Source: an uncultured Thermoanaerobaculum sp.
Lineage (GTDB): Bacteria > Acidobacteriota > Thermoanaerobaculia > Thermoanaerobaculales > Thermoanaerobaculaceae
NCBI GenBank assembly: GCA_937934115.1
Contig: CALHAH010000028.1
Span: 1-64,000 of the forward strand
Length of the DNA stretch: 64,000 nucleotides
Reading direction: 5' to 3'
Shown: positions 1-64,000 of the stretch, one piece after another
How positions within the stretch are numbered: the stretch's first letter is position 1
Layout: each line of letters opens with the position of its first letter
Notes under the pieces: generated by a model
The model's database searches: none
Told to the model about the DNA's origin: nothing
The model's input: only the letters and a program-made list of their open reading frames with translations
Position numbers and translations under genes: made by a program

Positions 1-207
1 CGGGTTCGCAAAAAAAGGTTCCCCGCAGCCCACCTGGACGTTGAGCCAAGGCGAAACCTCACCCACGAACACGCGCGAAAGGTAGAAGCGCAGCGGTACA
101 AAGTAGCTGGGGTTATCGCGCGCTGTGGGCACAAAGCCCACGACCCCTAAAACCGCAACAAAAAGGCCCGGCAAAACGGCTGCAAGCGCCACCCCAAGGC
201 GTCTCAT
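1..207 (-). CDS. YfhO-like membrane protein (partial, N-terminus only)
   Basis: Only the first 69 codons are in the window; the gene runs off the left edge. It starts with ATG at 207, overlapping the stop of the upstream ligase gene by four bases (ATGA), so the two are translationally coupled. The peptide begins with a positively charged end and one hydrophobic segment (about residues 5-27). A short periplasmic stretch ending in a GCGEPFFANP-type motif follows. The same kind of N-terminus, in which a WNP/GGRPFWADP motif follows the first membrane span, occurs in the complete YfhO-like gene at 9276-11528. YfhO-type proteins are polytopic GT-C-like membrane proteins implicated in cell-surface glycosylation. 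The family call rests on this short stretch only. Confidence 0.6.
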   Translation of the reverse strand, partial: MRRLGVALAAVLPGLFVAVLGVVGFVPTARDNPSYFVPLRFYLSRVFVGEVSPWLNVQVGCGEPFFANP

Positions 208-1892
208 GCCCCGCCCCCCAATAACTTTCTCAGGCGAAGCTCCCGTCGCGGCTCGGGTCGAGCTAATCCTTCTTCGTAACGAGTCACAAAGGGGTATCCG
301 CGCGCCGCCCGTTTTACCCTTTCGGCCTGATGCCAAGACTTGCGAGCGCCCGCAAGGTCACCCAGGGCGCACTGAGCTTCGGCAAGAGCCAACCAACAAG
401 GTAAACAATTAGGCTCCAAAAGCACGCCTTGGCGCGCTGCGGCTTGAGCCCGGGAAGCATCTCCCAGGATCAGCCAAGCCTCGGTTTCACCTAGGGTGGC
501 CCATACGTCGTTCGGATTGAGCTCCAGGGCCCGCCGAAAGCTCCTGGTTGCGTCTTCCACGAGCTGGGCCTCACCGGTATTTTGCCCAAAGGCGAGCTGC
601 ACGAAACCCAACAGCCGCAGCACTTCCGCCGAGCGAGGTGCCAGGGAAGCAGCTTTGCTCAACGCAACCAGGCTTTTGGCAAGTTGCTCGGCTGTCGCGG
701 CTCGACTCTTAAGAAGATCCGTAGCTTGTCTTTTTGCTTTGGCTACCGGGCCTTCCCTATGAGAAACATTGAAGCCAGCCCAAACTGCAGCCGGCCACAC
801 GAGCAACAAGGCCAATATAGGAGAAAGCTTTACCCGCAAAGTCCCTGAGAAACGTCCCGCCACCAGGGCGGGGAGTGCCAAAACCGGAAAGAAAAGTTGG
901 CTGTGAACGCTGCTGGTGACACCCAAGGCCACCACCGGCCCCAAAGCGAGCCAGCCTCGTCCCGCCCAAGCGCGAACTGTGGTCACTACTAAAGCTAAAG
1001 CTAAAAAGAAACCCGGAAGTCCCAGCGATGCCACCACTTGCAAAACATCGCTTTCAGCTAGACCTGGGACCCGGTGATAGCGGGCAAACTCCCCTGAGCG
1101 GGGGAAATTTTTCGCGAGGGCAGCGTCGTAAAACCCGCCCGGGCCTGTGCCGAAAGGCAGGTAATCTAAAGCCACCGCTGCCGCCACCCCCCAAATCTTG
1201 ACCCTTTCAAAACGCATTGGGTCCCGGTCCTTTTGCAACCGCGAAAAAAGCCCCAAAAGACCCGTAAGCACCGCCAAACCCACGAGCCATCGCCACCGCC
1301 AGCGCGAGCCTGCAAAAAACCAAATACCACCCAAGGTTAACAGCGCCAGCAGCGCCGCCCGACTTTCCGAGGCGAAAAGCCCGCCCATCAGCAGCGAAGC
1401 GTGGAGTGCTAACCCCGCTCCACGCCGCCAGCGGAGGCAGGCCAACGCCAGCACCACCAGAGTGGCCGCTGGATTGGGGTTGCCGAAAGGGCCAGAGGGG
1501 CGTCCCGAAAGGAAAAGCGCCTCTATCAGCAGCCAACCAGCAGCCAGCGAGCCCGCTGCCACCACACCCGCTTTTAACCAGCCACGACCACAGGGATGAG
1601 CGACAATTACGGCCAAAAGCAAAACGAAAAATCCTGTGGCAAGCAGAGGGGAGGCCACTTCCCAAGCCACCGGCTGCACGAGGGCGGAAAGAAATACCCA
1701 CAAAACAAAACCTGAAAGCCAGAGAAATGAAAAACCAAGCCTAACGCCGCGGCACAGCCGCCGCCAAGCCAAAACACCTAAGACTAACCCCACCAGGAAG
1801 CCCGCCCCAGGCCCTAGGCCCACACCCCAGGCGTCGGCCACTAAAAAAACCATCACGGGCAGAAGAAACGCCTCAAGCTTTAAGGGCGGCAT
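204..1892 (-). CDS. O-antigen ligase-like membrane protein with C-terminal TPRs
   Basis: About 562 residues from ATG 1892; an alternative in-frame ATG lies at 1910. I prefer 1892 because GGGAG lies upstream of it. It has about ten hydrophobic segments in the first 370 residues. Hallmarks of the Wzy_C/O-antigen ligase family are visible: GPFGNPNP (about 134-141), SESRA (about 175-179) and PFGTGPGGF (about 246-254). The last 170 residues are soluble and Ala/Leu-rich with TPR-like pairs, the arrangement seen in many ligases that act on periplasmic acceptors. It would transfer a lipid-linked glycan to an acceptor on the outer face of the inner membrane. Its start overlaps the end of the upstream ligase gene by 13 bases, so both are probably one transcript. 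Whether the acceptor is lipid A or a protein such as the nearby pilins cannot be told. Confidence 0.8.
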   Translation of the reverse strand: MPPLKLEAFLLPVMVFLVADAWGVGLGPGAGFLVGLVLGVLAWRRLCRGVRLGFSFLWLSGFVLWVFLSALVQPVAWEVASPLLATGFFVLLLAVIVAHPCGRGWLKAGVVAAGSLAAGWLLIEALFLSGRPSGPFGNPNPAATLVVLALACLRWRRGAGLALHASLLMGGLFASESRAALLALLTLGGIWFFAGSRWRWRWLVGLAVLTGLLGLFSRLQKDRDPMRFERVKIWGVAAAVALDYLPFGTGPGGFYDAALAKNFPRSGEFARYHRVPGLAESDVLQVVASLGLPGFFLALALVVTTVRAWAGRGWLALGPVVALGVTSSVHSQLFFPVLALPALVAGRFSGTLRVKLSPILALLLVWPAAVWAGFNVSHREGPVAKAKRQATDLLKSRAATAEQLAKSLVALSKAASLAPRSAEVLRLLGFVQLAFGQNTGEAQLVEDATRSFRRALELNPNDVWATLGETEAWLILGDASRAQAAARQGVLLEPNCLPCWLALAEAQCALGDLAGARKSWHQAERVKRAARGYPFVTRYEEGLARPEPRRELRLRKLLGGGA

Positions 1893-3427
1893 AGGTGCTC
1901 TAACTCCCATAGCTCTCTGCGCCAAGGAGCTCTTTGCGTGGCTTCTCGAGCCCAGGCCCAGGCCTCGGCCCTGCGACCGCGAAGCATCAGCAGCAGGGCC
2001 CGGGCTTGGCACCAAGTGGCGGAGGTCGGGGCCACCCAAGCGCGCCTGACTAAAACGTGATCCACGTCTTCAGCCAGCTCCTTGTCTTTGATGTCCCAAG
2101 CAATCCCCGCCGCCTCGAAAACCTCCGCGAGCCGCCACGGGGTGAATGAGGCTGCCTGCAGCAAAGCAGACACCCTCTGGGCAGGCGGTAGCCGGCGAGC
2201 GCGCACAGCCATTTTTTGGCTTTTCTCTTCCAAGGCCGCCAATCCTACTACACCCACCAGGAGGAGAGCTAAGAACCGTCGCGGTCCACGGGGAAGGGGG
2301 GAGCCTGGCGGCGCTGCCGAGCCCGCCAGCAGTAAAGCCGCCAACAACAGGGCTGGTTGGTAAAACGAAAAGTCAAAAACATTGTGAACCAAAAAGATCA
2401 GGAGCGCGACTGCTGCCGGTTTGTAAGCCGACCAAAGTTGCGATACCAGGCGAAATGCACCATAAAGCAGCAGTGCGACTCCCGGCAACCCAATAACACC
2501 AAACTCCGCTATCAGTTGCAGGGGGGTGTTGTGCGCAAAAGGAGTAATATTCTGTGCAGCCCAAGGCGAAGTGAGACCCGCAAGCCCAACACCACCCAAC
2601 CCTACACCAGAAATAGGGTTTTGCCAAAAAACCCAAGCCGCAACCTTCCAATTGACCCATCTGAGCGCTAAGGGCTCTAGGCGAGGCAAATCGTGCCTCA
2701 GAAACGCCAGCAGTGCCAATGTGAAGAGCCCCACCGCTACGGCCCAGGAACTCGCTTTCTTTTCCACCCCCAAAACCAACAAAACCCCTAAAAGCCATAG
2801 GGCGGTGCCCAACAACGAAAGGGTTGCGATGCAACCGCCCAAGCTTAACAACACAAAAGCAAGCGGCACCATCCGCCGCCAACCCCGACTCCCCACCACC
2901 CATTGCACCAAAAAGGGAGCAGCAAAAGCTTGAAGCACTGCAAAGTGGCCTGGCAGGGGAAGGGTGCCAAAAGCCCGACCGGTAGCCAGGCGAGCCGAAG
3001 CAACCACCTGCAAGGATTCGGGTAAGGTGCTCAGCTCCGGCGGCGCCAAGGGCAACCCCCCAAGCGCTTGGTTGAGAGCAACCAGTGAAGCCATAGCCAC
3101 TTGCACCGCAGCCATTCGCCAAAAAGCCCAATCCTCGCGGACAACTGCGCCCAAGGTCCAAGTGGCCAAAGCTAGGGGAAACAGAAAGCCTAAGCTTAAA
3201 GCCCACTGACGGTCAAAGGCGTAAGGGTAGCTTAAGGCGTAAAGCAAGAGAGGAGCGATGACCGCCGGCCACTTTAAGGCGGCTAACGGCACGCAAGGAC
3301 GAAAAACAAGCCCATAGACGAGGAGAAGGCTCACAAACACCAACGACAAAGGACGGCCCAAGAAAAATTCGCCCCAAATCGCCAGCGTAACAACCGCTGT
3401 TGCTATCCACCGAGCATGAACCACCAT
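1880..3427 (-). CDS. O-antigen ligase/polymerase-like membrane protein
   Basis: A 515-residue polytopic protein starting at ATG 3427. About ten membrane spans cover residues 8-360, followed by a soluble helical tail rich in Arg and Ala. The Wzy_C-type signature is recognisable: a conserved NPISGVGLGG (270-279) and AHNTPLQ (298-304) with the usual His in the large periplasmic loop. It is a second ligase-like protein in tandem with the one downstream, suggesting one polymerase and one ligase, or two ligases with different acceptors. Upstream lies the terminator of the pilin gene, so it needs its own promoter; no clear Shine-Dalgarno is visible before the ATG. The TPR-like tail is shorter than in its partner. 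Confidence 0.75.
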   Translation of the reverse strand: MVVHARWIATAVVTLAIWGEFFLGRPLSLVFVSLLLVYGLVFRPCVPLAALKWPAVIAPLLLYALSYPYAFDRQWALSLGFLFPLALATWTLGAVVREDWAFWRMAAVQVAMASLVALNQALGGLPLAPPELSTLPESLQVVASARLATGRAFGTLPLPGHFAVLQAFAAPFLVQWVVGSRGWRRMVPLAFVLLSLGGCIATLSLLGTALWLLGVLLVLGVEKKASSWAVAVGLFTLALLAFLRHDLPRLEPLALRWVNWKVAAWVFWQNPISGVGLGGVGLAGLTSPWAAQNITPFAHNTPLQLIAEFGVIGLPGVALLLYGAFRLVSQLWSAYKPAAVALLIFLVHNVFDFSFYQPALLLAALLLAGSAAPPGSPLPRGPRRFLALLLVGVVGLAALEEKSQKMAVRARRLPPAQRVSALLQAASFTPWRLAEVFEAAGIAWDIKDKELAEDVDHVLVRRAWVAPTSATWCQARALLLMLRGRRAEAWAWAREATQRAPWRRELWELEHLCRP

Positions 3428-3440
3428 CCAATTTTAAAGC

Positions 3441-3468
3441 AAAAAAATGGGAGGCTTTCGCCTCCCAT
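3441..3468 (-). terminator. Rho-independent terminator of the prepilin gene
   Basis: Read on the minus strand, a perfect 9-bp stem (ATGGGAGGC / GCCTCCCAT) with a GAAA loop is followed by a run of seven T. It lies 24 bases after the prepilin stop at 3492 and before the ligase start at 3427, so the pilin transcript ends here. Confidence 0.85.
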
Positions 3469-3491
3469 CGGGTTTCATGATCCGAAAACAA

Positions 3492-3950
3492 CTAGTTGAC
3501 CTGTTGCCCCTCAGGCCATTGGAAAAACTGACCGTTGGCGAAAATGATGTCGGCGTCAAAATCGGTGGTTGGACCGCCAGTCGCATTTACAGGACCCGAA
3601 GCTCCATCCTTTGCGTAAGATGTAAGGGTATACTCGTCACCACTGGTAGGTATGTTCACCACAAACTCGCGGTTCCAGCCATCTCTTTCTGGTAACTTCT
3701 TAATATACGTCGGCTCGAGATAGCTCTTTAGGGCAGAAATGCTAGTAATCCCGCCCCGTGGATAAAAGTTGAAGTCCACAGAATACGCTTCCAGAGCGGT
3801 TCCGATAGAGCGGAGGTCCGCCATGGTACGACGCTGACGGCCACGGTTAATGGCGTTCAGCAGGTTAGGGATCGCGATGGCGGCAATGATTCCGATGATG
3901 GCCACCACGATCAAAAGCTCGATAAGGGTGAAACCTTTTTGCCTCCTCAT
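3492..3950 (-). CDS. Type IV prepilin / GspG-like pseudopilin
   Basis: A 152-residue protein with a class III signal: MRRQKG followed by FTLIELLIVVAIIGIIAAIA. Processing would occur after Gly6, with Glu5 of the mature protein (FTLIE) present. The following helix (NAINRGRQRRTMADLRSIGTA) matches the GspG/type IV pilin N-terminal helix. The C-terminal globular domain has no Cys pair. An AAAGGAGGC Shine-Dalgarno and a near-consensus sigma-54 promoter lie upstream. It is the second of two related prepilins (36% or so by eye over the N-terminal half; not computed). Acidobacterial proteins of this type are often annotated as type II secretion protein G. No assembly ATPase or PilC homologue is in the window, so pilin and pseudopilin roles cannot be separated. 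Confidence 0.88.
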   Translation of the reverse strand: MRRQKGFTLIELLIVVAIIGIIAAIAIPNLLNAINRGRQRRTMADLRSIGTALEAYSVDFNFYPRGGITSISALKSYLEPTYIKKLPERDGWNREFVVNIPTSGDEYTLTSYAKDGASGPVNATGGPTTDFDADIIFANGQFFQWPEGQQVN

Positions 3951-3977
3951 AACTGCCTCCTTTCGGTGTAACCTTAG

Positions 3978-3993
3978 TGCAGGTTTCGTGCCA
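3978..3993 (-). promoter_or_regulatory. Sigma-54 (-24/-12) promoter of the first prepilin
   Basis: The minus strand reads TGGCACGAAACCTGCA. It differs from the consensus TGGCACR-N4-TTGCW at one position (C for the first T of the -12 box), and the GG and GC are correctly 12 bases apart. Transcription would begin near 3967, giving a leader of about 17 nt that contains the GGAGG ribosome site of the gene starting at 3950. Confidence 0.75.
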
Positions 3994-4070
3994 CAACAAG
4001 CACGGCTGAGAGAACTGAACGATGCACGGTTTTGTCACTGCCGTGGCTGTGGTTGCCCAGTGGTGGCACC

Positions 4071-4517
4071 TCAACGGACCTGCACGCCTTCCGGCCATTG
4101 CATAAAAACCCCGTTCACAAGAGCAATGTCCGCGTCGTAATGGGTGGTGGGGCCTACATATGGTCCGCTTTGGGCCACACCGTCGGCTCCGTAACTCAAA
4201 ACCGTGTAATCCAGCCCCGAACCTTGGTAGAAGAGGTCACGCCGCCACCCATCTCGAACCGGCAGCACCTTCAAGTACGTGGGTTCCAGGTAAGGGCGAA
4301 GGCCGGTTGCGGTCCCTATCACTTGCGGCACGAACGCGTGATCGCTGGCGTAGGAGTTAATAGCCAGTGCCAAGGTTCGCATATCGGCCATGGTGCGTTT
4401 TTGACGGGCCCTTTCCAGCATTTGAAAGATCCGGGGAACCGCTATGGCAGCCACGATGCCCAGGATGGCTACCACGATCAACAGCTCAACCAACGTAAAC
4501 CCCCGTTGCGCTCTCAC
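4071..4517 (-). CDS. Type IV prepilin / GspG-like pseudopilin
   Basis: A 148-residue protein starting with GTG at 4517. The short leader (VRAQRG) is followed by FTLVELLIVVAILGIVAAIA, the class III signal, with Glu5. The next helix (RARQKRTMADMRTLALAIN) closely parallels the other prepilin, and both end in an FMQWPEG/FFQWPEG motif, so the two are paralogues. No in-frame start exists further upstream and no Shine-Dalgarno precedes the GTG. A sigma-54 promoter ends just before it, which implies a nearly leaderless mRNA. The gap to the next prepilin is 120 bases and holds that gene's own promoter. Role: subunit of a type IV pilus or type II secretion pseudopilus. Confidence 0.88.
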   Translation of the reverse strand: MRAQRGFTLVELLIVVAILGIVAAIAVPRIFQMLERARQKRTMADMRTLALAINSYASDHAFVPQVIGTATGLRPYLEPTYLKVLPVRDGWRRDLFYQGSGLDYTVLSYGADGVAQSGPYVGPTTHYDADIALVNGVFMQWPEGVQVR

Positions 4518-4529
4518 AGGTGCCGATTC

Positions 4530-4545
4530 TGCAAAATCCTTGCCA
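4530..4545 (-). promoter_or_regulatory. Sigma-54 (-24/-12) promoter of the second prepilin
   Basis: The minus strand reads TGGCAAGGATTTTGCA, matching TGGCACR-N4-TTGCW except A for the sixth base, with correct GG-GC spacing. The predicted start of transcription is about 4519, only about two bases before the GTG start codon at 4517. Confidence 0.72.
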
Positions 4546-4633
4546 CAAACGCGGGGATACGAGGGGCCAAACCAGCAACAAAAACGTCACCAGCGAGCCG
4601 CTTCCCGCTGGCGCGCAGACGACCAAAGGCAGG

Positions 4634-6187
4634 CTAGTAGCTTTTGCCCTGGCGGTGGTAGGGGAGAAAACGGTCAAGGAGCTGCTGTTCCCGCTGGTCG
4701 CGGACCTGGCGCTGCAGTGGGGCAAGCCAGCTTTCCCCCGGTGCGCCGGTGTAAACGTCATGAACCACTGCCAGCTCCAGTTTTTGCACGAAAGAAGAGG
4801 AAGGCACCAGCTTCCCCGCCAAAGACCACCACGCTACCGAGAAGAGAAGACCAAGCAATGGGAGAAACCTAGCGTTTGCAGGGAAGAACACCAGCCAGCC
4901 CGCGGCTGCGGTTGCCAAAAGCGCCACTACCAGCCACCCCAGTTTTCCCGAAAGGACCGTGGGCATCCAAACCCCAGCGCGCACGAGAGGCCAGTGAAAG
5001 GTAACCGGAGCCAAGGCAAAGTCCGGTGGGGAAAGGGGAAACGTTAAAAGCGGCAACCAGGCTGCAGGCAAGCTAAAGAAAATGGCCAGGACCGTCACCC
5101 CACGAACCCACCACCACTGCCAGTACGAAGCCAGCAAAAAAGCCCCTCGCACCGCCAAAAGCGGAAACACCGAAAGCAGGTAGCGTGGCCCTGGAAACCA
5201 GCCACCGTGGGCGTTGGGGTAGCCAGTCATGACCACCACTAAAGCCGCCGCGCCTGCCCACGCACCCCACAAGGCGCAACCCTTTCGCGGCGGCGCGAGG
5301 CCCAGGAGCAAAAAAGGCGCCCAAAAGAGCAAGCCGCGTTCCGGCGAAAAAAGCAAAAGCCAGAAGTGCACAAAGCGCGGCCAGCCAATGCCGAACAACC
5401 CCTTTCGGCTGAGGGCGGAAAACTGCGGGTAAAGCTCGCGAGCCGAAGAAAGCACCAAGGGGTTGCCGAAACACGCCCAGTTATAGGCGGCAAGCAAAAC
5501 CAAAGGCAGCGCAAACCCCTGCCATGCCGGCCATACGGCCCTTCGCCCACACCAGGTCGCCATTACCAGCCAAAGACCGCCCACCACAGCTGTTGGGTAC
5601 TCGCTCACCGCCGACCAACCGAGGCAAGCTCCGGCGAAAAAGAGGAACCACGGCTTTTCCCGCAACAAGAACGCTCCCCCGAGGAGCAAACACGCACCTG
5701 CCAGGGCATGGGAGTACAGCAGGGCGCCGCTGGCAATCCACGGCGTGGCGACGGCCAAGGCCCCGGCCACGAGCGTGCCCACTTCCCCCCAACGACGGTT
5801 GAGCTCGCGGGCCAGCAGCAGCGACGCCAAAAACCAAGGTAGAGCGGAAGCCAAGATGCGTCCCACAAGGTACGCCACTCGCAGCTCCCCAGGCCCGTGC
5901 CCCACCAGGTGGGCCAGGGCTGCCGCGGGAAGCAAAAGCGGCAGAAGCCCCGGGGCCTTGTTGGGGTAAAGCTTGTCCCCCGCTTTGCTAAGGTCTTCGC
6001 AGGCACCCCAGCGCTGTACCTCTTCGTTCACCGTCAACGAACCACGATGGACCACGGCAAGAGCTTGGTACACGCGAGGCCACTCGTTGGGGCTTACAAA
6101 AGAAGGCCAAAACGGCGTGACGCAGAGGATAGCGGCAAACCCTACCGCCACAGGAAACCACCACCACCGCTGCGCCTCCGCCTTCAC
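4634..6187 (-). CDS. Polytopic membrane protein, GT39/PMT-like
   Basis: About 517 residues from GTG 6187; the true start could be a nearby GTG further in, since no ATG is available. It has roughly eleven hydrophobic segments. The N-terminal periplasmic loop carries SPNEWPRVYQALAVV and a KLYPNKAPG motif, an arrangement seen in uncharacterised GT-C-type membrane glycosyltransferase-like proteins (ArnT/PMT superfamily) that use polyprenyl-phosphate sugars. The last 60 residues are soluble and basic. It is divergent from the methyltransferase at 6218, with only 30 bases between the starts, and is followed by the two prepilins on the same strand. The reaction and substrate are unknown; the context suggests surface glycan work. 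Confidence 0.6.
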   Translation of the reverse strand: MKAEAQRWWWFPVAVGFAAILCVTPFWPSFVSPNEWPRVYQALAVVHRGSLTVNEEVQRWGACEDLSKAGDKLYPNKAPGLLPLLLPAAALAHLVGHGPGELRVAYLVGRILASALPWFLASLLLARELNRRWGEVGTLVAGALAVATPWIASGALLYSHALAGACLLLGGAFLLREKPWFLFFAGACLGWSAVSEYPTAVVGGLWLVMATWCGRRAVWPAWQGFALPLVLLAAYNWACFGNPLVLSSARELYPQFSALSRKGLFGIGWPRFVHFWLLLFSPERGLLFWAPFLLLGLAPPRKGCALWGAWAGAAALVVVMTGYPNAHGGWFPGPRYLLSVFPLLAVRGAFLLASYWQWWWVRGVTVLAIFFSLPAAWLPLLTFPLSPPDFALAPVTFHWPLVRAGVWMPTVLSGKLGWLVVALLATAAAGWLVFFPANARFLPLLGLLFSVAWWSLAGKLVPSSSFVQKLELAVVHDVYTGAPGESWLAPLQRQVRDQREQQLLDRFLPYHRQGKSY

Positions 6188-6217
6188 GTCTCCAGTGTAT
6201 AGTCTTGCTGGCAAACC

Positions 6218-6883
6218 ATGGCTGGTTACGTTTTCAAGGACTTTCCCCACTCCTCCCACCGCTGGCTGGTGGAAAGCGTGGGGAACACGCCGGCGAGGGT
6301 TTTGGATGTGGGGACCTCGACCGGCTTTTTAGGTCGGGAGTTGGCAAAACGAGGACACCAGCTTTTCGGCATTGAAAAGGACCCACACCAGGCGTCCCAG
6401 GCAGCCAACTTTTACTGCCATCTTTTAGTTGCCGACGCTGAAACCCTTCCGCAGCTGCCGGGGGCCCCCTTCGACGTGATCCTTTGCGGCGACGTGCTGG
6501 AACACCTGCGGGAACCGCTGGCGGTGCTTAAGCACTTAGCTTCCTCCTTGCGGCCGGGGGGTAGGCTTTTGGTCACGGTTCCCAATGTGGCGTTCATAGC
6601 CTGTCGGCTGGCGCTGCTCTTCGGGGTATTCCAGTACCGCGATCGCGGCATCATGGACCGTACACACCTGCGGTTCTTTACCAAAGCGTCGCTTTCACAG
6701 CTGCTGCGCGAAGCCGGCTTCGTGGTGGATAACGTAAAGGGGCTTCCGCCGCCGCTGCCGTTGTTGTGGCCAGGTAGTAGCCGCTGGCCCTTTCGCTTGA
6801 TTTTTGAGGCCATGGCCTTGGCGGCTGCAATGTGCCCCACCCTCTGGGCATACCAGCTGGCCGCTCAGGCCCGGAGGCAGTGA
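6218..6883 (+). CDS. Class I SAM-dependent methyltransferase
   Basis: 221 residues. Motif I is RVLDVGTSTGFLGREL (about 27-42), followed by an acidic GIEKD at the end of strand 2, DVILCGDVLEHL (motif II, about 85-96) and RPGGRLLVTVPN (post-II). This is the Methyltransf_11/UbiE-type fold, often found in polysaccharide clusters as a sugar or lipid O-methyltransferase. Its stop (TGA 6881-6883) shares a base with the ATG of the GT2 gene (6883), so the two are translationally coupled. The substrate is unknown. A hydrophobic stretch near residues 190-205 could be a membrane-associating helix. Confidence 0.82.
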   Translation: MAGYVFKDFPHSSHRWLVESVGNTPARVLDVGTSTGFLGRELAKRGHQLFGIEKDPHQASQAANFYCHLLVADAETLPQLPGAPFDVILCGDVLEHLREPLAVLKHLASSLRPGGRLLVTVPNVAFIACRLALLFGVFQYRDRGIMDRTHLRFFTKASLSQLLREAGFVVDNVKGLPPPLPLLWPGSSRWPFRLIFEAMALAAAMCPTLWAYQLAAQARRQ

Positions 6884-7629
6884 TGAAGGTTACGGTGGTC
6901 ATGCCGGCTTACAACGCCGCGCGCACTTTGGAAGCGTGCGTGGCGGACATCCCACGGGAGGTGGTGGACGAGGTCATCCTGGTGGACGACGCTTCCACCG
7001 ACGAAACCGTAGCCATTGCCAAAAAGCTGGGGTTGGAGGTGGTGGTGCACGCCGAAAACCGGGGCTACGGAGGGAACCAAAAAACATGCTACCGCCATGC
7101 TTTGGCGCGCGGTGCCGACGTCGTGGTCATGCTGCACCCCGATCACCAGTACGACCCTAAGGTCTTGCCCCAACTGGTGGGGCCTCTGCGTGAAGGACGG
7201 TGCGATGCGGTTTTTGGGAGCCGAATCTTAGGTGGAAAAGCAAGGGAAGGCGGCATGCCTTGGTGGAAGTACCTAGGCAACCTCCTCCTTACCCGCATTG
7301 AGAATGCTTTTTTTGGTCTTCGCCTTACCGAGTACCATTCGGGGTTGCGAGCTTACAGCCGCCGCTACCTGGAAACCGTGCCTTTTGATGAAAACTCCGA
7401 CAGCTGGGTTTTTGATTCTGAGATCATCGCGCAAGGCGCCCTTGCGGGCATGCGGATCCAGGAAATCCCCATCGCCACCCGCTACTTCCCCGAGGCCTCG
7501 CAAATCGGTTTTTGGCCTTCGGTGGGGTATGGGTTGGCCATCCTCACGCTTTGCTTCAAGTTCACGTTGCACCGCTGGGGCCTCTGGCGGCAGCCGCAGT
7601 TCTTGGTGGACAACGAAAAAAGCCGGTAG
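6883..7629 (+). CDS. Glycosyltransferase family 2 (DPMS-like)
   Basis: 248 residues from ATG 6883. It has a GT-A fold with VVMPAYNAARTL at the N-terminus, an EVILVDDASTDET motif (about 27-39) and a downstream acidic DxD-like HPDHQYDP (about 85-92). The pattern resembles polyprenyl-phosphate mannose/glucose synthases that transfer a nucleotide sugar to lipid carrier phosphate. A conserved HSGLRAYSR motif near residue 150 fits this subgroup. No C-terminal transmembrane pair is present, so it is the short, soluble type. It probably supplies lipid-linked sugar to the membrane GT-C proteins on either side (4634-6187, 8095-9255). The donor sugar is not known. Confidence 0.85.
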   Translation: MKVTVVMPAYNAARTLEACVADIPREVVDEVILVDDASTDETVAIAKKLGLEVVVHAENRGYGGNQKTCYRHALARGADVVVMLHPDHQYDPKVLPQLVGPLREGRCDAVFGSRILGGKAREGGMPWWKYLGNLLLTRIENAFFGLRLTEYHSGLRAYSRRYLETVPFDENSDSWVFDSEIIAQGALAGMRIQEIPIATRYFPEASQIGFWPSVGYGLAILTLCFKFTLHRWGLWRQPQFLVDNEKSR

Positions 7630-7675
7630 TTCAAACTCATGCCCCCGCGTGCTCGGCAATCGGTAGGATGGTAGC

Positions 7676-8085
7676 GTGACCTTTAGGGAACGTCTCCCAT
7701 GGTTTCTGCTGCTGACGCTAACAGGTCTGGGGCTATTAGAGCTTTAGGCTTGGCGAAAGGGCCCGCAACAGGAGCTGTGGCGTCCGAAGCTGGAAGTGCT
7801 CAAAAGCGCGCCTTTCCCTCTTGGAGAAGGTGTGGCGCTCGGGCTCCCGCCACACTGGAACCAAACGCAAAAGCGCTGGATGCTCATGGAGCTTTTTTGG
7901 CCGTTGCCACAGGTACGCTGGTCGTTGGCCGGTGAGGACCAGGAACCTTACCTGTGGACCTTGGTAGGTCCGGGTGCTGTTTGTCAGGGAAGGACGGTTT
8001 GGCGAGGGGGCGGGTGGTGCCTGAGCCGGAGGACAACACGCCCATGATCTTGGCCGGGCTCGTGCTGCTTTCGGGGTGGGGGTGA
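7676..8085 (+). pseudogene. Broken small membrane protein gene
   Basis: Starting at GTG 7676, 23 codons encode a basic end and a hydrophobic segment (LPWFLLLTLTGLGLLEL), then an in-frame TAG (7745-7747). The same frame continues open to 8047 with a soluble, Trp-rich segment. Near 8005 (a GGGGG run) the coding sense seems to move into another frame, reading VVPEPEDNTPM and then a second hydrophobic segment (ILAGLVLLSG) before TGA at 8083-8085. With one base restored the stretch is divisible by three, as expected for a two-span membrane protein of about 136 residues. It sits between the GT2 gene and the next membrane gene in the same direction. I do not recognise the family. Two lesions in 400 bases mean decay, sequence error, or that this is not a gene. 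Confidence 0.35.
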
Positions 8086-8094
8086 GCAACCCTT

Positions 8095-9255
8095 GTGGCA
8101 AAAGACCGCCAGGCGCTTTGGCAAGCGATCCTGGGCGCCATACGTTGCAGCGAGGGGTGGTTGGTTCTTCTCGGTCTTAGTGGGATTTTCTGGAAGCCCT
8201 GCTGGGTCATGCTGCCCCTGTTCCTGGGCTTGGCGCTTACCATTTGCCGCATCGGGACGTTGCGCCACGAGCTGCAGTCGAAACCCGTGCAAGCAGCCGC
8301 CGTTGCTTTGGGTTTAGGCGTGTTTTCCCAGCTGCCCGCTTGGGGTTGGGATTTCTGCTACCAGTGGGGGCTTAAAGCCAAAGTTTTTGCAAGCTTTGGT
8401 GGCTTCGATGCCGCTTGGCTGGCTAACCCCCAGCTGGCTTTTGCTAACCCCCAGTACCCTCCTCTTTGGCCCACGCTGGTGAGCTTCGGCATGGCTTTCG
8501 GGGTAAGCGCCGAGAACGCGGCCGGGTTTTGGACCGCCCTCTTGCGGGTGGGTCTGGCCAGTACTTTCTGGAGCTTGGCTTCCGCAGGGGGTTGGTGGAA
8601 GCGCTGGCTCGCTGCAGCCTCGGCGGTTTTTGCTCCGGTGCTCTTCCGTCCTTTCTTCTTCGGCTACGCCGAGCCACTGGTGGCCTTCCTTTTGGCAGCA
8701 GTCGTGACTGTGGTCGCAGGAAAGCAGCGACTGCAACCGGGTTGGTCGTGGTTACACGCGAGCCTTTTGGGTTTGGCCAAGGTTGAGGGGCTTTTGTGGC
8801 TGACCTGTTTGGCAGCCGCCAGCTGGAAACGCTCCGGAGGCAGATACCGATTGGCCTTTGCCCTGTCGTGCGTACCAGCCACGGCTTGGTTTTTTTGGCT
8901 GCAGAAAGTCGCGCTGGGCAAAAGCCCCCTGGACTTGCGTTGGGGGCACCTCGGCGCAAGGCTTTTTTCGCTGCCGGGAGCCCTACTGGTGGCTGGCACT
9001 GAGCCCCTTCTCGCCACGCTGGTCTTTGGCTTGGCGGTTTTTGCAGGCTGGGGCTCTACACCTTTGCCCAGGGCAAGCCTCGGTTTTGCTTTCGGGCTTG
9101 CAGTAGTGTACCTGGCGGGACCCCACCCTTTGCCCTGGTGGCTGGCCAACTCCTTGGTACGGGTTTTGGCGGTGCCTGTTCCCGCCCTCCTGGCATCCGC
9201 CTTGGTTTCTGAGAGGGCAGAAACCATTAACCACCGGAATCAACCGCCGGCGTAA
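8095..9255 (+). CDS. Polytopic membrane protein, GT-C-like
   Basis: 386 residues if the GTG at 8095 is used; other starts are possible. It has around nine to ten hydrophobic segments. A periplasmic loop after the second span contains WGWDFCYQW and an ANPQYPPLWP motif. YPPLWP-type loops occur in GT-C membrane glycosyltransferases such as GT39/GT87 relatives, where the first loop carries the catalytic Asp. Gene order (GT2, broken small membrane gene, this gene, YfhO-like) suggests a shared surface-glycan role. I cannot name the substrate. The stop at 9255 is 20 bases before the next start, consistent with an operon. Confidence 0.55.
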   Translation: MAKDRQALWQAILGAIRCSEGWLVLLGLSGIFWKPCWVMLPLFLGLALTICRIGTLRHELQSKPVQAAAVALGLGVFSQLPAWGWDFCYQWGLKAKVFASFGGFDAAWLANPQLAFANPQYPPLWPTLVSFGMAFGVSAENAAGFWTALLRVGLASTFWSLASAGGWWKRWLAAASAVFAPVLFRPFFFGYAEPLVAFLLAAVVTVVAGKQRLQPGWSWLHASLLGLAKVEGLLWLTCLAAASWKRSGGRYRLAFALSCVPATAWFFWLQKVALGKSPLDLRWGHLGARLFSLPGALLVAGTEPLLATLVFGLAVFAGWGSTPLPRASLGFAFGLAVVYLAGPHPLPWWLANSLVRVLAVPVPALLASALVSERAETINHRNQPPA

Positions 9256-9275
9256 ACAACGGCTACACTGGCAAC

Positions 9276-11528
9276 GTGCGCAGCTTTCGAGTGGCGTTTT
9301 TCCTGGGCGCTGGGGTTTGGCTTTATTTGCTTTTGGCCGGCAAGACCCTGGTCACCCGCGACTTAGGGGCAACCCACCTCCCTTGGCGGGCGGAGTGGGC
9401 CCGGCAAGTCAAAAACGGCTGGCTTCCCCTTTGGAACCCCAAAGCCAACGGTGGCAGGCCGTTTTGGGCCGACCCCAACGCCCAGGCAGCGTACCCCGGA
9501 ACCCTTGTGTTTTTGCTCCTCCCCGCTCCCCAAGCAATGGTGCTGTTTTTGGCCTGCCATCATCTTTTGCTTACCGCGGGACTCGCCTCCCTCGCCAGGA
9601 AAACCGGGGTCGGTGCGCACGCCGCCGGCGGCGCAGCGCTTATCTTGGGCACGAGCGGTGTGGCCTTTTCGCTTACCACCTTCCCTAACGCTCTCGCTTC
9701 CTTTTCCTGGCTCCCCTGGGCCCTGGCCCCCCTGCTCACCAACGAAAGGAGCTGGCGCTGGCAAGCGGTGCAAAGCCTGGGTGCCGGCGGGCTTTTGGGG
9801 GTGAGCTTCCTCGCGGGGGAACCGGTCACTGCTGGCTTGGGTATGGGGGTTGCCGTTGCGTTGATTTTTTCCAGGCGCCGGCCGTTGTGGGAACTCGCCC
9901 TACTGGGGTTCGGTTTTTTTACCGTTGCCCTGCCGGTTTTGCTTCCGCTGTTGGCGGTTTTTCCGGAAACCGTGCGGGGCGCCTTGGGTGTGAGCCCCCA
10001 AGCTCTGGCCGCCGATTGCCTGGCCCCGCGGCGTTTTCTGGAGCTTTTCTTCCCGCGTCTTCTAGGCAGCCCGCTAGGGGATGCCACCTCAGGTTTCTGG
10101 GCTGCCCCTTCTTTCCCCTGGCAGCGTTACTACCCCCTGCTGTTCTTGGGTGGTGGTGCCGTGATTCTGCTTTGGTGGGGCATTCGTTGCTGCCCGCGGC
10201 CACGCTTTTGGACTTGGGTTTTGGCTCTGGGCGTGGTGCTGGCGCTTATCCCCGCTTGGGCACCGCTTACGGACCTTTTTGGGCGTTTGCCAGGAGGTCA
10301 GCTGGCACGCTTTGCAATTAAGGCACTGCAGCTTTCCCTGCTGGCTGCCACCCCCCTTGTGGCTTGTGGTCTGGAAGCCCTGGAACGGCATAACCAACGG
10401 GGGAGGTGGGCACTTGTGGCAGTAGCCCTCGCCTTCATGCTGCCTGCGGTTTTTCCCGAGGCGTGCCGAAGCGCGCTTGCCGCGCTTTACCCGGCCTCTG
10501 CCGTCGCGTTGCAGCACGTTGCTGCAAGCTCCCTGCGCAGTTGGTTGTTCCTAGATGGCTTGACGAACGCGGTTCCCCTGTTGGCCATGGCGGTCCGTCG
10601 TTCCACGGCGCGTATCGTTTTCGCTTTCCTGGTGGCCCAATGGCCGCTTTTCTTTACCACCCATGTGACCGCCCGGTGGATGCTTTGGGCCGAGCCTCCT
10701 GCCGCCGCCACGACCCTTCCGCAGCGTGCGGCTATCGTTTCCTGGGCGCAGGAGGCACCTGCCGATCCCTCGCCTTTAGCCCGCACCTTTGCGTTTCGCA
10801 ACGCTTTGCTTCCCGACTACGGCATGGCTTTCGGCTTCTCGTATGTTCTGGCCCGGGGTCCCGATGGTTTGGAGCCCATTCGCGGCGAGCTTTTAGCCGC
10901 GTTTGCCGCCCAGCTGGAAGCGGAAAAGAAGGTGCGGTTGGCCGCGGCCTTGGGCGCTCAGGCCGTCGTGCTCAACGGGGGTGCACCTTCAGCCCAATGT
11001 TATGAGGTGCCAAGCGTGGTGGTTTGTAGACCCCTGCAGGTGGCACCTGCGGTTTACGTGGCTACGAGGGCTTTTTTTGCCGAAAACCTTGAGCAAGCGG
11101 CGGCGTGGCTCACGGCGGAAGGCTTTGTGCCCGGTGCCGATGTGGTTCTTGAAGGAAGAGCCACACCGCAACAAGGCGGTGGCGGCTACGTGGAGGAGTT
11201 GCTGTTTTCTCCCCATCGCCTCTGCTTTCGCGTTACGTTAGCGCAACGCAGTTGGCTGGTGGTGCAACAAAATTACCTTTCCAGCTGGAAGGCCTCTGTG
11301 GATGGCCAACCCACCGCGGTGGTGCCGGCCAACTTTGCGCGTTTGGCCGTTGCCGTCCCTGCTGGTACCCACCACGTGGAGCTCAGGCTGGACGAGGAAC
11401 CTTACCTCTTGGGGGCGTTGGGGCCGTTAGTGTTTTTAGCTACGGCGCTGTTTTTGCGAAACGCGGGCCGTCGGCTACCCACCGGTGGTCCGGAGCGTAG
11501 CAACCGGGCCAAGGCACCGGAGCGGTGA
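9276..11528 (+). CDS. YfhO family membrane protein
   Basis: 750 residues from GTG 9276. The first 480 residues carry about twelve hydrophobic segments. After the first span comes the typical WNPKANGGRPFWADP loop (about 50-65) that characterises YfhO-like proteins. The last 250 residues form a periplasmic domain with NYLSSWKASVDGQP near 665, followed by VPAGTHHVELRL and a final membrane span, the standard YfhO ending. YfhO has been linked to glycosylation of lipoteichoic acid in Gram-positives; in Gram-negatives its role is unclear but it is usually found beside surface-glycan genes. Its last 89 bases overlap the end of the oppositely oriented wzt gene. Confidence 0.8.
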   Translation: MRSFRVAFFLGAGVWLYLLLAGKTLVTRDLGATHLPWRAEWARQVKNGWLPLWNPKANGGRPFWADPNAQAAYPGTLVFLLLPAPQAMVLFLACHHLLLTAGLASLARKTGVGAHAAGGAALILGTSGVAFSLTTFPNALASFSWLPWALAPLLTNERSWRWQAVQSLGAGGLLGVSFLAGEPVTAGLGMGVAVALIFSRRRPLWELALLGFGFFTVALPVLLPLLAVFPETVRGALGVSPQALAADCLAPRRFLELFFPRLLGSPLGDATSGFWAAPSFPWQRYYPLLFLGGGAVILLWWGIRCCPRPRFWTWVLALGVVLALIPAWAPLTDLFGRLPGGQLARFAIKALQLSLLAATPLVACGLEALERHNQRGRWALVAVALAFMLPAVFPEACRSALAALYPASAVALQHVAASSLRSWLFLDGLTNAVPLLAMAVRRSTARIVFAFLVAQWPLFFTTHVTARWMLWAEPPAAATTLPQRAAIVSWAQEAPADPSPLARTFAFRNALLPDYGMAFGFSYVLARGPDGLEPIRGELLAAFAAQLEAEKKVRLAAALGAQAVVLNGGAPSAQCYEVPSVVVCRPLQVAPAVYVATRAFFAENLEQAAAWLTAEGFVPGADVVLEGRATPQQGGGGYVEELLFSPHRLCFRVTLAQRSWLVVQQNYLSSWKASVDGQPTAVVPANFARLAVAVPAGTHHVELRLDEEPYLLGALGPLVFLATALFLRNAGRRLPTGGPERSNRAKAPER

Positions 11529-12678
11529 CCAAGAAGTCCAGGATTTCGCACGCGTAGTCGTAGGCGAGACCGGCCACGCTGTGCACGGCCGCATCCACGC
11601 GGTAACGCCCGGGTGCCAGCTGCAAGGAAGGAAACTGGATGCTGATGCTCCCTTCCCCCTCCAAGGTTTTGGGAACCAGGCCATCCAAGTGGGTGTTGGT
11701 ACCGAATACGTGGGTGCCGTCCTCGCGGTGCACGGCAATACCAAAAACGAAGTCCGCCTTGGGAACGTGGACCTTGTAAGTCAAGCGAATAGCTGCCGGT
11801 TCCCCGCTGCGCATCATCCTAAGGGGCCGGCCTTCCCGATCCACCAAGTCCACCGCGGTGAGCTCCACGTCGCGGTTGCCCCAACGCTTGCCCTTTTCCT
11901 GGGAGACGGCCTCGCCGGCCTCAGTGCTGGCCACATCGGAGCGGTAGCGAGCCACAGCCGCTGGGGCAGGCCCCAAGAAAACCACTTCCCCGCGGTTGAG
12001 GTATAAGCCACGGTGGGCAAGTTTTTCCGCGAGCCCCAAGTCGTGCGTCACCAAAAGAACGGCACAGCCCCGGCGCTGCAGCTCAGCCACCCGATGCAAA
12101 GCGCGGTGGGAAAAAAGCTCATCCCCCACCGCCAAAACCTCGTCTACCACCAGGATCTCGGGATCCACGGCAGTAGCCACCGCAAACCCCAAGCGCACGA
12201 ACATGCCAGAGGAGTAGGTCTTCACCGGCTCATGAGCAAACTCCTCAAGACCGGCAAAGGTCAGGATTTCCGGGAGCTTGGCTTCAATTTCCCGGCGGGA
12301 AAGACCCAAGAGCATGCCGTTGATGATGGCGTTGTCGCGGCCCGAAATTTCGGGGTGGAAACCTGCCCCCAGCTCGATGAGCGCCGTGAGCCGCCCCCGC
12401 ACGGTCACGGTCCCGGAGGTGGGGTGGAGAATGCCAGCCACCAGCTTTAACAGCGTGGACTTCCCTGAGCCATTGGGGCCAATGACCGCCAGGGTTTCTC
12501 CTGGCTCCAGGGTAAAGCTTACGTTTTTCAGAGCCACAAAGCCCTGCTGTTCCCGAAGCTTTTGCCACACCTGCCCGTGAAGGAGGGCCCCTTTGAGCGA
12601 GTGCAGCTTGCCACGAGCGGAGCTCAAGCTGTAGGTTTTGCTCACGTCATCCACCACTACCCGAGCTTGGCTTTTCAT
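11440..12678 (-). CDS. wzt: ABC-2 polysaccharide exporter ATPase with C-terminal glycan-binding domain (Wzt-like)
   Basis: 412 residues from ATG 12678. The N-terminal ATPase has Walker A GPNGSGKST (67-75), signature YSSGMFVRLGFAVA and Walker B ILVVDEVLAVGD. The GMFVRL variant of the signature and the AxLIELGAGFHPEISG segment are typical of the O-antigen/teichoic-acid exporter subfamily. Residues from about 260 onward form an extra beta-rich domain, as in Wzt_C, which recognises the cap of the exported glycan. The ATG overlaps the stop of the permease gene (ATGA). It drives ATP-dependent export of a completed undecaprenyl-linked glycan across the inner membrane. Its 3' end overlaps the convergent YfhO gene by 89 bases. 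Confidence 0.92.
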   Translation of the reverse strand: MKSQARVVVDDVSKTYSLSSARGKLHSLKGALLHGQVWQKLREQQGFVALKNVSFTLEPGETLAVIGPNGSGKSTLLKLVAGILHPTSGTVTVRGRLTALIELGAGFHPEISGRDNAIINGMLLGLSRREIEAKLPEILTFAGLEEFAHEPVKTYSSGMFVRLGFAVATAVDPEILVVDEVLAVGDELFSHRALHRVAELQRRGCAVLLVTHDLGLAEKLAHRGLYLNRGEVVFLGPAPAAVARYRSDVASTEAGEAVSQEKGKRWGNRDVELTAVDLVDREGRPLRMMRSGEPAAIRLTYKVHVPKADFVFGIAVHREDGTHVFGTNTHLDGLVPKTLEGEGSISIQFPSLQLAPGRYRVDAAVHSVAGLAYDYACEILDFLVTAPVPWPGCYAPDHRWVADGPRFAKTAP

Positions 12679-13487
12679 ACCGCCTCCGCCAAGCCTTCCC
12701 GTAAGCGACCGAAAACCCAGCAGCCGCAAAACAGGGAGACCAAGGCCACGGCCACGCACCAAACCCAAGTCACCGCCGCTGGTAGCTGACCCTCCACCGC
12801 CAGCAAACGGTATGCGGTGACCAGTGGTGTCATGGGGTTTGCCAAGACCAGCCGCCGCAAAGTACCCACAGGCACCGTCTCTGGGGTGTAAATGATGGGC
12901 GTGAGGAAAAACCACAGGGTGAACACGTTGTGCAGGAGGTCCTTGAGGTCCCTAAAGTGCACGGCCAGGGCTGCTACCCCCATGGCCAACCCAAAAATCG
13001 TAACCAGCCATAGGAACACGGCGGCGGGCAGGAGGAAAAGGGTCCAAGGAAAAGGATGCCCCAGGACCACACTGGCCAAAACTACACCCACCACCAGCAC
13101 CGGCAGGGCCAAAAGGTGATGCACGGCGTGGGAAAGAACGGTCACCGCCGGGAAAACTTCGGGTTCCACCATCACCTTCTTGAGCAGGGGCCCGTTATCC
13201 GGCAGCACCACCGCGGCGTCCAAGAGTGCTCCTGTGAAGAAAACCCAAGGCAAAAGCCCGGCAAACAAGAAAAGCGGGTACGGTACGGCGCTAGCCACCC
13301 TGGCGGGGATCACCAGTGTGAAAACCACCGTGTACACCGAAAGCAAGAGCAAGGGGTTGAGCAAGGACCAAAAGTAGCCGACCACCGTACCCCGGTAGCG
13401 GGCCTTGAGCTCACGCCCTACCAGGACCCAAAGCAGCGCCCGTTTTTTATAAACCGAGGTAACCAGCTGACGAACCGCCGAAAGCAC
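12675..13487 (-). CDS. wzm: ABC-2 polysaccharide exporter permease (Wzm-like)
   Basis: 270 residues from GTG 13487. It shows the classic ABC-2 export permease pattern: an N-terminal amphipathic helix with RELKARYRGTVVGYFWSLLNPL (consensus of the family; residues about 24-45), then six hydrophobic segments. The LFLFAGLLPWVFFTGAL segment and a late FFLTPIIY motif are also characteristic of Wzm/TagG/KpsM proteins. Together with Wzt it forms the channel that moves lipid-linked polysaccharide to the periplasm. It starts three bases after the stop of the binding-lipoprotein gene and overlaps the ATPase start by four bases, so all three are one operon. Confidence 0.92.
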   Translation of the reverse strand: MLSAVRQLVTSVYKKRALLWVLVGRELKARYRGTVVGYFWSLLNPLLLLSVYTVVFTLVIPARVASAVPYPLFLFAGLLPWVFFTGALLDAAVVLPDNGPLLKKVMVEPEVFPAVTVLSHAVHHLLALPVLVVGVVLASVVLGHPFPWTLFLLPAAVFLWLVTIFGLAMGVAALAVHFRDLKDLLHNVFTLWFFLTPIIYTPETVPVGTLRRLVLANPMTPLVTAYRLLAVEGQLPAAVTWVWCVAVALVSLFCGCWVFGRLREGLAEAV

Positions 13488-13490
13488 CGC

Positions 13491-14654
13491 TTACTGGCCC
13501 CCGCCCGTGGCCAGCTCTAAAAGCTTGCGGCGGAGTTCGGCTTCCCTTTGCTCCAAGTACTGGTCGTAGTCCTCGGCCTTGCCTTCCCGCACCCAGTAAC
13601 TGTGGGGGAAGTGCTTGATGTTGCCGTAATCGTCAAAAGCCAAAGGACCCGTGACCCCCCGCCGCTCCCCCAGCCCCTTCAATCGCAGCTGCAGATCCCG
13701 GGCTGACCGCAGGGGCTGCCCTTCCAGGGCGTAAATGAGGGCCAGGGCCGCGTCGTAGCCGTGGGCCGCGTAGGTGTCCGGCAGGAGGTTGTACACCTCG
13801 TGGTAGCGCTTCACAAAGGTGCGGGTGGGTTCCTGGGTGCTGGCCAGGTCCAACCCAGCCAACGGAAAGAAAACACCTTCTAGGAGCTTGCCGCCCCGTT
13901 GCAAAAGGGTAGCGGTGTTGATGGCCGAGGTGGTGACAATGGGGCCTCCGAAACCCGTGCCGCGGATAATCGCAACCGCATTAAGGATGGCGTCTCCATA
14001 CCCGCAGATATACACAACTTCAGGTTGCAGGGCGGTAAGGCCATCTCGCAGCTTTTGCTCCCATCCCGCCTCGCCCACCATCACCGTTCCCACCACTCGA
14101 CCAAAACTGGACCCCAGTTGTCCCAAAAACACCGGCAACAATCCTCGAGTGTAGGGGTTGTCCTCCTGAACCACAAAAACTTTCTTTTTGGAAAGCGTGG
14201 TGGTAATGAGAGCTGCGGCCTTGGCCCCTTCCAAGTCGTCCGAGGGGTAGACCCTAAAGAAGTACACGCTCATGCGCGCCAGCTGCGGCGCAGAAGCGGA
14301 AGGCGATATGAGGACCCTTTGCCTCTTGTCAGCAATCGGGATCATGGCTTGGGCTTCGGAGGTGGTGGCCCCTCCTACGATGGCCAAGGCCCCAGCTTTG
14401 TACAAGGCGTCGGCTAAAGCCGCCGCCTTGGCTGGATCAGAACCGGAATCCCGGTACTCCACCACCAAGCCGGGTGGGACTTTCTGCGTCGCCCGCGCCT
14501 CGTCAAACGCTAGTTTCACGCCGGTTTTGATGGACGCCCCGTACACTGCCGCGGGCCCCGATTCCGGTAAAACCACGCCGATCATGAGCTTTTTTTCACA
14601 ACCCCAGAGAAACAACGAACCCGCCACCAGCAACCCAAGGGCTTTTCGTGTCAT
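13491..14654 (-). CDS. Leu/Ile/Val-binding-type substrate-binding lipoprotein
   Basis: 387 residues from ATG 14654, preceded by GGGGGTG. The signal peptide ends in a lipobox (LWGC, Cys19), so it is a lipoprotein. The mature part is a type I periplasmic binding fold (Peripla_BP_6, LivJ-like): GVVLPESGPAAVYGASIKTG near the start, ALAIVGGATTSEAQAMIP (about 95-112), VFVVQEDNPYTRG and a C-terminal region ending in a basic, Glu-rich helix. Family members normally feed amino-acid importers, with Liv permeases alongside. Here it is the first gene of the wzm-wzt export operon and no importer is nearby. It may sense or bind something linked to glycan export, or be unrelated. The family is clear; the role in this operon is not. 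Confidence 0.85.
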   Translation of the reverse strand: MTRKALGLLVAGSLFLWGCEKKLMIGVVLPESGPAAVYGASIKTGVKLAFDEARATQKVPPGLVVEYRDSGSDPAKAAALADALYKAGALAIVGGATTSEAQAMIPIADKRQRVLISPSASAPQLARMSVYFFRVYPSDDLEGAKAAALITTTLSKKKVFVVQEDNPYTRGLLPVFLGQLGSSFGRVVGTVMVGEAGWEQKLRDGLTALQPEVVYICGYGDAILNAVAIIRGTGFGGPIVTTSAINTATLLQRGGKLLEGVFFPLAGLDLASTQEPTRTFVKRYHEVYNLLPDTYAAHGYDAALALIYALEGQPLRSARDLQLRLKGLGERRGVTGPLAFDDYGNIKHFPHSYWVREGKAEDYDQYLEQREAELRRKLLELATGGGQ

Positions 14655-14758
14655 GGCACACCCCCGGCGCTTGCGCGCACGTCCTCTTTTACCACGAATA
14701 CCTACCTCGGTAAAGGCCATTGCTTCGTCCGCGGGACCGGGGTAACCTAGTAGAAGCT

Positions 14759-15055
14759 ATGAGAAACCTGGGCGCGTTTCTCGTTGCTGTGCTGTTCCTC
14801 GCCAGCTGCGGGTCGGACCTCTTGGACGACAAGAGCGACCTCATTGCGATTAACGAAGGCCCCTGCGACGTGACGGTGCTGGTGGACGGGCAAGAAATCT
14901 TTACCGTTGAAGCTGGGTCAGATCGCGCGTACAGCGACATAGGTTACGGACGCCACGTGATCGAAGCCGTGAACACTCGCGGTGAGGTGGTGGTGCGGAA
15001 GGTGGTGGACTTGGCTCCCGCCGAGGACTTCTACCTGGTAATCAACGACTGCTGA
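14759..15055 (+). CDS. Small hypothetical lipoprotein
   Basis: 98 residues from ATG 14759. The signal peptide ends in LASC (lipobox Cys17), so the protein is lipid-anchored. The mature 80 residues look like a single small beta domain: DVTVLVDGQEIFTVEAG, then a RHVIEAVNTRGEVVVRKVVDL stretch, ending in DC, which gives one extra Cys. The pattern resembles PEGA-like or Big-like small surface domains but I do not recognise a family. It diverges from the binding-lipoprotein operon across 104 bases and is convergent with manC, five bases away. Confidence 0.65.
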   Translation: MRNLGAFLVAVLFLASCGSDLLDDKSDLIAINEGPCDVTVLVDGQEIFTVEAGSDRAYSDIGYGRHVIEAVNTRGEVVVRKVVDLAPAEDFYLVINDC

Positions 15056-15059
15056 AGGC

Positions 15060-16142
15060 TCACAATACGTGGCCGAAACCCCGCGTCTCCAGGTCCGCCA
15101 CGAGAGCTTTGACCTTTTGTGCGTTTTCGGTGGTGGTTACCAGCACCGCATCTTCGGTGGCCACCACCACCAAACCCCGAACCCCTAAGGTAGCCACCAA
15201 CGGTCCCCGGGAAAGCACCACGCAGTCTTCGGTTTCCACCGCCACCACGGGACCCAGGGTCACCCCGCCCTCGCCTCTGGGCAAGATTTCAGCAAAGCTG
15301 GCAAAGGAACCCACGTCGTGCCAGGGAAAAGCACCATCTACCGCCCATAGGTTGTCGGCTTTTTCCATGACCCCGTAGTCAATGGAAATCCGTGGCAAAG
15401 ACGGGTAGTGACGCGCTGCTGCTTCGGCTTCTCCAAGGGCTCGGGCGTCGTCGAGCATGGCTTCCAGACCACGGGCCAGCTCCGGCAGATGCTTCCGTAC
15501 GGCGTCCGCCAAGGCCTCTGCGGTAAACGCAAAAATCCCCGCGTTCCAGCGGTAGCAACCGGCGCTGAGGAAGGCTAAGGCTCTCTCTTTGGTTGGCTTT
15601 TCCACGAAACGGCGGACGCGAAAGCAACGCACCTGGTTTTTTTCTGCCACCTCTTCGTCAAGCTCCAGGTAGCCGTAGCCGGTTTCCGGCCGGGTGGGGA
15701 CGACCCCCACCGTGACCAGTCCCTCGGTTTGGGCGGCCAGTTCCGCCGCAGCGCCCATGACCCTCCCGAAAGCCTGAGCATCCCCCACCCAGTGATCGGC
15801 GGGAAGCACCAAAAGCACCGGGTTGCAACCCATTGCCAGCTCCCGCCAAGCTGCCCACCCCACCGCCGCCGCCGTATCGCGCCCGCAGGGCTCCAGGAGA
15901 AGCTGCTCCGGGGAAAGCTGGGGAAGCTCACGTTGCACCGCGTCCGCAATTCCCCGGCCGGTCACCACCACCACTCCCTCCCGGCCACAAAGGGGCAGAA
16001 CCCGATCCACGGTCATCCGCAACAGTGACCGCCCCTCCACCAGCGGCAGCAACTGTTTGGGCAGCGAGGTTCGGGAAAAGGGCCAAAAGCGTGTCCCGGA
16101 GCCACCAGCCAGAACAACCGCTTTAACCAAAGATGAGCTCAT
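15060..16142 (-). CDS. manC: Mannose-1-phosphate guanylyltransferase
   Basis: 360 residues from ATG 16142. The N-terminal nucleotidyltransferase signature LAGGSGTRFWPFSR (about 10-23) and PKQLLPL are intact. VLPADHW carries the metal-binding Asp, and FVEKPTKE and YRWNAGIFAF mark the sugar-1-phosphate pocket. It makes GDP-mannose from mannose-1-phosphate and GTP. It is the short, single-domain type with no C-terminal phosphomannose isomerase domain. The start lies within the last 20 bases of the HAD phosphatase gene, so the two are coupled. GDP-mannose would feed the glycan genes of this region. An alternative nucleotide specificity cannot be excluded. Confidence 0.9.
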   Translation of the reverse strand: MSSSLVKAVVLAGGSGTRFWPFSRTSLPKQLLPLVEGRSLLRMTVDRVLPLCGREGVVVVTGRGIADAVQRELPQLSPEQLLLEPCGRDTAAAVGWAAWRELAMGCNPVLLVLPADHWVGDAQAFGRVMGAAAELAAQTEGLVTVGVVPTRPETGYGYLELDEEVAEKNQVRCFRVRRFVEKPTKERALAFLSAGCYRWNAGIFAFTAEALADAVRKHLPELARGLEAMLDDARALGEAEAAARHYPSLPRISIDYGVMEKADNLWAVDGAFPWHDVGSFASFAEILPRGEGGVTLGPVVAVETEDCVVLSRGPLVATLGVRGLVVVATEDAVLVTTTENAQKVKALVADLETRGFGHVL

Positions 16143-16845
16143 AGGCCTCTCCAAGATGCCGGGCACGGATGTACGAATCGAAAAACAGGCCGTGACGGTC
16201 AATGAGAACCGGGAAAATACCACACGCTTGTGCTCCGCGGTAGTCATCCAAGGGGGAATCGCCCCAATGGGTGGCTTCCTCAGCGGTGACGCCCAGTCGG
16301 TGCAGCGCTCGTTGGAAAATATCGGGGTTCGGTTTCTCCACCCCTTCCAAGGCGGAGACCACCACCACGTCCAGAAACCGTGCCAGCCCCAAGCCCTCTA
16401 AAAGCTGGGGCAACCGTGAATCCCAGTTGGAAACCGCACCCACCTTCACACCCTCCTCCCGTAAGCGCGCCAGCACCGTAAGGGCTTCCGGGTAAACCTG
16501 CCACTGCTCAGGGCGGGCGAAGGTCGCAAACAGCTCGTCTAAAACCTCTTGCCAAGGGGCGGGGTGGTGAAGACGGTGCAGGACCCGTCGTAGGAAAGAC
16601 CCCCACCACGCCCGTTCCCCCCCTTTCCACAGGTGGTAGCGGTCCAGCCCCAGGGGGTGTTCTTGGGTCATCTCCTGCCACACCTCGGTAAAAACCGGTG
16701 CCACCTCCGCCGGGGTAACCGCTGGTCCGTACCGAGAAAGCGTGGCCGCGTAGACCTCCGGCGGCGACGGGACCGCTTTGATGAGGGTGCCCCCCACGTC
16801 CACCAGTACCGCCTTGGGTTTTTCCCCCCTTACGCAGCCGTCCAT
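16123..16845 (-). CDS. HAD-IA family hydrolase
   Basis: 240 residues from ATG 16845. HAD motif I is VLVDVGGTLI with the nucleophile Asp16. The usual second Asp is replaced by Gly18 (DxG), as known in the HDHD3/REG-2 subgroup, where catalysis may be altered. Motif II is GAVSNWDSR, the motif III Lys lies in EKPNPDIFQ, and motif IV is HWGDSPLDDYRG. A helical cap spans about 30-110. It would be a phosphatase on a small phosphorylated metabolite; position directly upstream of manC suggests a sugar phosphate, but this is inference. It overlaps manC by 20 bases and is divergent from the gene at 16879. Confidence 0.82.
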   Translation of the reverse strand: MDGCVRGEKPKAVLVDVGGTLIKAVPSPPEVYAATLSRYGPAVTPAEVAPVFTEVWQEMTQEHPLGLDRYHLWKGGERAWWGSFLRRVLHRLHHPAPWQEVLDELFATFARPEQWQVYPEALTVLARLREEGVKVGAVSNWDSRLPQLLEGLGLARFLDVVVVSALEGVEKPNPDIFQRALHRLGVTAEEATHWGDSPLDDYRGAQACGIFPVLIDRHGLFFDSYIRARHLGEAYELIFG

Positions 16846-16878
16846 GCGCGGGTATTCTACGCAAAGAAAGGGGGCCCC

Positions 16879-17109
16879 GTGCCGATCACCTGCCGCCGTT
16901 GTGGAGCCAAAAGCGAACCCATGCCTGCCCCGCCCATGCCTGGAAGTCTCGGCGAAAGGGTGCAGCAGTCGGTGTGTGCTGGTTGCTGGCAAGAGTGCCT
17001 GCGCATGCAGGTGATGATTATCAACGAGTACCGCTTGCGCTTGGCCGATCCGCAAACCCGCACCATCCTTACGCAGCACATGGAGGAGTTCCTACACTTA
17101 AAGCCGTGA
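16879..17109 (+). CDS. Fe(2+)-trafficking-like protein (YggX family, 4-Cys form)
   Basis: 76 residues from GTG 16879, preceded by a GGGGG ribosome site. The core LGERVQQSVCAGCW...MIINEYRL, followed by a basic/acidic helix, matches the YggX/Fe-trafficking family, which protects Fe-S clusters. Unlike the E. coli protein it has two CxxC pairs, CRRC (residues 5-8) and CAGC (about 34-37), which could bind zinc or iron. This four-Cys form is common outside the Proteobacteria. Its stop TGA overlaps the GTG of the glycerate kinase gene by four bases (GTGA). The function in this branch has not been shown experimentally to my knowledge. Confidence 0.75.
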   Translation: MPITCRRCGAKSEPMPAPPMPGSLGERVQQSVCAGCWQECLRMQVMIINEYRLRLADPQTRTILTQHMEEFLHLKP

Positions 17110-18479
17110 CGCCCCTTGCCCAGCTTGCCCGCAAGGTGTTTGCGGTTGGTCTGGAGGCCGTGCACCCGCGGACGCTCATGCGCAGGGTCACGTTTACCCC
17201 GCGGGGCTTGCACTTGGGCGAGCATACCCTGGAGCCTGCGGGAAGGCTTTCGGTTTTGGCGGTGGGGAAAGCAGGCGCCACTATGGCCGAGGCCTTTTTG
17301 ACGCACACTCTACGCCAACCGGACGACCTCTGGGTTTACGTGCCGCACCACGCACCGGTGCCGGCACTTTTGGCGTCGCAGGTAAGGTACGGAAGCCACC
17401 CCAGGCTCTCGCCTGAAAACACGGTCCACGCTCAGGAATTGGCCGCCGCCATTGCCGCTCTCACTCCCGAGGACGGGCTTTTGCTGTTGCTTTCTGGTGG
17501 CAGCTCGGCCCTGCTCTTGGCGCCGCTCCCCGGGTTGGAAATTGCCACCTTGGACGCTTTGCTTTGGCAGCTCATGAACGCTGGCGCCAGCATTGGTGAG
17601 CTCAACACCGTGCGCAAACACCTGGGGTTGCTCCTCGGTGGCCGCCTGGCCGCCCTCTGCCCTGCCCCGCTTTTGGCGTTAGTGCTCTCGGACGTGCCGG
17701 GAGACGACGTGGCCACCGTTGGTTCGGGACCCACGGTGCCTGACCCCACCACCTCCAGCCAGGCTCTTGCCATCCTTCGCCGCTTTGCCATGGAAAAGCA
17801 GTTTTCGGCAGTCCTGGAGAAACTGCAAAGCCCGGAAAGCGAAACCCCAAAACCCGGGGATGCGTCCCTGGAACGCAAAGCAACCGTACTTTTGGGGTCC
17901 AACCGGGAAGCCTTGGCAGCCATGGCTGCCACCTTAGCCGAGGAAGGGTTCCGGCCCCACATCCTCACCCACCGCTTGCGGGGAGAGGCCAAGGAAATGG
18001 GCAGGGTCCTTGCCAGCTTGCTCGTCAACGCCGCACCGGGGAGCGCGTTTGTGGCGGGCGGTGAAACCACCGTGCGGGTGCTGGGAAATGGGCAGGGTGG
18101 CCGCAACCTGGAGCTGGCGCTGGCTGCCGCTCTTGGGCTTGCCGGCCATCGTCACCGCTGCCTTTTGGCGGCGGGCACCGACGGTGTAGACGGCACGTCC
18201 CCAGCCGCCGGCGCTGTGGTGGACGGGGCCACGGTGGGACGGGGAGCCCGACGTGGCAAAGACGCAGAAAAGGCGCTGGCCGAAAACGATAGCTGGGGTT
18301 TTTTCGCCAATCTCCCCGAGGCCATCGTCACCGGGCCTACGGGTACCAACGTGGCAGACGTAGTCGTGGGTCTGGTAGCACCGCAAGCCCAGCGTCCCCT
18401 GGGCCTGCGCACTCCGGCGCGGGCACCGCAACCGCAACCACCCTGGAGCTTGAACACCGGTCAGGAGCCTGCCGCATGA
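17106..18479 (+). CDS. Glycerate 2-kinase (type II, DUF4147/MOFRL)
   Basis: 457 residues from GTG 17106. The N-terminal GCK domain contains GRLSVLAVGKAGATMAEAF (about 41-59, the conserved AVGKA motif), LLLLLSGGSSALL (about 120-132) and VLSDVPGDDVATVGSGPT (about 197-214). The C-terminal MOFRL domain has VAGGETTVRVLGNGQGGRNLE and a catalytic GTDGVDGTSPAAGA loop. It phosphorylates D-glycerate to 2-phosphoglycerate with ATP, linking glycerate or serine/glycolate breakdown to glycolysis. The start overlaps the Fe-trafficking gene and the end overlaps DUF3891 by four bases (ATGA), so three genes form one tight operon. Confidence 0.88.
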   Translation: MTPLAQLARKVFAVGLEAVHPRTLMRRVTFTPRGLHLGEHTLEPAGRLSVLAVGKAGATMAEAFLTHTLRQPDDLWVYVPHHAPVPALLASQVRYGSHPRLSPENTVHAQELAAAIAALTPEDGLLLLLSGGSSALLLAPLPGLEIATLDALLWQLMNAGASIGELNTVRKHLGLLLGGRLAALCPAPLLALVLSDVPGDDVATVGSGPTVPDPTTSSQALAILRRFAMEKQFSAVLEKLQSPESETPKPGDASLERKATVLLGSNREALAAMAATLAEEGFRPHILTHRLRGEAKEMGRVLASLLVNAAPGSAFVAGGETTVRVLGNGQGGRNLELALAAALGLAGHRHRCLLAAGTDGVDGTSPAAGAVVDGATVGRGARRGKDAEKALAENDSWGFFANLPEAIVTGPTGTNVADVVVGLVAPQAQRPLGLRTPARAPQPQPPWSLNTGQEPAA

Positions 18480-19228
18480 TCGTTTGGCCCACTGCTGATG
18501 GTTTTCTCCTCGTTACCCAGTCAACCCATGCCCTTTTGGCCTTCCAGCTGGCCGAGCATTGGGGGAACCGACGCACCCCCCGCCCCGCCCCTCGCGCCGA
18601 GGTCTTAGCTGCGGTGCTGCTACACGATGCAGGTTGGGACCACTGGGATCAACACCCTGGCTGGCACCCTGGGCAAGGACCCCTGGGTTTTGAAACCTGG
18701 CCTTTGGGGCAGGAGAGGGAACGGCTTTGGCAGGAAACCCTCGCCCATGCTGCCCAACGGGGGCGCTACGTGGAGTACCTTGTCGGGCACCACGTGCTGC
18801 ACCTGGCGGAAACGTACTCCCCCCAGCGACACCAGGCTTTTTCCCTGCAACTACGCGAACACCTGCAGCGCCTTCGCGAACAGCTGCAAAAGGAGCCCAG
18901 GTTCCGGCAAATCTTCACCACCGATCAGGATCAGGTGAACCGCCACGTGCTGCGAGTGGTAGATGCCCTGGCTATCTTTCTCCTCCGGCCTCCGGCACCG
19001 TGGAAAATCCCAGAAGTGCCGTTTAAGGACGGCCCTGGTTTCCTCACGCTTGCACCCGCCGGCCCCAACCTCTGGCGTCTCCACCCCTGGCCGTTTGTGG
19101 GCTCCCGCCTCACGGTCCGTGTGGAAGCCCGTTTCTTGCCCACAGCCCACGTCCCCACCGAGGCTTGGCTTCAACTGCCCAGGGTGAGCTTAGGTTTCAC
19201 CCTCCTCAAGCTCGGGAAAGCGGAGTAA
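18476..19228 (+). CDS. DUF3891 family protein
   Basis: 250 residues from ATG 18476. The N-terminal half has the DUF3891 pattern: TQSTHALLAFQLAEHWGN (about 14-31), a HDAGWDHWDQHP motif (about 50-61) and YLVGHHVLHLAE (about 100-111). The spaced His and Asp resemble an HD-like metal-binding helical fold, but the family is uncharacterised. The C-terminal 70 residues are Pro-rich and probably beta-structured. It is the last of three overlapping genes after glycerate kinase, so a link to that step is possible though untested. The stop is 129 bases before the BNR protein. Confidence 0.75.
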   Translation: MIVWPTADGFLLVTQSTHALLAFQLAEHWGNRRTPRPAPRAEVLAAVLLHDAGWDHWDQHPGWHPGQGPLGFETWPLGQERERLWQETLAHAAQRGRYVEYLVGHHVLHLAETYSPQRHQAFSLQLREHLQRLREQLQKEPRFRQIFTTDQDQVNRHVLRVVDALAIFLLRPPAPWKIPEVPFKDGPGFLTLAPAGPNLWRLHPWPFVGSRLTVRVEARFLPTAHVPTEAWLQLPRVSLGFTLLKLGKAE

Positions 19229-19357
19229 TTGCCACTGGCAGTCGTTCTAAAACCTCTGAAGCGTTCCCGGCCCCCACGCCGGATGGCCAACCAAATTTTC
19301 GAAACCGACGCCGGATTGGTGCGTAAGAAAAGGGGGGCTTTCCCCCAGGAGGACGGC

Positions 19358-22300
19358 ATGCGTTGGATTAAGGTGGCGTTGCTGGTGTTGGCAGCGGGGC
19401 TTGCCCAAGCTAGCGAAAAGGGGAAAACAGAAAAGGCCAAAGACCCCCTGTGGAACGAGGCGACCTTCAGGGGTTTGGAGTTTCGTGCTTTAGGACCGGC
19501 AGTAGCTTCAGGACGCATCTGCGACATTGCCGTGGACCCGCAAAACCCCAAACGCTACTTCCTGGCAATCTGCTCCGGTGGGGTGTGGAAAACCGAAAAC
19601 GGCGGCATTACGTTTAACCCGGTTTTTGACAAGGAGACGTCGTACTCCATTGGCTGCGTTGCGTTGGATCCCCAAAACCCCCACACCGTTTGGGTGGGTA
19701 CCGGCGAAAACAACAGCCAGCGCTCGGTGAGCTGGGGGGATGGGGTGTACGTTTCACGCGATGATGGGCAAAGCTGGCAGAAAGTGGGCCTGGAAAAGTC
19801 CGAGCATATCGGACGCATCCTCATTGACCCTCGGGATTCCAACGTGGTTTACGTGGCCGCCCAGGGGCCCCTATGGGCTTCCGGCGGCGACCGCGGGCTT
19901 TACAAGACCACCGATGGCGGCAAGACCTGGAACCGCATCTTGCACGTTTCAGAAAACACCGGCATTAACGAGGTGTGGATGGATCCCCGCAACCCCGATG
20001 TGCTTTACGCCACCTCGTACCAGCGGCGTCGCCACGTGTGGACCCTTATTAACGGCGGTCCTGAATCTACCATTTACAAGTCAGAAGATGCCGGGAAAAC
20101 CTGGCGTAAAATCGAAAAAGGCCTCCCCAAGGAAGACAAGGGGCGCATCGGCCTGTGCGTTTCGCCAGCTAACCCCGATGTCATTTACGCCATTGTGGAA
20201 GCGGCCAACAGCAAGTCCGGGGTGTTCCGTTCCACCAATCGCGGTGAATCTTGGGAAAAGCGCTCGGATTACCACACCTCCTCGGGTCAGTACTACAACG
20301 AGCTCACCTGCGATCCCAAAGACGTAAACACGGTGTACGCCATGGACACGTGGCTTCACGTGTCCTCCGACGGCGGTAAAACCTTCCGTCGAGTCGGGGA
20401 AAAAACCAAGCACGTGGACAACCACGCCATGTGGATTGATCCTACGGATACGGCTCATTGGCTCGTAGGTTGCGATGGGGGTCTTTACGAAACGTGGGAT
20501 CGGGGAGCCACCTGGCATTTCAAGCCCAACTTGCCGGTGACCCAGTTTTACCGGGTAACCGTGGATACCTCTAAGCCCTTTTACTTCATTTACGGTGGCA
20601 CCCAGGACAACAACACCCTAGGCGGGCCGTCCCGCACAACTTCGGCTTCCGGCATCGTGAACAGCGATTGGTTCGTCACCACTGGCGGCGATGGCTTCGT
20701 CACCCGGGTAGACCCGGAAGACCCAAACATCCTCTACAGCGAATCGCAATACGGCGGTCTTGTGCGGTACGACCGGCGAAGCGGGGAAGAGGTGGACATA
20801 CAGCCGCAAGAAAGCCCAGGGGATCCCCCCAACCGCTGGAACTGGGACTCCCCCCTCATCATTTCACCGCACAACCCGAAGCGGCTGTACTTTGCCTCGC
20901 AAAGGGTATACCGGTCCGACGACCGCGGTGACAGCTGGGTCCCCATTTCCGGAGACCTCACGCGGCAAATAGACCGCAACCAGCTGCCGGTCATGGACAA
21001 GGTGTGGCCGGCGGATGCCGTGGCCAAGAACGCTTCCACATCCTTTTACGGCAACATTGTGTCACTGGCGGAATCGCCCGTAAAAGAAGGGCTACTGTTT
21101 GTGGGCACCGACGATGGCCTCATTCAAATCACCGAAGACGGTGGGAAAACGTGGCAAAAGGTTGAAAAAGTTGGGCACGTCCCGGAGCGGACCTACGTTG
21201 CCGATCTGGAGCCCTCCCGCTTCGACGCCCACACCCTGTACGCTGCCTTTGACAACCACAAAATGGGGGACTTTACCCCGTACCTTTACCGTTCCCGTGA
21301 TTTGGGCAAGACCTGGGAAAACATTGGCAGCAATTTACCGGCAAACCACGTGGTCTACAGCATTGCCGAAGATCCCCAGGACCGCAATCTCATTTTTGCC
21401 GGCACCGAGTTTGGGATTTTCTTTTCCCCCGACGCCGGTGGGCGGTGGATTGAGCTTACCGGCGGCATTCCCACCATTGCCGTCCGCGACATTGCCATCC
21501 AAGAAAGGGAAAACGACCTGGTGCTCGCCACCTTTGGCCGCGGCTTTTACGTGCTGGACGACTACTCACCCCTACGCGGTTTGACTCGCGAGAAACTGGA
21601 AAAGCCAGCGCTTCTGTTTCCGGTCAAGCCGGCCTGGGCTTTCATCGAGCGCACCCCTCTTGGCAGCCGCGGCAAAGGTTCGCAGGGCGACAGCTTCTTT
21701 ACCGCTCCCAACCCACCCTTTGGCGCCACCTTTACCTACTACCTGAAGGAAGAACTCCTCACCCTTAAGGAGCAACGCCACAAAGCCGAAGCAGAAGCGG
21801 AAAAGCAAGGTAAAACCGTGCCCTATCCCACTCCGGAACAGCTGCGCGCCGAAGCCGAGGAAGAGCCGCCCGTGGTCATCCTCACCATCAGCGACCTGGA
21901 TGGCAACATCATCCGTCGGCTGGAGGGGAGCAAGGAAAAGGGTTTCCACCGCATCACCTGGGATTTGCGATTCCCCCCAGCTCACCCTATTGGCGGTGAA
22001 AAACCTCAAGACGAGCCCGCCCCTTGGGAGTCCCGGGAGCTGGGCCCCCTGGTGGCGCCAGGGACCTACCAGGCGCACCTCTCCCAGCGGGTGCGGGGCG
22101 TGGAAACGTCCCTTGCCGGGCCGGTGAGTTTTGACGTCGTTCCCCTGGGTCAAGCCACGCTGGAAGCCAAAGACAAGCAGGGCGAGCTTGCCTTCCAACG
22201 CCAGGTCCAGCGCCTCCAGCGCGCTGTCTTGGCGGCGGCGGAGGTCACCCGAGACACCCGCGAGCGCATCAAGCGCCTGAAGGTGGCCATCGAGCGCACA

Positions 22301-22648
22301 CCGGCTTTGAAACCAGAGTGGAACCAGCATCTGCGGGACCTGGAGGCCCGGCTTGCCCAACTGGAAATGGACCTCTTTGGTGATCGCGAAATGGCCCGCC
22401 GCAACGAACCTACTCTGCCGGGTATTCGCGACCGCGTGGTTCGTATCGTCTCCAGTCTCTACACCGCCACCGCCCCGGCCACCGGCACCCAAAGGCAACA
22501 ATACGCTTTGGCTTCTGATCTCTTCGCAACGTTTTTGGCAAACCTGCGGCACCTGGTCACGGTTGATCTTCCCGCCTTGGAAGTGGAGTTGGAAAAGGCC
22601 GGCGCTCCCCACACCCCCGGTCGCTTCCCCCAGTGGGAAAAGGAGTAA
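19358..22648 (+). CDS. Secreted sortilin/BNR-repeat protein (VPS10-like)
   Basis: 1,096 residues from ATG 19358, preceded by a strong AGGAGG at 19347-19352. A signal peptide spans residues 1-18 (LAQAS). About 700 residues of beta-propeller follow, with repeated Asp-box motifs such as TTDGGKTW, SEDAGKTW, SSDGGKTF and SRDLGKTW. The C-terminal 350 residues include a charged helical segment (EQRHKAEAEAEKQGK), a beta domain with LEGSKEKGFHRITWDLR (a FlgD-Ig-like ending) and a coiled helix. These proteins are common in Acidobacteria and Bacteroidetes and are annotated as glycosyl hydrolase or VPS10-domain proteins; true enzymatic activity is unproven. Likely role: binding or degrading extracellular polymers. 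Confidence 0.85.
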   Translation: MRWIKVALLVLAAGLAQASEKGKTEKAKDPLWNEATFRGLEFRALGPAVASGRICDIAVDPQNPKRYFLAICSGGVWKTENGGITFNPVFDKETSYSIGCVALDPQNPHTVWVGTGENNSQRSVSWGDGVYVSRDDGQSWQKVGLEKSEHIGRILIDPRDSNVVYVAAQGPLWASGGDRGLYKTTDGGKTWNRILHVSENTGINEVWMDPRNPDVLYATSYQRRRHVWTLINGGPESTIYKSEDAGKTWRKIEKGLPKEDKGRIGLCVSPANPDVIYAIVEAANSKSGVFRSTNRGESWEKRSDYHTSSGQYYNELTCDPKDVNTVYAMDTWLHVSSDGGKTFRRVGEKTKHVDNHAMWIDPTDTAHWLVGCDGGLYETWDRGATWHFKPNLPVTQFYRVTVDTSKPFYFIYGGTQDNNTLGGPSRTTSASGIVNSDWFVTTGGDGFVTRVDPEDPNILYSESQYGGLVRYDRRSGEEVDIQPQESPGDPPNRWNWDSPLIISPHNPKRLYFASQRVYRSDDRGDSWVPISGDLTRQIDRNQLPVMDKVWPADAVAKNASTSFYGNIVSLAESPVKEGLLFVGTDDGLIQITEDGGKTWQKVEKVGHVPERTYVADLEPSRFDAHTLYAAFDNHKMGDFTPYLYRSRDLGKTWENIGSNLPANHVVYSIAEDPQDRNLIFAGTEFGIFFSPDAGGRWIELTGGIPTIAVRDIAIQERENDLVLATFGRGFYVLDDYSPLRGLTREKLEKPALLFPVKPAWAFIERTPLGSRGKGSQGDSFFTAPNPPFGATFTYYLKEELLTLKEQRHKAEAEAEKQGKTVPYPTPEQLRAEAEEEPPVVILTISDLDGNIIRRLEGSKEKGFHRITWDLRFPPAHPIGGEKPQDEPAPWESRELGPLVAPGTYQAHLSQRVRGVETSLAGPVSFDVVPLGQATLEAKDKQGELAFQRQVQRLQRAVLAAAEVTRDTRERIKRLKVAIERTPALKPEWNQHLRDLEARLAQLEMDLFGDREMARRNEPTLPGIRDRVVRIVSSLYTATAPATGTQRQQYALASDLFATFLANLRHLVTVDLPALEVELEKAGAPHTPGRFPQWEKE

Positions 22649-22749
22649 CGGTCCCCGGTGCTAAAAGTGCTTTTCCAGAAAAGCTGGGTCACAACGCTTA
22701 AGGACGAGTTGTGCACCGGAGAAAAATGTGGAGAGGTTGCGCTGTGTCA

Positions 22750-23028
22750 TCAACGGTCCAGCTCGTACACACTGGTTTCTGGGTTAGGAGCAAGAGCCGT
22801 TCCCGGACCTGGACCACCGCTTTTGCCGAATGCCTGCCACCGGCTCACAGGTGACCTTTCGGGCAGCGTTTGCATGTTCCCGACGGTTGCACGGGCACAG
22901 CGCCACGGGCTGGCAACAGGATCGGGCAGAAAGCAGAACGACACAGGCACTGCAAGCGTGTAGGCCAGCAGGAGCGCCGCGCCCTTAAGGCGACGAACTT
23001 GAGCAGGGGAGCTCTTGGCGCTTACCAT
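22750..23028 (-). CDS. Doubtful small secreted or membrane protein
   Basis: A 92-residue frame starting at ATG 23028, ten bases after the stop of the VIT-like fragment. It begins with a basic end and a hydrophobic segment (GAALLLAYTLAVPVSFCFL) that could be a signal peptide, followed by a Pro/Gly-rich tail with no recognisable motif. No Shine-Dalgarno is apparent. It may be a remnant of the same decayed gene as the fragment upstream, or chance. Confidence 0.2.
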   Translation of the reverse strand: MVSAKSSPAQVRRLKGAALLLAYTLAVPVSFCFLPDPVASPWRCARATVGNMQTLPERSPVSRWQAFGKSGGPGPGTALAPNPETSVYELDR

Positions 23029-23037
23029 TTCGGTAGG

Positions 23038-23187
23038 TCAACTTCGCCCTCCAAGGAACATGTGGCGCTCCTGGACTTGGGAAGGGATCTTCCGGCCGTC
23101 GGTTGCCACCTTGAGACGAGAGAGGGCTGCGCCTTCCGGCAGGGCAAACACGTAAACACCCGCCAACGGTCCCTCGTTCGCCTTCAT
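23038..23187 (-). pseudogene. VIT-domain-like gene fragment
   Basis: From an ATG at 23187, 49 codons encode VYVFALPEGAALSRLKVATDG and then RKIPSQVQERHMF. The pattern resembles the start of vault/inter-alpha-trypsin (VIT) domains, in which a YxFPLPxxAAVxxFxxxxxG stretch precedes a short strand and an E(R/K) pair. It then runs into a stop without the rest of the domain or the von Willebrand A domain that normally follows. It is best seen as a degraded gene piece; the match is by eye only. Confidence 0.3.
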
Positions 23188-24003
23188 CCTTTCTTAAATG
23201 AAATTAATTGTTCTGGCGCCAGCTACCTTTTTTTGCCAACACATTGAGAGGTATGCGCCAAGGTAGCAGCCATGGCCTTGCGGGACCGCTTTTGACAATC
23301 TTTTGGCATCCCCTAGGCGCAAAGGCCTTAAAAGCTTGCGCAACCGGTACCAGTGCCAACCGCGTCAAGATGGTCACCGGGTGCAATAGAGATTACAAAC
23401 GCCTCGCGCACCGGCAACGTGGGCGGGCCGGGTCGTTTAGGGGAGCTTCACCTCCGCGGCGAGAGCATAGAAACGGACGATGGGTACTACCGCGAAAAGG
23501 CCATCGCCTTCCCGTAAGGGGTGAAGCGCATTTGGTGGCTAATTCTCTTGGTTACGACCTAAAAATCACAAGTAAACCAGCGGCAGTTGTGTCGCAGCGG
23601 ACTCTCCATGACAAGGGGTACGGTGCGTTTGCGACGCAAGGGATTTTTGGCGCCGGGCCCCAACTCTCTTGCGGCGCGCTCACCGGCAGGCCCTGCGCCA
23701 GCCACAGAGCCCATACCCCAGGGTAGGGTTTCTCCGGGCGGGTTTGCGGCCACTGGAGCCCGGTTACTCCTCGAGGAACGTTTGCAACCAAAGCCGCCTT
23801 GAACCACACCTGGGGATGAGATTTTTCACCAACAAAGGGGCCCTGGCAGGTTACGAAAAAGCTTTTGCCGTTGCATGTGGTGTCCGGATCAACACTTTAT
23901 TTCCTTTACGTGCTGCGATCCCCGAGAGCAGGTAAAGTTCGCACCCCAGGCCTTGACAGGGGTAGCCGGCTTGCGCAAAAAGGTATCGTGAAGGGAGTGG
24001 AAC

Positions 24004-25284
24004 ATGGAAGTCCGGGTATGGCTTGCTGTGGTGCTGTTGGGGGTTGCGGGCTGTGCCACCAACCCCGTCACGGGCAAGGCAGAGCTGGACCTTTTGGGGG
24101 AGGAGCAGGAGTTGGCCTTGGGAGCCCAACTTTACCAGCCCTTCATTCAGGATTCGCTAGGCCCCATTGAGGACGAGCCTGTGGCCAAGTTAGTGGAAAA
24201 GGTGGGTAGGCAGGTAGCGGGGGTGAGCCACCGTCCCCGGCTCCCTTACCAGTTCACAGCGGTCAATGACCCGGCGGTGAACGCCTTTGCCTTGCCCGGG
24301 GGAAAGATTTGCATCACCCGGGGGCTTTTGGTACGGTTGGAGTCGGAAGACGGTCTGGCCGCGGTGCTGGGGCACGAGGTGGGGCACGTCACGGCGAGAC
24401 ACGCCGTGGCCGCCTACAACCGCCAGGTGCTGGCGACGCTTTTTTTAACCACATCCGCTGCGGTGTTGGAAGCCAAAGAGGTTAAAGGTCGGGAGCTCAT
24501 TTGGGTGGGAGGACTCATCGGTACACAAATGCTCTTGGCCCATTACTCACGAGACCAGGAGCGGCAAAGCGACACCTTGGGCCTCCAATACGCGGTGGCA
24601 GCAGGTTTTTCTCCCCGTGGTATGGTGGAAACGCAACGGATCCTGCTGGCTTTGGGAAAGGAAAAACCGACTTTCGTGGAACGCCTCTTTGCCAGCCACC
24701 CACACTCGGCGGAGCGCCTGGCCACTGCCGAGCTTTTGCTGGCCCAGCTCCCACCCGAGGTACAAGAACGACCGCTACGGAAAGAAGGATTGCTGCAGGC
24801 TACCGCCAGCTTGCGGCAGGTGCAGCCGGCGTGGGACGAAGCCCAAGAGGGGCGAGTGCTCCTTAAGCAAAACCGAAAAGGCCAGGCCCTAGCTCATTTG
24901 GCCAAAGCACGGGACCTGGCACCAAAAGAAGGCGTCATTCGAACCTTGCTGGCTTTGGCCCTGTGGGAAAACAAAAAGGAAAATGAAGCACGGGAGGAAG
25001 CCTTTGCCGGTGCCAAGCTAGCCCCCAGGGTTTTCCTTTCTCGGTTGATCGCTGGCATGATGAGCGTGGCAACCGACGCCGCTGCCAGTCTCGGGGAGCT
25101 GGCCGCCGCTGAGGAGATCCTCCCAGGAACCGCGCCGGTCCCGTTTTTCCAGGGACAAGCCTTCGAGCACTTAGGGCAAAGACAACGAGCCGTGGAAGCC
25201 TACCGAGAGGTGTTGCGCCGGGATCCGAAAGGGGAGCTGGGAAAGGCGGCAGCATCTCGGCTGCAAGCCCTGGGCTCGCGGTGA
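24004..25284 (+). CDS. M48 metalloprotease lipoprotein with C-terminal TPRs (BepA-like)
   Basis: 426 residues from ATG 24004. The signal peptide ends in lipobox VAGC (Cys16), followed by ATNPVTGK, the standard start of this family. The M48 catalytic motif is HEVGH (124-128) with the third zinc ligand Glu186 in DQERQSDTLGL. The residues after about 270 form TPR-like helical pairs. This layout matches periplasmic BepA/YfgC-type proteases that degrade or chaperone misfolded outer-membrane proteins and LptD. As a lipoprotein it would be anchored in a membrane facing the periplasm. It stands alone; the opposite-strand gene at 25360 is convergent. Confidence 0.9.
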   Translation: MEVRVWLAVVLLGVAGCATNPVTGKAELDLLGEEQELALGAQLYQPFIQDSLGPIEDEPVAKLVEKVGRQVAGVSHRPRLPYQFTAVNDPAVNAFALPGGKICITRGLLVRLESEDGLAAVLGHEVGHVTARHAVAAYNRQVLATLFLTTSAAVLEAKEVKGRELIWVGGLIGTQMLLAHYSRDQERQSDTLGLQYAVAAGFSPRGMVETQRILLALGKEKPTFVERLFASHPHSAERLATAELLLAQLPPEVQERPLRKEGLLQATASLRQVQPAWDEAQEGRVLLKQNRKGQALAHLAKARDLAPKEGVIRTLLALALWENKKENEAREEAFAGAKLAPRVFLSRLIAGMMSVATDAAASLGELAAAEEILPGTAPVPFFQGQAFEHLGQRQRAVEAYREVLRRDPKGELGKAAASRLQALGSR

Positions 25285-25359
25285 GTGGGAGGACGCGGCA
25301 AAAGGGATAGCTGCGCACGCCGATGTGCATGGCTTGGGGTAAAAGAGGTCTTTGCGTCC

Positions 25360-26004
25360 TCAACTTTTACAGGCCATAAAGGCAAGAAAAGCCCGGCCAA
25401 AGTTTTGGCAAAAGCTCCTCGCGGCTCCATCAAGAGGGTCCCACCAACCTGAGGGGAAGGCGGAAAGGAAAGCCACCTGGCCTGTGCTAACCACATGGAC
25501 GCACGCCACGGGCACGGCAGCCCTGAGCTCAGCCACGCGCCGGGCAAGGTAAGCCTCCCGCCAAACCCGGGGAAGGTATTGCAAGATCACAAGGCCAAGA
25601 CCCAGGGCAAAAAGCTGCGCCGCCTCGCAGAAGTACACGTACCGGGAAGAACCTCGGGTGCCGTGGGGGCAAGACGGGACTTCAAGGCAATGATCTGGAT
25701 CGAGAAAGAGAACCTGCGCCGTTGGGGATTTACAACATTGGGCCGCAAACCGCGCGTGATGCGACCGTGCGTCGTCGGGCACAGGGTCGAGGAAGTACTG
25801 GGTGCGGGGGAGCAAGCCCGCGTTTTCCAACTCCTGAAGGCCTGCTCCCGCCGCCACCAGTTTCTGTAACGCAACGAAAAGCTCCCGATCGCAGGGTGCA
25901 AACCGGCGTGCCTGGTCCAGGTACCGGTGCCGGCGGGCGTAAGCAGCTTCGGGGGAAGGCCGCAACATCCACGCTACCGGAAAAAGCCACGGCGCTTGCT
26001 CCAA
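25360..26004 (-). CDS. Conserved hypothetical protein (LDPD motif)
   Basis: 214 residues if TTG 26004 is the start, or 202 from ATG 25968. It is a soluble protein. Conserved-looking blocks are NAGLLPRTQYFLDPVPDD, VLFLDPDHCLEVPS and GSSRYVYFCEAAQLF, then an ILQYLPR segment. The block FDPDNGLEV-x-G-x-KGSSKY-x-Y followed by IYQHFPR is familiar from an uncharacterised bacterial family seen near defence or phage genes, but I cannot name it or give an activity. It lies downstream of tRNA-Asn on the same strand, with 194 bases between, and is convergent with the M48 protease. Confidence 0.55.
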   Translation of the reverse strand: MEQAPWLFPVAWMLRPSPEAAYARRHRYLDQARRFAPCDRELFVALQKLVAAGAGLQELENAGLLPRTQYFLDPVPDDARSHHARFAAQCCKSPTAQVLFLDPDHCLEVPSCPHGTRGSSRYVYFCEAAQLFALGLGLVILQYLPRVWREAYLARRVAELRAAVPVACVHVVSTGQVAFLSAFPSGWWDPLDGAARSFCQNFGRAFLAFMACKS

Positions 26005-26198
26005 GGCCTTCTATAAGAAGCCGAAGGTTACAAAGTCGTGAAGGTCGCCAAAGAACTGCTCTTGCACGGCGGAACGTCTGTACACGACAGCTTCCCTCAA
26101 CGCGCACCTCAAATAAGGGACGCGCCAACCGGCTCGGGGAACACGGCGCCAAGCTTCCCAAGTTTGCGTTGCGAGAAGAAAGGCGTCAATGGAAACAA

Positions 26199-26273
26199 TG
26201 GCTCCGCAGGAGGGACTCGAACCCCCAACCCTCCGGTTAACAGCCGGACGCTCTACCGTTGAGCTACTGCGGA
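26199..26273 (-). tRNA. tRNA-Asn (GTT)
   Basis: Read on the minus strand: acceptor TCCGCAG pairs with CTGCGGA, D-arm AGCTCAACGGTAGAGC, anticodon loop CTGTTAA giving GTT, T-arm GGGGGTTCGAGTCCCTC, discriminator G and an encoded CCA end (26199-26201). All stems are complete. Confidence 0.97.
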
Positions 26274-26276
26274 CCA

Positions 26277-26292
26277 GCTCCCTTTCGGGAGC
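26277..26292. other. Hairpin between tRNA-Asn and its promoter
   Basis: A perfect 6-bp inverted repeat (GCTCCC / GGGAGC) with a 4-base loop lies four bases 5' of the tRNA on the minus strand. It falls inside the short leader expected from the promoter at 26298-26327. It could shape processing of the pre-tRNA leader or simply be chance. Confidence 0.4.
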
Positions 26293-26297
26293 ATGGT

Positions 26298-26327
26298 TTT
26301 GTAGCGCAAAAGCCTGGCTGTTGTCAA
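26298..26327 (-). promoter_or_regulatory. Sigma-70 promoter of tRNA-Asn
   Basis: On the minus strand TTGACA (26322-26327) is followed after 18 bases by TACAAA (26298-26303), four of six bases matching the -10 consensus. The start of transcription would be about 26291, about 18 bases before the tRNA. Confidence 0.65.
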
Positions 26328-26453
26328 GGTTGCCACGGCCGCTTCCCGCCTGCAAGAACGTCGCCACGACAGTACTGAGGCGCGCAGTTCTTGCGGTAGC
26401 GCAAAGACGAGAGTACGCCCGGCGATTACTATGGTTTTGAGGGAGAACACGGC

Positions 26454-26672
26454 GTGAATCCGCGCTGGACCGTAGCCGAGCTGCTGGCTACCTGTCCCCA
26501 GGCTGTCCTTGTCTTTACCAAGCATGGCATGGCTTGCGTGGGCTGCGATCTGAGCAGCTTCGACACATTGGCCATGGCCGCCGCTACCTACGGTCTTTCC
26601 TGGGAAACATTTGCTGCCGAACTTGCAGCGGTGCTCTCGGCGGCAGCGGCCTGCAAGGCCTCCACCGCGTGA
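26454..26672 (+). CDS. DUF1858 domain protein
   Basis: 72 residues from GTG 26454 with GGGAG upstream. The sequence TVAELLATCPQAVLVFTKHGMACVGCDLSSFDTLAMAA-xYGL is the DUF1858 signature. This small domain is also found fused to hybrid-cluster proteins and carries the CVGC pair (about residues 28-31). It may bind a metal or redox centre; the role is unknown. The last 85 bases overlap, tail to tail, the end of the opposite-strand pseudouridine synthase gene. Confidence 0.8.
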   Translation: MNPRWTVAELLATCPQAVLVFTKHGMACVGCDLSSFDTLAMAAATYGLSWETFAAELAAVLSAAAACKASTA

Positions 26673-27367
26673 AGAAGCCCTAAAGCTTCCAGCACGCAGC
26701 GAAAGTCTTCCGGCAGCGGCGCTGTGATCACGGCGGGGCCAGCGCCCTTTGGTAGGTCCAACCTCCAGGCGTGGAGAAGGGGGTGGGTGGGAGCCAAAAG
26801 AAAACGTAGGTGAGGATTTTTGACCCCGCGGTGCCTGGGACCGCCATAAAGGTCATCGCCCACGATGGGATGACCAGCGGCGGCTACGTGCACGCGAATT
26901 TGGTGCGTGCGACCGGTGCGGGGCATAACCAAAAGCAAGCTAACGGGGCCTTGGTGCGCCAAGCGGCGATACGCGGTTACGGTGCGTTTCCCAGAGGGAT
27001 CCACCCGCATCTTGCGACGGTCTTTGGGATCCGGAGCCAGCCCCGACTCCCAAACCCCCTCCTGCGGCTTGGGTTTCCCCCAAACCAGCGCCAGGTAGGT
27101 GCGGTGGATATCCCCCTGCGACAAAGCCTGCGACAGAAGCCGCAGCGTTTTCGTCGTGCGGGCCACCAGCACCAACCCCGTGGTGCCCACGTCCAAGCGG
27201 TGAACCAAAAAAAGTGGGCCCCAGCCCGAGGGTGGGGCTTCGGGTTCCAGGAGCTGATGCAAACGCTCTTCCACCTGGCCGGGTACAGCGCGTCGCGTAG
27301 CCAAGCTCAAGCCAGCTGGTTTGTTGAGGATGAGAAGGTCAGGGCTTTCAAAAACCACGACGCTCAC
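26588..27367 (-). CDS. RluA-family pseudouridine synthase
   Basis: 259 residues from GTG 27367. The catalytic motif HRLDVGTTGLVLVART (about 56-71) has the essential Asp. GRTHQIRVHVAAAGHPIVGDDLYGG (about 150-174) is the other conserved block of the family. No N-terminal S4 domain is present, so it is the short form. It converts specific uridines in rRNA or tRNA to pseudouridine; the target cannot be read from sequence. The C-terminal 30 residues are Ala-rich and low-complexity, exactly where the gene overlaps the opposite-strand DUF1858 gene, suggesting an added tail. Confidence 0.9.
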   Translation of the reverse strand: MSVVVFESPDLLILNKPAGLSLATRRAVPGQVEERLHQLLEPEAPPSGWGPLFLVHRLDVGTTGLVLVARTTKTLRLLSQALSQGDIHRTYLALVWGKPKPQEGVWESGLAPDPKDRRKMRVDPSGKRTVTAYRRLAHQGPVSLLLVMPRTGRTHQIRVHVAAAGHPIVGDDLYGGPRHRGVKNPHLRFLLAPTHPLLHAWRLDLPKGAGPAVITAPLPEDFRCVLEALGLLHAVEALQAAAAESTAASSAANVSQERP

Positions 27368-27487
27368 GCCTTCAGGTTGCCAGCTCTTGCCTGGCCTGTC
27401 CAGATCTTCACGGGTTTTTCAAGAGTAGCGCGTAGGGTTACCATCCGTAGTAGCCCTCGGTTTTTGGGGGCTGAAAGGAGGAGTAAC

Positions 27488-30385
27488 ATGCGAAGTAGGT
27501 GGTTGTTATTACCAAGCGTCGCCATGGCGCTGTTACTACTTTCAGCAGCTGGTGTTTGGGCGCAAACTGACGTCACCATGGCGCGCATCACCGGCACGGT
27601 GAAGGACGAGCAGGGCCAGCCCCTGCCGGGTGCCTTGGTGGAAGCCAAAAACCAAGAGACCGGCCTGGTGGCACGTGCCGTTGCCGATGCCAACGGTTTT
27701 TACCGTCTCTTGAACCTGCCCTCGGGTGTTTATACGGTGACTGCTAGCCTTTCCGGATTTGCCACGCTGGAAAAGAGCGACGTCCGCCTGGTGTTGGGAT
27801 CGGCGCCCACCGTGGATTTCACGCTGCCTTTGGCTACCGCGGCTGAAACCGTGACCGTCACGGCCGAGACACCGCTGGTGGAAGTGAGCAACACCACCGT
27901 GGGCACCACCATCCTTAACGAGCAAATCAAGAGCTTGCCGTTGAACGGGCGTGATTTTACGTCTCTGGTGTATCTCACCCCTGAAACCCGCCGCGAATCC
28001 CAGCGGGGTTACATTTCCATCTCCGGGCAGCGGGGCATCAACACCAACGTTACCGTGGATGGCGTGGACTACAACAACGCCTTCTTTGGTGGCCAGTACG
28101 GCACTGCCGAAGGGCGGGCGCCTTTAGCCATTTCCCAGGAATCTATTAAGGAATTCGCGGTCATCACCAACGGTGCTTCCGCCGAGTTTGGTCGCTCGGG
28201 CGGCGGTTTCGTCAACGTAATTACCAAGAGCGGCACCAACGATTACCACGGGTCAGCTTTTTACTACTGGCAGCCCCAAGACCTGGCTTCCGACCCACCG
28301 GTGGGGCAAAAGTTGGACCAAGAAAAGAAGCAGTTTGGCGGCTCCTTGGGCGGAGCTTTTGTCAAGGACAAGCTTTTCTTTTTCGCGTCCTATGACCAGC
28401 AAGACCAAAGCTTGACAATCCCCATTGATCCTCGCGTACTGGATGCCGACATCTTTGCCAAGTACCCGGTGCTGGCTTCGCCTCCCGAGTACGTACAAAC
28501 CCGCGATGGGCGCGTGCTCTTTACGCGCTTTGATTTCTTTGCCGGTCCCCAGCACCGCTTTATGGCCCGTATGAACTACAGTGATTACGAGGGCATTAAC
28601 GGTACCTCCACTAGCCCTACCCGCACCGAGTCCTACAACGGCATCGAGGGGATGTTCTCCCGTTCGTACGTGGCCTCGTACTCCGGCATTTGGGCCGATA
28701 ACCTGCTCAACGACTTCAACTTCCAATACGTGTTGGAGGATACGCCGCGCAAGGACAAGGGACTTGGGTTGCCCGATATTCAGGTCCGCGGTGTGGGGAA
28801 CTACGGAGAGGTGAGCTTCTTGCCCATCGTCTCCACAGCCGACCGCACCACGATCTTCGACACCGTCACCTACATGTGGAAAGACCACGTGTTTAAGGGC
28901 GGTTTTGAGTACAACGACACCTCTATTGACCAAATCTTTAAGGGCAACTGGCGTGGGGTCTTTATCTTTAACAACAAGGCTGACCTTTTGGCCGGCAAGT
29001 GGTCCGAGTACCGGCAGTTTGGAGGCTTGCAAGGGCTCACCGCTGATGAAGCCGGGCGCTCCAACTTTGGGCAAAAGGAGTACGCCGCATTTCTTCAAGA
29101 TCAGTGGTTCCTCTCGCCGCAGCTCACGCTTTCTTTAGGCTTGCGGTGGGAACGGCTGGATAACCCCAACTTCCCGATCTTGAACTTACGCGAGCAAAAC
29201 CCTGACGGCACCTACAAGCTCAACGGCAAAATTCCCGACGAGAAGAACCAGTGGTCACCGCGCATTGGCCTTTCCTGGGCACCAGCTCCCAGGACTGCCG
29301 TACGCTTTTCCGCCGCCCGTTTCTGGAGCCGCACACCTGCTTTGCTTTGGGCCCAAACCAACACATCCAACGGCTTGAAGGGCACCCAATACTTGATCTT
29401 TGCCCAGCGGGACAGCCGCGGCAACGTTATCGGACCGCCCACTGACCCCTTGGCGCCAGGCTGGGGCTCCGCTTGGGATCCCCATGGCGTTGCGCGCGTG
29501 GATTTTTCTTCCATTCCTATCCCGCGTGGCGTGGGCGTCTTTACCGTGGACCCCAATTTCCGCAACCCCTATACCGATCGTGTGACCTTGGAGTTTGAGC
29601 GCGAACTCTTTGCCAACACCGCCGCTTCCTTAAGCGTCACGTACGCCGAGTCCAAGCAGCTTGAGCGACTCACGGACGCCAACCTGCAATACGACGGCAC
29701 CATCGCCGTCAACGGTTTACCGCGCTACTCCCGCACCCGCCCCAACCCTGCCTACGGTCGCGTCACCGTGTACACCTCCGATGCCCGATCCAAGTACTGG
29801 GGCATTAGCTTGCTGTTGCAGCGCCGGTTTGTGGAGCGCTTCTTCGGCATGCTTTCGGTCACGTGGTCCGAGGACAAGGACAACGACTCCAACGAGCGCA
29901 ACTTTGCTGCCTTCTTTGCAGAAGACAAAAACAACCTGGATTTGAACTGGGGCTGGTCGGACCGAGACCAGCGCTGGAAAATCGCCGCCAACGGCACCTG
30001 GAATACCCCCTGGTGGGGGATTTCGCTGTCGGGCTTGTTCCGCTTTGCCACGGGTCAGCCGTACACCGCCTTTGCCGGGGCGGACCTTAACGGCGACCAG
30101 GACTCCGCCACTGACCGTCCGACGGTGAACGGTAAGCATTTCCCACGCAACAGCTTCCGTCAGCCTGATACCTGGTCTTTGGACCTGCGCTTGCAAAAGA
30201 CCTTTGACATCAAAGGCTTTAAGCTTGCCGCCATTGCCGAGTGCTTCAACTGCACGGATCGCGAGGACTACACGGTCACCAACACCATTTGGGGTACGGG
30301 CGAGACACCCCGCCCAACCTTTGGCGCCAAGTCCTACACCGGCACTCCCCGTACCATTCAGTTGGCCATACGCTTGGATTTCTAG
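27488..30385 (+). CDS. TonB-dependent receptor, Oar/CarboxypepD_reg type
   Basis: 965 residues from ATG 27488, with a perfect AGGAGG upstream. The signal peptide is about residues 1-26 (GVWAQ). A carboxypeptidase-regulatory-like beta domain follows (about 33-115: GTVKDEQGQPLPGALVEAKN). The plug region (about 120-240: SLPLNGRDF, GQRGINTNVTVDGVDYNN, GRSGGGFVNVITKSGTN) leads into a long beta-barrel ending in Phe (LAIRLDF). This is the acidobacterial Oar-like outer-membrane transporter family, proposed to import oligosaccharides or other large substrates with TonB energy. Surface loops are rich in Asn and Asp. A strong terminator follows. No partner SusD-like gene is nearby. Confidence 0.92.
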   Translation: MRSRWLLLPSVAMALLLLSAAGVWAQTDVTMARITGTVKDEQGQPLPGALVEAKNQETGLVARAVADANGFYRLLNLPSGVYTVTASLSGFATLEKSDVRLVLGSAPTVDFTLPLATAAETVTVTAETPLVEVSNTTVGTTILNEQIKSLPLNGRDFTSLVYLTPETRRESQRGYISISGQRGINTNVTVDGVDYNNAFFGGQYGTAEGRAPLAISQESIKEFAVITNGASAEFGRSGGGFVNVITKSGTNDYHGSAFYYWQPQDLASDPPVGQKLDQEKKQFGGSLGGAFVKDKLFFFASYDQQDQSLTIPIDPRVLDADIFAKYPVLASPPEYVQTRDGRVLFTRFDFFAGPQHRFMARMNYSDYEGINGTSTSPTRTESYNGIEGMFSRSYVASYSGIWADNLLNDFNFQYVLEDTPRKDKGLGLPDIQVRGVGNYGEVSFLPIVSTADRTTIFDTVTYMWKDHVFKGGFEYNDTSIDQIFKGNWRGVFIFNNKADLLAGKWSEYRQFGGLQGLTADEAGRSNFGQKEYAAFLQDQWFLSPQLTLSLGLRWERLDNPNFPILNLREQNPDGTYKLNGKIPDEKNQWSPRIGLSWAPAPRTAVRFSAARFWSRTPALLWAQTNTSNGLKGTQYLIFAQRDSRGNVIGPPTDPLAPGWGSAWDPHGVARVDFSSIPIPRGVGVFTVDPNFRNPYTDRVTLEFERELFANTAASLSVTYAESKQLERLTDANLQYDGTIAVNGLPRYSRTRPNPAYGRVTVYTSDARSKYWGISLLLQRRFVERFFGMLSVTWSEDKDNDSNERNFAAFFAEDKNNLDLNWGWSDRDQRWKIAANGTWNTPWWGISLSGLFRFATGQPYTAFAGADLNGDQDSATDRPTVNGKHFPRNSFRQPDTWSLDLRLQKTFDIKGFKLAAIAECFNCTDREDYTVTNTIWGTGETPRPTFGAKSYTGTPRTIQLAIRLDF

Positions 30386-30406
30386 TCCTCCTCCTCTGCG
30401 CATCTG

Positions 30407-30440
30407 AAAAAGGGGGCGCTGCGGCGCCCCCTTTTGTTTT
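30407..30440 (+). terminator. Rho-independent terminator after the TonB receptor
   Basis: An 8-bp perfect stem (GGGGGCGC / GCGCCCCC) with a TGCG loop, flanked by AAAAA and TTTTGTTTT. It begins 22 bases after the receptor stop. The core is shared with the terminator at 32588. Confidence 0.92.
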
Positions 30441-30569
30441 CCTGTGAGACCCCGGAACCCTTCATTCTGAAAATTTTTCGAGCAGACGGCTACTGGACGG
30501 TGCGGAGGTGAAAGATTTTCAAAAGTCTGTCCTGAGAGTTAGCCCATTTTTGTCACTCCAGCGAAACCC

Positions 30570-30598
30570 TTGACACCATTTTTTCCTGGGGATTAGCT
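30570..30598 (+). promoter_or_regulatory. Possible promoter of the M4 protease
   Basis: A perfect TTGACA at 30570-30575 is followed after 17 bases by TTAGCT (30593-30598), which is a poor -10. TAGCTT one base further is no better. Its position 26 bases before the start codon at 30624 is right for a promoter. Confidence 0.35.
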
Positions 30599-30623
30599 TA
30601 GTTCCAGGTGAAAGGAGGGAGGC

Positions 30624-32534
30624 ATGCGAAAGGGCTTTGTAACGTTTTTGGTTGTCACAATGGCCGGCGTGGCGCTTGCTGCCGTCCAGCAAGCCCCGCT
30701 CTACGAGCAAAAACGCATTCTTTCGGGAATGGAGCTATCGATGGCGTCCTTTGATGAGCGGGGAGTTCCCACGTTCCTCGCTGGGAACCTCGGCCAGGTG
30801 GCGGGAGGCGATCCCGTGGGCGCTTCCCTGGCTTTCCTAGAAGAAAAGAGAGCGGTCTTTCTTGCTTCCGGCAGGGAAGAGCTGGCCGTAACCAATGTGC
30901 ACGAAGACGATCTCGGCCAAGTTCACGTGCGGTTCCAGCAAACCCTTTACGGCCGGCCAGTGGTCGGCGCCGAGCTCATCGTGCACTGGGAGCCATCATC
31001 CGGGAAGGTGCTGGCCGTCAATGGGAAGTTCGTGCCTGTTGCCGACGTCCCCACGCAACCTCTCTTGGAAGCGCAAACTGCCCTGCAAGCTGCGGCACCG
31101 GCCGCAGGGATACGGTCGGGGACGGTGGTGACGGTTCCAGAACTCGTGTACGTGCCCACGGAGGAGGGCTTACGGCTGGCCTGGCAGGCCACCGTAGCCT
31201 ACGAACGGGACGGCGAACCCTATCTGGATAAGATCTACGCCGACGGCGACACGGGTGAGTTCCTCGGCGCGGAAGGGTTGCTGCACCGGGCCCTTTATCG
31301 CAAAATCTACAACGCTAATAACGGCACCTCTTTACCAGGGACCCTCATGTTTGTGGAAGGTGGTTCCTCTTCTGACACCATCGCCATGGCCGCTTACAAC
31401 AACTCGGGAATTACGTACAACTACTACAAGGCCAAGTTCAACCGCGATTCCTACAACAACGCTGGTGCGCAACTAATCTCCACAGTTCACTACGGGAACA
31501 AATACAACAACGCCTTTTGGAACGGCTCGCAAATGGTGTACGGCGATGGGGACGGTACGACCTTTGGACCGTTTGCACAAGCGCTGGATGTCGTAGCCCA
31601 CGAGCTTACACACGCGGTAACAAGCTCAACGGCGAATTTGGCTTACCGAAACGATTCGGGTGCTCTCAACGAAGCCATGTCGGATATCTTTGCAGCGGCC
31701 ACCGAGGCCTACAGCGTGGGTGGTATCAACGCCAACACCTGGAAAATCGGCGAGGCCTGCTACACACCGGCCACGCCCGGAGATGCCCTGCGCTACATGA
31801 ACAACCCTACGGCTGATGGGTACTCAAGAGACTATTACCCAGAACGGCTTTACGCGTACAACTGCACGCCATCCTCCAGCAACGATTACTGTGGCGTACA
31901 CGGTAACTCCGGCATTGCCAACCTCGCCTTTTACCTTATGGTTAGCGGCGGCAGCCACCCCCGGGCCAAAACCTCCATTGCTGTCACCGCCATTGGTCTT
32001 TCCCGGGCCGAGCAAATTTTCTACCGCGCCCTTACCGTCTACTTGACCTCCTCCAGCAACTACGAGGCTGCCCGCAACGCCACCGCGCGAGCCGCCAGCG
32101 ACCTTTACGGCTCCACGTATGCCACGTATGTACACCAAGCCTGGGACGCGGTAGGAGTACCTGGTGGCCCGGTGAACATGAACGAAACCGAGTCCAACGG
32201 CTCCATTTCCACCGCCAATGCCATCACCACCAACGGCACCAACCTTAGAGGCTTCATCGGCAGCTCCACCGACAACGATTACTTCAGGATTGGCGTGCCA
32301 GCTGGTAGGACCCTGGTAGTGTACTTGACGCCTCCGAGCACCATGGACTACGACTTGTACCTTCTTAACAGCTCGGGAACCAGGTTGGCCTCTAGTACCT
32401 ATGGAGCGGGCGTTCGGGAGCAGGTGGTTTGGAAGAATAATGGAACCGCCACCGTCTACGTGTACGCTCGGGTCTATGGCTATAACGGTGCTTACTCCAC
32501 CTCTTCACCGTACTACCTCAAGACCATTTGGTAG
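30624..32534 (+). CDS. Secreted thermolysin-like metalloprotease (M4)
   Basis: 636 residues from ATG 30624, with GGAGGGAGG just upstream. Signal peptide residues 1-20. The FTP/PepSY-type propeptide runs to about 215. The catalytic motif is HELTH (326-330: His326, Glu327, His330), the third zinc ligand Glu350 is in LNEAMSD, and the acid/base His426 is in CGVHGNSG. After the peptidase domain, residues about 530-636 form a PPC-type beta domain (FRIGVPAGRTLVVYLTPP), often removed after secretion. It is an exported, zinc-dependent endoprotease for protein degradation outside the cell. All catalytic residues are present. It is transcribed alone and ends at a strong terminator. Confidence 0.94.
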   Translation: MRKGFVTFLVVTMAGVALAAVQQAPLYEQKRILSGMELSMASFDERGVPTFLAGNLGQVAGGDPVGASLAFLEEKRAVFLASGREELAVTNVHEDDLGQVHVRFQQTLYGRPVVGAELIVHWEPSSGKVLAVNGKFVPVADVPTQPLLEAQTALQAAAPAAGIRSGTVVTVPELVYVPTEEGLRLAWQATVAYERDGEPYLDKIYADGDTGEFLGAEGLLHRALYRKIYNANNGTSLPGTLMFVEGGSSSDTIAMAAYNNSGITYNYYKAKFNRDSYNNAGAQLISTVHYGNKYNNAFWNGSQMVYGDGDGTTFGPFAQALDVVAHELTHAVTSSTANLAYRNDSGALNEAMSDIFAAATEAYSVGGINANTWKIGEACYTPATPGDALRYMNNPTADGYSRDYYPERLYAYNCTPSSSNDYCGVHGNSGIANLAFYLMVSGGSHPRAKTSIAVTAIGLSRAEQIFYRALTVYLTSSSNYEAARNATARAASDLYGSTYATYVHQAWDAVGVPGGPVNMNETESNGSISTANAITTNGTNLRGFIGSSTDNDYFRIGVPAGRTLVVYLTPPSTMDYDLYLLNSSGTRLASSTYGAGVREQVVWKNNGTATVYVYARVYGYNGAYSTSSPYYLKTIW

Positions 32535-32587
32535 GGCAGCGGCAATGGTTGCCTCCGGCAAGTTTTAAACCGAAATTTAACCAAGCA

Positions 32588-32618
32588 AAGGAGGGGCGCT
32601 GCGGCGCCCCTTTTTTCT
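32588..32618 (+). terminator. Rho-independent terminator after the M4 protease
   Basis: A 7-bp perfect stem (GGGGCGC / GCGCCCC) with a TGCG loop, preceded by AAAGGA and followed by TTTTTTCTTT. It lies 54 bases after the stop. The central 18 bases are identical to the terminator at 30407-30440. Confidence 0.93.
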
Positions 32619-33290
32619 TTGACGAGGCAGCAGCCCCGATTCCAGGGAAGAAGTTGGGCTTGAGAGTTGAACAAACCAATCCGTTCGGTGGCGAGTGGCA
32701 ACCAGCGAACGTTTTTCAGGGTGCTTGCGGATGCTTGACAACTGCTTGTGGTGAGCCTTAGTTTAAATTTTGATTATGCCGTGCTGCCCACGTTGGGGTC
32801 ATCCACGCCGCCGTCTTTCATGGGAACCCTTCGGCTCCGCTGCCCTTCCTAACGCGGCATCCTTTCACCGTCCGCCATGCCCTTCGCCGATGGCGATGGG
32901 GAGGGTGCCAGCTGCTGCAAAGCGGTTGCACGGGCCACGCCCACCAGAGCACAGGGGTGTTTCCGCGGCCAGTGTCAAAGCTGTCGCGCTCGCAGGGGGC
33001 ACGGCGCGAGAAGCACACGTAGCTCCGAAAAAAAAGGAAGGCTTTGCAGCGCAGCTCCCATGGAACGGGGGGCCAGTCACTGGGGCAAGGGCAAAACTCC
33101 AGCAAACCATAAAAGGCCGGCTCTTTTTGGCCAAACGTATGGGGGACCGCTTCTGGCCGGTGGCAAAACTCGGGTTTCCCTGGAGACCTTTGTGCCTGAG
33201 AGGCACAGCGCATGGCAACGTTCTTCGGCAAAAAAACCCCTACTGGCGGCTACAAGCCGGGCTTTCGCTTCGCTGGTGCTCAAAAAAGCA

Positions 33291-33328
33291 AGCGTACCGC
33301 AACAAAAAGTTGCCAGTGGCGGTACGCT
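33291..33328 (+). other. Hairpin in the leader of the Cys-rich gene
   Basis: A 10-bp perfect inverted repeat, AGCGTACCGC and GCGGTACGCT, separated by 18 bases. A smaller AAC..GTT pair lies inside the loop. It ends about 20 bases before the GGGAGG ribosome site of the gene at 33363, so it lies in its leader if transcription begins upstream. Confidence 0.6.
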
Positions 33329-33362
33329 CCCGGGGGAAAAACCGCAAAGGGAGGAAAAAACC

Positions 33363-34076
33363 ATGAGAGGGACACTACTGCTGTCTGTGGCAACTATTTT
33401 GGTTTCTGCCCCCATTTTTGGGCAGGACCCAGTGCCCCAGCGTGTGCCGAAAACTGCTCCTGCAAAAGCCCAGCAACCACCTATCCAGGCTTTGGTTGTC
33501 TACCGGGAAAGCAGCATTCCCCCTGAAATCGTGCGCGACATCGCCAGCGCCGTAGAAAATTCCCTGGGCTTTGCTGGCGCTCAGGAAGAAAGCCGTGCGA
33601 TGCCCTTCCACACAGCGGAGGCGCACTCGCTTTTTGTGCAAAGACTGGGCCAATACCTGCCATCGTTGGCCCCAGGCCAGCGCGCGGTCATTACCGTAAC
33701 TGTTGCTCCAAGGGAGGGAGGAAGCCCGGGAAGCGCATGGCGGCCCAACTGCCAAGGCTGGAGCTGTCCGTGGCGGTGTGATGCGGTGAGTTGTCCCGCG
33801 GGCTCGAAGCTCCTCAGTTGCTGCGCCGAGTGCAACGACGTGCGGGCTTGCTGCACGTATACGTGCATCAGGGAGCATACAAGCCGTCCTTTTTTTGCAG
33901 GACGCCAGTCGCAAAAGCCGGGCCGGGTGGCGGTGGAGCTCCTTTGTCTCATCGTGAACGGCGGGGCTGGCGAGGCGGAACTTGCGGCCTTAGAAGCCAC
34001 CGGCTTTGCACTGTGGGAAAAGGCACTTCCCCCCGGAAGTTCCGGGACACAGGTTGTGGTGTGGGGAACGCGGTAA
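33363..34076 (+). CDS. Secreted cysteine-rich hypothetical protein
   Basis: 237 residues from ATG 33363, preceded by GGGAGGAAAA. The signal peptide is about residues 1-20 (SAPIFGQ). Residues 21-115 form a soluble segment without Cys, with an STARTING-like ALVVYRESSIPPEIVRDIA stretch. Residues 130-168 hold ten cysteines (130, 135, 139, 144, 153, 154, 157, 163, 164, 168), including two CC pairs, and an eleventh is at 195. That density in an exported protein suggests several disulfides or metal binding. The final 40 residues are Ala/Gly-rich with no Cys. I do not recognise the family. A 5' hairpin precedes the ribosome site. It is followed by 297 bases without a gene. Confidence 0.6.
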   Translation: MRGTLLLSVATILVSAPIFGQDPVPQRVPKTAPAKAQQPPIQALVVYRESSIPPEIVRDIASAVENSLGFAGAQEESRAMPFHTAEAHSLFVQRLGQYLPSLAPGQRAVITVTVAPREGGSPGSAWRPNCQGWSCPWRCDAVSCPAGSKLLSCCAECNDVRACCTYTCIREHTSRPFFAGRQSQKPGRVAVELLCLIVNGGAGEAELAALEATGFALWEKALPPGSSGTQVVVWGTR

Positions 34077-34373
34077 CTGTGGGAACGAGGCGTTTGGGGG
34101 CGGCTACCCTAGAGAGAAAAGGCTTTGCCAACCCACCGCCAGCGGTTGAGCGTCGCTGCCAGTAACCGTTTACGAAACGTGCGCCCTCTACCAGGCAAGG
34201 GATGGTGCTTGCCGTGGGCTTTACCGCCAAGAGAGCCGCTTTCCCCCGGCCTCCTGGCATGGATGGCCAAAGGTCATGGCGCCCTCAGGGGGCAAAGTTT
34301 ACAGCACATAAAGCAAAACCGCTCAAGCCGTAACCCCCGCCCCAGGTTTTTGCGGCTTGTGTAAAGTAGCCCG

Positions 34374-35581
34374 GTGGACGTCCTGGTTTTGGCGGTGTTC
34401 GTAGCGGTTTACGTGGGCATGTTCCTGGGCGAGTTGCCGGGGCTGGCGTTGGATCGCACGGGAGTAGCCGTGCTGGGGGCCATTGCCCTGGTGGCCACCG
34501 GCCGCGTCTTTCCGGAAATGGCTTGGCAAGCGGTGGACGTTCCAACCTTGACGCTTCTGGCAGGGCTTATGGTGGTTTCTGCCCAATTTCGCCTGGCAGG
34601 GTTTTACGCGTGGATTGCTCGCCGGCTGGCGGCAGCATCCGTGTCACCACCCGTGCTTTTGGCTTGGCTTTTGCTGGTGGTGGCGGTGCTTTCCGCCTTT
34701 TTGGTGAATGACATCGTGTGCCTGGCCATGAGCCCCATTTTGGTTGCGGGTTGCGCGCGTTTCGGCTTGGAGCCGGTACCGTTCCTCTTGGGCCTGGCCT
34801 GCGCCGCAAACATTGGCTCGGCGGCCACGCTTATGGGTAACCCCCAAAACATGCTCATGGCACAAAAGCTCCAACCGGGGTTTCTCTCGTACCTGGGATT
34901 GGCTTTGCCCGTGGTGCTTTTAAGCCTGGTTGTGTGCTGGATGGTGTTAGTGCTGCAACAAAAGGGCCAGTGGCTGACCCATACCCCTATTCCTGCCGTG
35001 GAAATCCCGGCGTTTTCCCGGTATCAAGGCACAAAAGGCGTAGTGGTTCTGTGGGCGGTGGTGTTGGCCTTTTGCTTTACCTCCTGGCCCCGCGAGGTGG
35101 TGGCGGTAACAGCGGCAGGACTCTTGCTCACGTCACGGCGCATGGCTTCCCGCCACATGTTGGGCCAGGTGGACTGGCAACTTCTGGCGCTGTTCATTGG
35201 CCTTTTTGTAGTTATTCGCGCTTTTGCGGTAGAAGGGTGGATGAGCGCGGTACTGACGTGGCTTGCCGGCCAGGGGCTCGATCTCACGCAACCCGTGGTG
35301 CTTTTCGTGGCTGCTGCCGGCCTTTCCAACCTGGTTTCCAACGTTCCGGCGGTAATGCTGCTTTTGCCGTCGGCCACACACCCAGCGGCTGGCCCCATCT
35401 TGGCGCTGGCCTCTTAACGGGCAACCTGCTGGTGGTGGGCAGCATTGCCAGCATCATCGTGGTGGAACAAGCGGCCGCTTTGGGGGTGAAAATTTCGCCA
35501 AGGAGCCACGCGAAGGTGGGCGTAGCGGTAAGCCCTATCACGCTTTTTCTAGCCCTGGCGTGGATTGTGATGGTTTTTTGA
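34374..35581 (+). pseudogene. ArsB/NhaD-superfamily ion transporter, frameshifted
   Basis: Read from GTG 34374, a polytopic membrane protein of about 340 residues ends at TAA 35415-35417. The remaining 50 residues, LLTGNLLVVGSIASIIVVE and then a final membrane span, continue in another frame up to 35581. The stretch LVNDIVCLAMSPI, GSAATLMGNPQNM and LASxLTGNLLVVGS matches the anion or Na+/H+ permease superfamily (citrate/ArsB/NhaD-like), where both GNP/GN motifs are needed. One missing base near 35412 restores a 402-residue protein of normal length. The substrate is unknown. It is the first of several broken genes in a row. Confidence 0.75.
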
Positions 35582-35833
35582 CCCAAACCCCTTGCCAACT
35601 GGAAAAGAAGTTTTACCGTTCGCGCCATAAAGCAAGACGCTGCTGCCGAAAAGCCTCCAAGTAGTAGCCTCGGAAGGCTGCTTATCTCTTTTTGCAACGG
35701 TGTTCCTCTCTTTTGCGGACAGGTGAGGTGCGAACAGCTTTCCTGAGGTGGCCGTTTTTTCAACAAGCCGTTGTCCGGTGCCACCGGGAGCCTCCCCCCG
35801 TGGACTGGAGAGAGGCTAGGGAGGAACGTGTCC

Positions 35834-36992
35834 ATGCTTGAAGCAGAGGTTTACCCAGCAACAACCCAAAAGCGCGTGAGCCGCCAGGCCATTTGTGCGG
35901 TCTTCGGCGAGAGCTACGATCCCGTAGCCTGGCAGGACTGGCGTTGGCAAATGCGCCATCGCTTGCACCGTCAAGATCAGTTTGAAAGGCTTTTAGCCTT
36001 AAGCCACGAAGAACGGGTGGGCTTGAGCTTGCCGTCGCAACGCTTTGCCGTGGCGGTCACGCCCCCCTTTTCTGCGCTTATGGACCACGACGACCCCCAC
36101 TGCCCCATCCGGAAACGCGTTATCCCCCGCGAAGAAGAGCTCGTGGCGGGCCCCGGAGACTTGCTGGACCCCTGCGGCGAGGACCAGCACATGGTGGTGG
36201 AAGGGTTGGTCCACCGCTACCCCGGCCGGGTGCTGCTTTTGGCGCAGGCTGCCGGCGCTGCCTACTGCCGCTCCTGCACCCGCTGGCGCCTGGTGGCACA
36301 AGGTGACCTCAACGCCCTGCCCCGGCGACTAGAGGCCATTTTGGGCTACCTCCACGCCCACCCTGAGGTGCGGGATGTGCTGATTTCCGGCGGGCATCCT
36401 CTGCTTTTTTCCGACGACCGCTTGGATGCCCTGCTTTCCGCCACGCGTTCCGTGCCTTCCGTGGAACTTGTGCGCGTAGGAAGCCGGGTGCCGGGTTTTC
36501 TGCCCCAGCGCATTACCCCGCAGCTGGCAGCGGTCCTTCGCAAATACCGGGTTGGGTTGTCGTTGCACTTTTCCCACCCCCGGGAACTGACCCCAGAAGT
36601 GGCCACCGCTTGCGATACCTTGGCCGATGCTGGCATTCCTCTCGGCAGCGAGACTGTTTGGCGGAAAGGTATCAACGATGACGCTGCCACCCTGCGAAAG
36701 CTATTTACCGGCTTGCTCAAGCTTCGGGTGCGGCCTTATGACCGCTGCCGGTGCGACGCGGTGGGGTACATCGCATTTGCGCACATCCATTGCCAAGGGA
36801 TTGGAAATCATGCGCCAGCTCCGAGGTTTCACCAGCGGGTACGCGGTTCCCACGTACGTGGTAGATGCCCCGGGTGGGGGTGGAAAAATCCCGTTGCAGC
36901 CGGAAACCGTGGTGGCCTACGAGGGGGGAACGTGGCTTTTGCGCAACTGGGCCGGCACGCTTTACACCTACCAAGACCCGTCCCACGTATGA
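35834..36992 (+). pseudogene. kamA: KamA-type radical SAM aminomutase, frameshifted
   Basis: From ATG 35834, behind GGGAGG, a lysine/glutamate 2,3-aminomutase-like protein runs in one frame to about 36763. It carries DPCGEDQHMVVEGLVHRYPGRV, YCRSCTR (Cys145, Cys148), VRDVLISGGHPL and a C-terminal RPYDRCRCDAV. The rest (GTSHLRTSIAKGLEIMRQLRG, then VVDAPGGGGKIPL with the PLP-binding Lys) continues in another frame to TGA 36992. Two bases missing in the GTGGGGT run near 36764 restore about 386 residues. The radical SAM motif is also damaged: residue 141, where the first Cys of CxxxCxxC should be, is Gly (GGC versus TGC). Its end overlaps the next start by four bases. It would make a beta-amino acid if intact. 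Confidence 0.82.
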
Positions 36993-37972
36993 AGGCGCTG
37001 CGCCTCGGCTTCGTCGGCGATTGCCAGGAGGAGTACCTGGCCCAAGGCTTTACCCCTGCGCACGTGGCGGAGTTTGACCCGCGCGCCACCGTGAAAGCCA
37101 TTACCGCCGGCTTGCCAGCCTGTGGGCACGAGGTGAGTGTGGTGAGCAATGGCTTAGCCTTAGCTCAAGCGTTGGCCGGTGGGCAGCGCTTCGATTTGGT
37201 CTTCAACATTGCTGAAGGGCTTGCCGGCTTTTCCCGGGAAGCGCAAGTTCCAGCTTTGGGTAAGCTTTACCGGCAAAAGTACACGTTTTCTGATCCCCTC
37301 ACCTGCGCCCTCACGCTGCATAAAGCCATGGCCAAGCGGGTGGTGCGCGATGCGGGTTTGCCCACCGCCCCGTTTTTCCTGGTAGAAAACCCCGAAAACC
37401 TACAACACATCCCCTTCCCCGGGCCTTACTTTGCCAAGCCCGTGGCAGAAAAAAGCTCCAAGGGGATTTCCGCCCGCTGTCAGGCAAAAGACACCCATGA
37501 GCTCAGCTTGGTATGCAAAGAGCTGCGCGAACTTTTTCAGCAACCGGTCTTAGTGGAGGCGTTCTTGCCCGGCCGGGAGGTGACAGTGGGGATCGTGGGC
37601 AACGGGCCTGAAGCGCGAGTGCTGGGGGTGATGGAGGTGGCGTTTACCGAACGGGCAGAGACCCAGGCATACACGGCGCTCAACAAACAGGAATACCAGG
37701 AGAGGGTGCGCTACCGCTTGCTCAAGGACGAACCCCTTGGCCACCAAGCTGGTGAAGTGGCGCTGGCGGCGTACCACCACCTGGGTTGCCGGGATGCGGC
37801 CAGGATTGACCTGCGGTGTGATGCCAGCGGCAAGCCGCAGTTCTTGGAAGCCAACCCCCTCCCCGGCTTGGACCCGGTGCGCTCGGATTTGCCCATCCTG
37901 GCCCGGCTGGCAGGAATGGAGTACGTGGCGTTGCTTTCCGCCATTGTGGAGGCCGCGTGGCGGCGACCGTAG
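36989..37972 (+). CDS. D-Ala-D-Ala ligase-like ATP-grasp protein
   Basis: 327 residues from ATG 36989 (ATGA overlap with kamA). The ATP-grasp fold is complete. An N-terminal Rossmann-like part has FDLVFNIAEGLAG (about 68-80), KAMAKRVVRDAGLPTAPF matches the LHKxxxK segment of D-Ala ligases, YFAKPVAEKSSKGI is the ATP-lysine loop, VLVEAFLPGREVTVGI the central strand, and RIDLRCDASGKPQFLEANPLPGL the metal-binding DxR...EANP motif. The family joins carboxylates to amines, most famously D-Ala-D-Ala. Neighbours (an aminomutase, a second ATP-grasp, an acetyltransferase) point to a special dipeptide or amide rather than cell wall. No lesion is seen in this copy. Confidence 0.85.
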   Translation: MKALRLGFVGDCQEEYLAQGFTPAHVAEFDPRATVKAITAGLPACGHEVSVVSNGLALAQALAGGQRFDLVFNIAEGLAGFSREAQVPALGKLYRQKYTFSDPLTCALTLHKAMAKRVVRDAGLPTAPFFLVENPENLQHIPFPGPYFAKPVAEKSSKGISARCQAKDTHELSLVCKELRELFQQPVLVEAFLPGREVTVGIVGNGPEARVLGVMEVAFTERAETQAYTALNKQEYQERVRYRLLKDEPLGHQAGEVALAAYHHLGCRDAARIDLRCDASGKPQFLEANPLPGLDPVRSDLPILARLAGMEYVALLSAIVEAAWRRP

Positions 37973-38921
37973 TCCTTGCCCGAAAACCGGTTCCCGTGGG
38001 GGCCGATCGTGCCACCGCCGATGTGCTGGAGCAGGTGGCCTTGGTAGCAGAAGCCCTCCGGGAGCTGGGGGTCCCCAAGAAGGGTGCGAAATAACCGATC
38101 CCACCAACGTGGACCGTTTTCGGGGTAAGGCGGTGTTTAACCTCTTTGAAGCCGCCCCTGGCCAGTTGCAACGTCCCCTGGCCTTTGCCCAAGCCTTGGA
38201 AGCGGCGGGGATTCGCTTCACCGGTTCCTCAAGCGAGGTTTTGGCTCTTACCACCAACAAGTTGGCCACCCGCGCGCGGCTAGCCCGCTTTGGCATTCCC
38301 GTGGCCCCAGGCAGTGGGGCACGCCAGGACCTGGCTTCCGTGCCGCCCCCCTGGCTGACAAAGCCCGCTTGAAAGGATGCCTCCCTGGGTTTGGACTGCA
38401 ACCCGGTATGCTTCAGCAAAGAGGATCTGGACCAAAGGGTGGGGGAGCTAACCCGGCGTTTCCCGGGCCAAGAAATCCTGGTGGAGCACTTCCTCCCTGG
38501 GCGAGAGTGCAACGTTTCGCTTTTGGCCTCCCCCCACGGTCTTGAGGTTTTGCCGGTGGCGGAAATAGCTTTTTTTAATTTTCCCCCAGATAGGCCACCT
38601 CCTGTGAGCTACGAAGCCAAATGGGAAATCGGGTCCTTTGCCGACACCCACACCGTGCGGGTGTTTCCATCGGCGGAGGATCCTTTGCTGGCTGCGGTGG
38701 CGGAAATGGCTTACAGAGCTTGTCTCGCGTGCGGGGTTTCCGGCTACGTCCGGGTGGACGTGCGCTGCGACGAAGAGGGCACACCCTGCGTCTTGGAGGT
38801 CAATGCCAACCCCTGCCTGGCACGGGGAGCTGGGTTTTTGGCGGCGGCGAGGCAGGCGGGACTGGAGCCCTCGCAAGTGGTCTTCCGTATCCTGGCCGCC
38901 GCGGGGGTTGTATGCGCCTGA
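37957..38921 (+). pseudogene. Second ATP-grasp ligase-like gene, broken twice
   Basis: Starting at GTG 37957, which overlaps the end of the first ATP-grasp gene, 45 codons read LEQVALVAEALRELGVPKKG before a stop at 38092-38094. The protein continues one frame over (CEITDPTNVDRFRGKAVFNLFEAAPG...). It is then cut by TGA at 38370-38372 inside LTKPA-x-KDASLGLD, where a Trp (TGG) would fit, and goes on in the same frame to TGA 38919-38921 through ILVEHFLPGRECNVSLL and VLEVNANPCL. Restoring one base near 38070-38090 gives a 321-residue protein like the first copy. Late motifs (RVDVRCDEEG, EVNANP) are intact. Its end overlaps the GNAT gene by ten bases. Confidence 0.78.
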
Positions 38922-39415
38922 GGCGTGAGCTTTTTCCCACCGATCGTGCGGCCATTGCCTCGCTCCTGGCTGCCACCGGTTTTTTCAACCCTGAGGAAAT
39001 TGCCGTAGCCCTGGAGCTTGCCGATGAGCGTTTGGCCCGAGGTCCGGGTAGTCACTACCGTTTCCTGGTAGCCGAAGAAGCTGGAGCCCTCTGGGGCTTC
39101 GCCTGCTGGGGACCCATCCCCGGCACCCGTTTTTCCGCCGATCTTTACTGGATTGCCGTGGAGCGCAGCCACCAAGGCAAAGGCTTGGGAAAGGTACTCC
39201 TTGGCGCAGCGGAAGCGTGGATGCGGGAGGAAAGCCGGCATCGGGTTTACGTGGAAACCTCCACCCGCCCGCAGTACGCCCCCACCCGCTCCTTTTACCT
39301 CGCCTGCGGTTACCACCTGGTAGCTGAGCTCCCCGACTTTTACGCCCCAAGCGACGGTAAGGCCATCTTTTTGAAAATCGTAAGCGGGCTTGGCTTTTCG
39401 CGTCACCTTGCGTAA
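38912..39415 (+). CDS. GNAT family N-acetyltransferase
   Basis: 167 residues from ATG 38912. The GNAT fold is recognisable: LYWIAVERSHQGKGLGKVLLGAAEAW (about 80-105) carries the acetyl-CoA motif A, here HQGKGLGK, followed by VYVETSTRPQYAPTRSFYLACGY, motif B. The gene overlaps the broken ATP-grasp gene by ten bases, which implies translational coupling and membership in the kamA-ATP-grasp set. In archaea and some bacteria an aminomutase plus an acetyltransferase (AblA/AblB) make N-epsilon-acetyl-beta-lysine; the ATP-grasp partners here suggest a related but different product. The true substrate is unknown. Confidence 0.8.
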   Translation: MRLRRELFPTDRAAIASLLAATGFFNPEEIAVALELADERLARGPGSHYRFLVAEEAGALWGFACWGPIPGTRFSADLYWIAVERSHQGKGLGKVLLGAAEAWMREESRHRVYVETSTRPQYAPTRSFYLACGYHLVAELPDFYAPSDGKAIFLKIVSGLGFSRHLA

Positions 39416-39500
39416 GCTCGTAAAGCCCGCACACCTATAAAGGTCGGCAAAGCTTTAGTAGGCGTAGTAAAATAGCACGAAGAAGCGGAAGGCATCTGCC

Positions 39501-40420
39501 ATGAGCCAAACCCTGTTGCTGGCTCACCAAGTTTCCAAAGCGTACCCGGGGTTTTTGCGGAAAAAGCCTGTGCTTTTCCAGGTTTGGCTGAACGTGGTGG
39601 CTGGCGAGGTGGTGGCGCTTTTGGGGCCCAACGGCGCGGGGAAAAGCACGCTCTTGCGCTTGGCCGCTGGGCTTTTGCGCCCAGATAGGGGCGCGGTACT
39701 GGTGGCGGCGAACCCGGCCGGCTCCAGGGCGGCCCTTGCGAGGCTTGCCTTTGTGCCGGAGGAACCGAGTTTTCCTTTAGGCAAGACGCTGAATGCCTTC
39801 TTAGCCGAGCAAATCTTAGCCGCCGGCCTCAGGTGGGAGGAAGGGTGGGCGCAAGCGGAAACTCTGCTGGAGGTCCTGGATTTGGCGTGGGCTCGGGGTA
39901 AGCGGCTCAGCCAGTTTTCCCGCGGCATGAAACAAAAAGCAGCGCTTGCCGCGGCCCTTTTGGGTCCGCCGGCGCTGCTTTTAGCCGACGAGCCCACCTC
40001 GGGATTGGACCCCAAGCCACCGTCAGAGTGCGCCAGCTGCTCCTGGAATTTAAACAAAAAGGGGGCGCCGCTCTTGTTTCCTCCCACAGGCTGGATGAGA
40101 TGGTCAAGGTTTGCGATCGGGCCCTTTTTCTCAAAGGAGGGCGCATCGTCTACCAGTGGACTCCGGAAAGCAGCGAAACGGTTTGTTGGCAGCTGGCCTT
40201 TGCCCCGCCCTTGCCGGAAGCGGCCTTGTCGGTGCTCTCTGCCCACCCTGGTGTGGCGTCAGTGCAACGGCAGGATGCACGCCTTTTCGTTTCCTCACGC
40301 CGTGGGCACGAGCCCGGGCAGCTTGTGGCCCTGCTCCTACAGCAAGGTGTCAACGTACGGGGTTTGTGGCCCGAAGAAAGGTCATTGGAGAGCTTGTTCT
40401 TGGAGGTTGTGGGCGCATGA
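39501..40420 (+). pseudogene. ABC transporter ATPase, one-base frameshift
   Basis: From ATG 39501 the ATPase reads Walker A GPNGAGKST (42-50), a QFSRGMKQK signature and Walker B LLLADEPTSGLDP. In the run of four C at 40010-40013 one base appears missing. Adding it gives GLDPQATVRVRQLLLEFKQK and the H-loop VSSHRLDEM, then a 100-residue tail to TGA 40418-40420. The corrected length is 306 residues, normal for an ABC-2 exporter ATPase. The TGA overlaps the permease ATG by four bases. If the base is really absent, the product would lack the H-loop and be inactive. This looks most like a sequencing or very recent change. Confidence 0.85.
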
Positions 40421-41220
40421 GCGTGTACAGAAAGGCATTTTTTTCCGGTTTCACCGATGTCTTGTGGCATGCTTTCAGCCGCTTAAGTCTGGGCTTGATC
40501 CTGGTGATCGTGGCAGTCTCGAGCTGGGTGGTTTTCGAGGGCGTGCAGGAGTACGTGGGCAAGGAAGCCCAAAATTTTATGGTGGAGCACGTGCTTCGCG
40601 ACGTCCTGGGCGCTGCCACCAAAGCGGTGTTCATCTTCCAAATGGTGCTGGCTCTCCCCCTTTTGGGAAACGAGAAGTTCCAGGGTCTTTTAGATTCGGT
40701 TTGGGCACGGCCGGTGGACCGCGGCAAGTACATGCTGGCCCGGGCTTTAGGACGGTGTTTGTACTTTCCGGTGGTCATGGGTCTTGCCATGGTGGGGGTC
40801 TTTCTAGCTTTGAAAAAGGCTGGCCTCCCTTGGCTCGTGAGCAAGAATTTGGTTTTGCAGCATTTGCTTTTCTCGTGGTTTTCTTGCCTTACCGCCGTGA
40901 GCCTCATGCTGGTTTTTGCTTGCGTGAACACCACCCGCCTCCTGCACGGAGCCTACTGGCTTTTAGCGTACATAGCTGCGTGGCAAATGGCGGTGTTTCT
41001 GGAAAATACCCCCGGTGAAGGGTGGCTTTTTTCCGCTTTTCGCGGTTTTGCTGCCCTTTGGACCAGCTTGGTGGTGGGGGCGCCCGACTCTTGGATTGCC
41101 AGTGCCAACCACAGCCCGTGGCACATCTGGCGACTGCTCTTGAGCTACACGGTGGGCTTGAGTGCCAACACTGCTTTGCTTTTGGCTTTAGCTCCCAAAG
41201 TTGAGGTGTTCCATGATTAG
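40417..41220 (+). CDS. ABC-2 type transporter permease
   Basis: 267 residues from ATG 40417, overlapping the ATPase stop. About six hydrophobic segments are visible: one near 22-40 (LSLGLILVIVAVSSWVVF), a periplasmic loop with AQNFMVEHV, then segments near 67, 105, 135, 165 and 235. RPVDRGKYMLARALGRCLYF (about 100-119) is the typical cytoplasmic coupling stretch of ABC-2 permeases. The cargo is unknown; with the neighbours it could be the product of the kamA/ATP-grasp pathway. It overlaps the thioredoxin gene by eight bases. Confidence 0.78.
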   Translation: MSVYRKAFFSGFTDVLWHAFSRLSLGLILVIVAVSSWVVFEGVQEYVGKEAQNFMVEHVLRDVLGAATKAVFIFQMVLALPLLGNEKFQGLLDSVWARPVDRGKYMLARALGRCLYFPVVMGLAMVGVFLALKKAGLPWLVSKNLVLQHLLFSWFSCLTAVSLMLVFACVNTTRLLHGAYWLLAYIAAWQMAVFLENTPGEGWLFSAFRGFAALWTSLVVGAPDSWIASANHSPWHIWRLLLSYTVGLSANTALLLALAPKVEVFHD

Positions 41221-41698
41221 GGCGCGCACGGGTGCATGGGTGCTTTGGCTGGCGGCTGCTGGGTTGTTGGCGCATACAGCCGCAGAAAAAGAGGAAAGGC
41301 ACCTGCGGGAGCGGGTGCGCTGGCACACCCTCGAGGAGTTGTCAGCCGCGGCGCCAAACAAACCCGCCCTCGTGGACTTTGATGCCCCTTGGTGCCGGCC
41401 TTGCTGGGAAATGAAGTTCCGCGTTTACTCCCGGAAGGATGTGGCTTCCGTCATCGAGGAGCGTTTCTTTCCGGTGCGGATTGTGGTGGCAGATAGCAAA
41501 AACCTGCCGCTTAAAGAAAAGAGGATCATGGAAGCTTACGGCGTGGAGGCATTCCCCACCCTCTTGGTGGTGAACTGGGAAGGTCAGGCCTTGCAAATGC
41601 TCACCGGTTATTTGGACGCGGAGCAGTTGATTTCGGCTCTGGTCACTGAGAAGGAGTTTGAGTACACAAGGCTGCCCAAGGGCGAACTCGCTTTGTAA
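41213..41698 (+). CDS. Secreted thioredoxin-fold protein (CRPC)
   Basis: 161 residues from ATG 41213, preceded by GAGGTG. The signal peptide is about residues 1-24 (GLLAHTAAE). The thioredoxin fold has APWCRPCWEMKF with the redox pair Cys61/Cys64, and the cis-Pro in EAFPTLLVVN. This is similar to periplasmic DsbD-gamma or TlpA-like reductases that keep partner proteins reduced. It starts inside the permease gene. Right after its TAA (41696-41698) one codon separates it from a second thioredoxin-like gene in the same frame. Confidence 0.85.
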   Translation: MIRARTGAWVLWLAAAGLLAHTAAEKEERHLRERVRWHTLEELSAAAPNKPALVDFDAPWCRPCWEMKFRVYSRKDVASVIEERFFPVRIVVADSKNLPLKEKRIMEAYGVEAFPTLLVVNWEGQALQMLTGYLDAEQLISALVTEKEFEYTRLPKGELAL

Positions 41699-41701
41699 GG
41701 T

Positions 41702-42130
41702 TTGCGGGAGCTAAGCCCCAAGCGGGCAAAGGTAGTGCTCTACCCCGCGTGGGCGTTGAGTTGCTTAAAAGCCAGCGAGCGCCGACTTTCCTACCAGATT
41801 TTCTATGAGCACGCGCTGCCTCTCCCACGGCACGCACGCAGTTACTTGGTACAAAACGTCGAGTTTTTCGAAGCCACACCCCCCACCCCGGCCGAAGCCG
41901 TGGCCAACCGTAGTACCCGCTGCCGGGAATTTGCGCGGGTTTACCAAGTGACGGCCCTCCGGGCAGCGCTGGTTTTTTCCCCCGATGGTAAAGAGCTGCT
42001 CGCCAAGTTTGTGGGCCATGTGGGTCCTTTGTACCCGTTCCTTCGCGGGCAGTTTCCCGAAGCCGCAAAGCGGCCGGAAGGCTACCTGCGCTGGACCCCG
42101 CCACAAAACGGACCGCAACCCCACCCGTAG
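41702..42130 (+). CDS. Thioredoxin-fold protein lacking a CxxC pair
   Basis: 142 residues if TTG 41702 is the start. It is in the same frame as the preceding gene, one codon after its TAA, so it might be a continuation after a nonsense change. The fold resembles SoxW/DsbC-like thioredoxins: KVVLYPAWALSCLKASERR where a C-x-x-C would be expected, then FARVYQVTALRAALVFSPDGKELLAKFVGH with the conserved aromatic and DGKE turn. Only one Cys (in WALSC) lies in the active-site position, so it would not act as a normal disulfide reductase. No clear ribosome site is seen. The call is tentative. Confidence 0.6.
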   Translation: MRELSPKRAKVVLYPAWALSCLKASERRLSYQIFYEHALPLPRHARSYLVQNVEFFEATPPTPAEAVANRSTRCREFARVYQVTALRAALVFSPDGKELLAKFVGHVGPLYPFLRGQFPEAAKRPEGYLRWTPPQNGPQPHP

Positions 42131-42149
42131 TAAACAGGCCGTTCACGCG

Positions 42150-44825
42150 TCAGTCATTGGGCCCGGATACGTTGATGGCTGGAGAAACTGCTGCCTCGCG
42201 AAGCCACGCGCGCTCCACAAGCCCCAGCTGAGCCAGTTGCCAAAGCCCAGCGTAGGCCACGTGTTCCGCGTCCACCTGGAAGTGGCGGCGTAAGGCTTGC
42301 CGGGTGTCGGAAAGCCCGTAGCCATCGGTACCTAAAGCCACCATGGGCCGGCCCACAAACCGGGCCACCAAGTCCGGTAAAGCCGTGAGGTAATCGGTGG
42401 CCGCCACGATGGGGCCTAGGTGGCCTTCCAGCACCTGACGCACGTAAGGCGTGCGTGCCGGCTGATCTGGGTGGGTTCGGTTCCAGCGCTCGCATTCCAG
42501 GGCCTCCTGTCGCAGCTGTTGGTAGCTGGTAACGCTCCAAACCTCCGCCCCCACCCCAAATGTGTCGGCAAGTAGCTCTTGTGCCCGCAGGACTTCCCGC
42601 AGGATGGGGCCCGAGCCAAAGAGCTGCAGCTTCGTGGGTACGCCCTCCGGCGCCGACCGGAACAAGTACATGCCTTTGAGGATCCCTCCCTCGGCCCCTT
42701 CGGGCATGGGCGGCTGCGGGTAGTTCTCGTTGTACAGGGTGAGGTAGTAAAAGCAGTCCTCCTGACGGTGCACCATGGCCTCCAGGCCCTCGCGGATGAT
42801 GACTGCCACCTCGTAGGCAAAGGCCGGATCGTAAGCGCGCACGTTGGGCATCACCGAAAACAAAAGGTGGGAGTGGCCGTCGCAATGTTGGAGTCCTTCC
42901 CCCTGCAGGGTGGTGCGGCCGGCGGTGGCGCCCAGCAAAAACCCTCGTCCCATGGCGTCGCCAAAGGCCCAAATGAGGTCCCCCACCCGCTGAAAGCCAA
43001 ACATGGAGTAAAAGATGTAAAACGGAACCGTGGGTAAGCCGTGGGTAGCGTAGGCGGTACCGGCGGCAGTGGTGGAAGCCATGGCTCCGGCTTCGGTGAT
43101 GCCCTCCTCCAAGATTTGCCCGCTCTTTGCTTCCCGGTACGCCAAGAGCAAGTTGTGGTCCACAGGTTCATAGAGCTGACCCTTGGGCGCGTAAATTTTC
43201 ACCTCGGCAAAAAGCGATTCCATGCCAAAGGTGCGGGCTTCGTCAGGGACTACCGGCACCACGTACTTACCGAACTCCCTGTGGCGAAGGAGGTTGCGCA
43301 ATAGGCGCACAAACGCCATGGTGGTGGAAACCTCTCGCTGCGAACCGCCTAGAAACTCAGCGTAAGCGTCTTGGGAAGGCAGCTGGGGAACGGAAACCTG
43401 CACCCTCCGGGAAGGAAGAGGGCCCCCCAAAACTGCCCGGCGTTCCAAAAGGTACTCCACCTCCGGTGCGTTGGGACCTGGGTGGAAGTAAGGGGGGTCT
43501 TCGGATTCCAAGGCCGCATCGGGAATTTCCAAGTGCAGGACATCGCGAAAAGCCTTCAGTTGCGCCACGTTGAGTTTTTTCATTTGATGCGTGGGGTTTT
43601 TCCCTTCAAACTCTTGACCTAACGTCCAGCCCTTAACGGTCTTTACCAAAATGGCTGTGGGTCGGCCCTTGCTTTCGGTTGCTAACGTGTAGGCCGCATA
43701 TAGCTTGCGGTAGTCGTGACCGCCAAACTTCAAGTGCTTGATATCGCGATCGGAGAGGTGTTCCACCAGCTGCAGCAAGCGGGGGTCGGCGCCAAAGAAA
43801 TGCTGGCGCATGAAAGCACCGCCTTCGGCGTGGTAGCGCTGCCACCAGCCGTCCACGGTTTCGTTCAGGCGCTGCAACAAAAGCCCATGCACGTCCCGGC
43901 GCAAAAGGTCATCCCATTCGCGGCCCAAAATGACCTTGATGACGTTCCAACCGGAACCCCGAAAAACTGCTTCCAACTCCTGAATGATTTTGCCGTTGCC
44001 GCGCACCGGTCCGTCCAACCGCTGCAAGTTGCAGTTCACCACGAAAATGAGGTTGTCCAGCTCCTCGTTGGCCGCCACGTGCAAAGCCCCAAGCGCTTCC
44101 GGTTCATCGGATTCGCCATCGCCCATAAAACACCATACGCGCTGGTCCGAGGTGTCCTTTAAACCGCGATGCATCAGGTAACGGTTGAAGCGGGCTTGGT
44201 AAATGGCGTTGAGTGGACCCAAGCCCATGGACACCGTAGGGAATTCCCAAAACTCCGGCATGCGACGCGGATGCGGGTAAGAGGATAGGCCTACACCGGT
44301 GGTTTCCCTGCGAAAGGCTTCCAGGTGGGCTTCCGTAAGCCGGCCTTCCAGGAAGGCCCGGGCGTAAATCCCCGGTGCGGCGTGGCCCTGGATAAAAACC
44401 TGGTCGCCACCACTGGGGTGGTTTTTGCCACGGAAAAAGTGGTTAAACCCCACCTCATACAAGGCAGCGGCCGACGCGTACGTGGAAAGGTGCCCACCGA
44501 TGCCGGGGTAGTGTTTGTTGGCCCGGGAAACCATGGCCATGGCGTTCCAACGCACAATGCGACGGATGCGTTTTTCCATGGCCTCGTCCCCCGGAAACGG
44601 TGGTTCTTGCTCGGGAGAAATGGTGTTGATGTAGGGAGTTTGGATGGGCGCAATGCCCAAGTCCCACATGCGGGCGCGCTTGAGGAGCTTGCGCAAAATG
44701 AAAGCTGCGCGCAAAGGCCCTTGCTTTTCCGCGACCCAATCGAAAGCTTCAATCCACTCCGCAGTTTCTTGCGGATCCAAGTCTGCCAATTGCTTCTTAA
44801 ACTGCGTCTCGTACGTCTCAATCAT
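42150..44825 (-). CDS. aceE: Pyruvate dehydrogenase E1 component (homodimeric)
   Basis: 891 residues from ATG 44825; GGAGG is positioned just before it. The protein is the large single-chain E1 type, typical length near 890. The thiamine diphosphate motif is GDGESDEPEALGALHVAANEE followed by NCNLQRLDGPV; IGGHLSTYAS, GHAAPGIYARAFLEGRL and GVGLSSYPHPRRMPEFWEFPTVSMGLGP are the other conserved blocks. It decarboxylates pyruvate and passes the acetyl group to the lipoyl domain of E2. E2 and E3 are not in the window. It is divergent from the subtilase gene with 85 bases between starts, where two 13-bp direct repeats occur. Confidence 0.97.
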   Translation of the reverse strand: MIETYETQFKKQLADLDPQETAEWIEAFDWVAEKQGPLRAAFILRKLLKRARMWDLGIAPIQTPYINTISPEQEPPFPGDEAMEKRIRRIVRWNAMAMVSRANKHYPGIGGHLSTYASAAALYEVGFNHFFRGKNHPSGGDQVFIQGHAAPGIYARAFLEGRLTEAHLEAFRRETTGVGLSSYPHPRRMPEFWEFPTVSMGLGPLNAIYQARFNRYLMHRGLKDTSDQRVWCFMGDGESDEPEALGALHVAANEELDNLIFVVNCNLQRLDGPVRGNGKIIQELEAVFRGSGWNVIKVILGREWDDLLRRDVHGLLLQRLNETVDGWWQRYHAEGGAFMRQHFFGADPRLLQLVEHLSDRDIKHLKFGGHDYRKLYAAYTLATESKGRPTAILVKTVKGWTLGQEFEGKNPTHQMKKLNVAQLKAFRDVLHLEIPDAALESEDPPYFHPGPNAPEVEYLLERRAVLGGPLPSRRVQVSVPQLPSQDAYAEFLGGSQREVSTTMAFVRLLRNLLRHREFGKYVVPVVPDEARTFGMESLFAEVKIYAPKGQLYEPVDHNLLLAYREAKSGQILEEGITEAGAMASTTAAGTAYATHGLPTVPFYIFYSMFGFQRVGDLIWAFGDAMGRGFLLGATAGRTTLQGEGLQHCDGHSHLLFSVMPNVRAYDPAFAYEVAVIIREGLEAMVHRQEDCFYYLTLYNENYPQPPMPEGAEGGILKGMYLFRSAPEGVPTKLQLFGSGPILREVLRAQELLADTFGVGAEVWSVTSYQQLRQEALECERWNRTHPDQPARTPYVRQVLEGHLGPIVAATDYLTALPDLVARFVGRPMVALGTDGYGLSDTRQALRRHFQVDAEHVAYAGLWQLAQLGLVERAWLREAAVSPAINVSGPND

Positions 44826-44844
44826 GTTTACAACCTCCACGGGC

Positions 44845-44888
44845 CCTGCGGCCTTCCAGGTAAACCCGCCAAAAGCCTGCGGCCTTCC
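44845..44888. repeat. 13-bp direct repeats, 31 bp apart
   Basis: CCTGCGGCCTTCC occurs at 44845-44857 and again at 44876-44888, so the centres are 31 bases apart, about three helical turns. Both lie in the 85-base region between the divergent aceE and subtilase genes. Such spacing is usual for a regulator binding on one face of the DNA. Confidence 0.7.
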
Positions 44889-44910
44889 GACGGGTTACAA
44901 TACGGCCGCT

Positions 44911-47900
44911 ATGCGTACTCTACACTTCCTCGCCCTTTGCCTGAGCTCGGCCCTCGCTCAGGCCACGCAAGTTTTTGTGGAGCTCGGTAGCCCCCCCGCT
45001 TTCCAACACCTGTGGGAGCGCCAGCCCCGGGTGCACAGCCTCACCTTGGCCCGCAGCCAGCTGGCCGCCAACCAGCAGGAGCAAGAGGCATTTTTGGCGG
45101 AGCTTCGTCAGCGTGGTCTGGAAGCTCAGGAGCTGTACCGTTTAAGCCGGCTCATGAACGGCGTGGCTTTAGAGGTACCCGAGGAGAGCCTGGGAGTACT
45201 TCGCTCCTTGCCCCAGGTGAAAGCAGTGTGGCGGCTGCGGCCAAAAAGGCCCCTCCTCGCCACCACCGGGCCCCTGGTGCGAGCTCCTCAGGCCTGGAAC
45301 TCGGGCTACACCGGCCGCGGTATCCGCCTTGGCATCATTGACACGGGGGTGGATTACCTGCACCGGGACCTTGGGGGTCCTGGAAGCGGCTACAACAGCA
45401 ACGACCGCACGAAACTGGGCGATGCCCCTTTCCCCAATGCCAAGGTGGTAGGGGGGTGGGACTTTGCCGGAGACGACTACGATGCCGGTTCCGCCACGCC
45501 TTCCAAGAGGCAACCTCGTCCTGACCCGGACCCCATGGATTGCGGTGGGCATGGCACCCACGTGGCCGGTATTGCGGCAGGCTTTGGCGTAACCAAAACT
45601 GGGGAGACATTTTTCGGGCCTTTTTCTTTGGCCACGCCCCTCGGCGATTTGGCCATTGCTCCAGGAGTGGCACCGGAGGCGCAAATTTACGCGCTTAAGG
45701 TCTTTGGCTGTTCCGGTTCCACCGCCTTAGTGGCCCAGGCCCTGGAGTGGGCTGCGGATCCCAACGGCGACGGCAACCCTGCCGATCACCTGGACATCGT
45801 GAACTTATCCTTAGGCTCCGATTGGGGCAGCAACGACGATGCCGATGCGGTAGCGGCTAACAACGCGGCACGACTGGGGATCCTGGTGGTGGCTGCCGCC
45901 GGAAACTCCGGCGATACCACGTTTATCGTTTCTTCGCCTGGGTGTGCCACAGGCGCCCTGGCGGTAGCCGCCTCGGTGGATAGCGGTGCGGTGGTGGGCG
46001 GCTTTGAGGTTGTTGCCCCGCAAAGCCTGGCAGGAACGTACCCTGCCAGCGAGGCGGCCTTCGGCCCCGACCTGGCCACCATGGGCGATCGGCAAGGTCT
46101 TTTAGCGCAACCCCAAGCGGGGGAAGAGCTGGGGTGTGAGCCGTTTTCGCCAGCCTCGGCTGCGGCTTTGGCGGGGAAAATTGCCCTGGTCAACCGCGGA
46201 ACCTGCACTTTCAAACGCAAGGTACTTAACGCGCAAAACGCCGGGGCCATCGGTGTGCTCATCGTACGCCAAGACGACGGTGATCCCTTCACCATGGGCA
46301 ACGACACCTCCATCACCGCTCCCATCAACATCCCCGCGCAAATGACCGTGCTTTCGGTAGGTCAACGCTTGCGGGAACACTTGGAGCAAGGGGTGCAGGT
46401 GCGCCTCACCGCCCGTCACCGCAACCGGTACCTCTATACCAACCCTGCCCGGGAAGACACGGTGGCTTCCTTTTCGTCCCGGGGCCCTCGGGAGGACTTG
46501 CTGCTCAAACCCGACCTCACCGCCCCTGGGGAAACCGTGTTTTCAGCTGCCAACGGCACCGGTACTGAGGGTAAAAGCCTTTCGGGAACCTCCATGGCTA
46601 CTCCCGTGGTCGCGGGGGCGGCAGCGGTGCTCAAACAAGCGAGGCCGGAACTGGCAGCCTGGCAGCTTAAGGCGCTGCTCATGAACGGTGCGGATTCTTT
46701 TCTCTTCGTGCGCGATAAGGACAAGCCGTTTTACCACCGGCTTTCCAGAGTGGGTGCAGGCCGGCTCAACTTGGAGCGAAGCCTTGCAAGCCCCATCTTG
46801 CTTTTTTCCACTTCTGCGCCGGAGGCAGTTTCTGTTTCCCTTGGCACACTGGAAGCGGGGCAGAAGGGTTCCCACCGCGTGAAGGTGAGCAACATTTCAG
46901 GACGCACCGTAAACCTGCGCTTTGCTACGGGACAAACCCAGGATCTACCAGGTGTGCGGCTTTCGGTGGTGCCCAATGCCCTGCGGGTGGCGCCGGGGCA
47001 GGAGGAAGAGATTACAGTGTGGGTGGAAACCTGGCAAGACCTAAGTGTGATGCGGGACCTTTCCCAGGCCGCCACACAAGGGGATTGGCCCCGGTTTTTC
47101 CTTACGGAGCTTTCCGCCCACCTTTACGCCTGGGAGAACGACACCTTAGTGGCGGTGCTCCCGGTTTACGCCGTGGTAACCACCGGTGGCAATCTTTTGG
47201 CGCAACCTTCGCGGGTGCAAAAAGGCTTGCAGAGTTTCCTCACCTTTACCGGCGACCCGCAGCCGGGTCTTGTGCCTTTGGTGGTACCCCTGGAGCTGGC
47301 GTATCAGGCATCACCCACAGGCAGCCCTCGCCCGGGTCGCGTTTTGGCCTTGGGCGTGGCCAGCGATACCGGTATCAACCCAACCCTCACCTTCGGGGTG
47401 CAAACAGAAGCGCCGTGGGTGTCACCCGAGGACGTGAAGATCCGGGTGTTTTTGGACACCAATCGCGACGGAAGAGCTGATTTCAAGGTGGAAAACCGGC
47501 GGGCGGCAGACGACACAGACGCTTTTTCCGTGCGCGTGTGCCCCATGCCCACCGGTGCGTGTAAGGACGTGGCTCCCTTGGGAGGCCTTTCGCCGGAAGG
47601 CGTGCATATCCCTGCCTTTGCAAGCTCCCTCATGGTTTTAGCTGTGCCCGGCCACGAAGTGAGCCTTGGACCAAACGCTAACTTCGACTTTTGGGTCGTG
47701 ACCAGTGACCGCTTTGGCGAAGCCACGCGCACACCAGTGATCTCCGGACGGGTGGGGGGAAGCACGGTGAGCTTTCCCAGCCTCACCGGCGTGGCAGCCC
47801 TGCCGGCCGGCCCCGGGCAGACCTTGCCCCTCTCGGTCCATGGCGGCAATGCGGCGCGGGTGCTCCTCCTTTTCCCCCACAACCGTAGGAGCCTGCAAGC

Positions 47901-47958
47901 GCAGGTCGTGCCCGTGGGTGACGGAGGGTCCATGCGGCGAACACCTCGCCGCCGCTAG
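44911..47958 (+). CDS. Secreted subtilisin-like protease (S8) with PA domain
   Basis: 1,015 residues from ATG 44911. Signal peptide about 1-18 (LSSALAQA). An inhibitor_I9-like propeptide follows (about 20-110). The catalytic triad is Asp144 (IIDTGVD), His214 (GHGTHVAGI) and Ser561 (SGTSMATP), with the oxyanion Asn332 (AAAGNSGD). A PA domain (about 420-500: VNRGTCTFKRKVLNAQNAGAIG) is inserted between Asn and Ser, as in many large secreted subtilases. The last 350 residues are beta-rich (Fn3-like and a C-terminal region with CPMPTGACKD). It is an exported serine protease, parallel in role to the M4 and M48 enzymes of this window. A small membrane protein gene follows 13 bases later. Confidence 0.93.
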   Translation: MRTLHFLALCLSSALAQATQVFVELGSPPAFQHLWERQPRVHSLTLARSQLAANQQEQEAFLAELRQRGLEAQELYRLSRLMNGVALEVPEESLGVLRSLPQVKAVWRLRPKRPLLATTGPLVRAPQAWNSGYTGRGIRLGIIDTGVDYLHRDLGGPGSGYNSNDRTKLGDAPFPNAKVVGGWDFAGDDYDAGSATPSKRQPRPDPDPMDCGGHGTHVAGIAAGFGVTKTGETFFGPFSLATPLGDLAIAPGVAPEAQIYALKVFGCSGSTALVAQALEWAADPNGDGNPADHLDIVNLSLGSDWGSNDDADAVAANNAARLGILVVAAAGNSGDTTFIVSSPGCATGALAVAASVDSGAVVGGFEVVAPQSLAGTYPASEAAFGPDLATMGDRQGLLAQPQAGEELGCEPFSPASAAALAGKIALVNRGTCTFKRKVLNAQNAGAIGVLIVRQDDGDPFTMGNDTSITAPINIPAQMTVLSVGQRLREHLEQGVQVRLTARHRNRYLYTNPAREDTVASFSSRGPREDLLLKPDLTAPGETVFSAANGTGTEGKSLSGTSMATPVVAGAAAVLKQARPELAAWQLKALLMNGADSFLFVRDKDKPFYHRLSRVGAGRLNLERSLASPILLFSTSAPEAVSVSLGTLEAGQKGSHRVKVSNISGRTVNLRFATGQTQDLPGVRLSVVPNALRVAPGQEEEITVWVETWQDLSVMRDLSQAATQGDWPRFFLTELSAHLYAWENDTLVAVLPVYAVVTTGGNLLAQPSRVQKGLQSFLTFTGDPQPGLVPLVVPLELAYQASPTGSPRPGRVLALGVASDTGINPTLTFGVQTEAPWVSPEDVKIRVFLDTNRDGRADFKVENRRAADDTDAFSVRVCPMPTGACKDVAPLGGLSPEGVHIPAFASSLMVLAVPGHEVSLGPNANFDFWVVTSDRFGEATRTPVISGRVGGSTVSFPSLTGVAALPAGPGQTLPLSVHGGNAARVLLLFPHNRRSLQAQVVPVGDGGSMRRTPRRR

Positions 47959-47971
47959 AGGGGAGGGAATC

Positions 47972-48169
47972 GTGGTTTCTAAGAAGCTGCCGCTGTGGCT
48001 TTTCGTGCTCGGCTTGGTCCTTGCCTTCCTTTCAGCCTTTGCGGACACGTTGGGTTTAGGCGCAGCCCCCGGCTTCGGCTGGAAACAAGCCGTGGGTGCA
48101 GGCGTAGGTTTTGCCCTGGTAGGGGTTTCTTGGCTGCTTGTGAAAAAAGCCCGCAGGCCGCCGGTATGA
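47972..48169 (+). CDS. Small two-span membrane protein
   Basis: 65 residues from GTG 47972 with GGGGAGGG just upstream. The whole protein is two hydrophobic segments (about 7-25 and 42-58) joined by a Gly/Pro-rich loop and ending in a basic KKARRPPV tail. No motif identifies it. It starts 13 bases after the subtilase stop and may be co-transcribed. Confidence 0.6.
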   Translation: MVSKKLPLWLFVLGLVLAFLSAFADTLGLGAAPGFGWKQAVGAGVGFALVGVSWLLVKKARRPPV

Positions 48170-48262
48170 GCTGGCATGGGCAGGGGCTTTTGGCACGTGT
48201 TTTTTGGCCTGCCACCGTGGGGAAAACCCGTGAAACCGGCAAGGCCGTGCGCAGCTGTGCCT

Positions 48263-48958
48263 TTACTTTTGCGGTTGCGCGGGGCGGAGCTCCACCAAGG
48301 AGGGTAAAGCGCGGGAAGGGTAGCGCAGGAGGTCCAAGACCGCCCGGGCCACGTCTTCAGGGGCTAGCTTCCAAGAGGCGCCCACGGCATTGCCGGCAAA
48401 GGTGGTGTCCACCGAGCCGGGGAGAACCGCGGCCACCCGTACCCCACGGTGCCGCACTTCTTGCATGAGGCACTCCGAAAAGGCCACAAGCCCCGCTTTG
48501 CTGGCGCAGTAGGCAGCGCCACCGGCAAAGGGGTGGCGTGCCGCCAAAGACGCAATGTTGATGACCCAACCACGGGTTTGCAACAAATGGGGAAGAGCGG
48601 CGCGGGTGAGGTAAAAGACTCCACAAAGGTTGGTATGGAGCTGCTCTGCAAGCTCCTCCATGCCCATCTCCAACACCGGCTTGAAGATGCCCACGCCGGC
48701 GTTGTTCACCAGCACATCCAGACGACCACCCCAATCTACTGCCCGCGCCACCAGATTCTCGCATTGCTGCGGCTCTCGTAGGTCGCAGGAAATTGGCAAA
48801 ACGTCCCCCACGGACGCCAACGCAGCTTGGGCAACTGCCAAACCCTCAGAGTTCCGGGCCGAGATCACCACCCGGTAACCCTCGCGCAACAAGGCCCACG
48901 CCACGGCTTTGCCAATGCCTTTGCTGCCTCCCGTAACCAGAGCCACCGGTGCGCTCAT
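48263..48958 (-). CDS. Short-chain dehydrogenase/reductase
   Basis: 231 residues from ATG 48958. The Rossmann motif TGGSKGIGKAVA (about 9-20), NNAGVG (about 84-89) and the catalytic Tyr/Lys in AAYCASKAG (about 144-152) with the preceding Ser are all present, so this is a classical SDR. Residues after the catalytic site read GSVDTTFAGN. It reduces or oxidises an unknown substrate with NAD(P)H. Its start overlaps the end of the Crp-type regulator by four bases (ATGA), so both are one transcript. The substrate cannot be inferred. Confidence 0.9.
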   Translation of the reverse strand: MSAPVALVTGGSKGIGKAVAWALLREGYRVVISARNSEGLAVAQAALASVGDVLPISCDLREPQQCENLVARAVDWGGRLDVLVNNAGVGIFKPVLEMGMEELAEQLHTNLCGVFYLTRAALPHLLQTRGWVINIASLAARHPFAGGAAYCASKAGLVAFSECLMQEVRHRGVRVAAVLPGSVDTTFAGNAVGASWKLAPEDVARAVLDLLRYPSRALPSLVELRPAQPQK

Positions 48959-49668
48959 GGCTTTCCCCTTTCCGGCAAGTCTTCCGCCACGGCCACCAAG
49001 GCGTGGGGGTGCAGGATGACAAGCTTTTGCCTGCCGGTCTTGACGATGCCTTGCCCTTCCCAATGGGAAAGGATGCGGGAAACCGTATACAAGGTGGTGC
49101 CGGTCATGCTTGCCAAATCCTGGCGGGAAAGCGGTACGTCAAGGAGGATACCCTCCGGCACTGGGCGGCCTATTTGCCGGGCGAGACGCGTCAGACAGCG
49201 GGCCAGACGCTGCTCCACCCGTTCGGAGGCGAGCTCCAAGAAGCGCTGCTGCATGTCCTCCATGTGGGCAGCAATTTGCGCCGTGGCGTTAAGGCTCAAG
49301 CCGGGGTAGCGGCGGCAAAGCTCCCGCAGGACCTCCGCCGGCCAAAGCACCACCCCTCCTTCTTCCACCGCCATGGCCGTCACTGGGTAACGATGGCCTG
49401 GGGTTATTGCCACCGCCGCCACCACCTGTGGCGGGTGGACAAACCGCACCACCACTTGGTGGCCGAAGGCATCTTCCTGTACCAGCTTCAGCCTACCCGC
49501 CGCCACCACGTAAAGGGCCGCCGCCGGCTCCCCTTGGCGAAACAGGATCTGACCCCGGCGCACCTTACGAAACACCCCATGCTGCAGGATTTCTTCCTGA
49601 ACGGACGGCTCTAAACCCGAAAGCAAAGGTGAACCTTGCGCCACCGGGCGCCAGGAAGGCTGCGACAT
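48955..49668 (-). CDS. Crp/Fnr-family transcription regulator
   Basis: 237 residues from ATG 49668. The N-terminal cyclic-nucleotide-binding fold has RRGQILFRQGEPAAALYVVAAGRLKLVQ (about 37-64). The C-terminal HTH has PLSRQDLASMTGTTLYTVSRILSHWEGQGIV (about 178-208). The Arg-Glu pair needed to hold cAMP is not evident and there is no N-terminal Cys cluster of Fnr. It may therefore respond to another ligand or redox cue. It is co-transcribed with the SDR gene. Targets are unknown. Confidence 0.88.
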   Translation of the reverse strand: MSQPSWRPVAQGSPLLSGLEPSVQEEILQHGVFRKVRRGQILFRQGEPAAALYVVAAGRLKLVQEDAFGHQVVVRFVHPPQVVAAVAITPGHRYPVTAMAVEEGGVVLWPAEVLRELCRRYPGLSLNATAQIAAHMEDMQQRFLELASERVEQRLARCLTRLARQIGRPVPEGILLDVPLSRQDLASMTGTTLYTVSRILSHWEGQGIVKTGRQKLVILHPHALVAVAEDLPERGKP

Positions 49669-49713
49669 GGTCTCATGGTACCAGCGAAACCGTTTCCCAT
49701 GGCGGCTTTTGCT

Positions 49714-51579
49714 TCACTGAGAGCGGAGAACGCGCCGAGGGGTGCGGGGGAGTTGCAGGTAAAGCAACAGAGGATCGTGGTCCGAAAGACGGAAAGGCCC
49801 TTCGCTATTGCGCATCGTTTCAGGAAAATCCGCCGCCAAGCGGGGACGAAAAAGCCGCCAACCCCAGGACGCCACCGCCCGGCTTGCCAACACATGATCC
49901 AGGGCTTGCGCACTGCCGTCGTAAACGTAGCTGTAACGCTGGTCCGGCGGTTCCTGATGGGTGAGCACCACGAGGTCTTGCTCCACCAAGTCCTGGGTGG
50001 GCACAACCACGGCGGCGGGCGGGGCTGGCGTCCCGGCCACTGTGCCTACCACATCCACCACACCGTCGCTGAAGTGGAAGGCGTTGAAGTCACCCATCAC
50101 CACGAGAGCCGTGGTGGGATTTTGCTTTTGAAACCCATGCAGCCAGCGGGCCAGCTCCTCCGCCTGCTGGGCGCGTTTGGCCCGCACCCGCGCCCCTTCG
50201 CTGGACCAGCCGCGGCTCCCCGGCGTGGTGCTCAAAAGCCCGTTCATGGAGCGAAGATGCACCCCTACTATTGCCAGCTCCCGGGCACGACTGGAGGTGG
50301 GTTGCACGCTGATGCGCAAAAGGAGGGGAGGCCGGTCGAAGAGCGGTTCTTCGCTGCCATCGGGGTTGCGTAACTGGGCTTGGGTAAGGACTGAGGTGGC
50401 CTCATGGACCGTGAGGCGGAGGCCCCGAAAAGAAGACGCCACCAACGCCCCCAAGCGCAACCCCCCGGGATCTCTCTCCGGCGGCAAAAAGGCTTGGTAA
50501 CCTGGGCGCTCCCCTTCTTGCTGCCAGACCGCTTCCTCCAGCTGAAAGGCAAGCGCCTGCAGCGCTTTTAAGCTTTCTATTTCCTGGAAAACCAGTACAT
50601 GGGGGAAGTGCAGGTGCTCAGCTACGGCCCGCACGAGCTTGGACAGCCGCAACTCCCACGCCTTTTGGGTAAGTACCGGTTCGGAAAAGACCGGATCATC
50701 TTGGTCGTCAAAGAAACGCTGAAGGTTCCAGGAGGCAATTGCCAGCTCACCCCGGGCCGGTGCCGCGGGCCGCTGGGGCGCCGCAGGTTGGTGGAGCACT
50801 ACCCAGCCCGCCTCTGGGCACAAGGTGTAGCGGCGGAAGGCAAAGCTCAAGGGCCCCACCAGGTTTCCCACCAGCGCGCCGGCGGGCACATCCAGGGGCT
50901 GGTTTCCCTGCAAGCACGTGGTATCCACGCGGAGAATTTCGGGGTTGCCATCAAAGCGCGGAGGATCACCGGCGGGTATCGGGTCAAAGGGCGGAAAACC
51001 CGGCTCCCGGAGCGGGCGGGGAAGACCTGCCAGTACTCCAAAAAACACCCCGGTGCTGGTGGCTTGGGCGGTGCTTTCCTCCACCCGTCCCAGGGTGGGT
51101 CCCACCACCTGCAGGAAAGGCACCACTACCCGCATCCCTTCAAACGGCTCCAGCTGCTCCCAGGGACCCTGGGGCTGGAGCACATTCATGGTGAGCACGA
51201 CCGGTTCTGGCAACGGCTGCTGCTGGCCAAGGCGCACGATCTGGGGGTTAACCAGCTCGGTCAAGGGGGGGCTGTATGGATCAGCAGATGGTACGTACTC
51301 CTGAACCAGACCGCGCACCCGCACCACCTCACCCACGGCTACCGGAGGCGCGGTGCGGTTGTACACGAAAAGGCCTTCTGAAGTGGCAGGGTCTTGATCT
51401 GGGTTGGGGTCCTGCAAGAAAAAGCCAACGGCGGTCACGCCAGTAACCACCCCCTGTACCTCCACCACCTGCCCTTCCAAAGGGGAACGGGAACGTGCGC
51501 CTTGCACCTGGGAAATGGGGACAACTTCTGCCGAAAGGTCGGAAACCCAAAGACTGAAGCAGAGGAGAAGCCACCACAC
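49714..51579 (-). CDS. Secreted endonuclease/exonuclease/phosphatase-family protein with OB-like N-domain
   Basis: 621 residues from GTG 51579. Signal peptide about 1-20 ([10 protein letters not shown]). The N-terminal third carries an OB-fold segment ([13 protein letters not shown]...[22 protein letters not shown]) like that in YhcR-type extracellular nucleases. The C-terminal half is the EEP domain with [13 protein letters not shown] (about 262), [20 protein letters not shown] and SDHDPLL (about 600). All metal-binding and catalytic motifs are present. It probably cleaves extracellular nucleic acid or phosphate esters. It is divergent from the aldolase gene, and the two ribosome sites form a palindrome. 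Confidence 0.82.
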
Positions 51580-51593
51580 GGCTTTGCTACAAT

Positions 51594-51610
51594 CCTCCCG
51601 CCACGGGAGG
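51594..51610. promoter_or_regulatory. Palindromic pair of ribosome-binding sites
   Basis: The sequence reads CCTCCCG-CCA-CGGGAGG. On the plus strand CGGGAGG is the ribosome site of the aldolase (start 51616). On the minus strand the same CGGGAGG is 14 bases from the GTG of the nuclease-like gene (51579). Only 36 bases lie between the two start codons. Confidence 0.7.
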
Positions 51611-51615
51611 TTACC

Positions 51616-52671
51616 ATGATTGAAAGGATTCGTGAGCTTTTGGGCGCCGATGCTGGCCTTTTGGACTACACCTGCAGGGGAATCCCAAAAGAAATGCTTC
51701 ACCTGCCAGGGCCTGATTTCCTCGATCGAGTGGTGGCCCTTTCCGACCGTTCGCCGGCGGTCCTGCGCAACTTGAGCTTGGTGTTCAACACCGGGCGCTT
51801 GGCTGGCACCGGCTACCTCTCCATCTTGCCGGTGGACCAAGGGGTGGAGCACTCAGGCGCCGCCTCCTTTGCCCCCAACCCCATGTACTTTGACCCGGAA
51901 AACATCGTGCGCTTGGCTTACGAGGGCGGGTGCAACGCGGTAGCGTCCACCCTCGGGGTGTTGGGAGCCGTAGCTCGCAAATGGGCCCACAAGATCCCCT
52001 TCATCGTCAAGCTCAACCACAACGAGCTTTTGACTTACCCCAACATCTACGACCAAACCCCTTTCGGAAGCGTCGAGCAAGCTTTTGATTTAGGTGCCGT
52101 GGGCGTGGGTGCCACAATTTACTTCGGAGCGCCAGAGAGCCGGCGGCAAATCCAAGAGGTGAGCGAAGCGTTTGCTCGCGCCCATGAGCTGGGGATGTTT
52201 ACCGTTCTGTGGTGCTACTTGCGCAACAACGCGTTCAAAAAAGAGGGAAGCGATTACCACAGCGCTGCCGACCTCACCGGCCAGGCCAACCACCTGGGCG
52301 TCACCATTGAAGCAGACATCGTCAAGCAAAAGCAGCCCGAAACCGATGGTGGCTATTTGGCCTTGGACTTCAAGAACAAACCAAAGGCGGAAGCCTATGC
52401 TCACCTGGTGCCGCCCCATCCCATTGAGTGGACCCGCTGGCAAGTGGCTAATTGCTACATGGGACGGGTAGGGCTTATTAACTCCGGAGGTGAATCCAAG
52501 GGTGCCTCGGACTTAGCGCAAGCGGTACGCACCGCCGTCATTAACAAACGTGCTGGTGGCATGGGGCTTATCTCCGGCCGCAAGGCTTTCCAAAAACCCA
52601 TGGAAGAGGGTATCGCCTTGCTCCACGCCATTCAGGACGTGTACCTGTGCGAAGAGGTAACCGTTGCTTAA
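51616..52671 (+). CDS. Class I fructose-bisphosphate aldolase (DhnA/FbaB type)
   Basis: 351 residues from ATG 51616. The chain has [15 protein letters not shown] (about 60-74), a conserved Asp-Gln block, [13 protein letters not shown] (about 127-139), [13 protein letters not shown] (about 172-184) and [15 protein letters not shown] (about 283-297), the phosphate-binding loop. This is the archaeal/bacterial class I aldolase, which uses a Schiff-base Lys and no metal. It interconverts fructose-1,6-bisphosphate and triose phosphates in glycolysis or gluconeogenesis. The length is normal. It is divergent from the secreted nuclease-like gene. Confidence 0.95.
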
Positions 52672-52736
52672 AGGCGGAGGGACCTAGGAAAAAGAACTTC
52701 CAGCTTGAAAAAAACATGACCGGCGCGTGAAGCGTT

Positions 52737-53627
52737 TTACGACTGCTGCGCCGGCAATAGCTGACGGCCATCTTGGAGACACCAGACTCCCAAGCGACGC
52801 GCCAACAGCTGTGTGGGTTGGGAAATTTCCTGGCCAGCAACGGCCGCTTGCGCCCTGGTCCCTAAAGCTTTGCCTAAGATCTCGGCCCGCTCCACGGCCC
52901 GCGCCAAATCGTGCTCATCCACCACCACCGAAACCTCCACCACCAAGCTGAGGGGTGAACCGTCCAGCCCTAAACCTTGCACCACCGCATCGGCCAACAA
53001 CACCGCTTGGCGCTCCTCCAAGGTAATACGGCCGGCATCCACTGCCTCATCCAGCAGCTCTGCCAAGCGCTCCGAAGGCACGACCCGAACCCGCCGCAAG
53101 TGGCGACCCAGGTACGCTGGCGCCTTTTGTTGGAATTGCATCTCCAAGACCTGACCCCGCACTTCCCCCAGCTGCACGGCCATGGTTTCCACCCGTTTGG
53201 CTAGCTGCTGCAACGATTCTTCCGTGCGCTTTTGTGCTTGCGCCAACTCTTCTACGCGCTGTTCTGTGCGCTTTTGTGCTTGCGCCAACTCTTCCACGCG
53301 CTGCTCGGTGCGCTTTTGCGCTTGCGCCAACTCTTCCACGCGCTGTTCCGTGCGCTTTTGCGCGTGTGCCATCTCTTCCACGCGCTGCTCGGTGCGCTTT
53401 TGCGCTTGGGCCAGTTCCTCGAGAGCCGCTTGCATGTGCACCTGGTTTGTAACCAATTCCTGCACCGTGCTTGCCAGGCGCGCCAAATCCTCCTCCAACC
53501 GTTTAAAGCTGGAAGGAAGGGCCAGGAGTTCCTCGCTCAAAACCAGCCGCCGCAACTCCGCCCGCCACTCCGGATGTTGTTCCAGAGCCTGGACCAACGC
53601 GTGAAAGTCCAACACCTGCGTGCTCAT
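52737..53627 (-). CDS. Coiled-coil protein with DUF3782-like nuclease-fold C-terminus
   Basis: 296 residues from ATG 53627. Residues about 70-140 are a coiled coil of repeated 14-residue units of the form [14 protein letters not shown], encoded by the 42-bp DNA repeat at 53224-53420. The C-terminal domain (about 165-290) has [24 protein letters not shown], the hallmark of the PD-(D/E)XK-like DUF3782 group found in many Thermus, Chloroflexi and cyanobacterial proteins. The E-x-S and following residues are where the nuclease fold keeps its acidic site. Biological role is unknown, though the coil could set the oligomeric state. The repeat number may vary between strains. Confidence 0.7.
53224..53420 (-). 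repeat. 42-bp tandem repeat in a coiled-coil gene
   Basis: A 42-base unit beginning GTGCGCTTTTG on the plus strand starts at 53224, 53266, 53308, 53350 and 53392 (the last one partial), about 4.7 copies. It is in frame, coding the 14-residue unit [14 protein letters not shown]. Copies differ at a few third positions. Confidence 0.93.
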
Positions 53628-53903
53628 ACCAAGATCATAGCACCGCTTCCCAGCTTCCGGCGCAAAAAAAAAGCTTGCGGAGCGCGCCTCGTAATCTCAT
53701 GACGCGACGGCGGCAAGGTATGACAACGCTCCCGCTGCCAGAAGCGTTCCTAGGAACACGTTGCGGGCACTGCCAAAAGGTCTTGAGAGAAAAACCGGAG
53801 GAGGTTTTCCAGCTGGCTTACCCCTGTCCTGCAACCCGGGGTGGGGACGTAGGTGTTTCAAGGCGACATAGCTTGTGCTAGCCTTCACGAGGTGGAGGGA
53901 GCC

Positions 53904-54938
53904 ATGCGCAAACCGGTGGTGCTCATCACGGGGGCGTCAGGGGAAATTGGTCACGGGCTCATCGAACGGCTTTCGGAAAGCGGCAATCACACGTTGGTGA
54001 CCTTGGATGTGCGGGAGCTTTCCTCCGAGCTGAAGGGGCGAGTGCATCGTGAGTTTGTAGGCTCCATTTTGGATAAAAGCCTGCTTGAACGCATCCTCGC
54101 TGAGTACGAGGTAGACCTCATCTTCCACCTTGCGGCTTTGCTTTCCACACGGGGAGAGTTCACACCAGTGGCCGCACATCAAGTAAATGTGGAAGGAACC
54201 CTTAACTTGCTGGAATTTGCCCAACGGCAGGGGGAATCCCACGGCCGACCGGTGGTCTTCGTTTACCCTTCCTCCATTGCGGTTTACGGCCTGCCGGACT
54301 TGGCCACAAAGGCGGCCGCCGGCAAGGTTCAAGAGGACCAGTTCTTGCAGCCCATCACCATGTACGGCTGCAACAAGCTTTACTGTGAGCATTTGGGGCG
54401 CTACTACGCCCGTCACTACCGGCAATTGGCGGCGGAGCCTCGTGCTGGCAAGGTGGATTTTCGCTGTGTGCGTTTTCCAGGGCTAATTTCGGCGGTGACG
54501 GTGCCCTCCGGGGGCACCTCCGACTTTGCACCAGAGATGATCCACGCTGCAGCCAAAGGCGAGCCCTACGCCTGTTTTGTGCGGGAGGACACGCAAATCC
54601 CCTTTATGGCCATGCCCGATGGGGTGGAAGCTTTGCTGCGGCTAGCGGCGGCACCCCGGGGAAACCTCAAGCAAACCGTGTACAACGTCGGGAGCTTCGC
54701 CCCCACTGCTGAGGACATCCGTAAACTGGTGCGGCAAGCGTTCCCCAGCGCCGCTATCACCTATAAGGTGGATACCAAGCGCCAAGCCATTGTGGACTCC
54801 TGGCCCGCCGATGTGGACGACAGTGCGGCGCGGCGCGACTGGGGTTTTGCGCCTCGCTACGACCTTCACCGCGCCTTTGGTGAGTACCTCATCCCCACCA
54901 TTCGCACCCGTTACCGAAGCGATTCACCAACCCTCTAG
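53904..54938 (+). CDS. tdh: L-threonine 3-dehydrogenase, SDR type
   Basis: 344 residues from ATG 53904, with GGAGGGA upstream. The N-terminal TGASGEIGHGL (about 9-19) is an extended SDR nucleotide site. FHLAALLSTRGEF (about 80-92), PSSIAVYG (about 130-137), YGCNKLYCE (Tyr/Lys, about 154-162), FPGLISAVTVPSGGTSDFA and DDSAARRDWGFAPRYDL (about 312-328) follow the short-chain type of L-threonine dehydrogenase. It oxidises threonine to 2-amino-3-ketobutyrate, which is then cleaved by a CoA ligase (not in the window). The family call is strong; a related sugar-nucleotide epimerase is the main alternative. Confidence 0.85.
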   Translation: MRKPVVLITGASGEIGHGLIERLSESGNHTLVTLDVRELSSELKGRVHREFVGSILDKSLLERILAEYEVDLIFHLAALLSTRGEFTPVAAHQVNVEGTLNLLEFAQRQGESHGRPVVFVYPSSIAVYGLPDLATKAAAGKVQEDQFLQPITMYGCNKLYCEHLGRYYARHYRQLAAEPRAGKVDFRCVRFPGLISAVTVPSGGTSDFAPEMIHAAAKGEPYACFVREDTQIPFMAMPDGVEALLRLAAAPRGNLKQTVYNVGSFAPTAEDIRKLVRQAFPSAAITYKVDTKRQAIVDSWPADVDDSAARRDWGFAPRYDLHRAFGEYLIPTIRTRYRSDSPTL

Positions 54939-56702
54939 GGCTCACCAAAGAAATAGGGGCGGGAGGGTTCCAAGCTGAGCAATAAAGGGGAACGTAAGTG
55001 TGGGCAAAAGTCACCGAATCGCCGTTGGTATGCTAAGTGGCGCTCAGAATCTTCGGGTACCAAGGCAGAAGAGGATTTGCGTAGGCCGTTACCCTAAATC
55101 CGTTCCCTCCTTTTGCCTTCGGAGTTCTCGCGACCAAGGAAAGGATTTCCGCCAGCATCGCTTTAGGTGGTTTTCCCGGGAGAAGTGATCGGCAGGAAGG
55201 TCTAGAGACGAGGCTTAAATGTTTTAATAGCAGTGTTTTTGTTCCTTGTGGTGGGCAAGAACTCGCCGAGTGGCGGTGAAGAAAATAGCCTCAAAAAAAG
55301 GTTGGGGTTCGGGGGCAGACGTAGGGACCTTTGCGGCGGCATCACATCGCGCAAAAAAGTAAGGCTTGCAAGATGTGGGCAATCCAACTTCTGAGCCCCG
55401 TGGCCCGGCGATTTCGAAGAGGACAAAATGTAAAGAGTTTTTTGTGCTTTGCAGAAAGCCGAACACACAGCTACCACATGTGCAGCTGCCGGATTTTAGC
55501 TCACAAAAAAATACGTGTTGATTTTTTGCCACAGTGCCTAACGCGGACTCTGGAAGGGGCTACGTCGGACTTCCACGGGATGATGCCAAAAGGGTGCGCG
55601 CGCTGGCGAACCTAAATGTCGCGCGGTGACTTGCGTGTTGCTCTCCAGCCTTGTCCTTTTGCCTTTCCAGTTTCGGAGCGGGCCCAAGCTCGTCAGAAAA
55701 AACTTGCTCCGTGGGTTTGCCCTTCACCGGCAGGCCGCCAGTGCTGCAAAAGCCTTGATACGTCTACCCAGTTCTGCAAAATGAACGCGGAAAGTGCAGA
55801 CCGCGAAAAGACTTTGGGAATATTGGCAGGAGTCGTGGACCTTGGAAATGTTTTCCCAGGTGGAAAAGGGCTAGGACTGCACCCTTTCCAGCGAGAGCGA
55901 TGCCAGGCTGCAAGCAGGTTTTGAGGACACCAACGCAAGCGTTTGGGTGGTCGTAGTTTTGTGCGTCGTATGCTCGAAACGGTACCGCATGCGGGTATGA
56001 GCCGGAAAAGCGGGTGTCAGCAGTAGCCGAGCGAATTGTTTTGCCACGACTGGGCAATAGGTGGAAAAAATGTACGTAACCGCTTCGCCCGAGCAGCATT
56101 TATGACCCAGCGGTTGTCCGCGGCTTTCCTGAAAGCTTTACGGGTTGCGGGAAAAGCACTTTTTTTGCGACGTGGGTGCGGTCCTGGCTGACAACCCGAA
56201 AACATCTCTCTCTTTTCTTTTAGAGCTTACCCGCCATGAGCTTTGACAAATGCGCTGCCACTTGGGTTGCCTTGGTGGGCCCTCCGGAAGGTGCTAAGTC
56301 CCTGAAGGTGGGCCGGAAGCAGCGGCGCCAAAAGGTTCATAGGCGGTTTCAGCACCCAAGCTTTGCCGGGAGAACTTGCGACGCGAGAAACCAGCTTTGG
56401 GTGTCGGACCTTGCCAAAATGGCTTTTAATTTTGGTCGGCTTCACGAAAATGACCAGGGACAGGTCTGCCTGCACGTCTTACGTGGGCGCCTGGCAATCT
56501 TTCGCTTCAAGCCTGAGCTCATGAGATGTCAACGCCCGGTTGCACGGATTCCTATCCGCGTAGGCCTCACGAAGGGCCCTGCAAGCTTCGCTCGTTACCG
56601 TTTCTACCTGCACCGAAATTTTTACTCACAACCCGGAGCCCGGGACGAGCTCGTCTAAACGACCCTTCTATTATAAGACCCGCAGCGCCCTCCGGTGCAC
56701 GC
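54939..56702 (+). other. Long gene-free, AT-richer interval
   Basis: 1,764 bases between tdh and the DUF2867 gene with no convincing gene. Open frames up to about 140 codons occur (for example 56236-56658), but none has a good ribosome site, conserved motif or third-position bias like the neighbours. Runs of A/T are frequent. I see no tRNA, CRISPR repeat or insertion-sequence end. Confidence 0.6.
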
Positions 56703-58127
56703 TCATGTTTTCGTGGCCAGTTTCTGCGCCTCGCGCACCACGGCTTTAGCCAAGCTACTGAAAATAAGGGCGTGCAGGGGGTAAAGAAGCCACCAGTAGA
56801 GAAAACCGGCCAACCCCAGAGGCTCAAAATAGGCCGTTTGAACAAGGCGGGAACCCTTCCCCTCCTCCACAGCCTGCCACTCCAACCACGCCTTTCCCGG
56901 AAGACGCATTTCCGCTCGCAACCGCAAAAGGCGTGGATTTTCTACGGCTTCCACCCGCCAAAAATCCACCGCTTCACCGGGAAGAAGCTCGTGCGCATGG
57001 CGTCGTCCGCGGCGAAGACCGGGGCCTCCCATCAGCCTGTCCAAAAACCCCCGCAAGTGCCAAGCCCAATTCCACGCCAGCCAACCCCGATCTCCCCCGA
57101 GGCCAGAAAAGACCTGGAAGAGTTTTGGAGCGGGGACCTCCGTGGGAATGCTGCGAATTTCGCGGATGATCCCCTCGCGATCCTCAAGGAAAGACGCGGG
57201 GCCGAAAAGAGCCCCCGACCAGCGGGTTTCCACGACACCTGAGGCAACACGCTCTAATGCTTTTTCGAGGGCCTGGCGGTAGGGTTGAGGCCGAATTTCG
57301 GGAAAAAGATTTCCGGCTCTTTCGGTGTTTGCTATGAGAGGGTGTAGGATCCCATCCACCAAAGGCACGGCCAAACGGTTGGGGATGGGGGTAACCAGAC
57401 CAACCCAGAGGGCAGCAAGCCGGGGAGCCATCACGGGCACTGGGATAATGAAACGTCGTAGCCCCCGCACGGCGGCGTACGTCTTCATCATCTCGAGAAA
57501 GCTGATCGGAGGGGCACCAATCTCCACCACGCCTTCAGGCTTTCGCTCTAGGGCCTGCAATAAGTAAAGAAGCACATCGCCCACGCCAATGGGGGAAACC
57601 GGGTTCAAAATCCAACGTGGAGCCACCATCACGGGTAGACGCTCGGTGAGGTAACGGACCATTTCAAAACTCGCGGAACCAGAGCCCACAATGGGACCTG
57701 CCCTAAACTCGGTGGTGGGGAGGTGGGCACGGAGAATTTCCCCAACCCGTGAGCGGCTTTTAAGGTGTCCTGAGGGTTTACCTTCCCGAGGCACCAAGCC
57801 CCCCAAGTATACGACTCGCCCGAGAGCGACCTCCTTGGCAATAGCGGCGAAGCTTTGTGCCTGACGCTCTTCAACTGGCTCAAACTCGTGGTGGGAAAGC
57901 ATGGCGTGAACCAAGTAGAAGGCGGCGTCCACACCCTGAAGAGCAGCCCGCAGGGCTTCCGCGTCCTCCAAAGCCCCCTTTACCACCTGCACATTCCCCA
58001 CCCACGCCCGACCCTGAAGCCGAGAGGGATCCCGGACCAAAACCTTTACCCCGTAACCTCTTTGGAGGAGCCTGGGCACTAGCCGGCCCCCGACGTAGCC
58101 GGTGGCCCCCGTAACCAAAACCTTCAT
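56703..58127 (-). CDS. NAD(P)-binding SDR with C-terminal DUF2867
   Basis: 474 residues from ATG 58127. The first 300 residues are an atypical SDR (LVTGATGYVGGRLVPRLL at 4-21, then FYLVHAM and VYLGGLVP) of the NmrA/complex-I-like type. The last 150 residues are a DUF2867 domain (DFWRVEAVENPRLLRLRAEMRLPGKAWLEWQ, then FYWWLLYPLHALIF). This fusion is known from several bacteria and may act on lipids or membrane-bound substrates. The catalytic pattern of classical SDRs (YxxxK) is not clear. It is followed by an unrelated 1.76-kb gap and is 80 bases downstream of trmO on the same strand. Confidence 0.8.
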   Translation of the reverse strand: MKVLVTGATGYVGGRLVPRLLQRGYGVKVLVRDPSRLQGRAWVGNVQVVKGALEDAEALRAALQGVDAAFYLVHAMLSHHEFEPVEERQAQSFAAIAKEVALGRVVYLGGLVPREGKPSGHLKSRSRVGEILRAHLPTTEFRAGPIVGSGSASFEMVRYLTERLPVMVAPRWILNPVSPIGVGDVLLYLLQALERKPEGVVEIGAPPISFLEMMKTYAAVRGLRRFIIPVPVMAPRLAALWVGLVTPIPNRLAVPLVDGILHPLIANTERAGNLFPEIRPQPYRQALEKALERVASGVVETRWSGALFGPASFLEDREGIIREIRSIPTEVPAPKLFQVFSGLGGDRGWLAWNWAWHLRGFLDRLMGGPGLRRGRRHAHELLPGEAVDFWRVEAVENPRLLRLRAEMRLPGKAWLEWQAVEEGKGSRLVQTAYFEPLGLAGFLYWWLLYPLHALIFSSLAKAVVREAQKLATKT

Positions 58128-58207
58128 CGTTCGGAGTTTACCTCGGGGAGACTTGGCTGGGGGACAAAACCACCACCGGCGCCCGTGGCCAGCAACGGCC
58201 AGCGAAC

Positions 58208-58654
58208 TTACTCCTCATCAAGCCAACCACGGCGCAGGTCTACTTCGGGGACGGATGAGAGATAAGGCTTTATGTCCAGGATGGGGGTGCCGTCCAACAT
58301 GTCCACGCCCTTCACCCGCAAGCGGTTGCCTTCCCTTCCCAAAAGCTTTACCACCGTGAGACCTATGGGGTTGGGACGGCGCGGTGAGCGGGTGGCAAAA
58401 ACGCCGTGGGGCCGGCTTGCCGTGGGCGGGTGCGCTAGAAGCGAAAAGCCTTGGGAACGGTGGAACACCCAAATGACAAACAAGTGGGAAAAACCCTCGA
58501 TATCCAAAAGCCCCTCCGCAAATTCCGGGGCAAGAACCAAGAAGCCCTCGGCTTCGTGCTTGGCTCCCCGGCCTTTGGGAATTTGCTCCTCCGAGGTGTA
58601 AGGGCTCTCCACGTGGCCAATGGCTTGCATGCGAAATTCCATGGGTTTGCTCAT
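58208..58654 (-). CDS. trmO: tRNA (N6-threonylcarbamoyladenosine-N6)-methyltransferase TrmO
   Basis: 148 residues from ATG 58654. The TsaA/TrmO pattern is complete: IGHVESPY (about 12-19), IEGFSHLFVIWVFHRSQGF (about 53-71), GVFATRSPRRPNPIGLTVVKLL (about 84-105, the conserved RSPxRPNPIG block) and GTPILDIKPYL (about 121-131). It methylates t6A37 to m6t6A in some ANN-decoding tRNAs using SAM. It is a single-domain protein, as usual outside the gamma-proteobacteria. It is divergent from the chalcone-isomerase-like gene. Confidence 0.93.
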   Translation of the reverse strand: MSKPMEFRMQAIGHVESPYTSEEQIPKGRGAKHEAEGFLVLAPEFAEGLLDIEGFSHLFVIWVFHRSQGFSLLAHPPTASRPHGVFATRSPRRPNPIGLTVVKLLGREGNRLRVKGVDMLDGTPILDIKPYLSSVPEVDLRRGWLDEE

Positions 58655-58740
58655 AAGGTGAGTGTAGCGCTTGCCAGGACCGGCGTAGCTGGGTAGAGTT
58701 AGGCATGAGGTGCAAAGGCCTCTGCGGCCGGGAGGGAAAA

Positions 58741-59295
58741 ATGAGGAAGACGATGCTTTTGGTTCTTGCGTCCTTGGGCCTGGCTACCCATCTTGCTGCC
58801 GGCGAGTTGGCCGGTGTCACCATGCCGGAGCGAAAAACCGTAAACGGGCAGGTCCTGCAGCTTAACGGTATGGGGTTACGGAAAAAGGCTGTGTTTAAGG
58901 TTTACGTTGGGGCCCTCTATCTAACACAAAAGAGCAGTGACCCTGGCGCTATTTTGGCCGCAGACCAACCGCGAGAAATGGTCATGCACTTCTTGCGAGA
59001 CGTGGGCAAGGATAAGCTGGTGGAAGCCTGGAAGGAGGGTTTTGCCGCCAACGCCTCCGCCGCTCAAGCCAAGCTCGGCAAGGAAATAGAGCGCTTCTTG
59101 GGGTGGTGGCGGGATGTAAAAGAGGGCGAACAAGTGAGCATGACTTACGTGCCGGGAAAAGGCACCACCGTGGCTTTTGCTGGCAAAGAAGTGGGTACCA
59201 TCGAGGGCAAGGAGTTTGCCGATGCCTTGCTTTCGGTGTGGCTTGGGCCCAAGCCGCCGTCGGAGGATCTTAAGGCCGGACTTTTGGGCAAGTAG
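58741..59295 (+). CDS. Secreted chalcone-isomerase-like protein
   Basis: 184 residues from ATG 58741, behind GGGAGGGAAAA. A signal peptide covers about residues 1-21 (THLAAGE). The mature part has LNGMGLRKKAVFKVYVGALYLTQKSS (about 39-64), MHFLRDVGKDKLVEAWKEGF (about 82-101) and VAFAGKEVGTIEGKEFADALLSVWLGP near the end, the bacterial chalcone isomerase-like pattern. Homologues may bind fatty acids or lipids rather than chalcones. It lies upstream of the alpha/beta hydrolase in the same direction, 41 bases away. Confidence 0.82.
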   Translation: MRKTMLLVLASLGLATHLAAGELAGVTMPERKTVNGQVLQLNGMGLRKKAVFKVYVGALYLTQKSSDPGAILAADQPREMVMHFLRDVGKDKLVEAWKEGFAANASAAQAKLGKEIERFLGWWRDVKEGEQVSMTYVPGKGTTVAFAGKEVGTIEGKEFADALLSVWLGPKPPSEDLKAGLLGK

Positions 59296-59336
59296 CAGCC
59301 GTAACCACTTTCACCGCCCCGGCGTAAACTCTGCCG

Positions 59337-60236
59337 ATGGGCTGGCTCCTGTGGGCGGTTTGCGGTGGGATTGCTTACGTCGGCTTCGGGGTCCTCTTTA
59401 CTTGGGTTTTCTGGCGCAATCCTCGCGTGCCGCCGCGGAAAACCCCGGCAGAGCTAGGTGTTCCCTTCCGTGAGGTGTGGTTCCCCACGGTTGGGGGCAA
59501 GAGGTTGCACGGCTGGCTCACGGCGCCAGTGGAAGCAGGGCGCCACCAAGGTCTGGTGATCTTGGTGCACGGCTGGGGACGCAACGCCCAGCGCATGCTG
59601 CCATACATTCGCGCCCTGGCTGCCGCGGGTTTTGGTTCTTTGGCTTTCGATGCCCGCCACCACGGGCTTTCCGACCGGGACGGCTTTGCTTCCATGAAGA
59701 AATTTTCGGAAGATATCCGGGCGGCGGGGGATTTTCTGGAAAAGCAAGGGGAAAAACCTCCCTTTGCGGTACTAGGTCTGTCCATCGGCGGCAGCGCCGC
59801 CATTCACGCTGCCGCCCATGACAGCCGACTCCGCCCGGTGGTCACCGTGGGGGCCTTTGCCCACCCCAGGGAGGCCATGATCGCCCTCGGCTTTGGCCGG
59901 TTTGTTTTGGCCCCCCTTGCGCCGCTCTTGTTCCGGTTTATCGAGTGGCGGGTGGGGGCCCGGCTGGACCAGCTCGCTCCAGAAAAGAACATTGCCAAGG
60001 TTCCCGCGGTGCTCCTCGTTCACGGGACGCATGACACGGTGGTGCCGCCCACTGACGCGCAGCGCCTGTGGGCAGCAGCTGGCGGCCGGGCTGAACTGTG
60101 GATGATCCCGCACCGCGGACATTGCGACGTACATGTGGAGCCGGAGTTCTTCCCCAAAGTTATTGGCTTTCTCTCCCAGGGGCTTTCCGCTTCTTCCCCA
60201 GACGACCAGGATCCCGGCGTGAAGCGGCTCGGCTAG
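59337..60236 (+). CDS. Membrane-anchored alpha/beta hydrolase
   Basis: 299 residues from ATG 59337. One N-terminal hydrophobic segment (residues 3-24) may anchor it in the inner membrane. The fold shows LVILVHGWGRNAQ (about 74-86, oxyanion), the nucleophile elbow GLSIGGS (about 141-147, Ser143), LLVHGTHDTVVPP (acid Asp) and the His in HRGHCDVH. This matches serine hydrolases of the alpha/beta family, such as esterases or lipases. The last 30 residues look disordered. Its end and the end of nrdJ are 76 bases apart and convergent. Confidence 0.83.
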   Translation: MGWLLWAVCGGIAYVGFGVLFTWVFWRNPRVPPRKTPAELGVPFREVWFPTVGGKRLHGWLTAPVEAGRHQGLVILVHGWGRNAQRMLPYIRALAAAGFGSLAFDARHHGLSDRDGFASMKKFSEDIRAAGDFLEKQGEKPPFAVLGLSIGGSAAIHAAAHDSRLRPVVTVGAFAHPREAMIALGFGRFVLAPLAPLLFRFIEWRVGARLDQLAPEKNIAKVPAVLLVHGTHDTVVPPTDAQRLWAAAGGRAELWMIPHRGHCDVHVEPEFFPKVIGFLSQGLSASSPDDQDPGVKRLG

Positions 60237-60312
60237 GCCCGCAGCCCTACCACGGTACCTCCACTGCCGTGCCTGCAGAGCAGCAACACGGTGACCCTGG
60301 GCCTCAAAGTCT

Positions 60313-63054
<2,742 letters not shown>

Positions 63055-63147
63055 CGTCCTTCCTCCTTTGGCAACGCAAGTATGAACACGGCCCGCATGG
63101 CCTGTCAAGGCCTCTACGCAACATCTAGTGGTGTCTGTTTGCCATAA

Positions 63148-63163
63148 ACGCTAGATATTGTGG
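63148..63163. promoter_or_regulatory. Candidate NrdR box upstream of nrdJ
   Basis: ACGCTAGATATTGTGG matches the NrdR consensus ACACWATATATWGTGT at 13 of 16 positions (counted by hand). It lies about 95 bases upstream of the nrdJ start. A second, weaker palindrome with CTAGTGGTGT occurs near 63119-63134, about where the paired box would be. Confidence 0.45.
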
Positions 63164-63283
63164 TAGATGGAGCAGCGGCCTAATCTCGAAATAGAGCAAA
63201 ACATGGTCAAGAAAAGCGTACCATGCCGCCAGCTTCAAGCAGCGCAAACCAAACCTATGGCCTGCCGACCTCGACGGCAAAAT

Positions 63284-63308
63284 CAAAAAGGCACGCTCCC
63301 GCGTGCCC
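63284..63308 (-). terminator. Rho-independent terminator of the HU genes
   Basis: On the minus strand a 7-bp stem (GGCACGC / GCGTGCC) with a GGGA loop is followed by TTTTTG. It lies about 106 bases after the HU stop at 63414 and would end the HU transcript before nrdJ. Confidence 0.8.
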
Positions 63309-63413
63309 GGGAAAACCCCTGCCAAGCCCCCCCTGGGGGCTCAGCCACCCCGAACGGAGAACACAAGCCCAGAGCTTGCTGCCCAGAGGAGGCAGCCAGA
63401 GGCGTGGACAGCG

Positions 63414-63701
63414 CTACTTGGAAACTTTTTCCTTTAGCGTCTTGCCCACCTTAAAGGCCGGGTACTTGCGAGCCGGAATCGTAATCTGCTCACCGGTGGC
63501 AGGGTTCCGGCCTTGGCGGGCAGCCCGCTTCCGCAGGAAAAAGCTGCCGAATCCCGGCAATGTGACCTTCTTCTCCGCCGTCAATTCCGCCACCAAAAGG
63601 CCCTTAGATGGGTTGAAAATAGCATCCACGGCCTCGGCGGCTTTGGCCTGGGTAAGACCCGTTTTCTTGGCGAGCTTAGCCACCAACTCTGACTTGTTCA
63701 T
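63414..63701 (-). CDS. HU-family DNA-binding protein
   Basis: 95 residues from ATG 63701, with GGAGGAGGAGG upstream. The fold is complete: two N-terminal helices (MNKSELVAKLAKKTGLTQAKAAEAVDAIF), then LPGFGSFFLRKRAARQGRNPATGEQITIPARKYPAFKVGK with the DNA-binding beta arm around RNPATG. It compacts DNA as a dimer and helps replication and recombination. A second HU gene follows upstream with 26 bases between; they are probably one operon ending at the terminator at 63284. Confidence 0.97.
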   Translation of the reverse strand: MNKSELVAKLAKKTGLTQAKAAEAVDAIFNPSKGLLVAELTAEKKVTLPGFGSFFLRKRAARQGRNPATGEQITIPARKYPAFKVGKTLKEKVSK

Positions 63702-63727
63702 AGGACCTCCTCCTCCCGTTCCTGGCG

Positions 63728-64000
63728 TTACTTGGCCAGCTTTTCCTTCAAAGTCTTGCCCGGCTTGAATGCCACATAGTGGCGAGCCGGAATGGTGATG
63801 GTCTTACCCGTAGCTGGGTTGCGACCCTGACGGGCAGCTCGCTTTCGGGTAGAGAAGGTGCCAAACCCGGGGATGGTCACCTTCCGGCCAGCGTCCAACT
63901 CTACGGCCACAATCCCCTTTTGCGGCGAGAAAATGGCATCCACCACCTCCGCCGCCTTAGCCTGGGTAAGCCCCACCTGCTTGGCAAGTTTCAACGCTAG
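63728..64000 (-). CDS. HU-family DNA-binding protein (5' partial)
   Basis: The right window edge cuts this gene; 90 codons plus the stop are present and about four residues of the N-terminus (of the type MTKAE before LALKLAKQVGL) are missing. The body LTQAKAAEVVDAIF, IPGFGTFSTRKRAARQGRNPATGKTITIPARHYVAFKPGK is a second HU, close to the neighbour. The two may form homo- and heterodimers with different DNA preferences, as HU-alpha/beta do in E. coli. Confidence 0.93.
   Translation of the reverse strand, partial: LALKLAKQVGLTQAKAAEVVDAIFSPQKGIVAVELDAGRKVTIPGFGTFSTRKRAARQGRNPATGKTITIPARHYVAFKPGKTLKEKLAK

Follow-up and report, generated by a model that had tools for sequence, protein, structure and literature searches.

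Conserved sigma-54 promoters before a pair of pilin genes in Thermoanaerobaculia, with a predicted leaderless message for the second pilin

Two sigma-54 boxes on the minus strand of the DNA analysed here (the window, 64,000 nucleotides from an uncultured Thermoanaerobaculum sp.) are confirmed, and comparison with related genomes points to them as the promoters of a pair of prepilin genes that we call pilin A and pilin B, with predicted transcript starts. It is likely that both boxes work as promoters for two pilins of a type IV pilus, of which A would be driven by a PilR activator and carry a leadered message, while B would be expressed from a leaderless one. This reading is built on features read from the sequence, namely the boxes and their conservation, paired sites upstream of A, a missing Shine-Dalgarno sequence at B and a fixed distance between the B box and its start codon.

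The two boxes and the genes they precede

Promoter A (TGGCACGAAACCTGCA, 3993-3978) and promoter B (TGGCAAGGATTTTGCA, 4545-4530) each have one mismatch to the 16-base consensus used for scoring both boxes, TGGCAYGNNNNTTGCW; the invariant GG-N10-GC is intact in the two of them, and both fit the TGGCAY and TTGCW context. The usual distance from the -12 position to +1 in sigma-54 promoters is 12 nt and, since the -12 C sits at 3979 in promoter A and at 4531 in promoter B, transcription is predicted to start at 3967 and 4519, giving leaders of 17 and 2 nt, respectively. The first-pass annotation had reported the two boxes at these positions and on this strand, with one mismatch each and exact spacing, and had placed each directly before a prepilin gene, all of which we find to be correct. 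The genes downstream are pilin A (3950-3492, minus strand), a prepilin of 152 residues (MRRQKGFTLIELL) and the probable major pilin, with Pfam matches to N_methyl and T2SSG, and pilin B (4517-4071, minus strand), a prepilin of 148 residues with a GTG start, no Shine-Dalgarno sequence and matches to the same two models. Pilin A is preceded by the Shine-Dalgarno sequence AAAGGAGG (3956-3963, minus strand, by direct reading), and a Shine-Dalgarno sequence is found before this gene in 35 of 35 loci. No sigma-70-type promoter was found near the pilin boxes.

By the genome-wide motif count alone the two boxes are unremarkable, with 74 sites of this type at no more than one mismatch in the 2.42 Mb draft genome versus 46 for a reversed control pattern. 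Their gene position and their conservation in relatives raise both far above chance. In 34 of 35 distinct loci of related genomes a sigma-54 box lies 25-40 nt before the pilin A start, and in 30 of the 35 it has at most one mismatch, versus 0.05% of shuffles; the loci are related by descent, and such conservation counts are not independent events. That the boxes are chance matches, as the count against the reversed control and the many listed genome sites falling within long open frames might suggest, is extremely improbable and is effectively ruled out by conservation in relatives, as they hold a fixed position in tens of species though the flanking sequence diverges.

A prepilin leader (GFTLxE) followed by a hydrophobic helix is present in A and B, through the N_methyl match. 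The C-terminal region of the two proteins is GspG-like but falls under the GspG equivalog cut-off, and their matches among solved structures include type IV pilus pilins as well as GspG. Near the pil cluster of this genome (G000 C35:6000-18046; L153, L226) there are also a second PilB/GspE-like ATPase, a GspD-like secretin and pseudopilins, which may form a separate type II-like system.

Paired sites before pilin A and the sigma-54 machinery

Upstream of promoter A, the relatives carry a pair of palindromes, each 17 bp long and built as GTGACG-N5-CGTCAC or GTGNC-N7-GNCAC. Counted from the T of the -24 element, their centres are 36-38 and 67-70 bp upstream, and they are spaced by 31-32 bp, about three helical turns. 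In the proximal register, 21 of the 35 pilin A loci agree at 10 or more of the 12 positions, versus 3 of 7292 background positions, and a strict composite pattern gives 20 matches in 37 genomes, every one of them just before pilin A (reversed control, 0). Two more distant loci (L093 and L097) have the pair at 115 and 147 bp, with the 32-bp spacing kept. In the window, the proximal site (GTGACAAAACCGTGCAT, 4022-4038, minus strand) is in register at 37 bp with the GTGACG-N5-CGTCAC of the relatives, and the distal site (GTGCCACCACTGGGCAA, 4053-4069, minus strand) is in register at 68 bp with their GTGCC-N7-GGCAC, though both are degenerate, matching at 7 of 12 positions each. We regard the pair as activator-like, that is, as candidate upstream activator sites of the PilR-regulated type, in a degenerate form in the window. 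These sites had been missed by the first-pass annotation, as had the missing Shine-Dalgarno sequence and the near-zero leader at B.

The window is contig C28 of the draft genome; of the named relatives found, Thermoanaerobaculum sp. SKYB76 is the nearest. The first-pass annotation had made its proposal depend on rpoN and had suggested looking for PilR-like activators as well. The genome does have rpoN, as that proposal requires, together with about 14 full-length sigma-54 activator domains, and on contig C35 the genes pilB, pilT and pilC are followed by a histidine kinase and then by an NtrC-type activator. From gene order together with a C-terminal signature we take these two to be PilS and PilR, and describe the pair as PilS-PilR-like; none of the NCBIfam models named the C35 kinase PilS or the C35 regulator PilR. 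In 36 of 40 relatives the activator has a clear orthologue.

Other boxes were observed elsewhere in the genome. Within a minor-pilin cluster, a sigma-54-like box (TGGCATCGGACTTGCA; L030, G000 C5:59859-59874) precedes a PilV-like prepilin (MHGQRGLTLLEV) by 36 nt and is a possible third pilus promoter. Two perfect boxes precede genes assigned by eye: one (L021, G000 C13:42551-42566) lies 58 nt before a small NHLP-type-leader-like gene, with a sigma-54 activator (L014) about 2 kb away, and the other (L024, G000 C22:54443-54458) stands before a Rieske-like protein, about 0.6 kb past the activator domain in L007.

Box-to-start distance at pilin B

The GTG at 4517 is the 5'-most start in the pilin B frame. 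All 21 typical B loci examined, 12 adjacent to A and 9 stand-alone, have a sigma-54 box, and at these loci, which belong to two families and include B genes far from A, the gap from box to start is 12-16 nt. The stand-alone loci, from the second family, are divergent from tRNA-Gly(CCC) (L178, L179, L181, L182, L184-L186, L189 and L190). Given the usual 12 nt between -12 and +1, this gap predicts a leader of 2-6 nt. At locus L085, one of those adjacent to A, the gap is 19 nt if an ATG is taken instead of the GTG. In two genus-g6 paralogues (L175 and L176) it measures 22 and 23 nt, and these carry site-like sequences near 36 and 67. The other convincing sigma-54 boxes of this genome have longer gaps to their genes. 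A Shine-Dalgarno sequence is absent at nearly all B loci, whether A-adjacent or stand-alone, which is weak evidence on its own because genes lacking one are not rare in this genome; the conserved spacing, and not the missing Shine-Dalgarno sequence, is thus the main evidence for a putative leaderless mRNA. The pilin B message, with its start as predicted, seems to be leaderless, which is unusual for sigma-54 promoters.

In Deinococcus-Thermus, leaderless genes are described in which a -10 element directly borders the start codon (PMC12340547). The two cases are alike in that a core element of the promoter keeps a short, fixed spacing to the start codon, and differ in that those promoters are of the -10 type (sigma-70 family), whereas the one proposed here is an activator-dependent sigma-54 promoter. 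A conserved sigma-54 leaderless case was not found in a partial literature search.

An activator site of the A type is not conserved at B over 12 loci. A half-site, GTGACG, situated at 37 bp and ranking 4th among 180 offsets, was considered as B's own activator site and rejected, as it is not conserved over these loci and overlaps a terminator-like hairpin (4588-4613, minus strand) of the gene upstream of B.

Separate or common control of the two pilins

The first-pass annotation had proposed that the two pilins may be tuned independently, each having its own promoter and the first ending at its own terminator. There is indeed an intrinsic terminator after pilin A (3469-3446, minus strand; a 10-bp stem followed by a T run), and it ends A, but it does not part the two pilins: none was found between B and A, where RNA structure is no more stable than in shuffles (z 0.82), and a terminator as separator of the two genes is rejected. 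Because no terminator separates them, B transcripts can read into A. The proposal of independent tuning loses its terminator argument and keeps a different footing, in that the cis-regulation of A and B differs consistently across the class and makes separate levels plausible; no evidence was found for A and B answering different signals.

Three other arrangements have to be weighed. The first, which we hold to be possible if doubtful, is that a different activator acts at B, through a site that is unrecognised or further upstream, so that A and B would answer different signals. The genome's 14 or so activators and the lack of a conserved A-type site at B are consistent with it, but no alternative conserved motif was seen on inspection of the B upstream alignments. 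The second, rather unlikely in our view, is a single co-regulated operon, with a B-A message made from promoter B or by read-through from upstream and promoter A only boosting A. It would agree with the absence of a terminator between the genes and with an intergenic gap that in most loci hardly varies from about 120 bp. Against it, A has its own conserved promoter, activator-like sites and Shine-Dalgarno sequence, B stands alone in the second family, and the terminator-like hairpin precedes B in the window; moreover, in loci L054 and L069, where A comes first, a terminator-like hairpin lies between it and B, and the box is still found before B. The third, which is improbable, is one enhancer for both promoters, with the paired sites of A activating B across about 500 bp. 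Activators that bind enhancers can work from afar, B beside A has no site of its own, and the stand-alone paralogue L176 carries its own pair at 36 and 67, all of which would suit such an arrangement, but most stand-alone B genes, far from A, likewise have no site, and a role of A's sites as a shared enhancer is not supported by this check.

In the preferred reading, with a leadered A and a leaderless B under separate promoters, phosphorylated PilR from the pilB-T-C-S-R cluster, as the most likely activator, would bind the paired sites centred near -63 and -95, which are 31-32 bp apart, and remodel the sigma-54 RNA polymerase at promoter A. The resulting mRNA, with a leader of 15-30 nt and a strong Shine-Dalgarno sequence, would yield an abundant major pilin. 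At promoter B, with the same sigma factor, transcription would begin 2-6 nt ahead of a start codon that has no Shine-Dalgarno sequence, and B, as an accessory pilin, would be made from a leaderless mRNA and probably in smaller amounts; some B-A message would also arise from this promoter, as no terminator lies between the genes. The transcript starts, PilR as the binder and the expression levels are what we infer here, as are the pilin roles, with A as the major and B as the accessory pilin, to which the Shine-Dalgarno sequence, the activator-like sites and the higher conservation of A (58-78% identity across the class) point.

Downstream of pilin A lies a gene for an O-antigen ligase-like membrane protein (1880-3427, minus strand), with a weak Wzy_C match below cut-off and a homologue beside the pilins in most relatives, followed by a protein with a TPR region and a Wzy_C match over cut-off (204-2039, minus strand), whose synteny is conserved in relatives; in most of them the two genes come after the pilins. 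The conservation of these Wzy_C-like genes beside the pilins suggests pilin glycosylation, and their products are candidate pilin O-oligosaccharyltransferases.

Most of what is known about the control of pilins by sigma-54 comes from Pseudomonadota, Geobacter and Myxococcus. The pilA genes of Geobacter sulfurreducens (PMC2725144) and Pseudomonas aeruginosa (PMC6058289) are controlled by RpoN and PilR, and in Geobacter pilA is directly downstream of pilR (PMC2725144). The system described here resembles these in the sigma-54 promoter of its probable major pilin, in the PilR-type activator and in the position of pilR after pilS in the pil cluster. It differs in that the pilins are encoded apart from the pilB-T-C-S-R cluster and have two promoters, the activator-like sites form a distinct fixed-register pair, and B is predicted to be leaderless. 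Legionella pneumophila has tandem pilins, pilA1 and pilA2, and in its pilR mutant the pilA2 mRNA in low iron is not significantly changed (PMC13170364). The likeness lies in two related pilins at one locus and a PilS/PilR system in the genome, whereas paired sites or a leaderless copy were not seen in the passages of that study consulted. Acidobacteria go unmentioned in the main text of a cross-phylum survey of sigma-54 regulons from 2025 (PMC12316311), and a partial literature search returned nothing on sigma-54 in connection with acidobacterial pili or on the pilins of Thermoanaerobaculum.

These findings extend sigma-54 control of pilins to a class within the Acidobacteriota, in which a specific activator-site code was seen before pilin A alone. 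The predicted leaderless sigma-54 message is conserved, and would link activator-dependent transcription with translation that is independent of a Shine-Dalgarno sequence. We lean towards the view that across families of the Thermoanaerobaculia the second pilin is made from an activator-dependent leaderless mRNA alongside a leadered, enhancer-driven major pilin, so that one sigma factor would serve two fixed protein levels, a possible simple way of fixing the ratio of two pilins.
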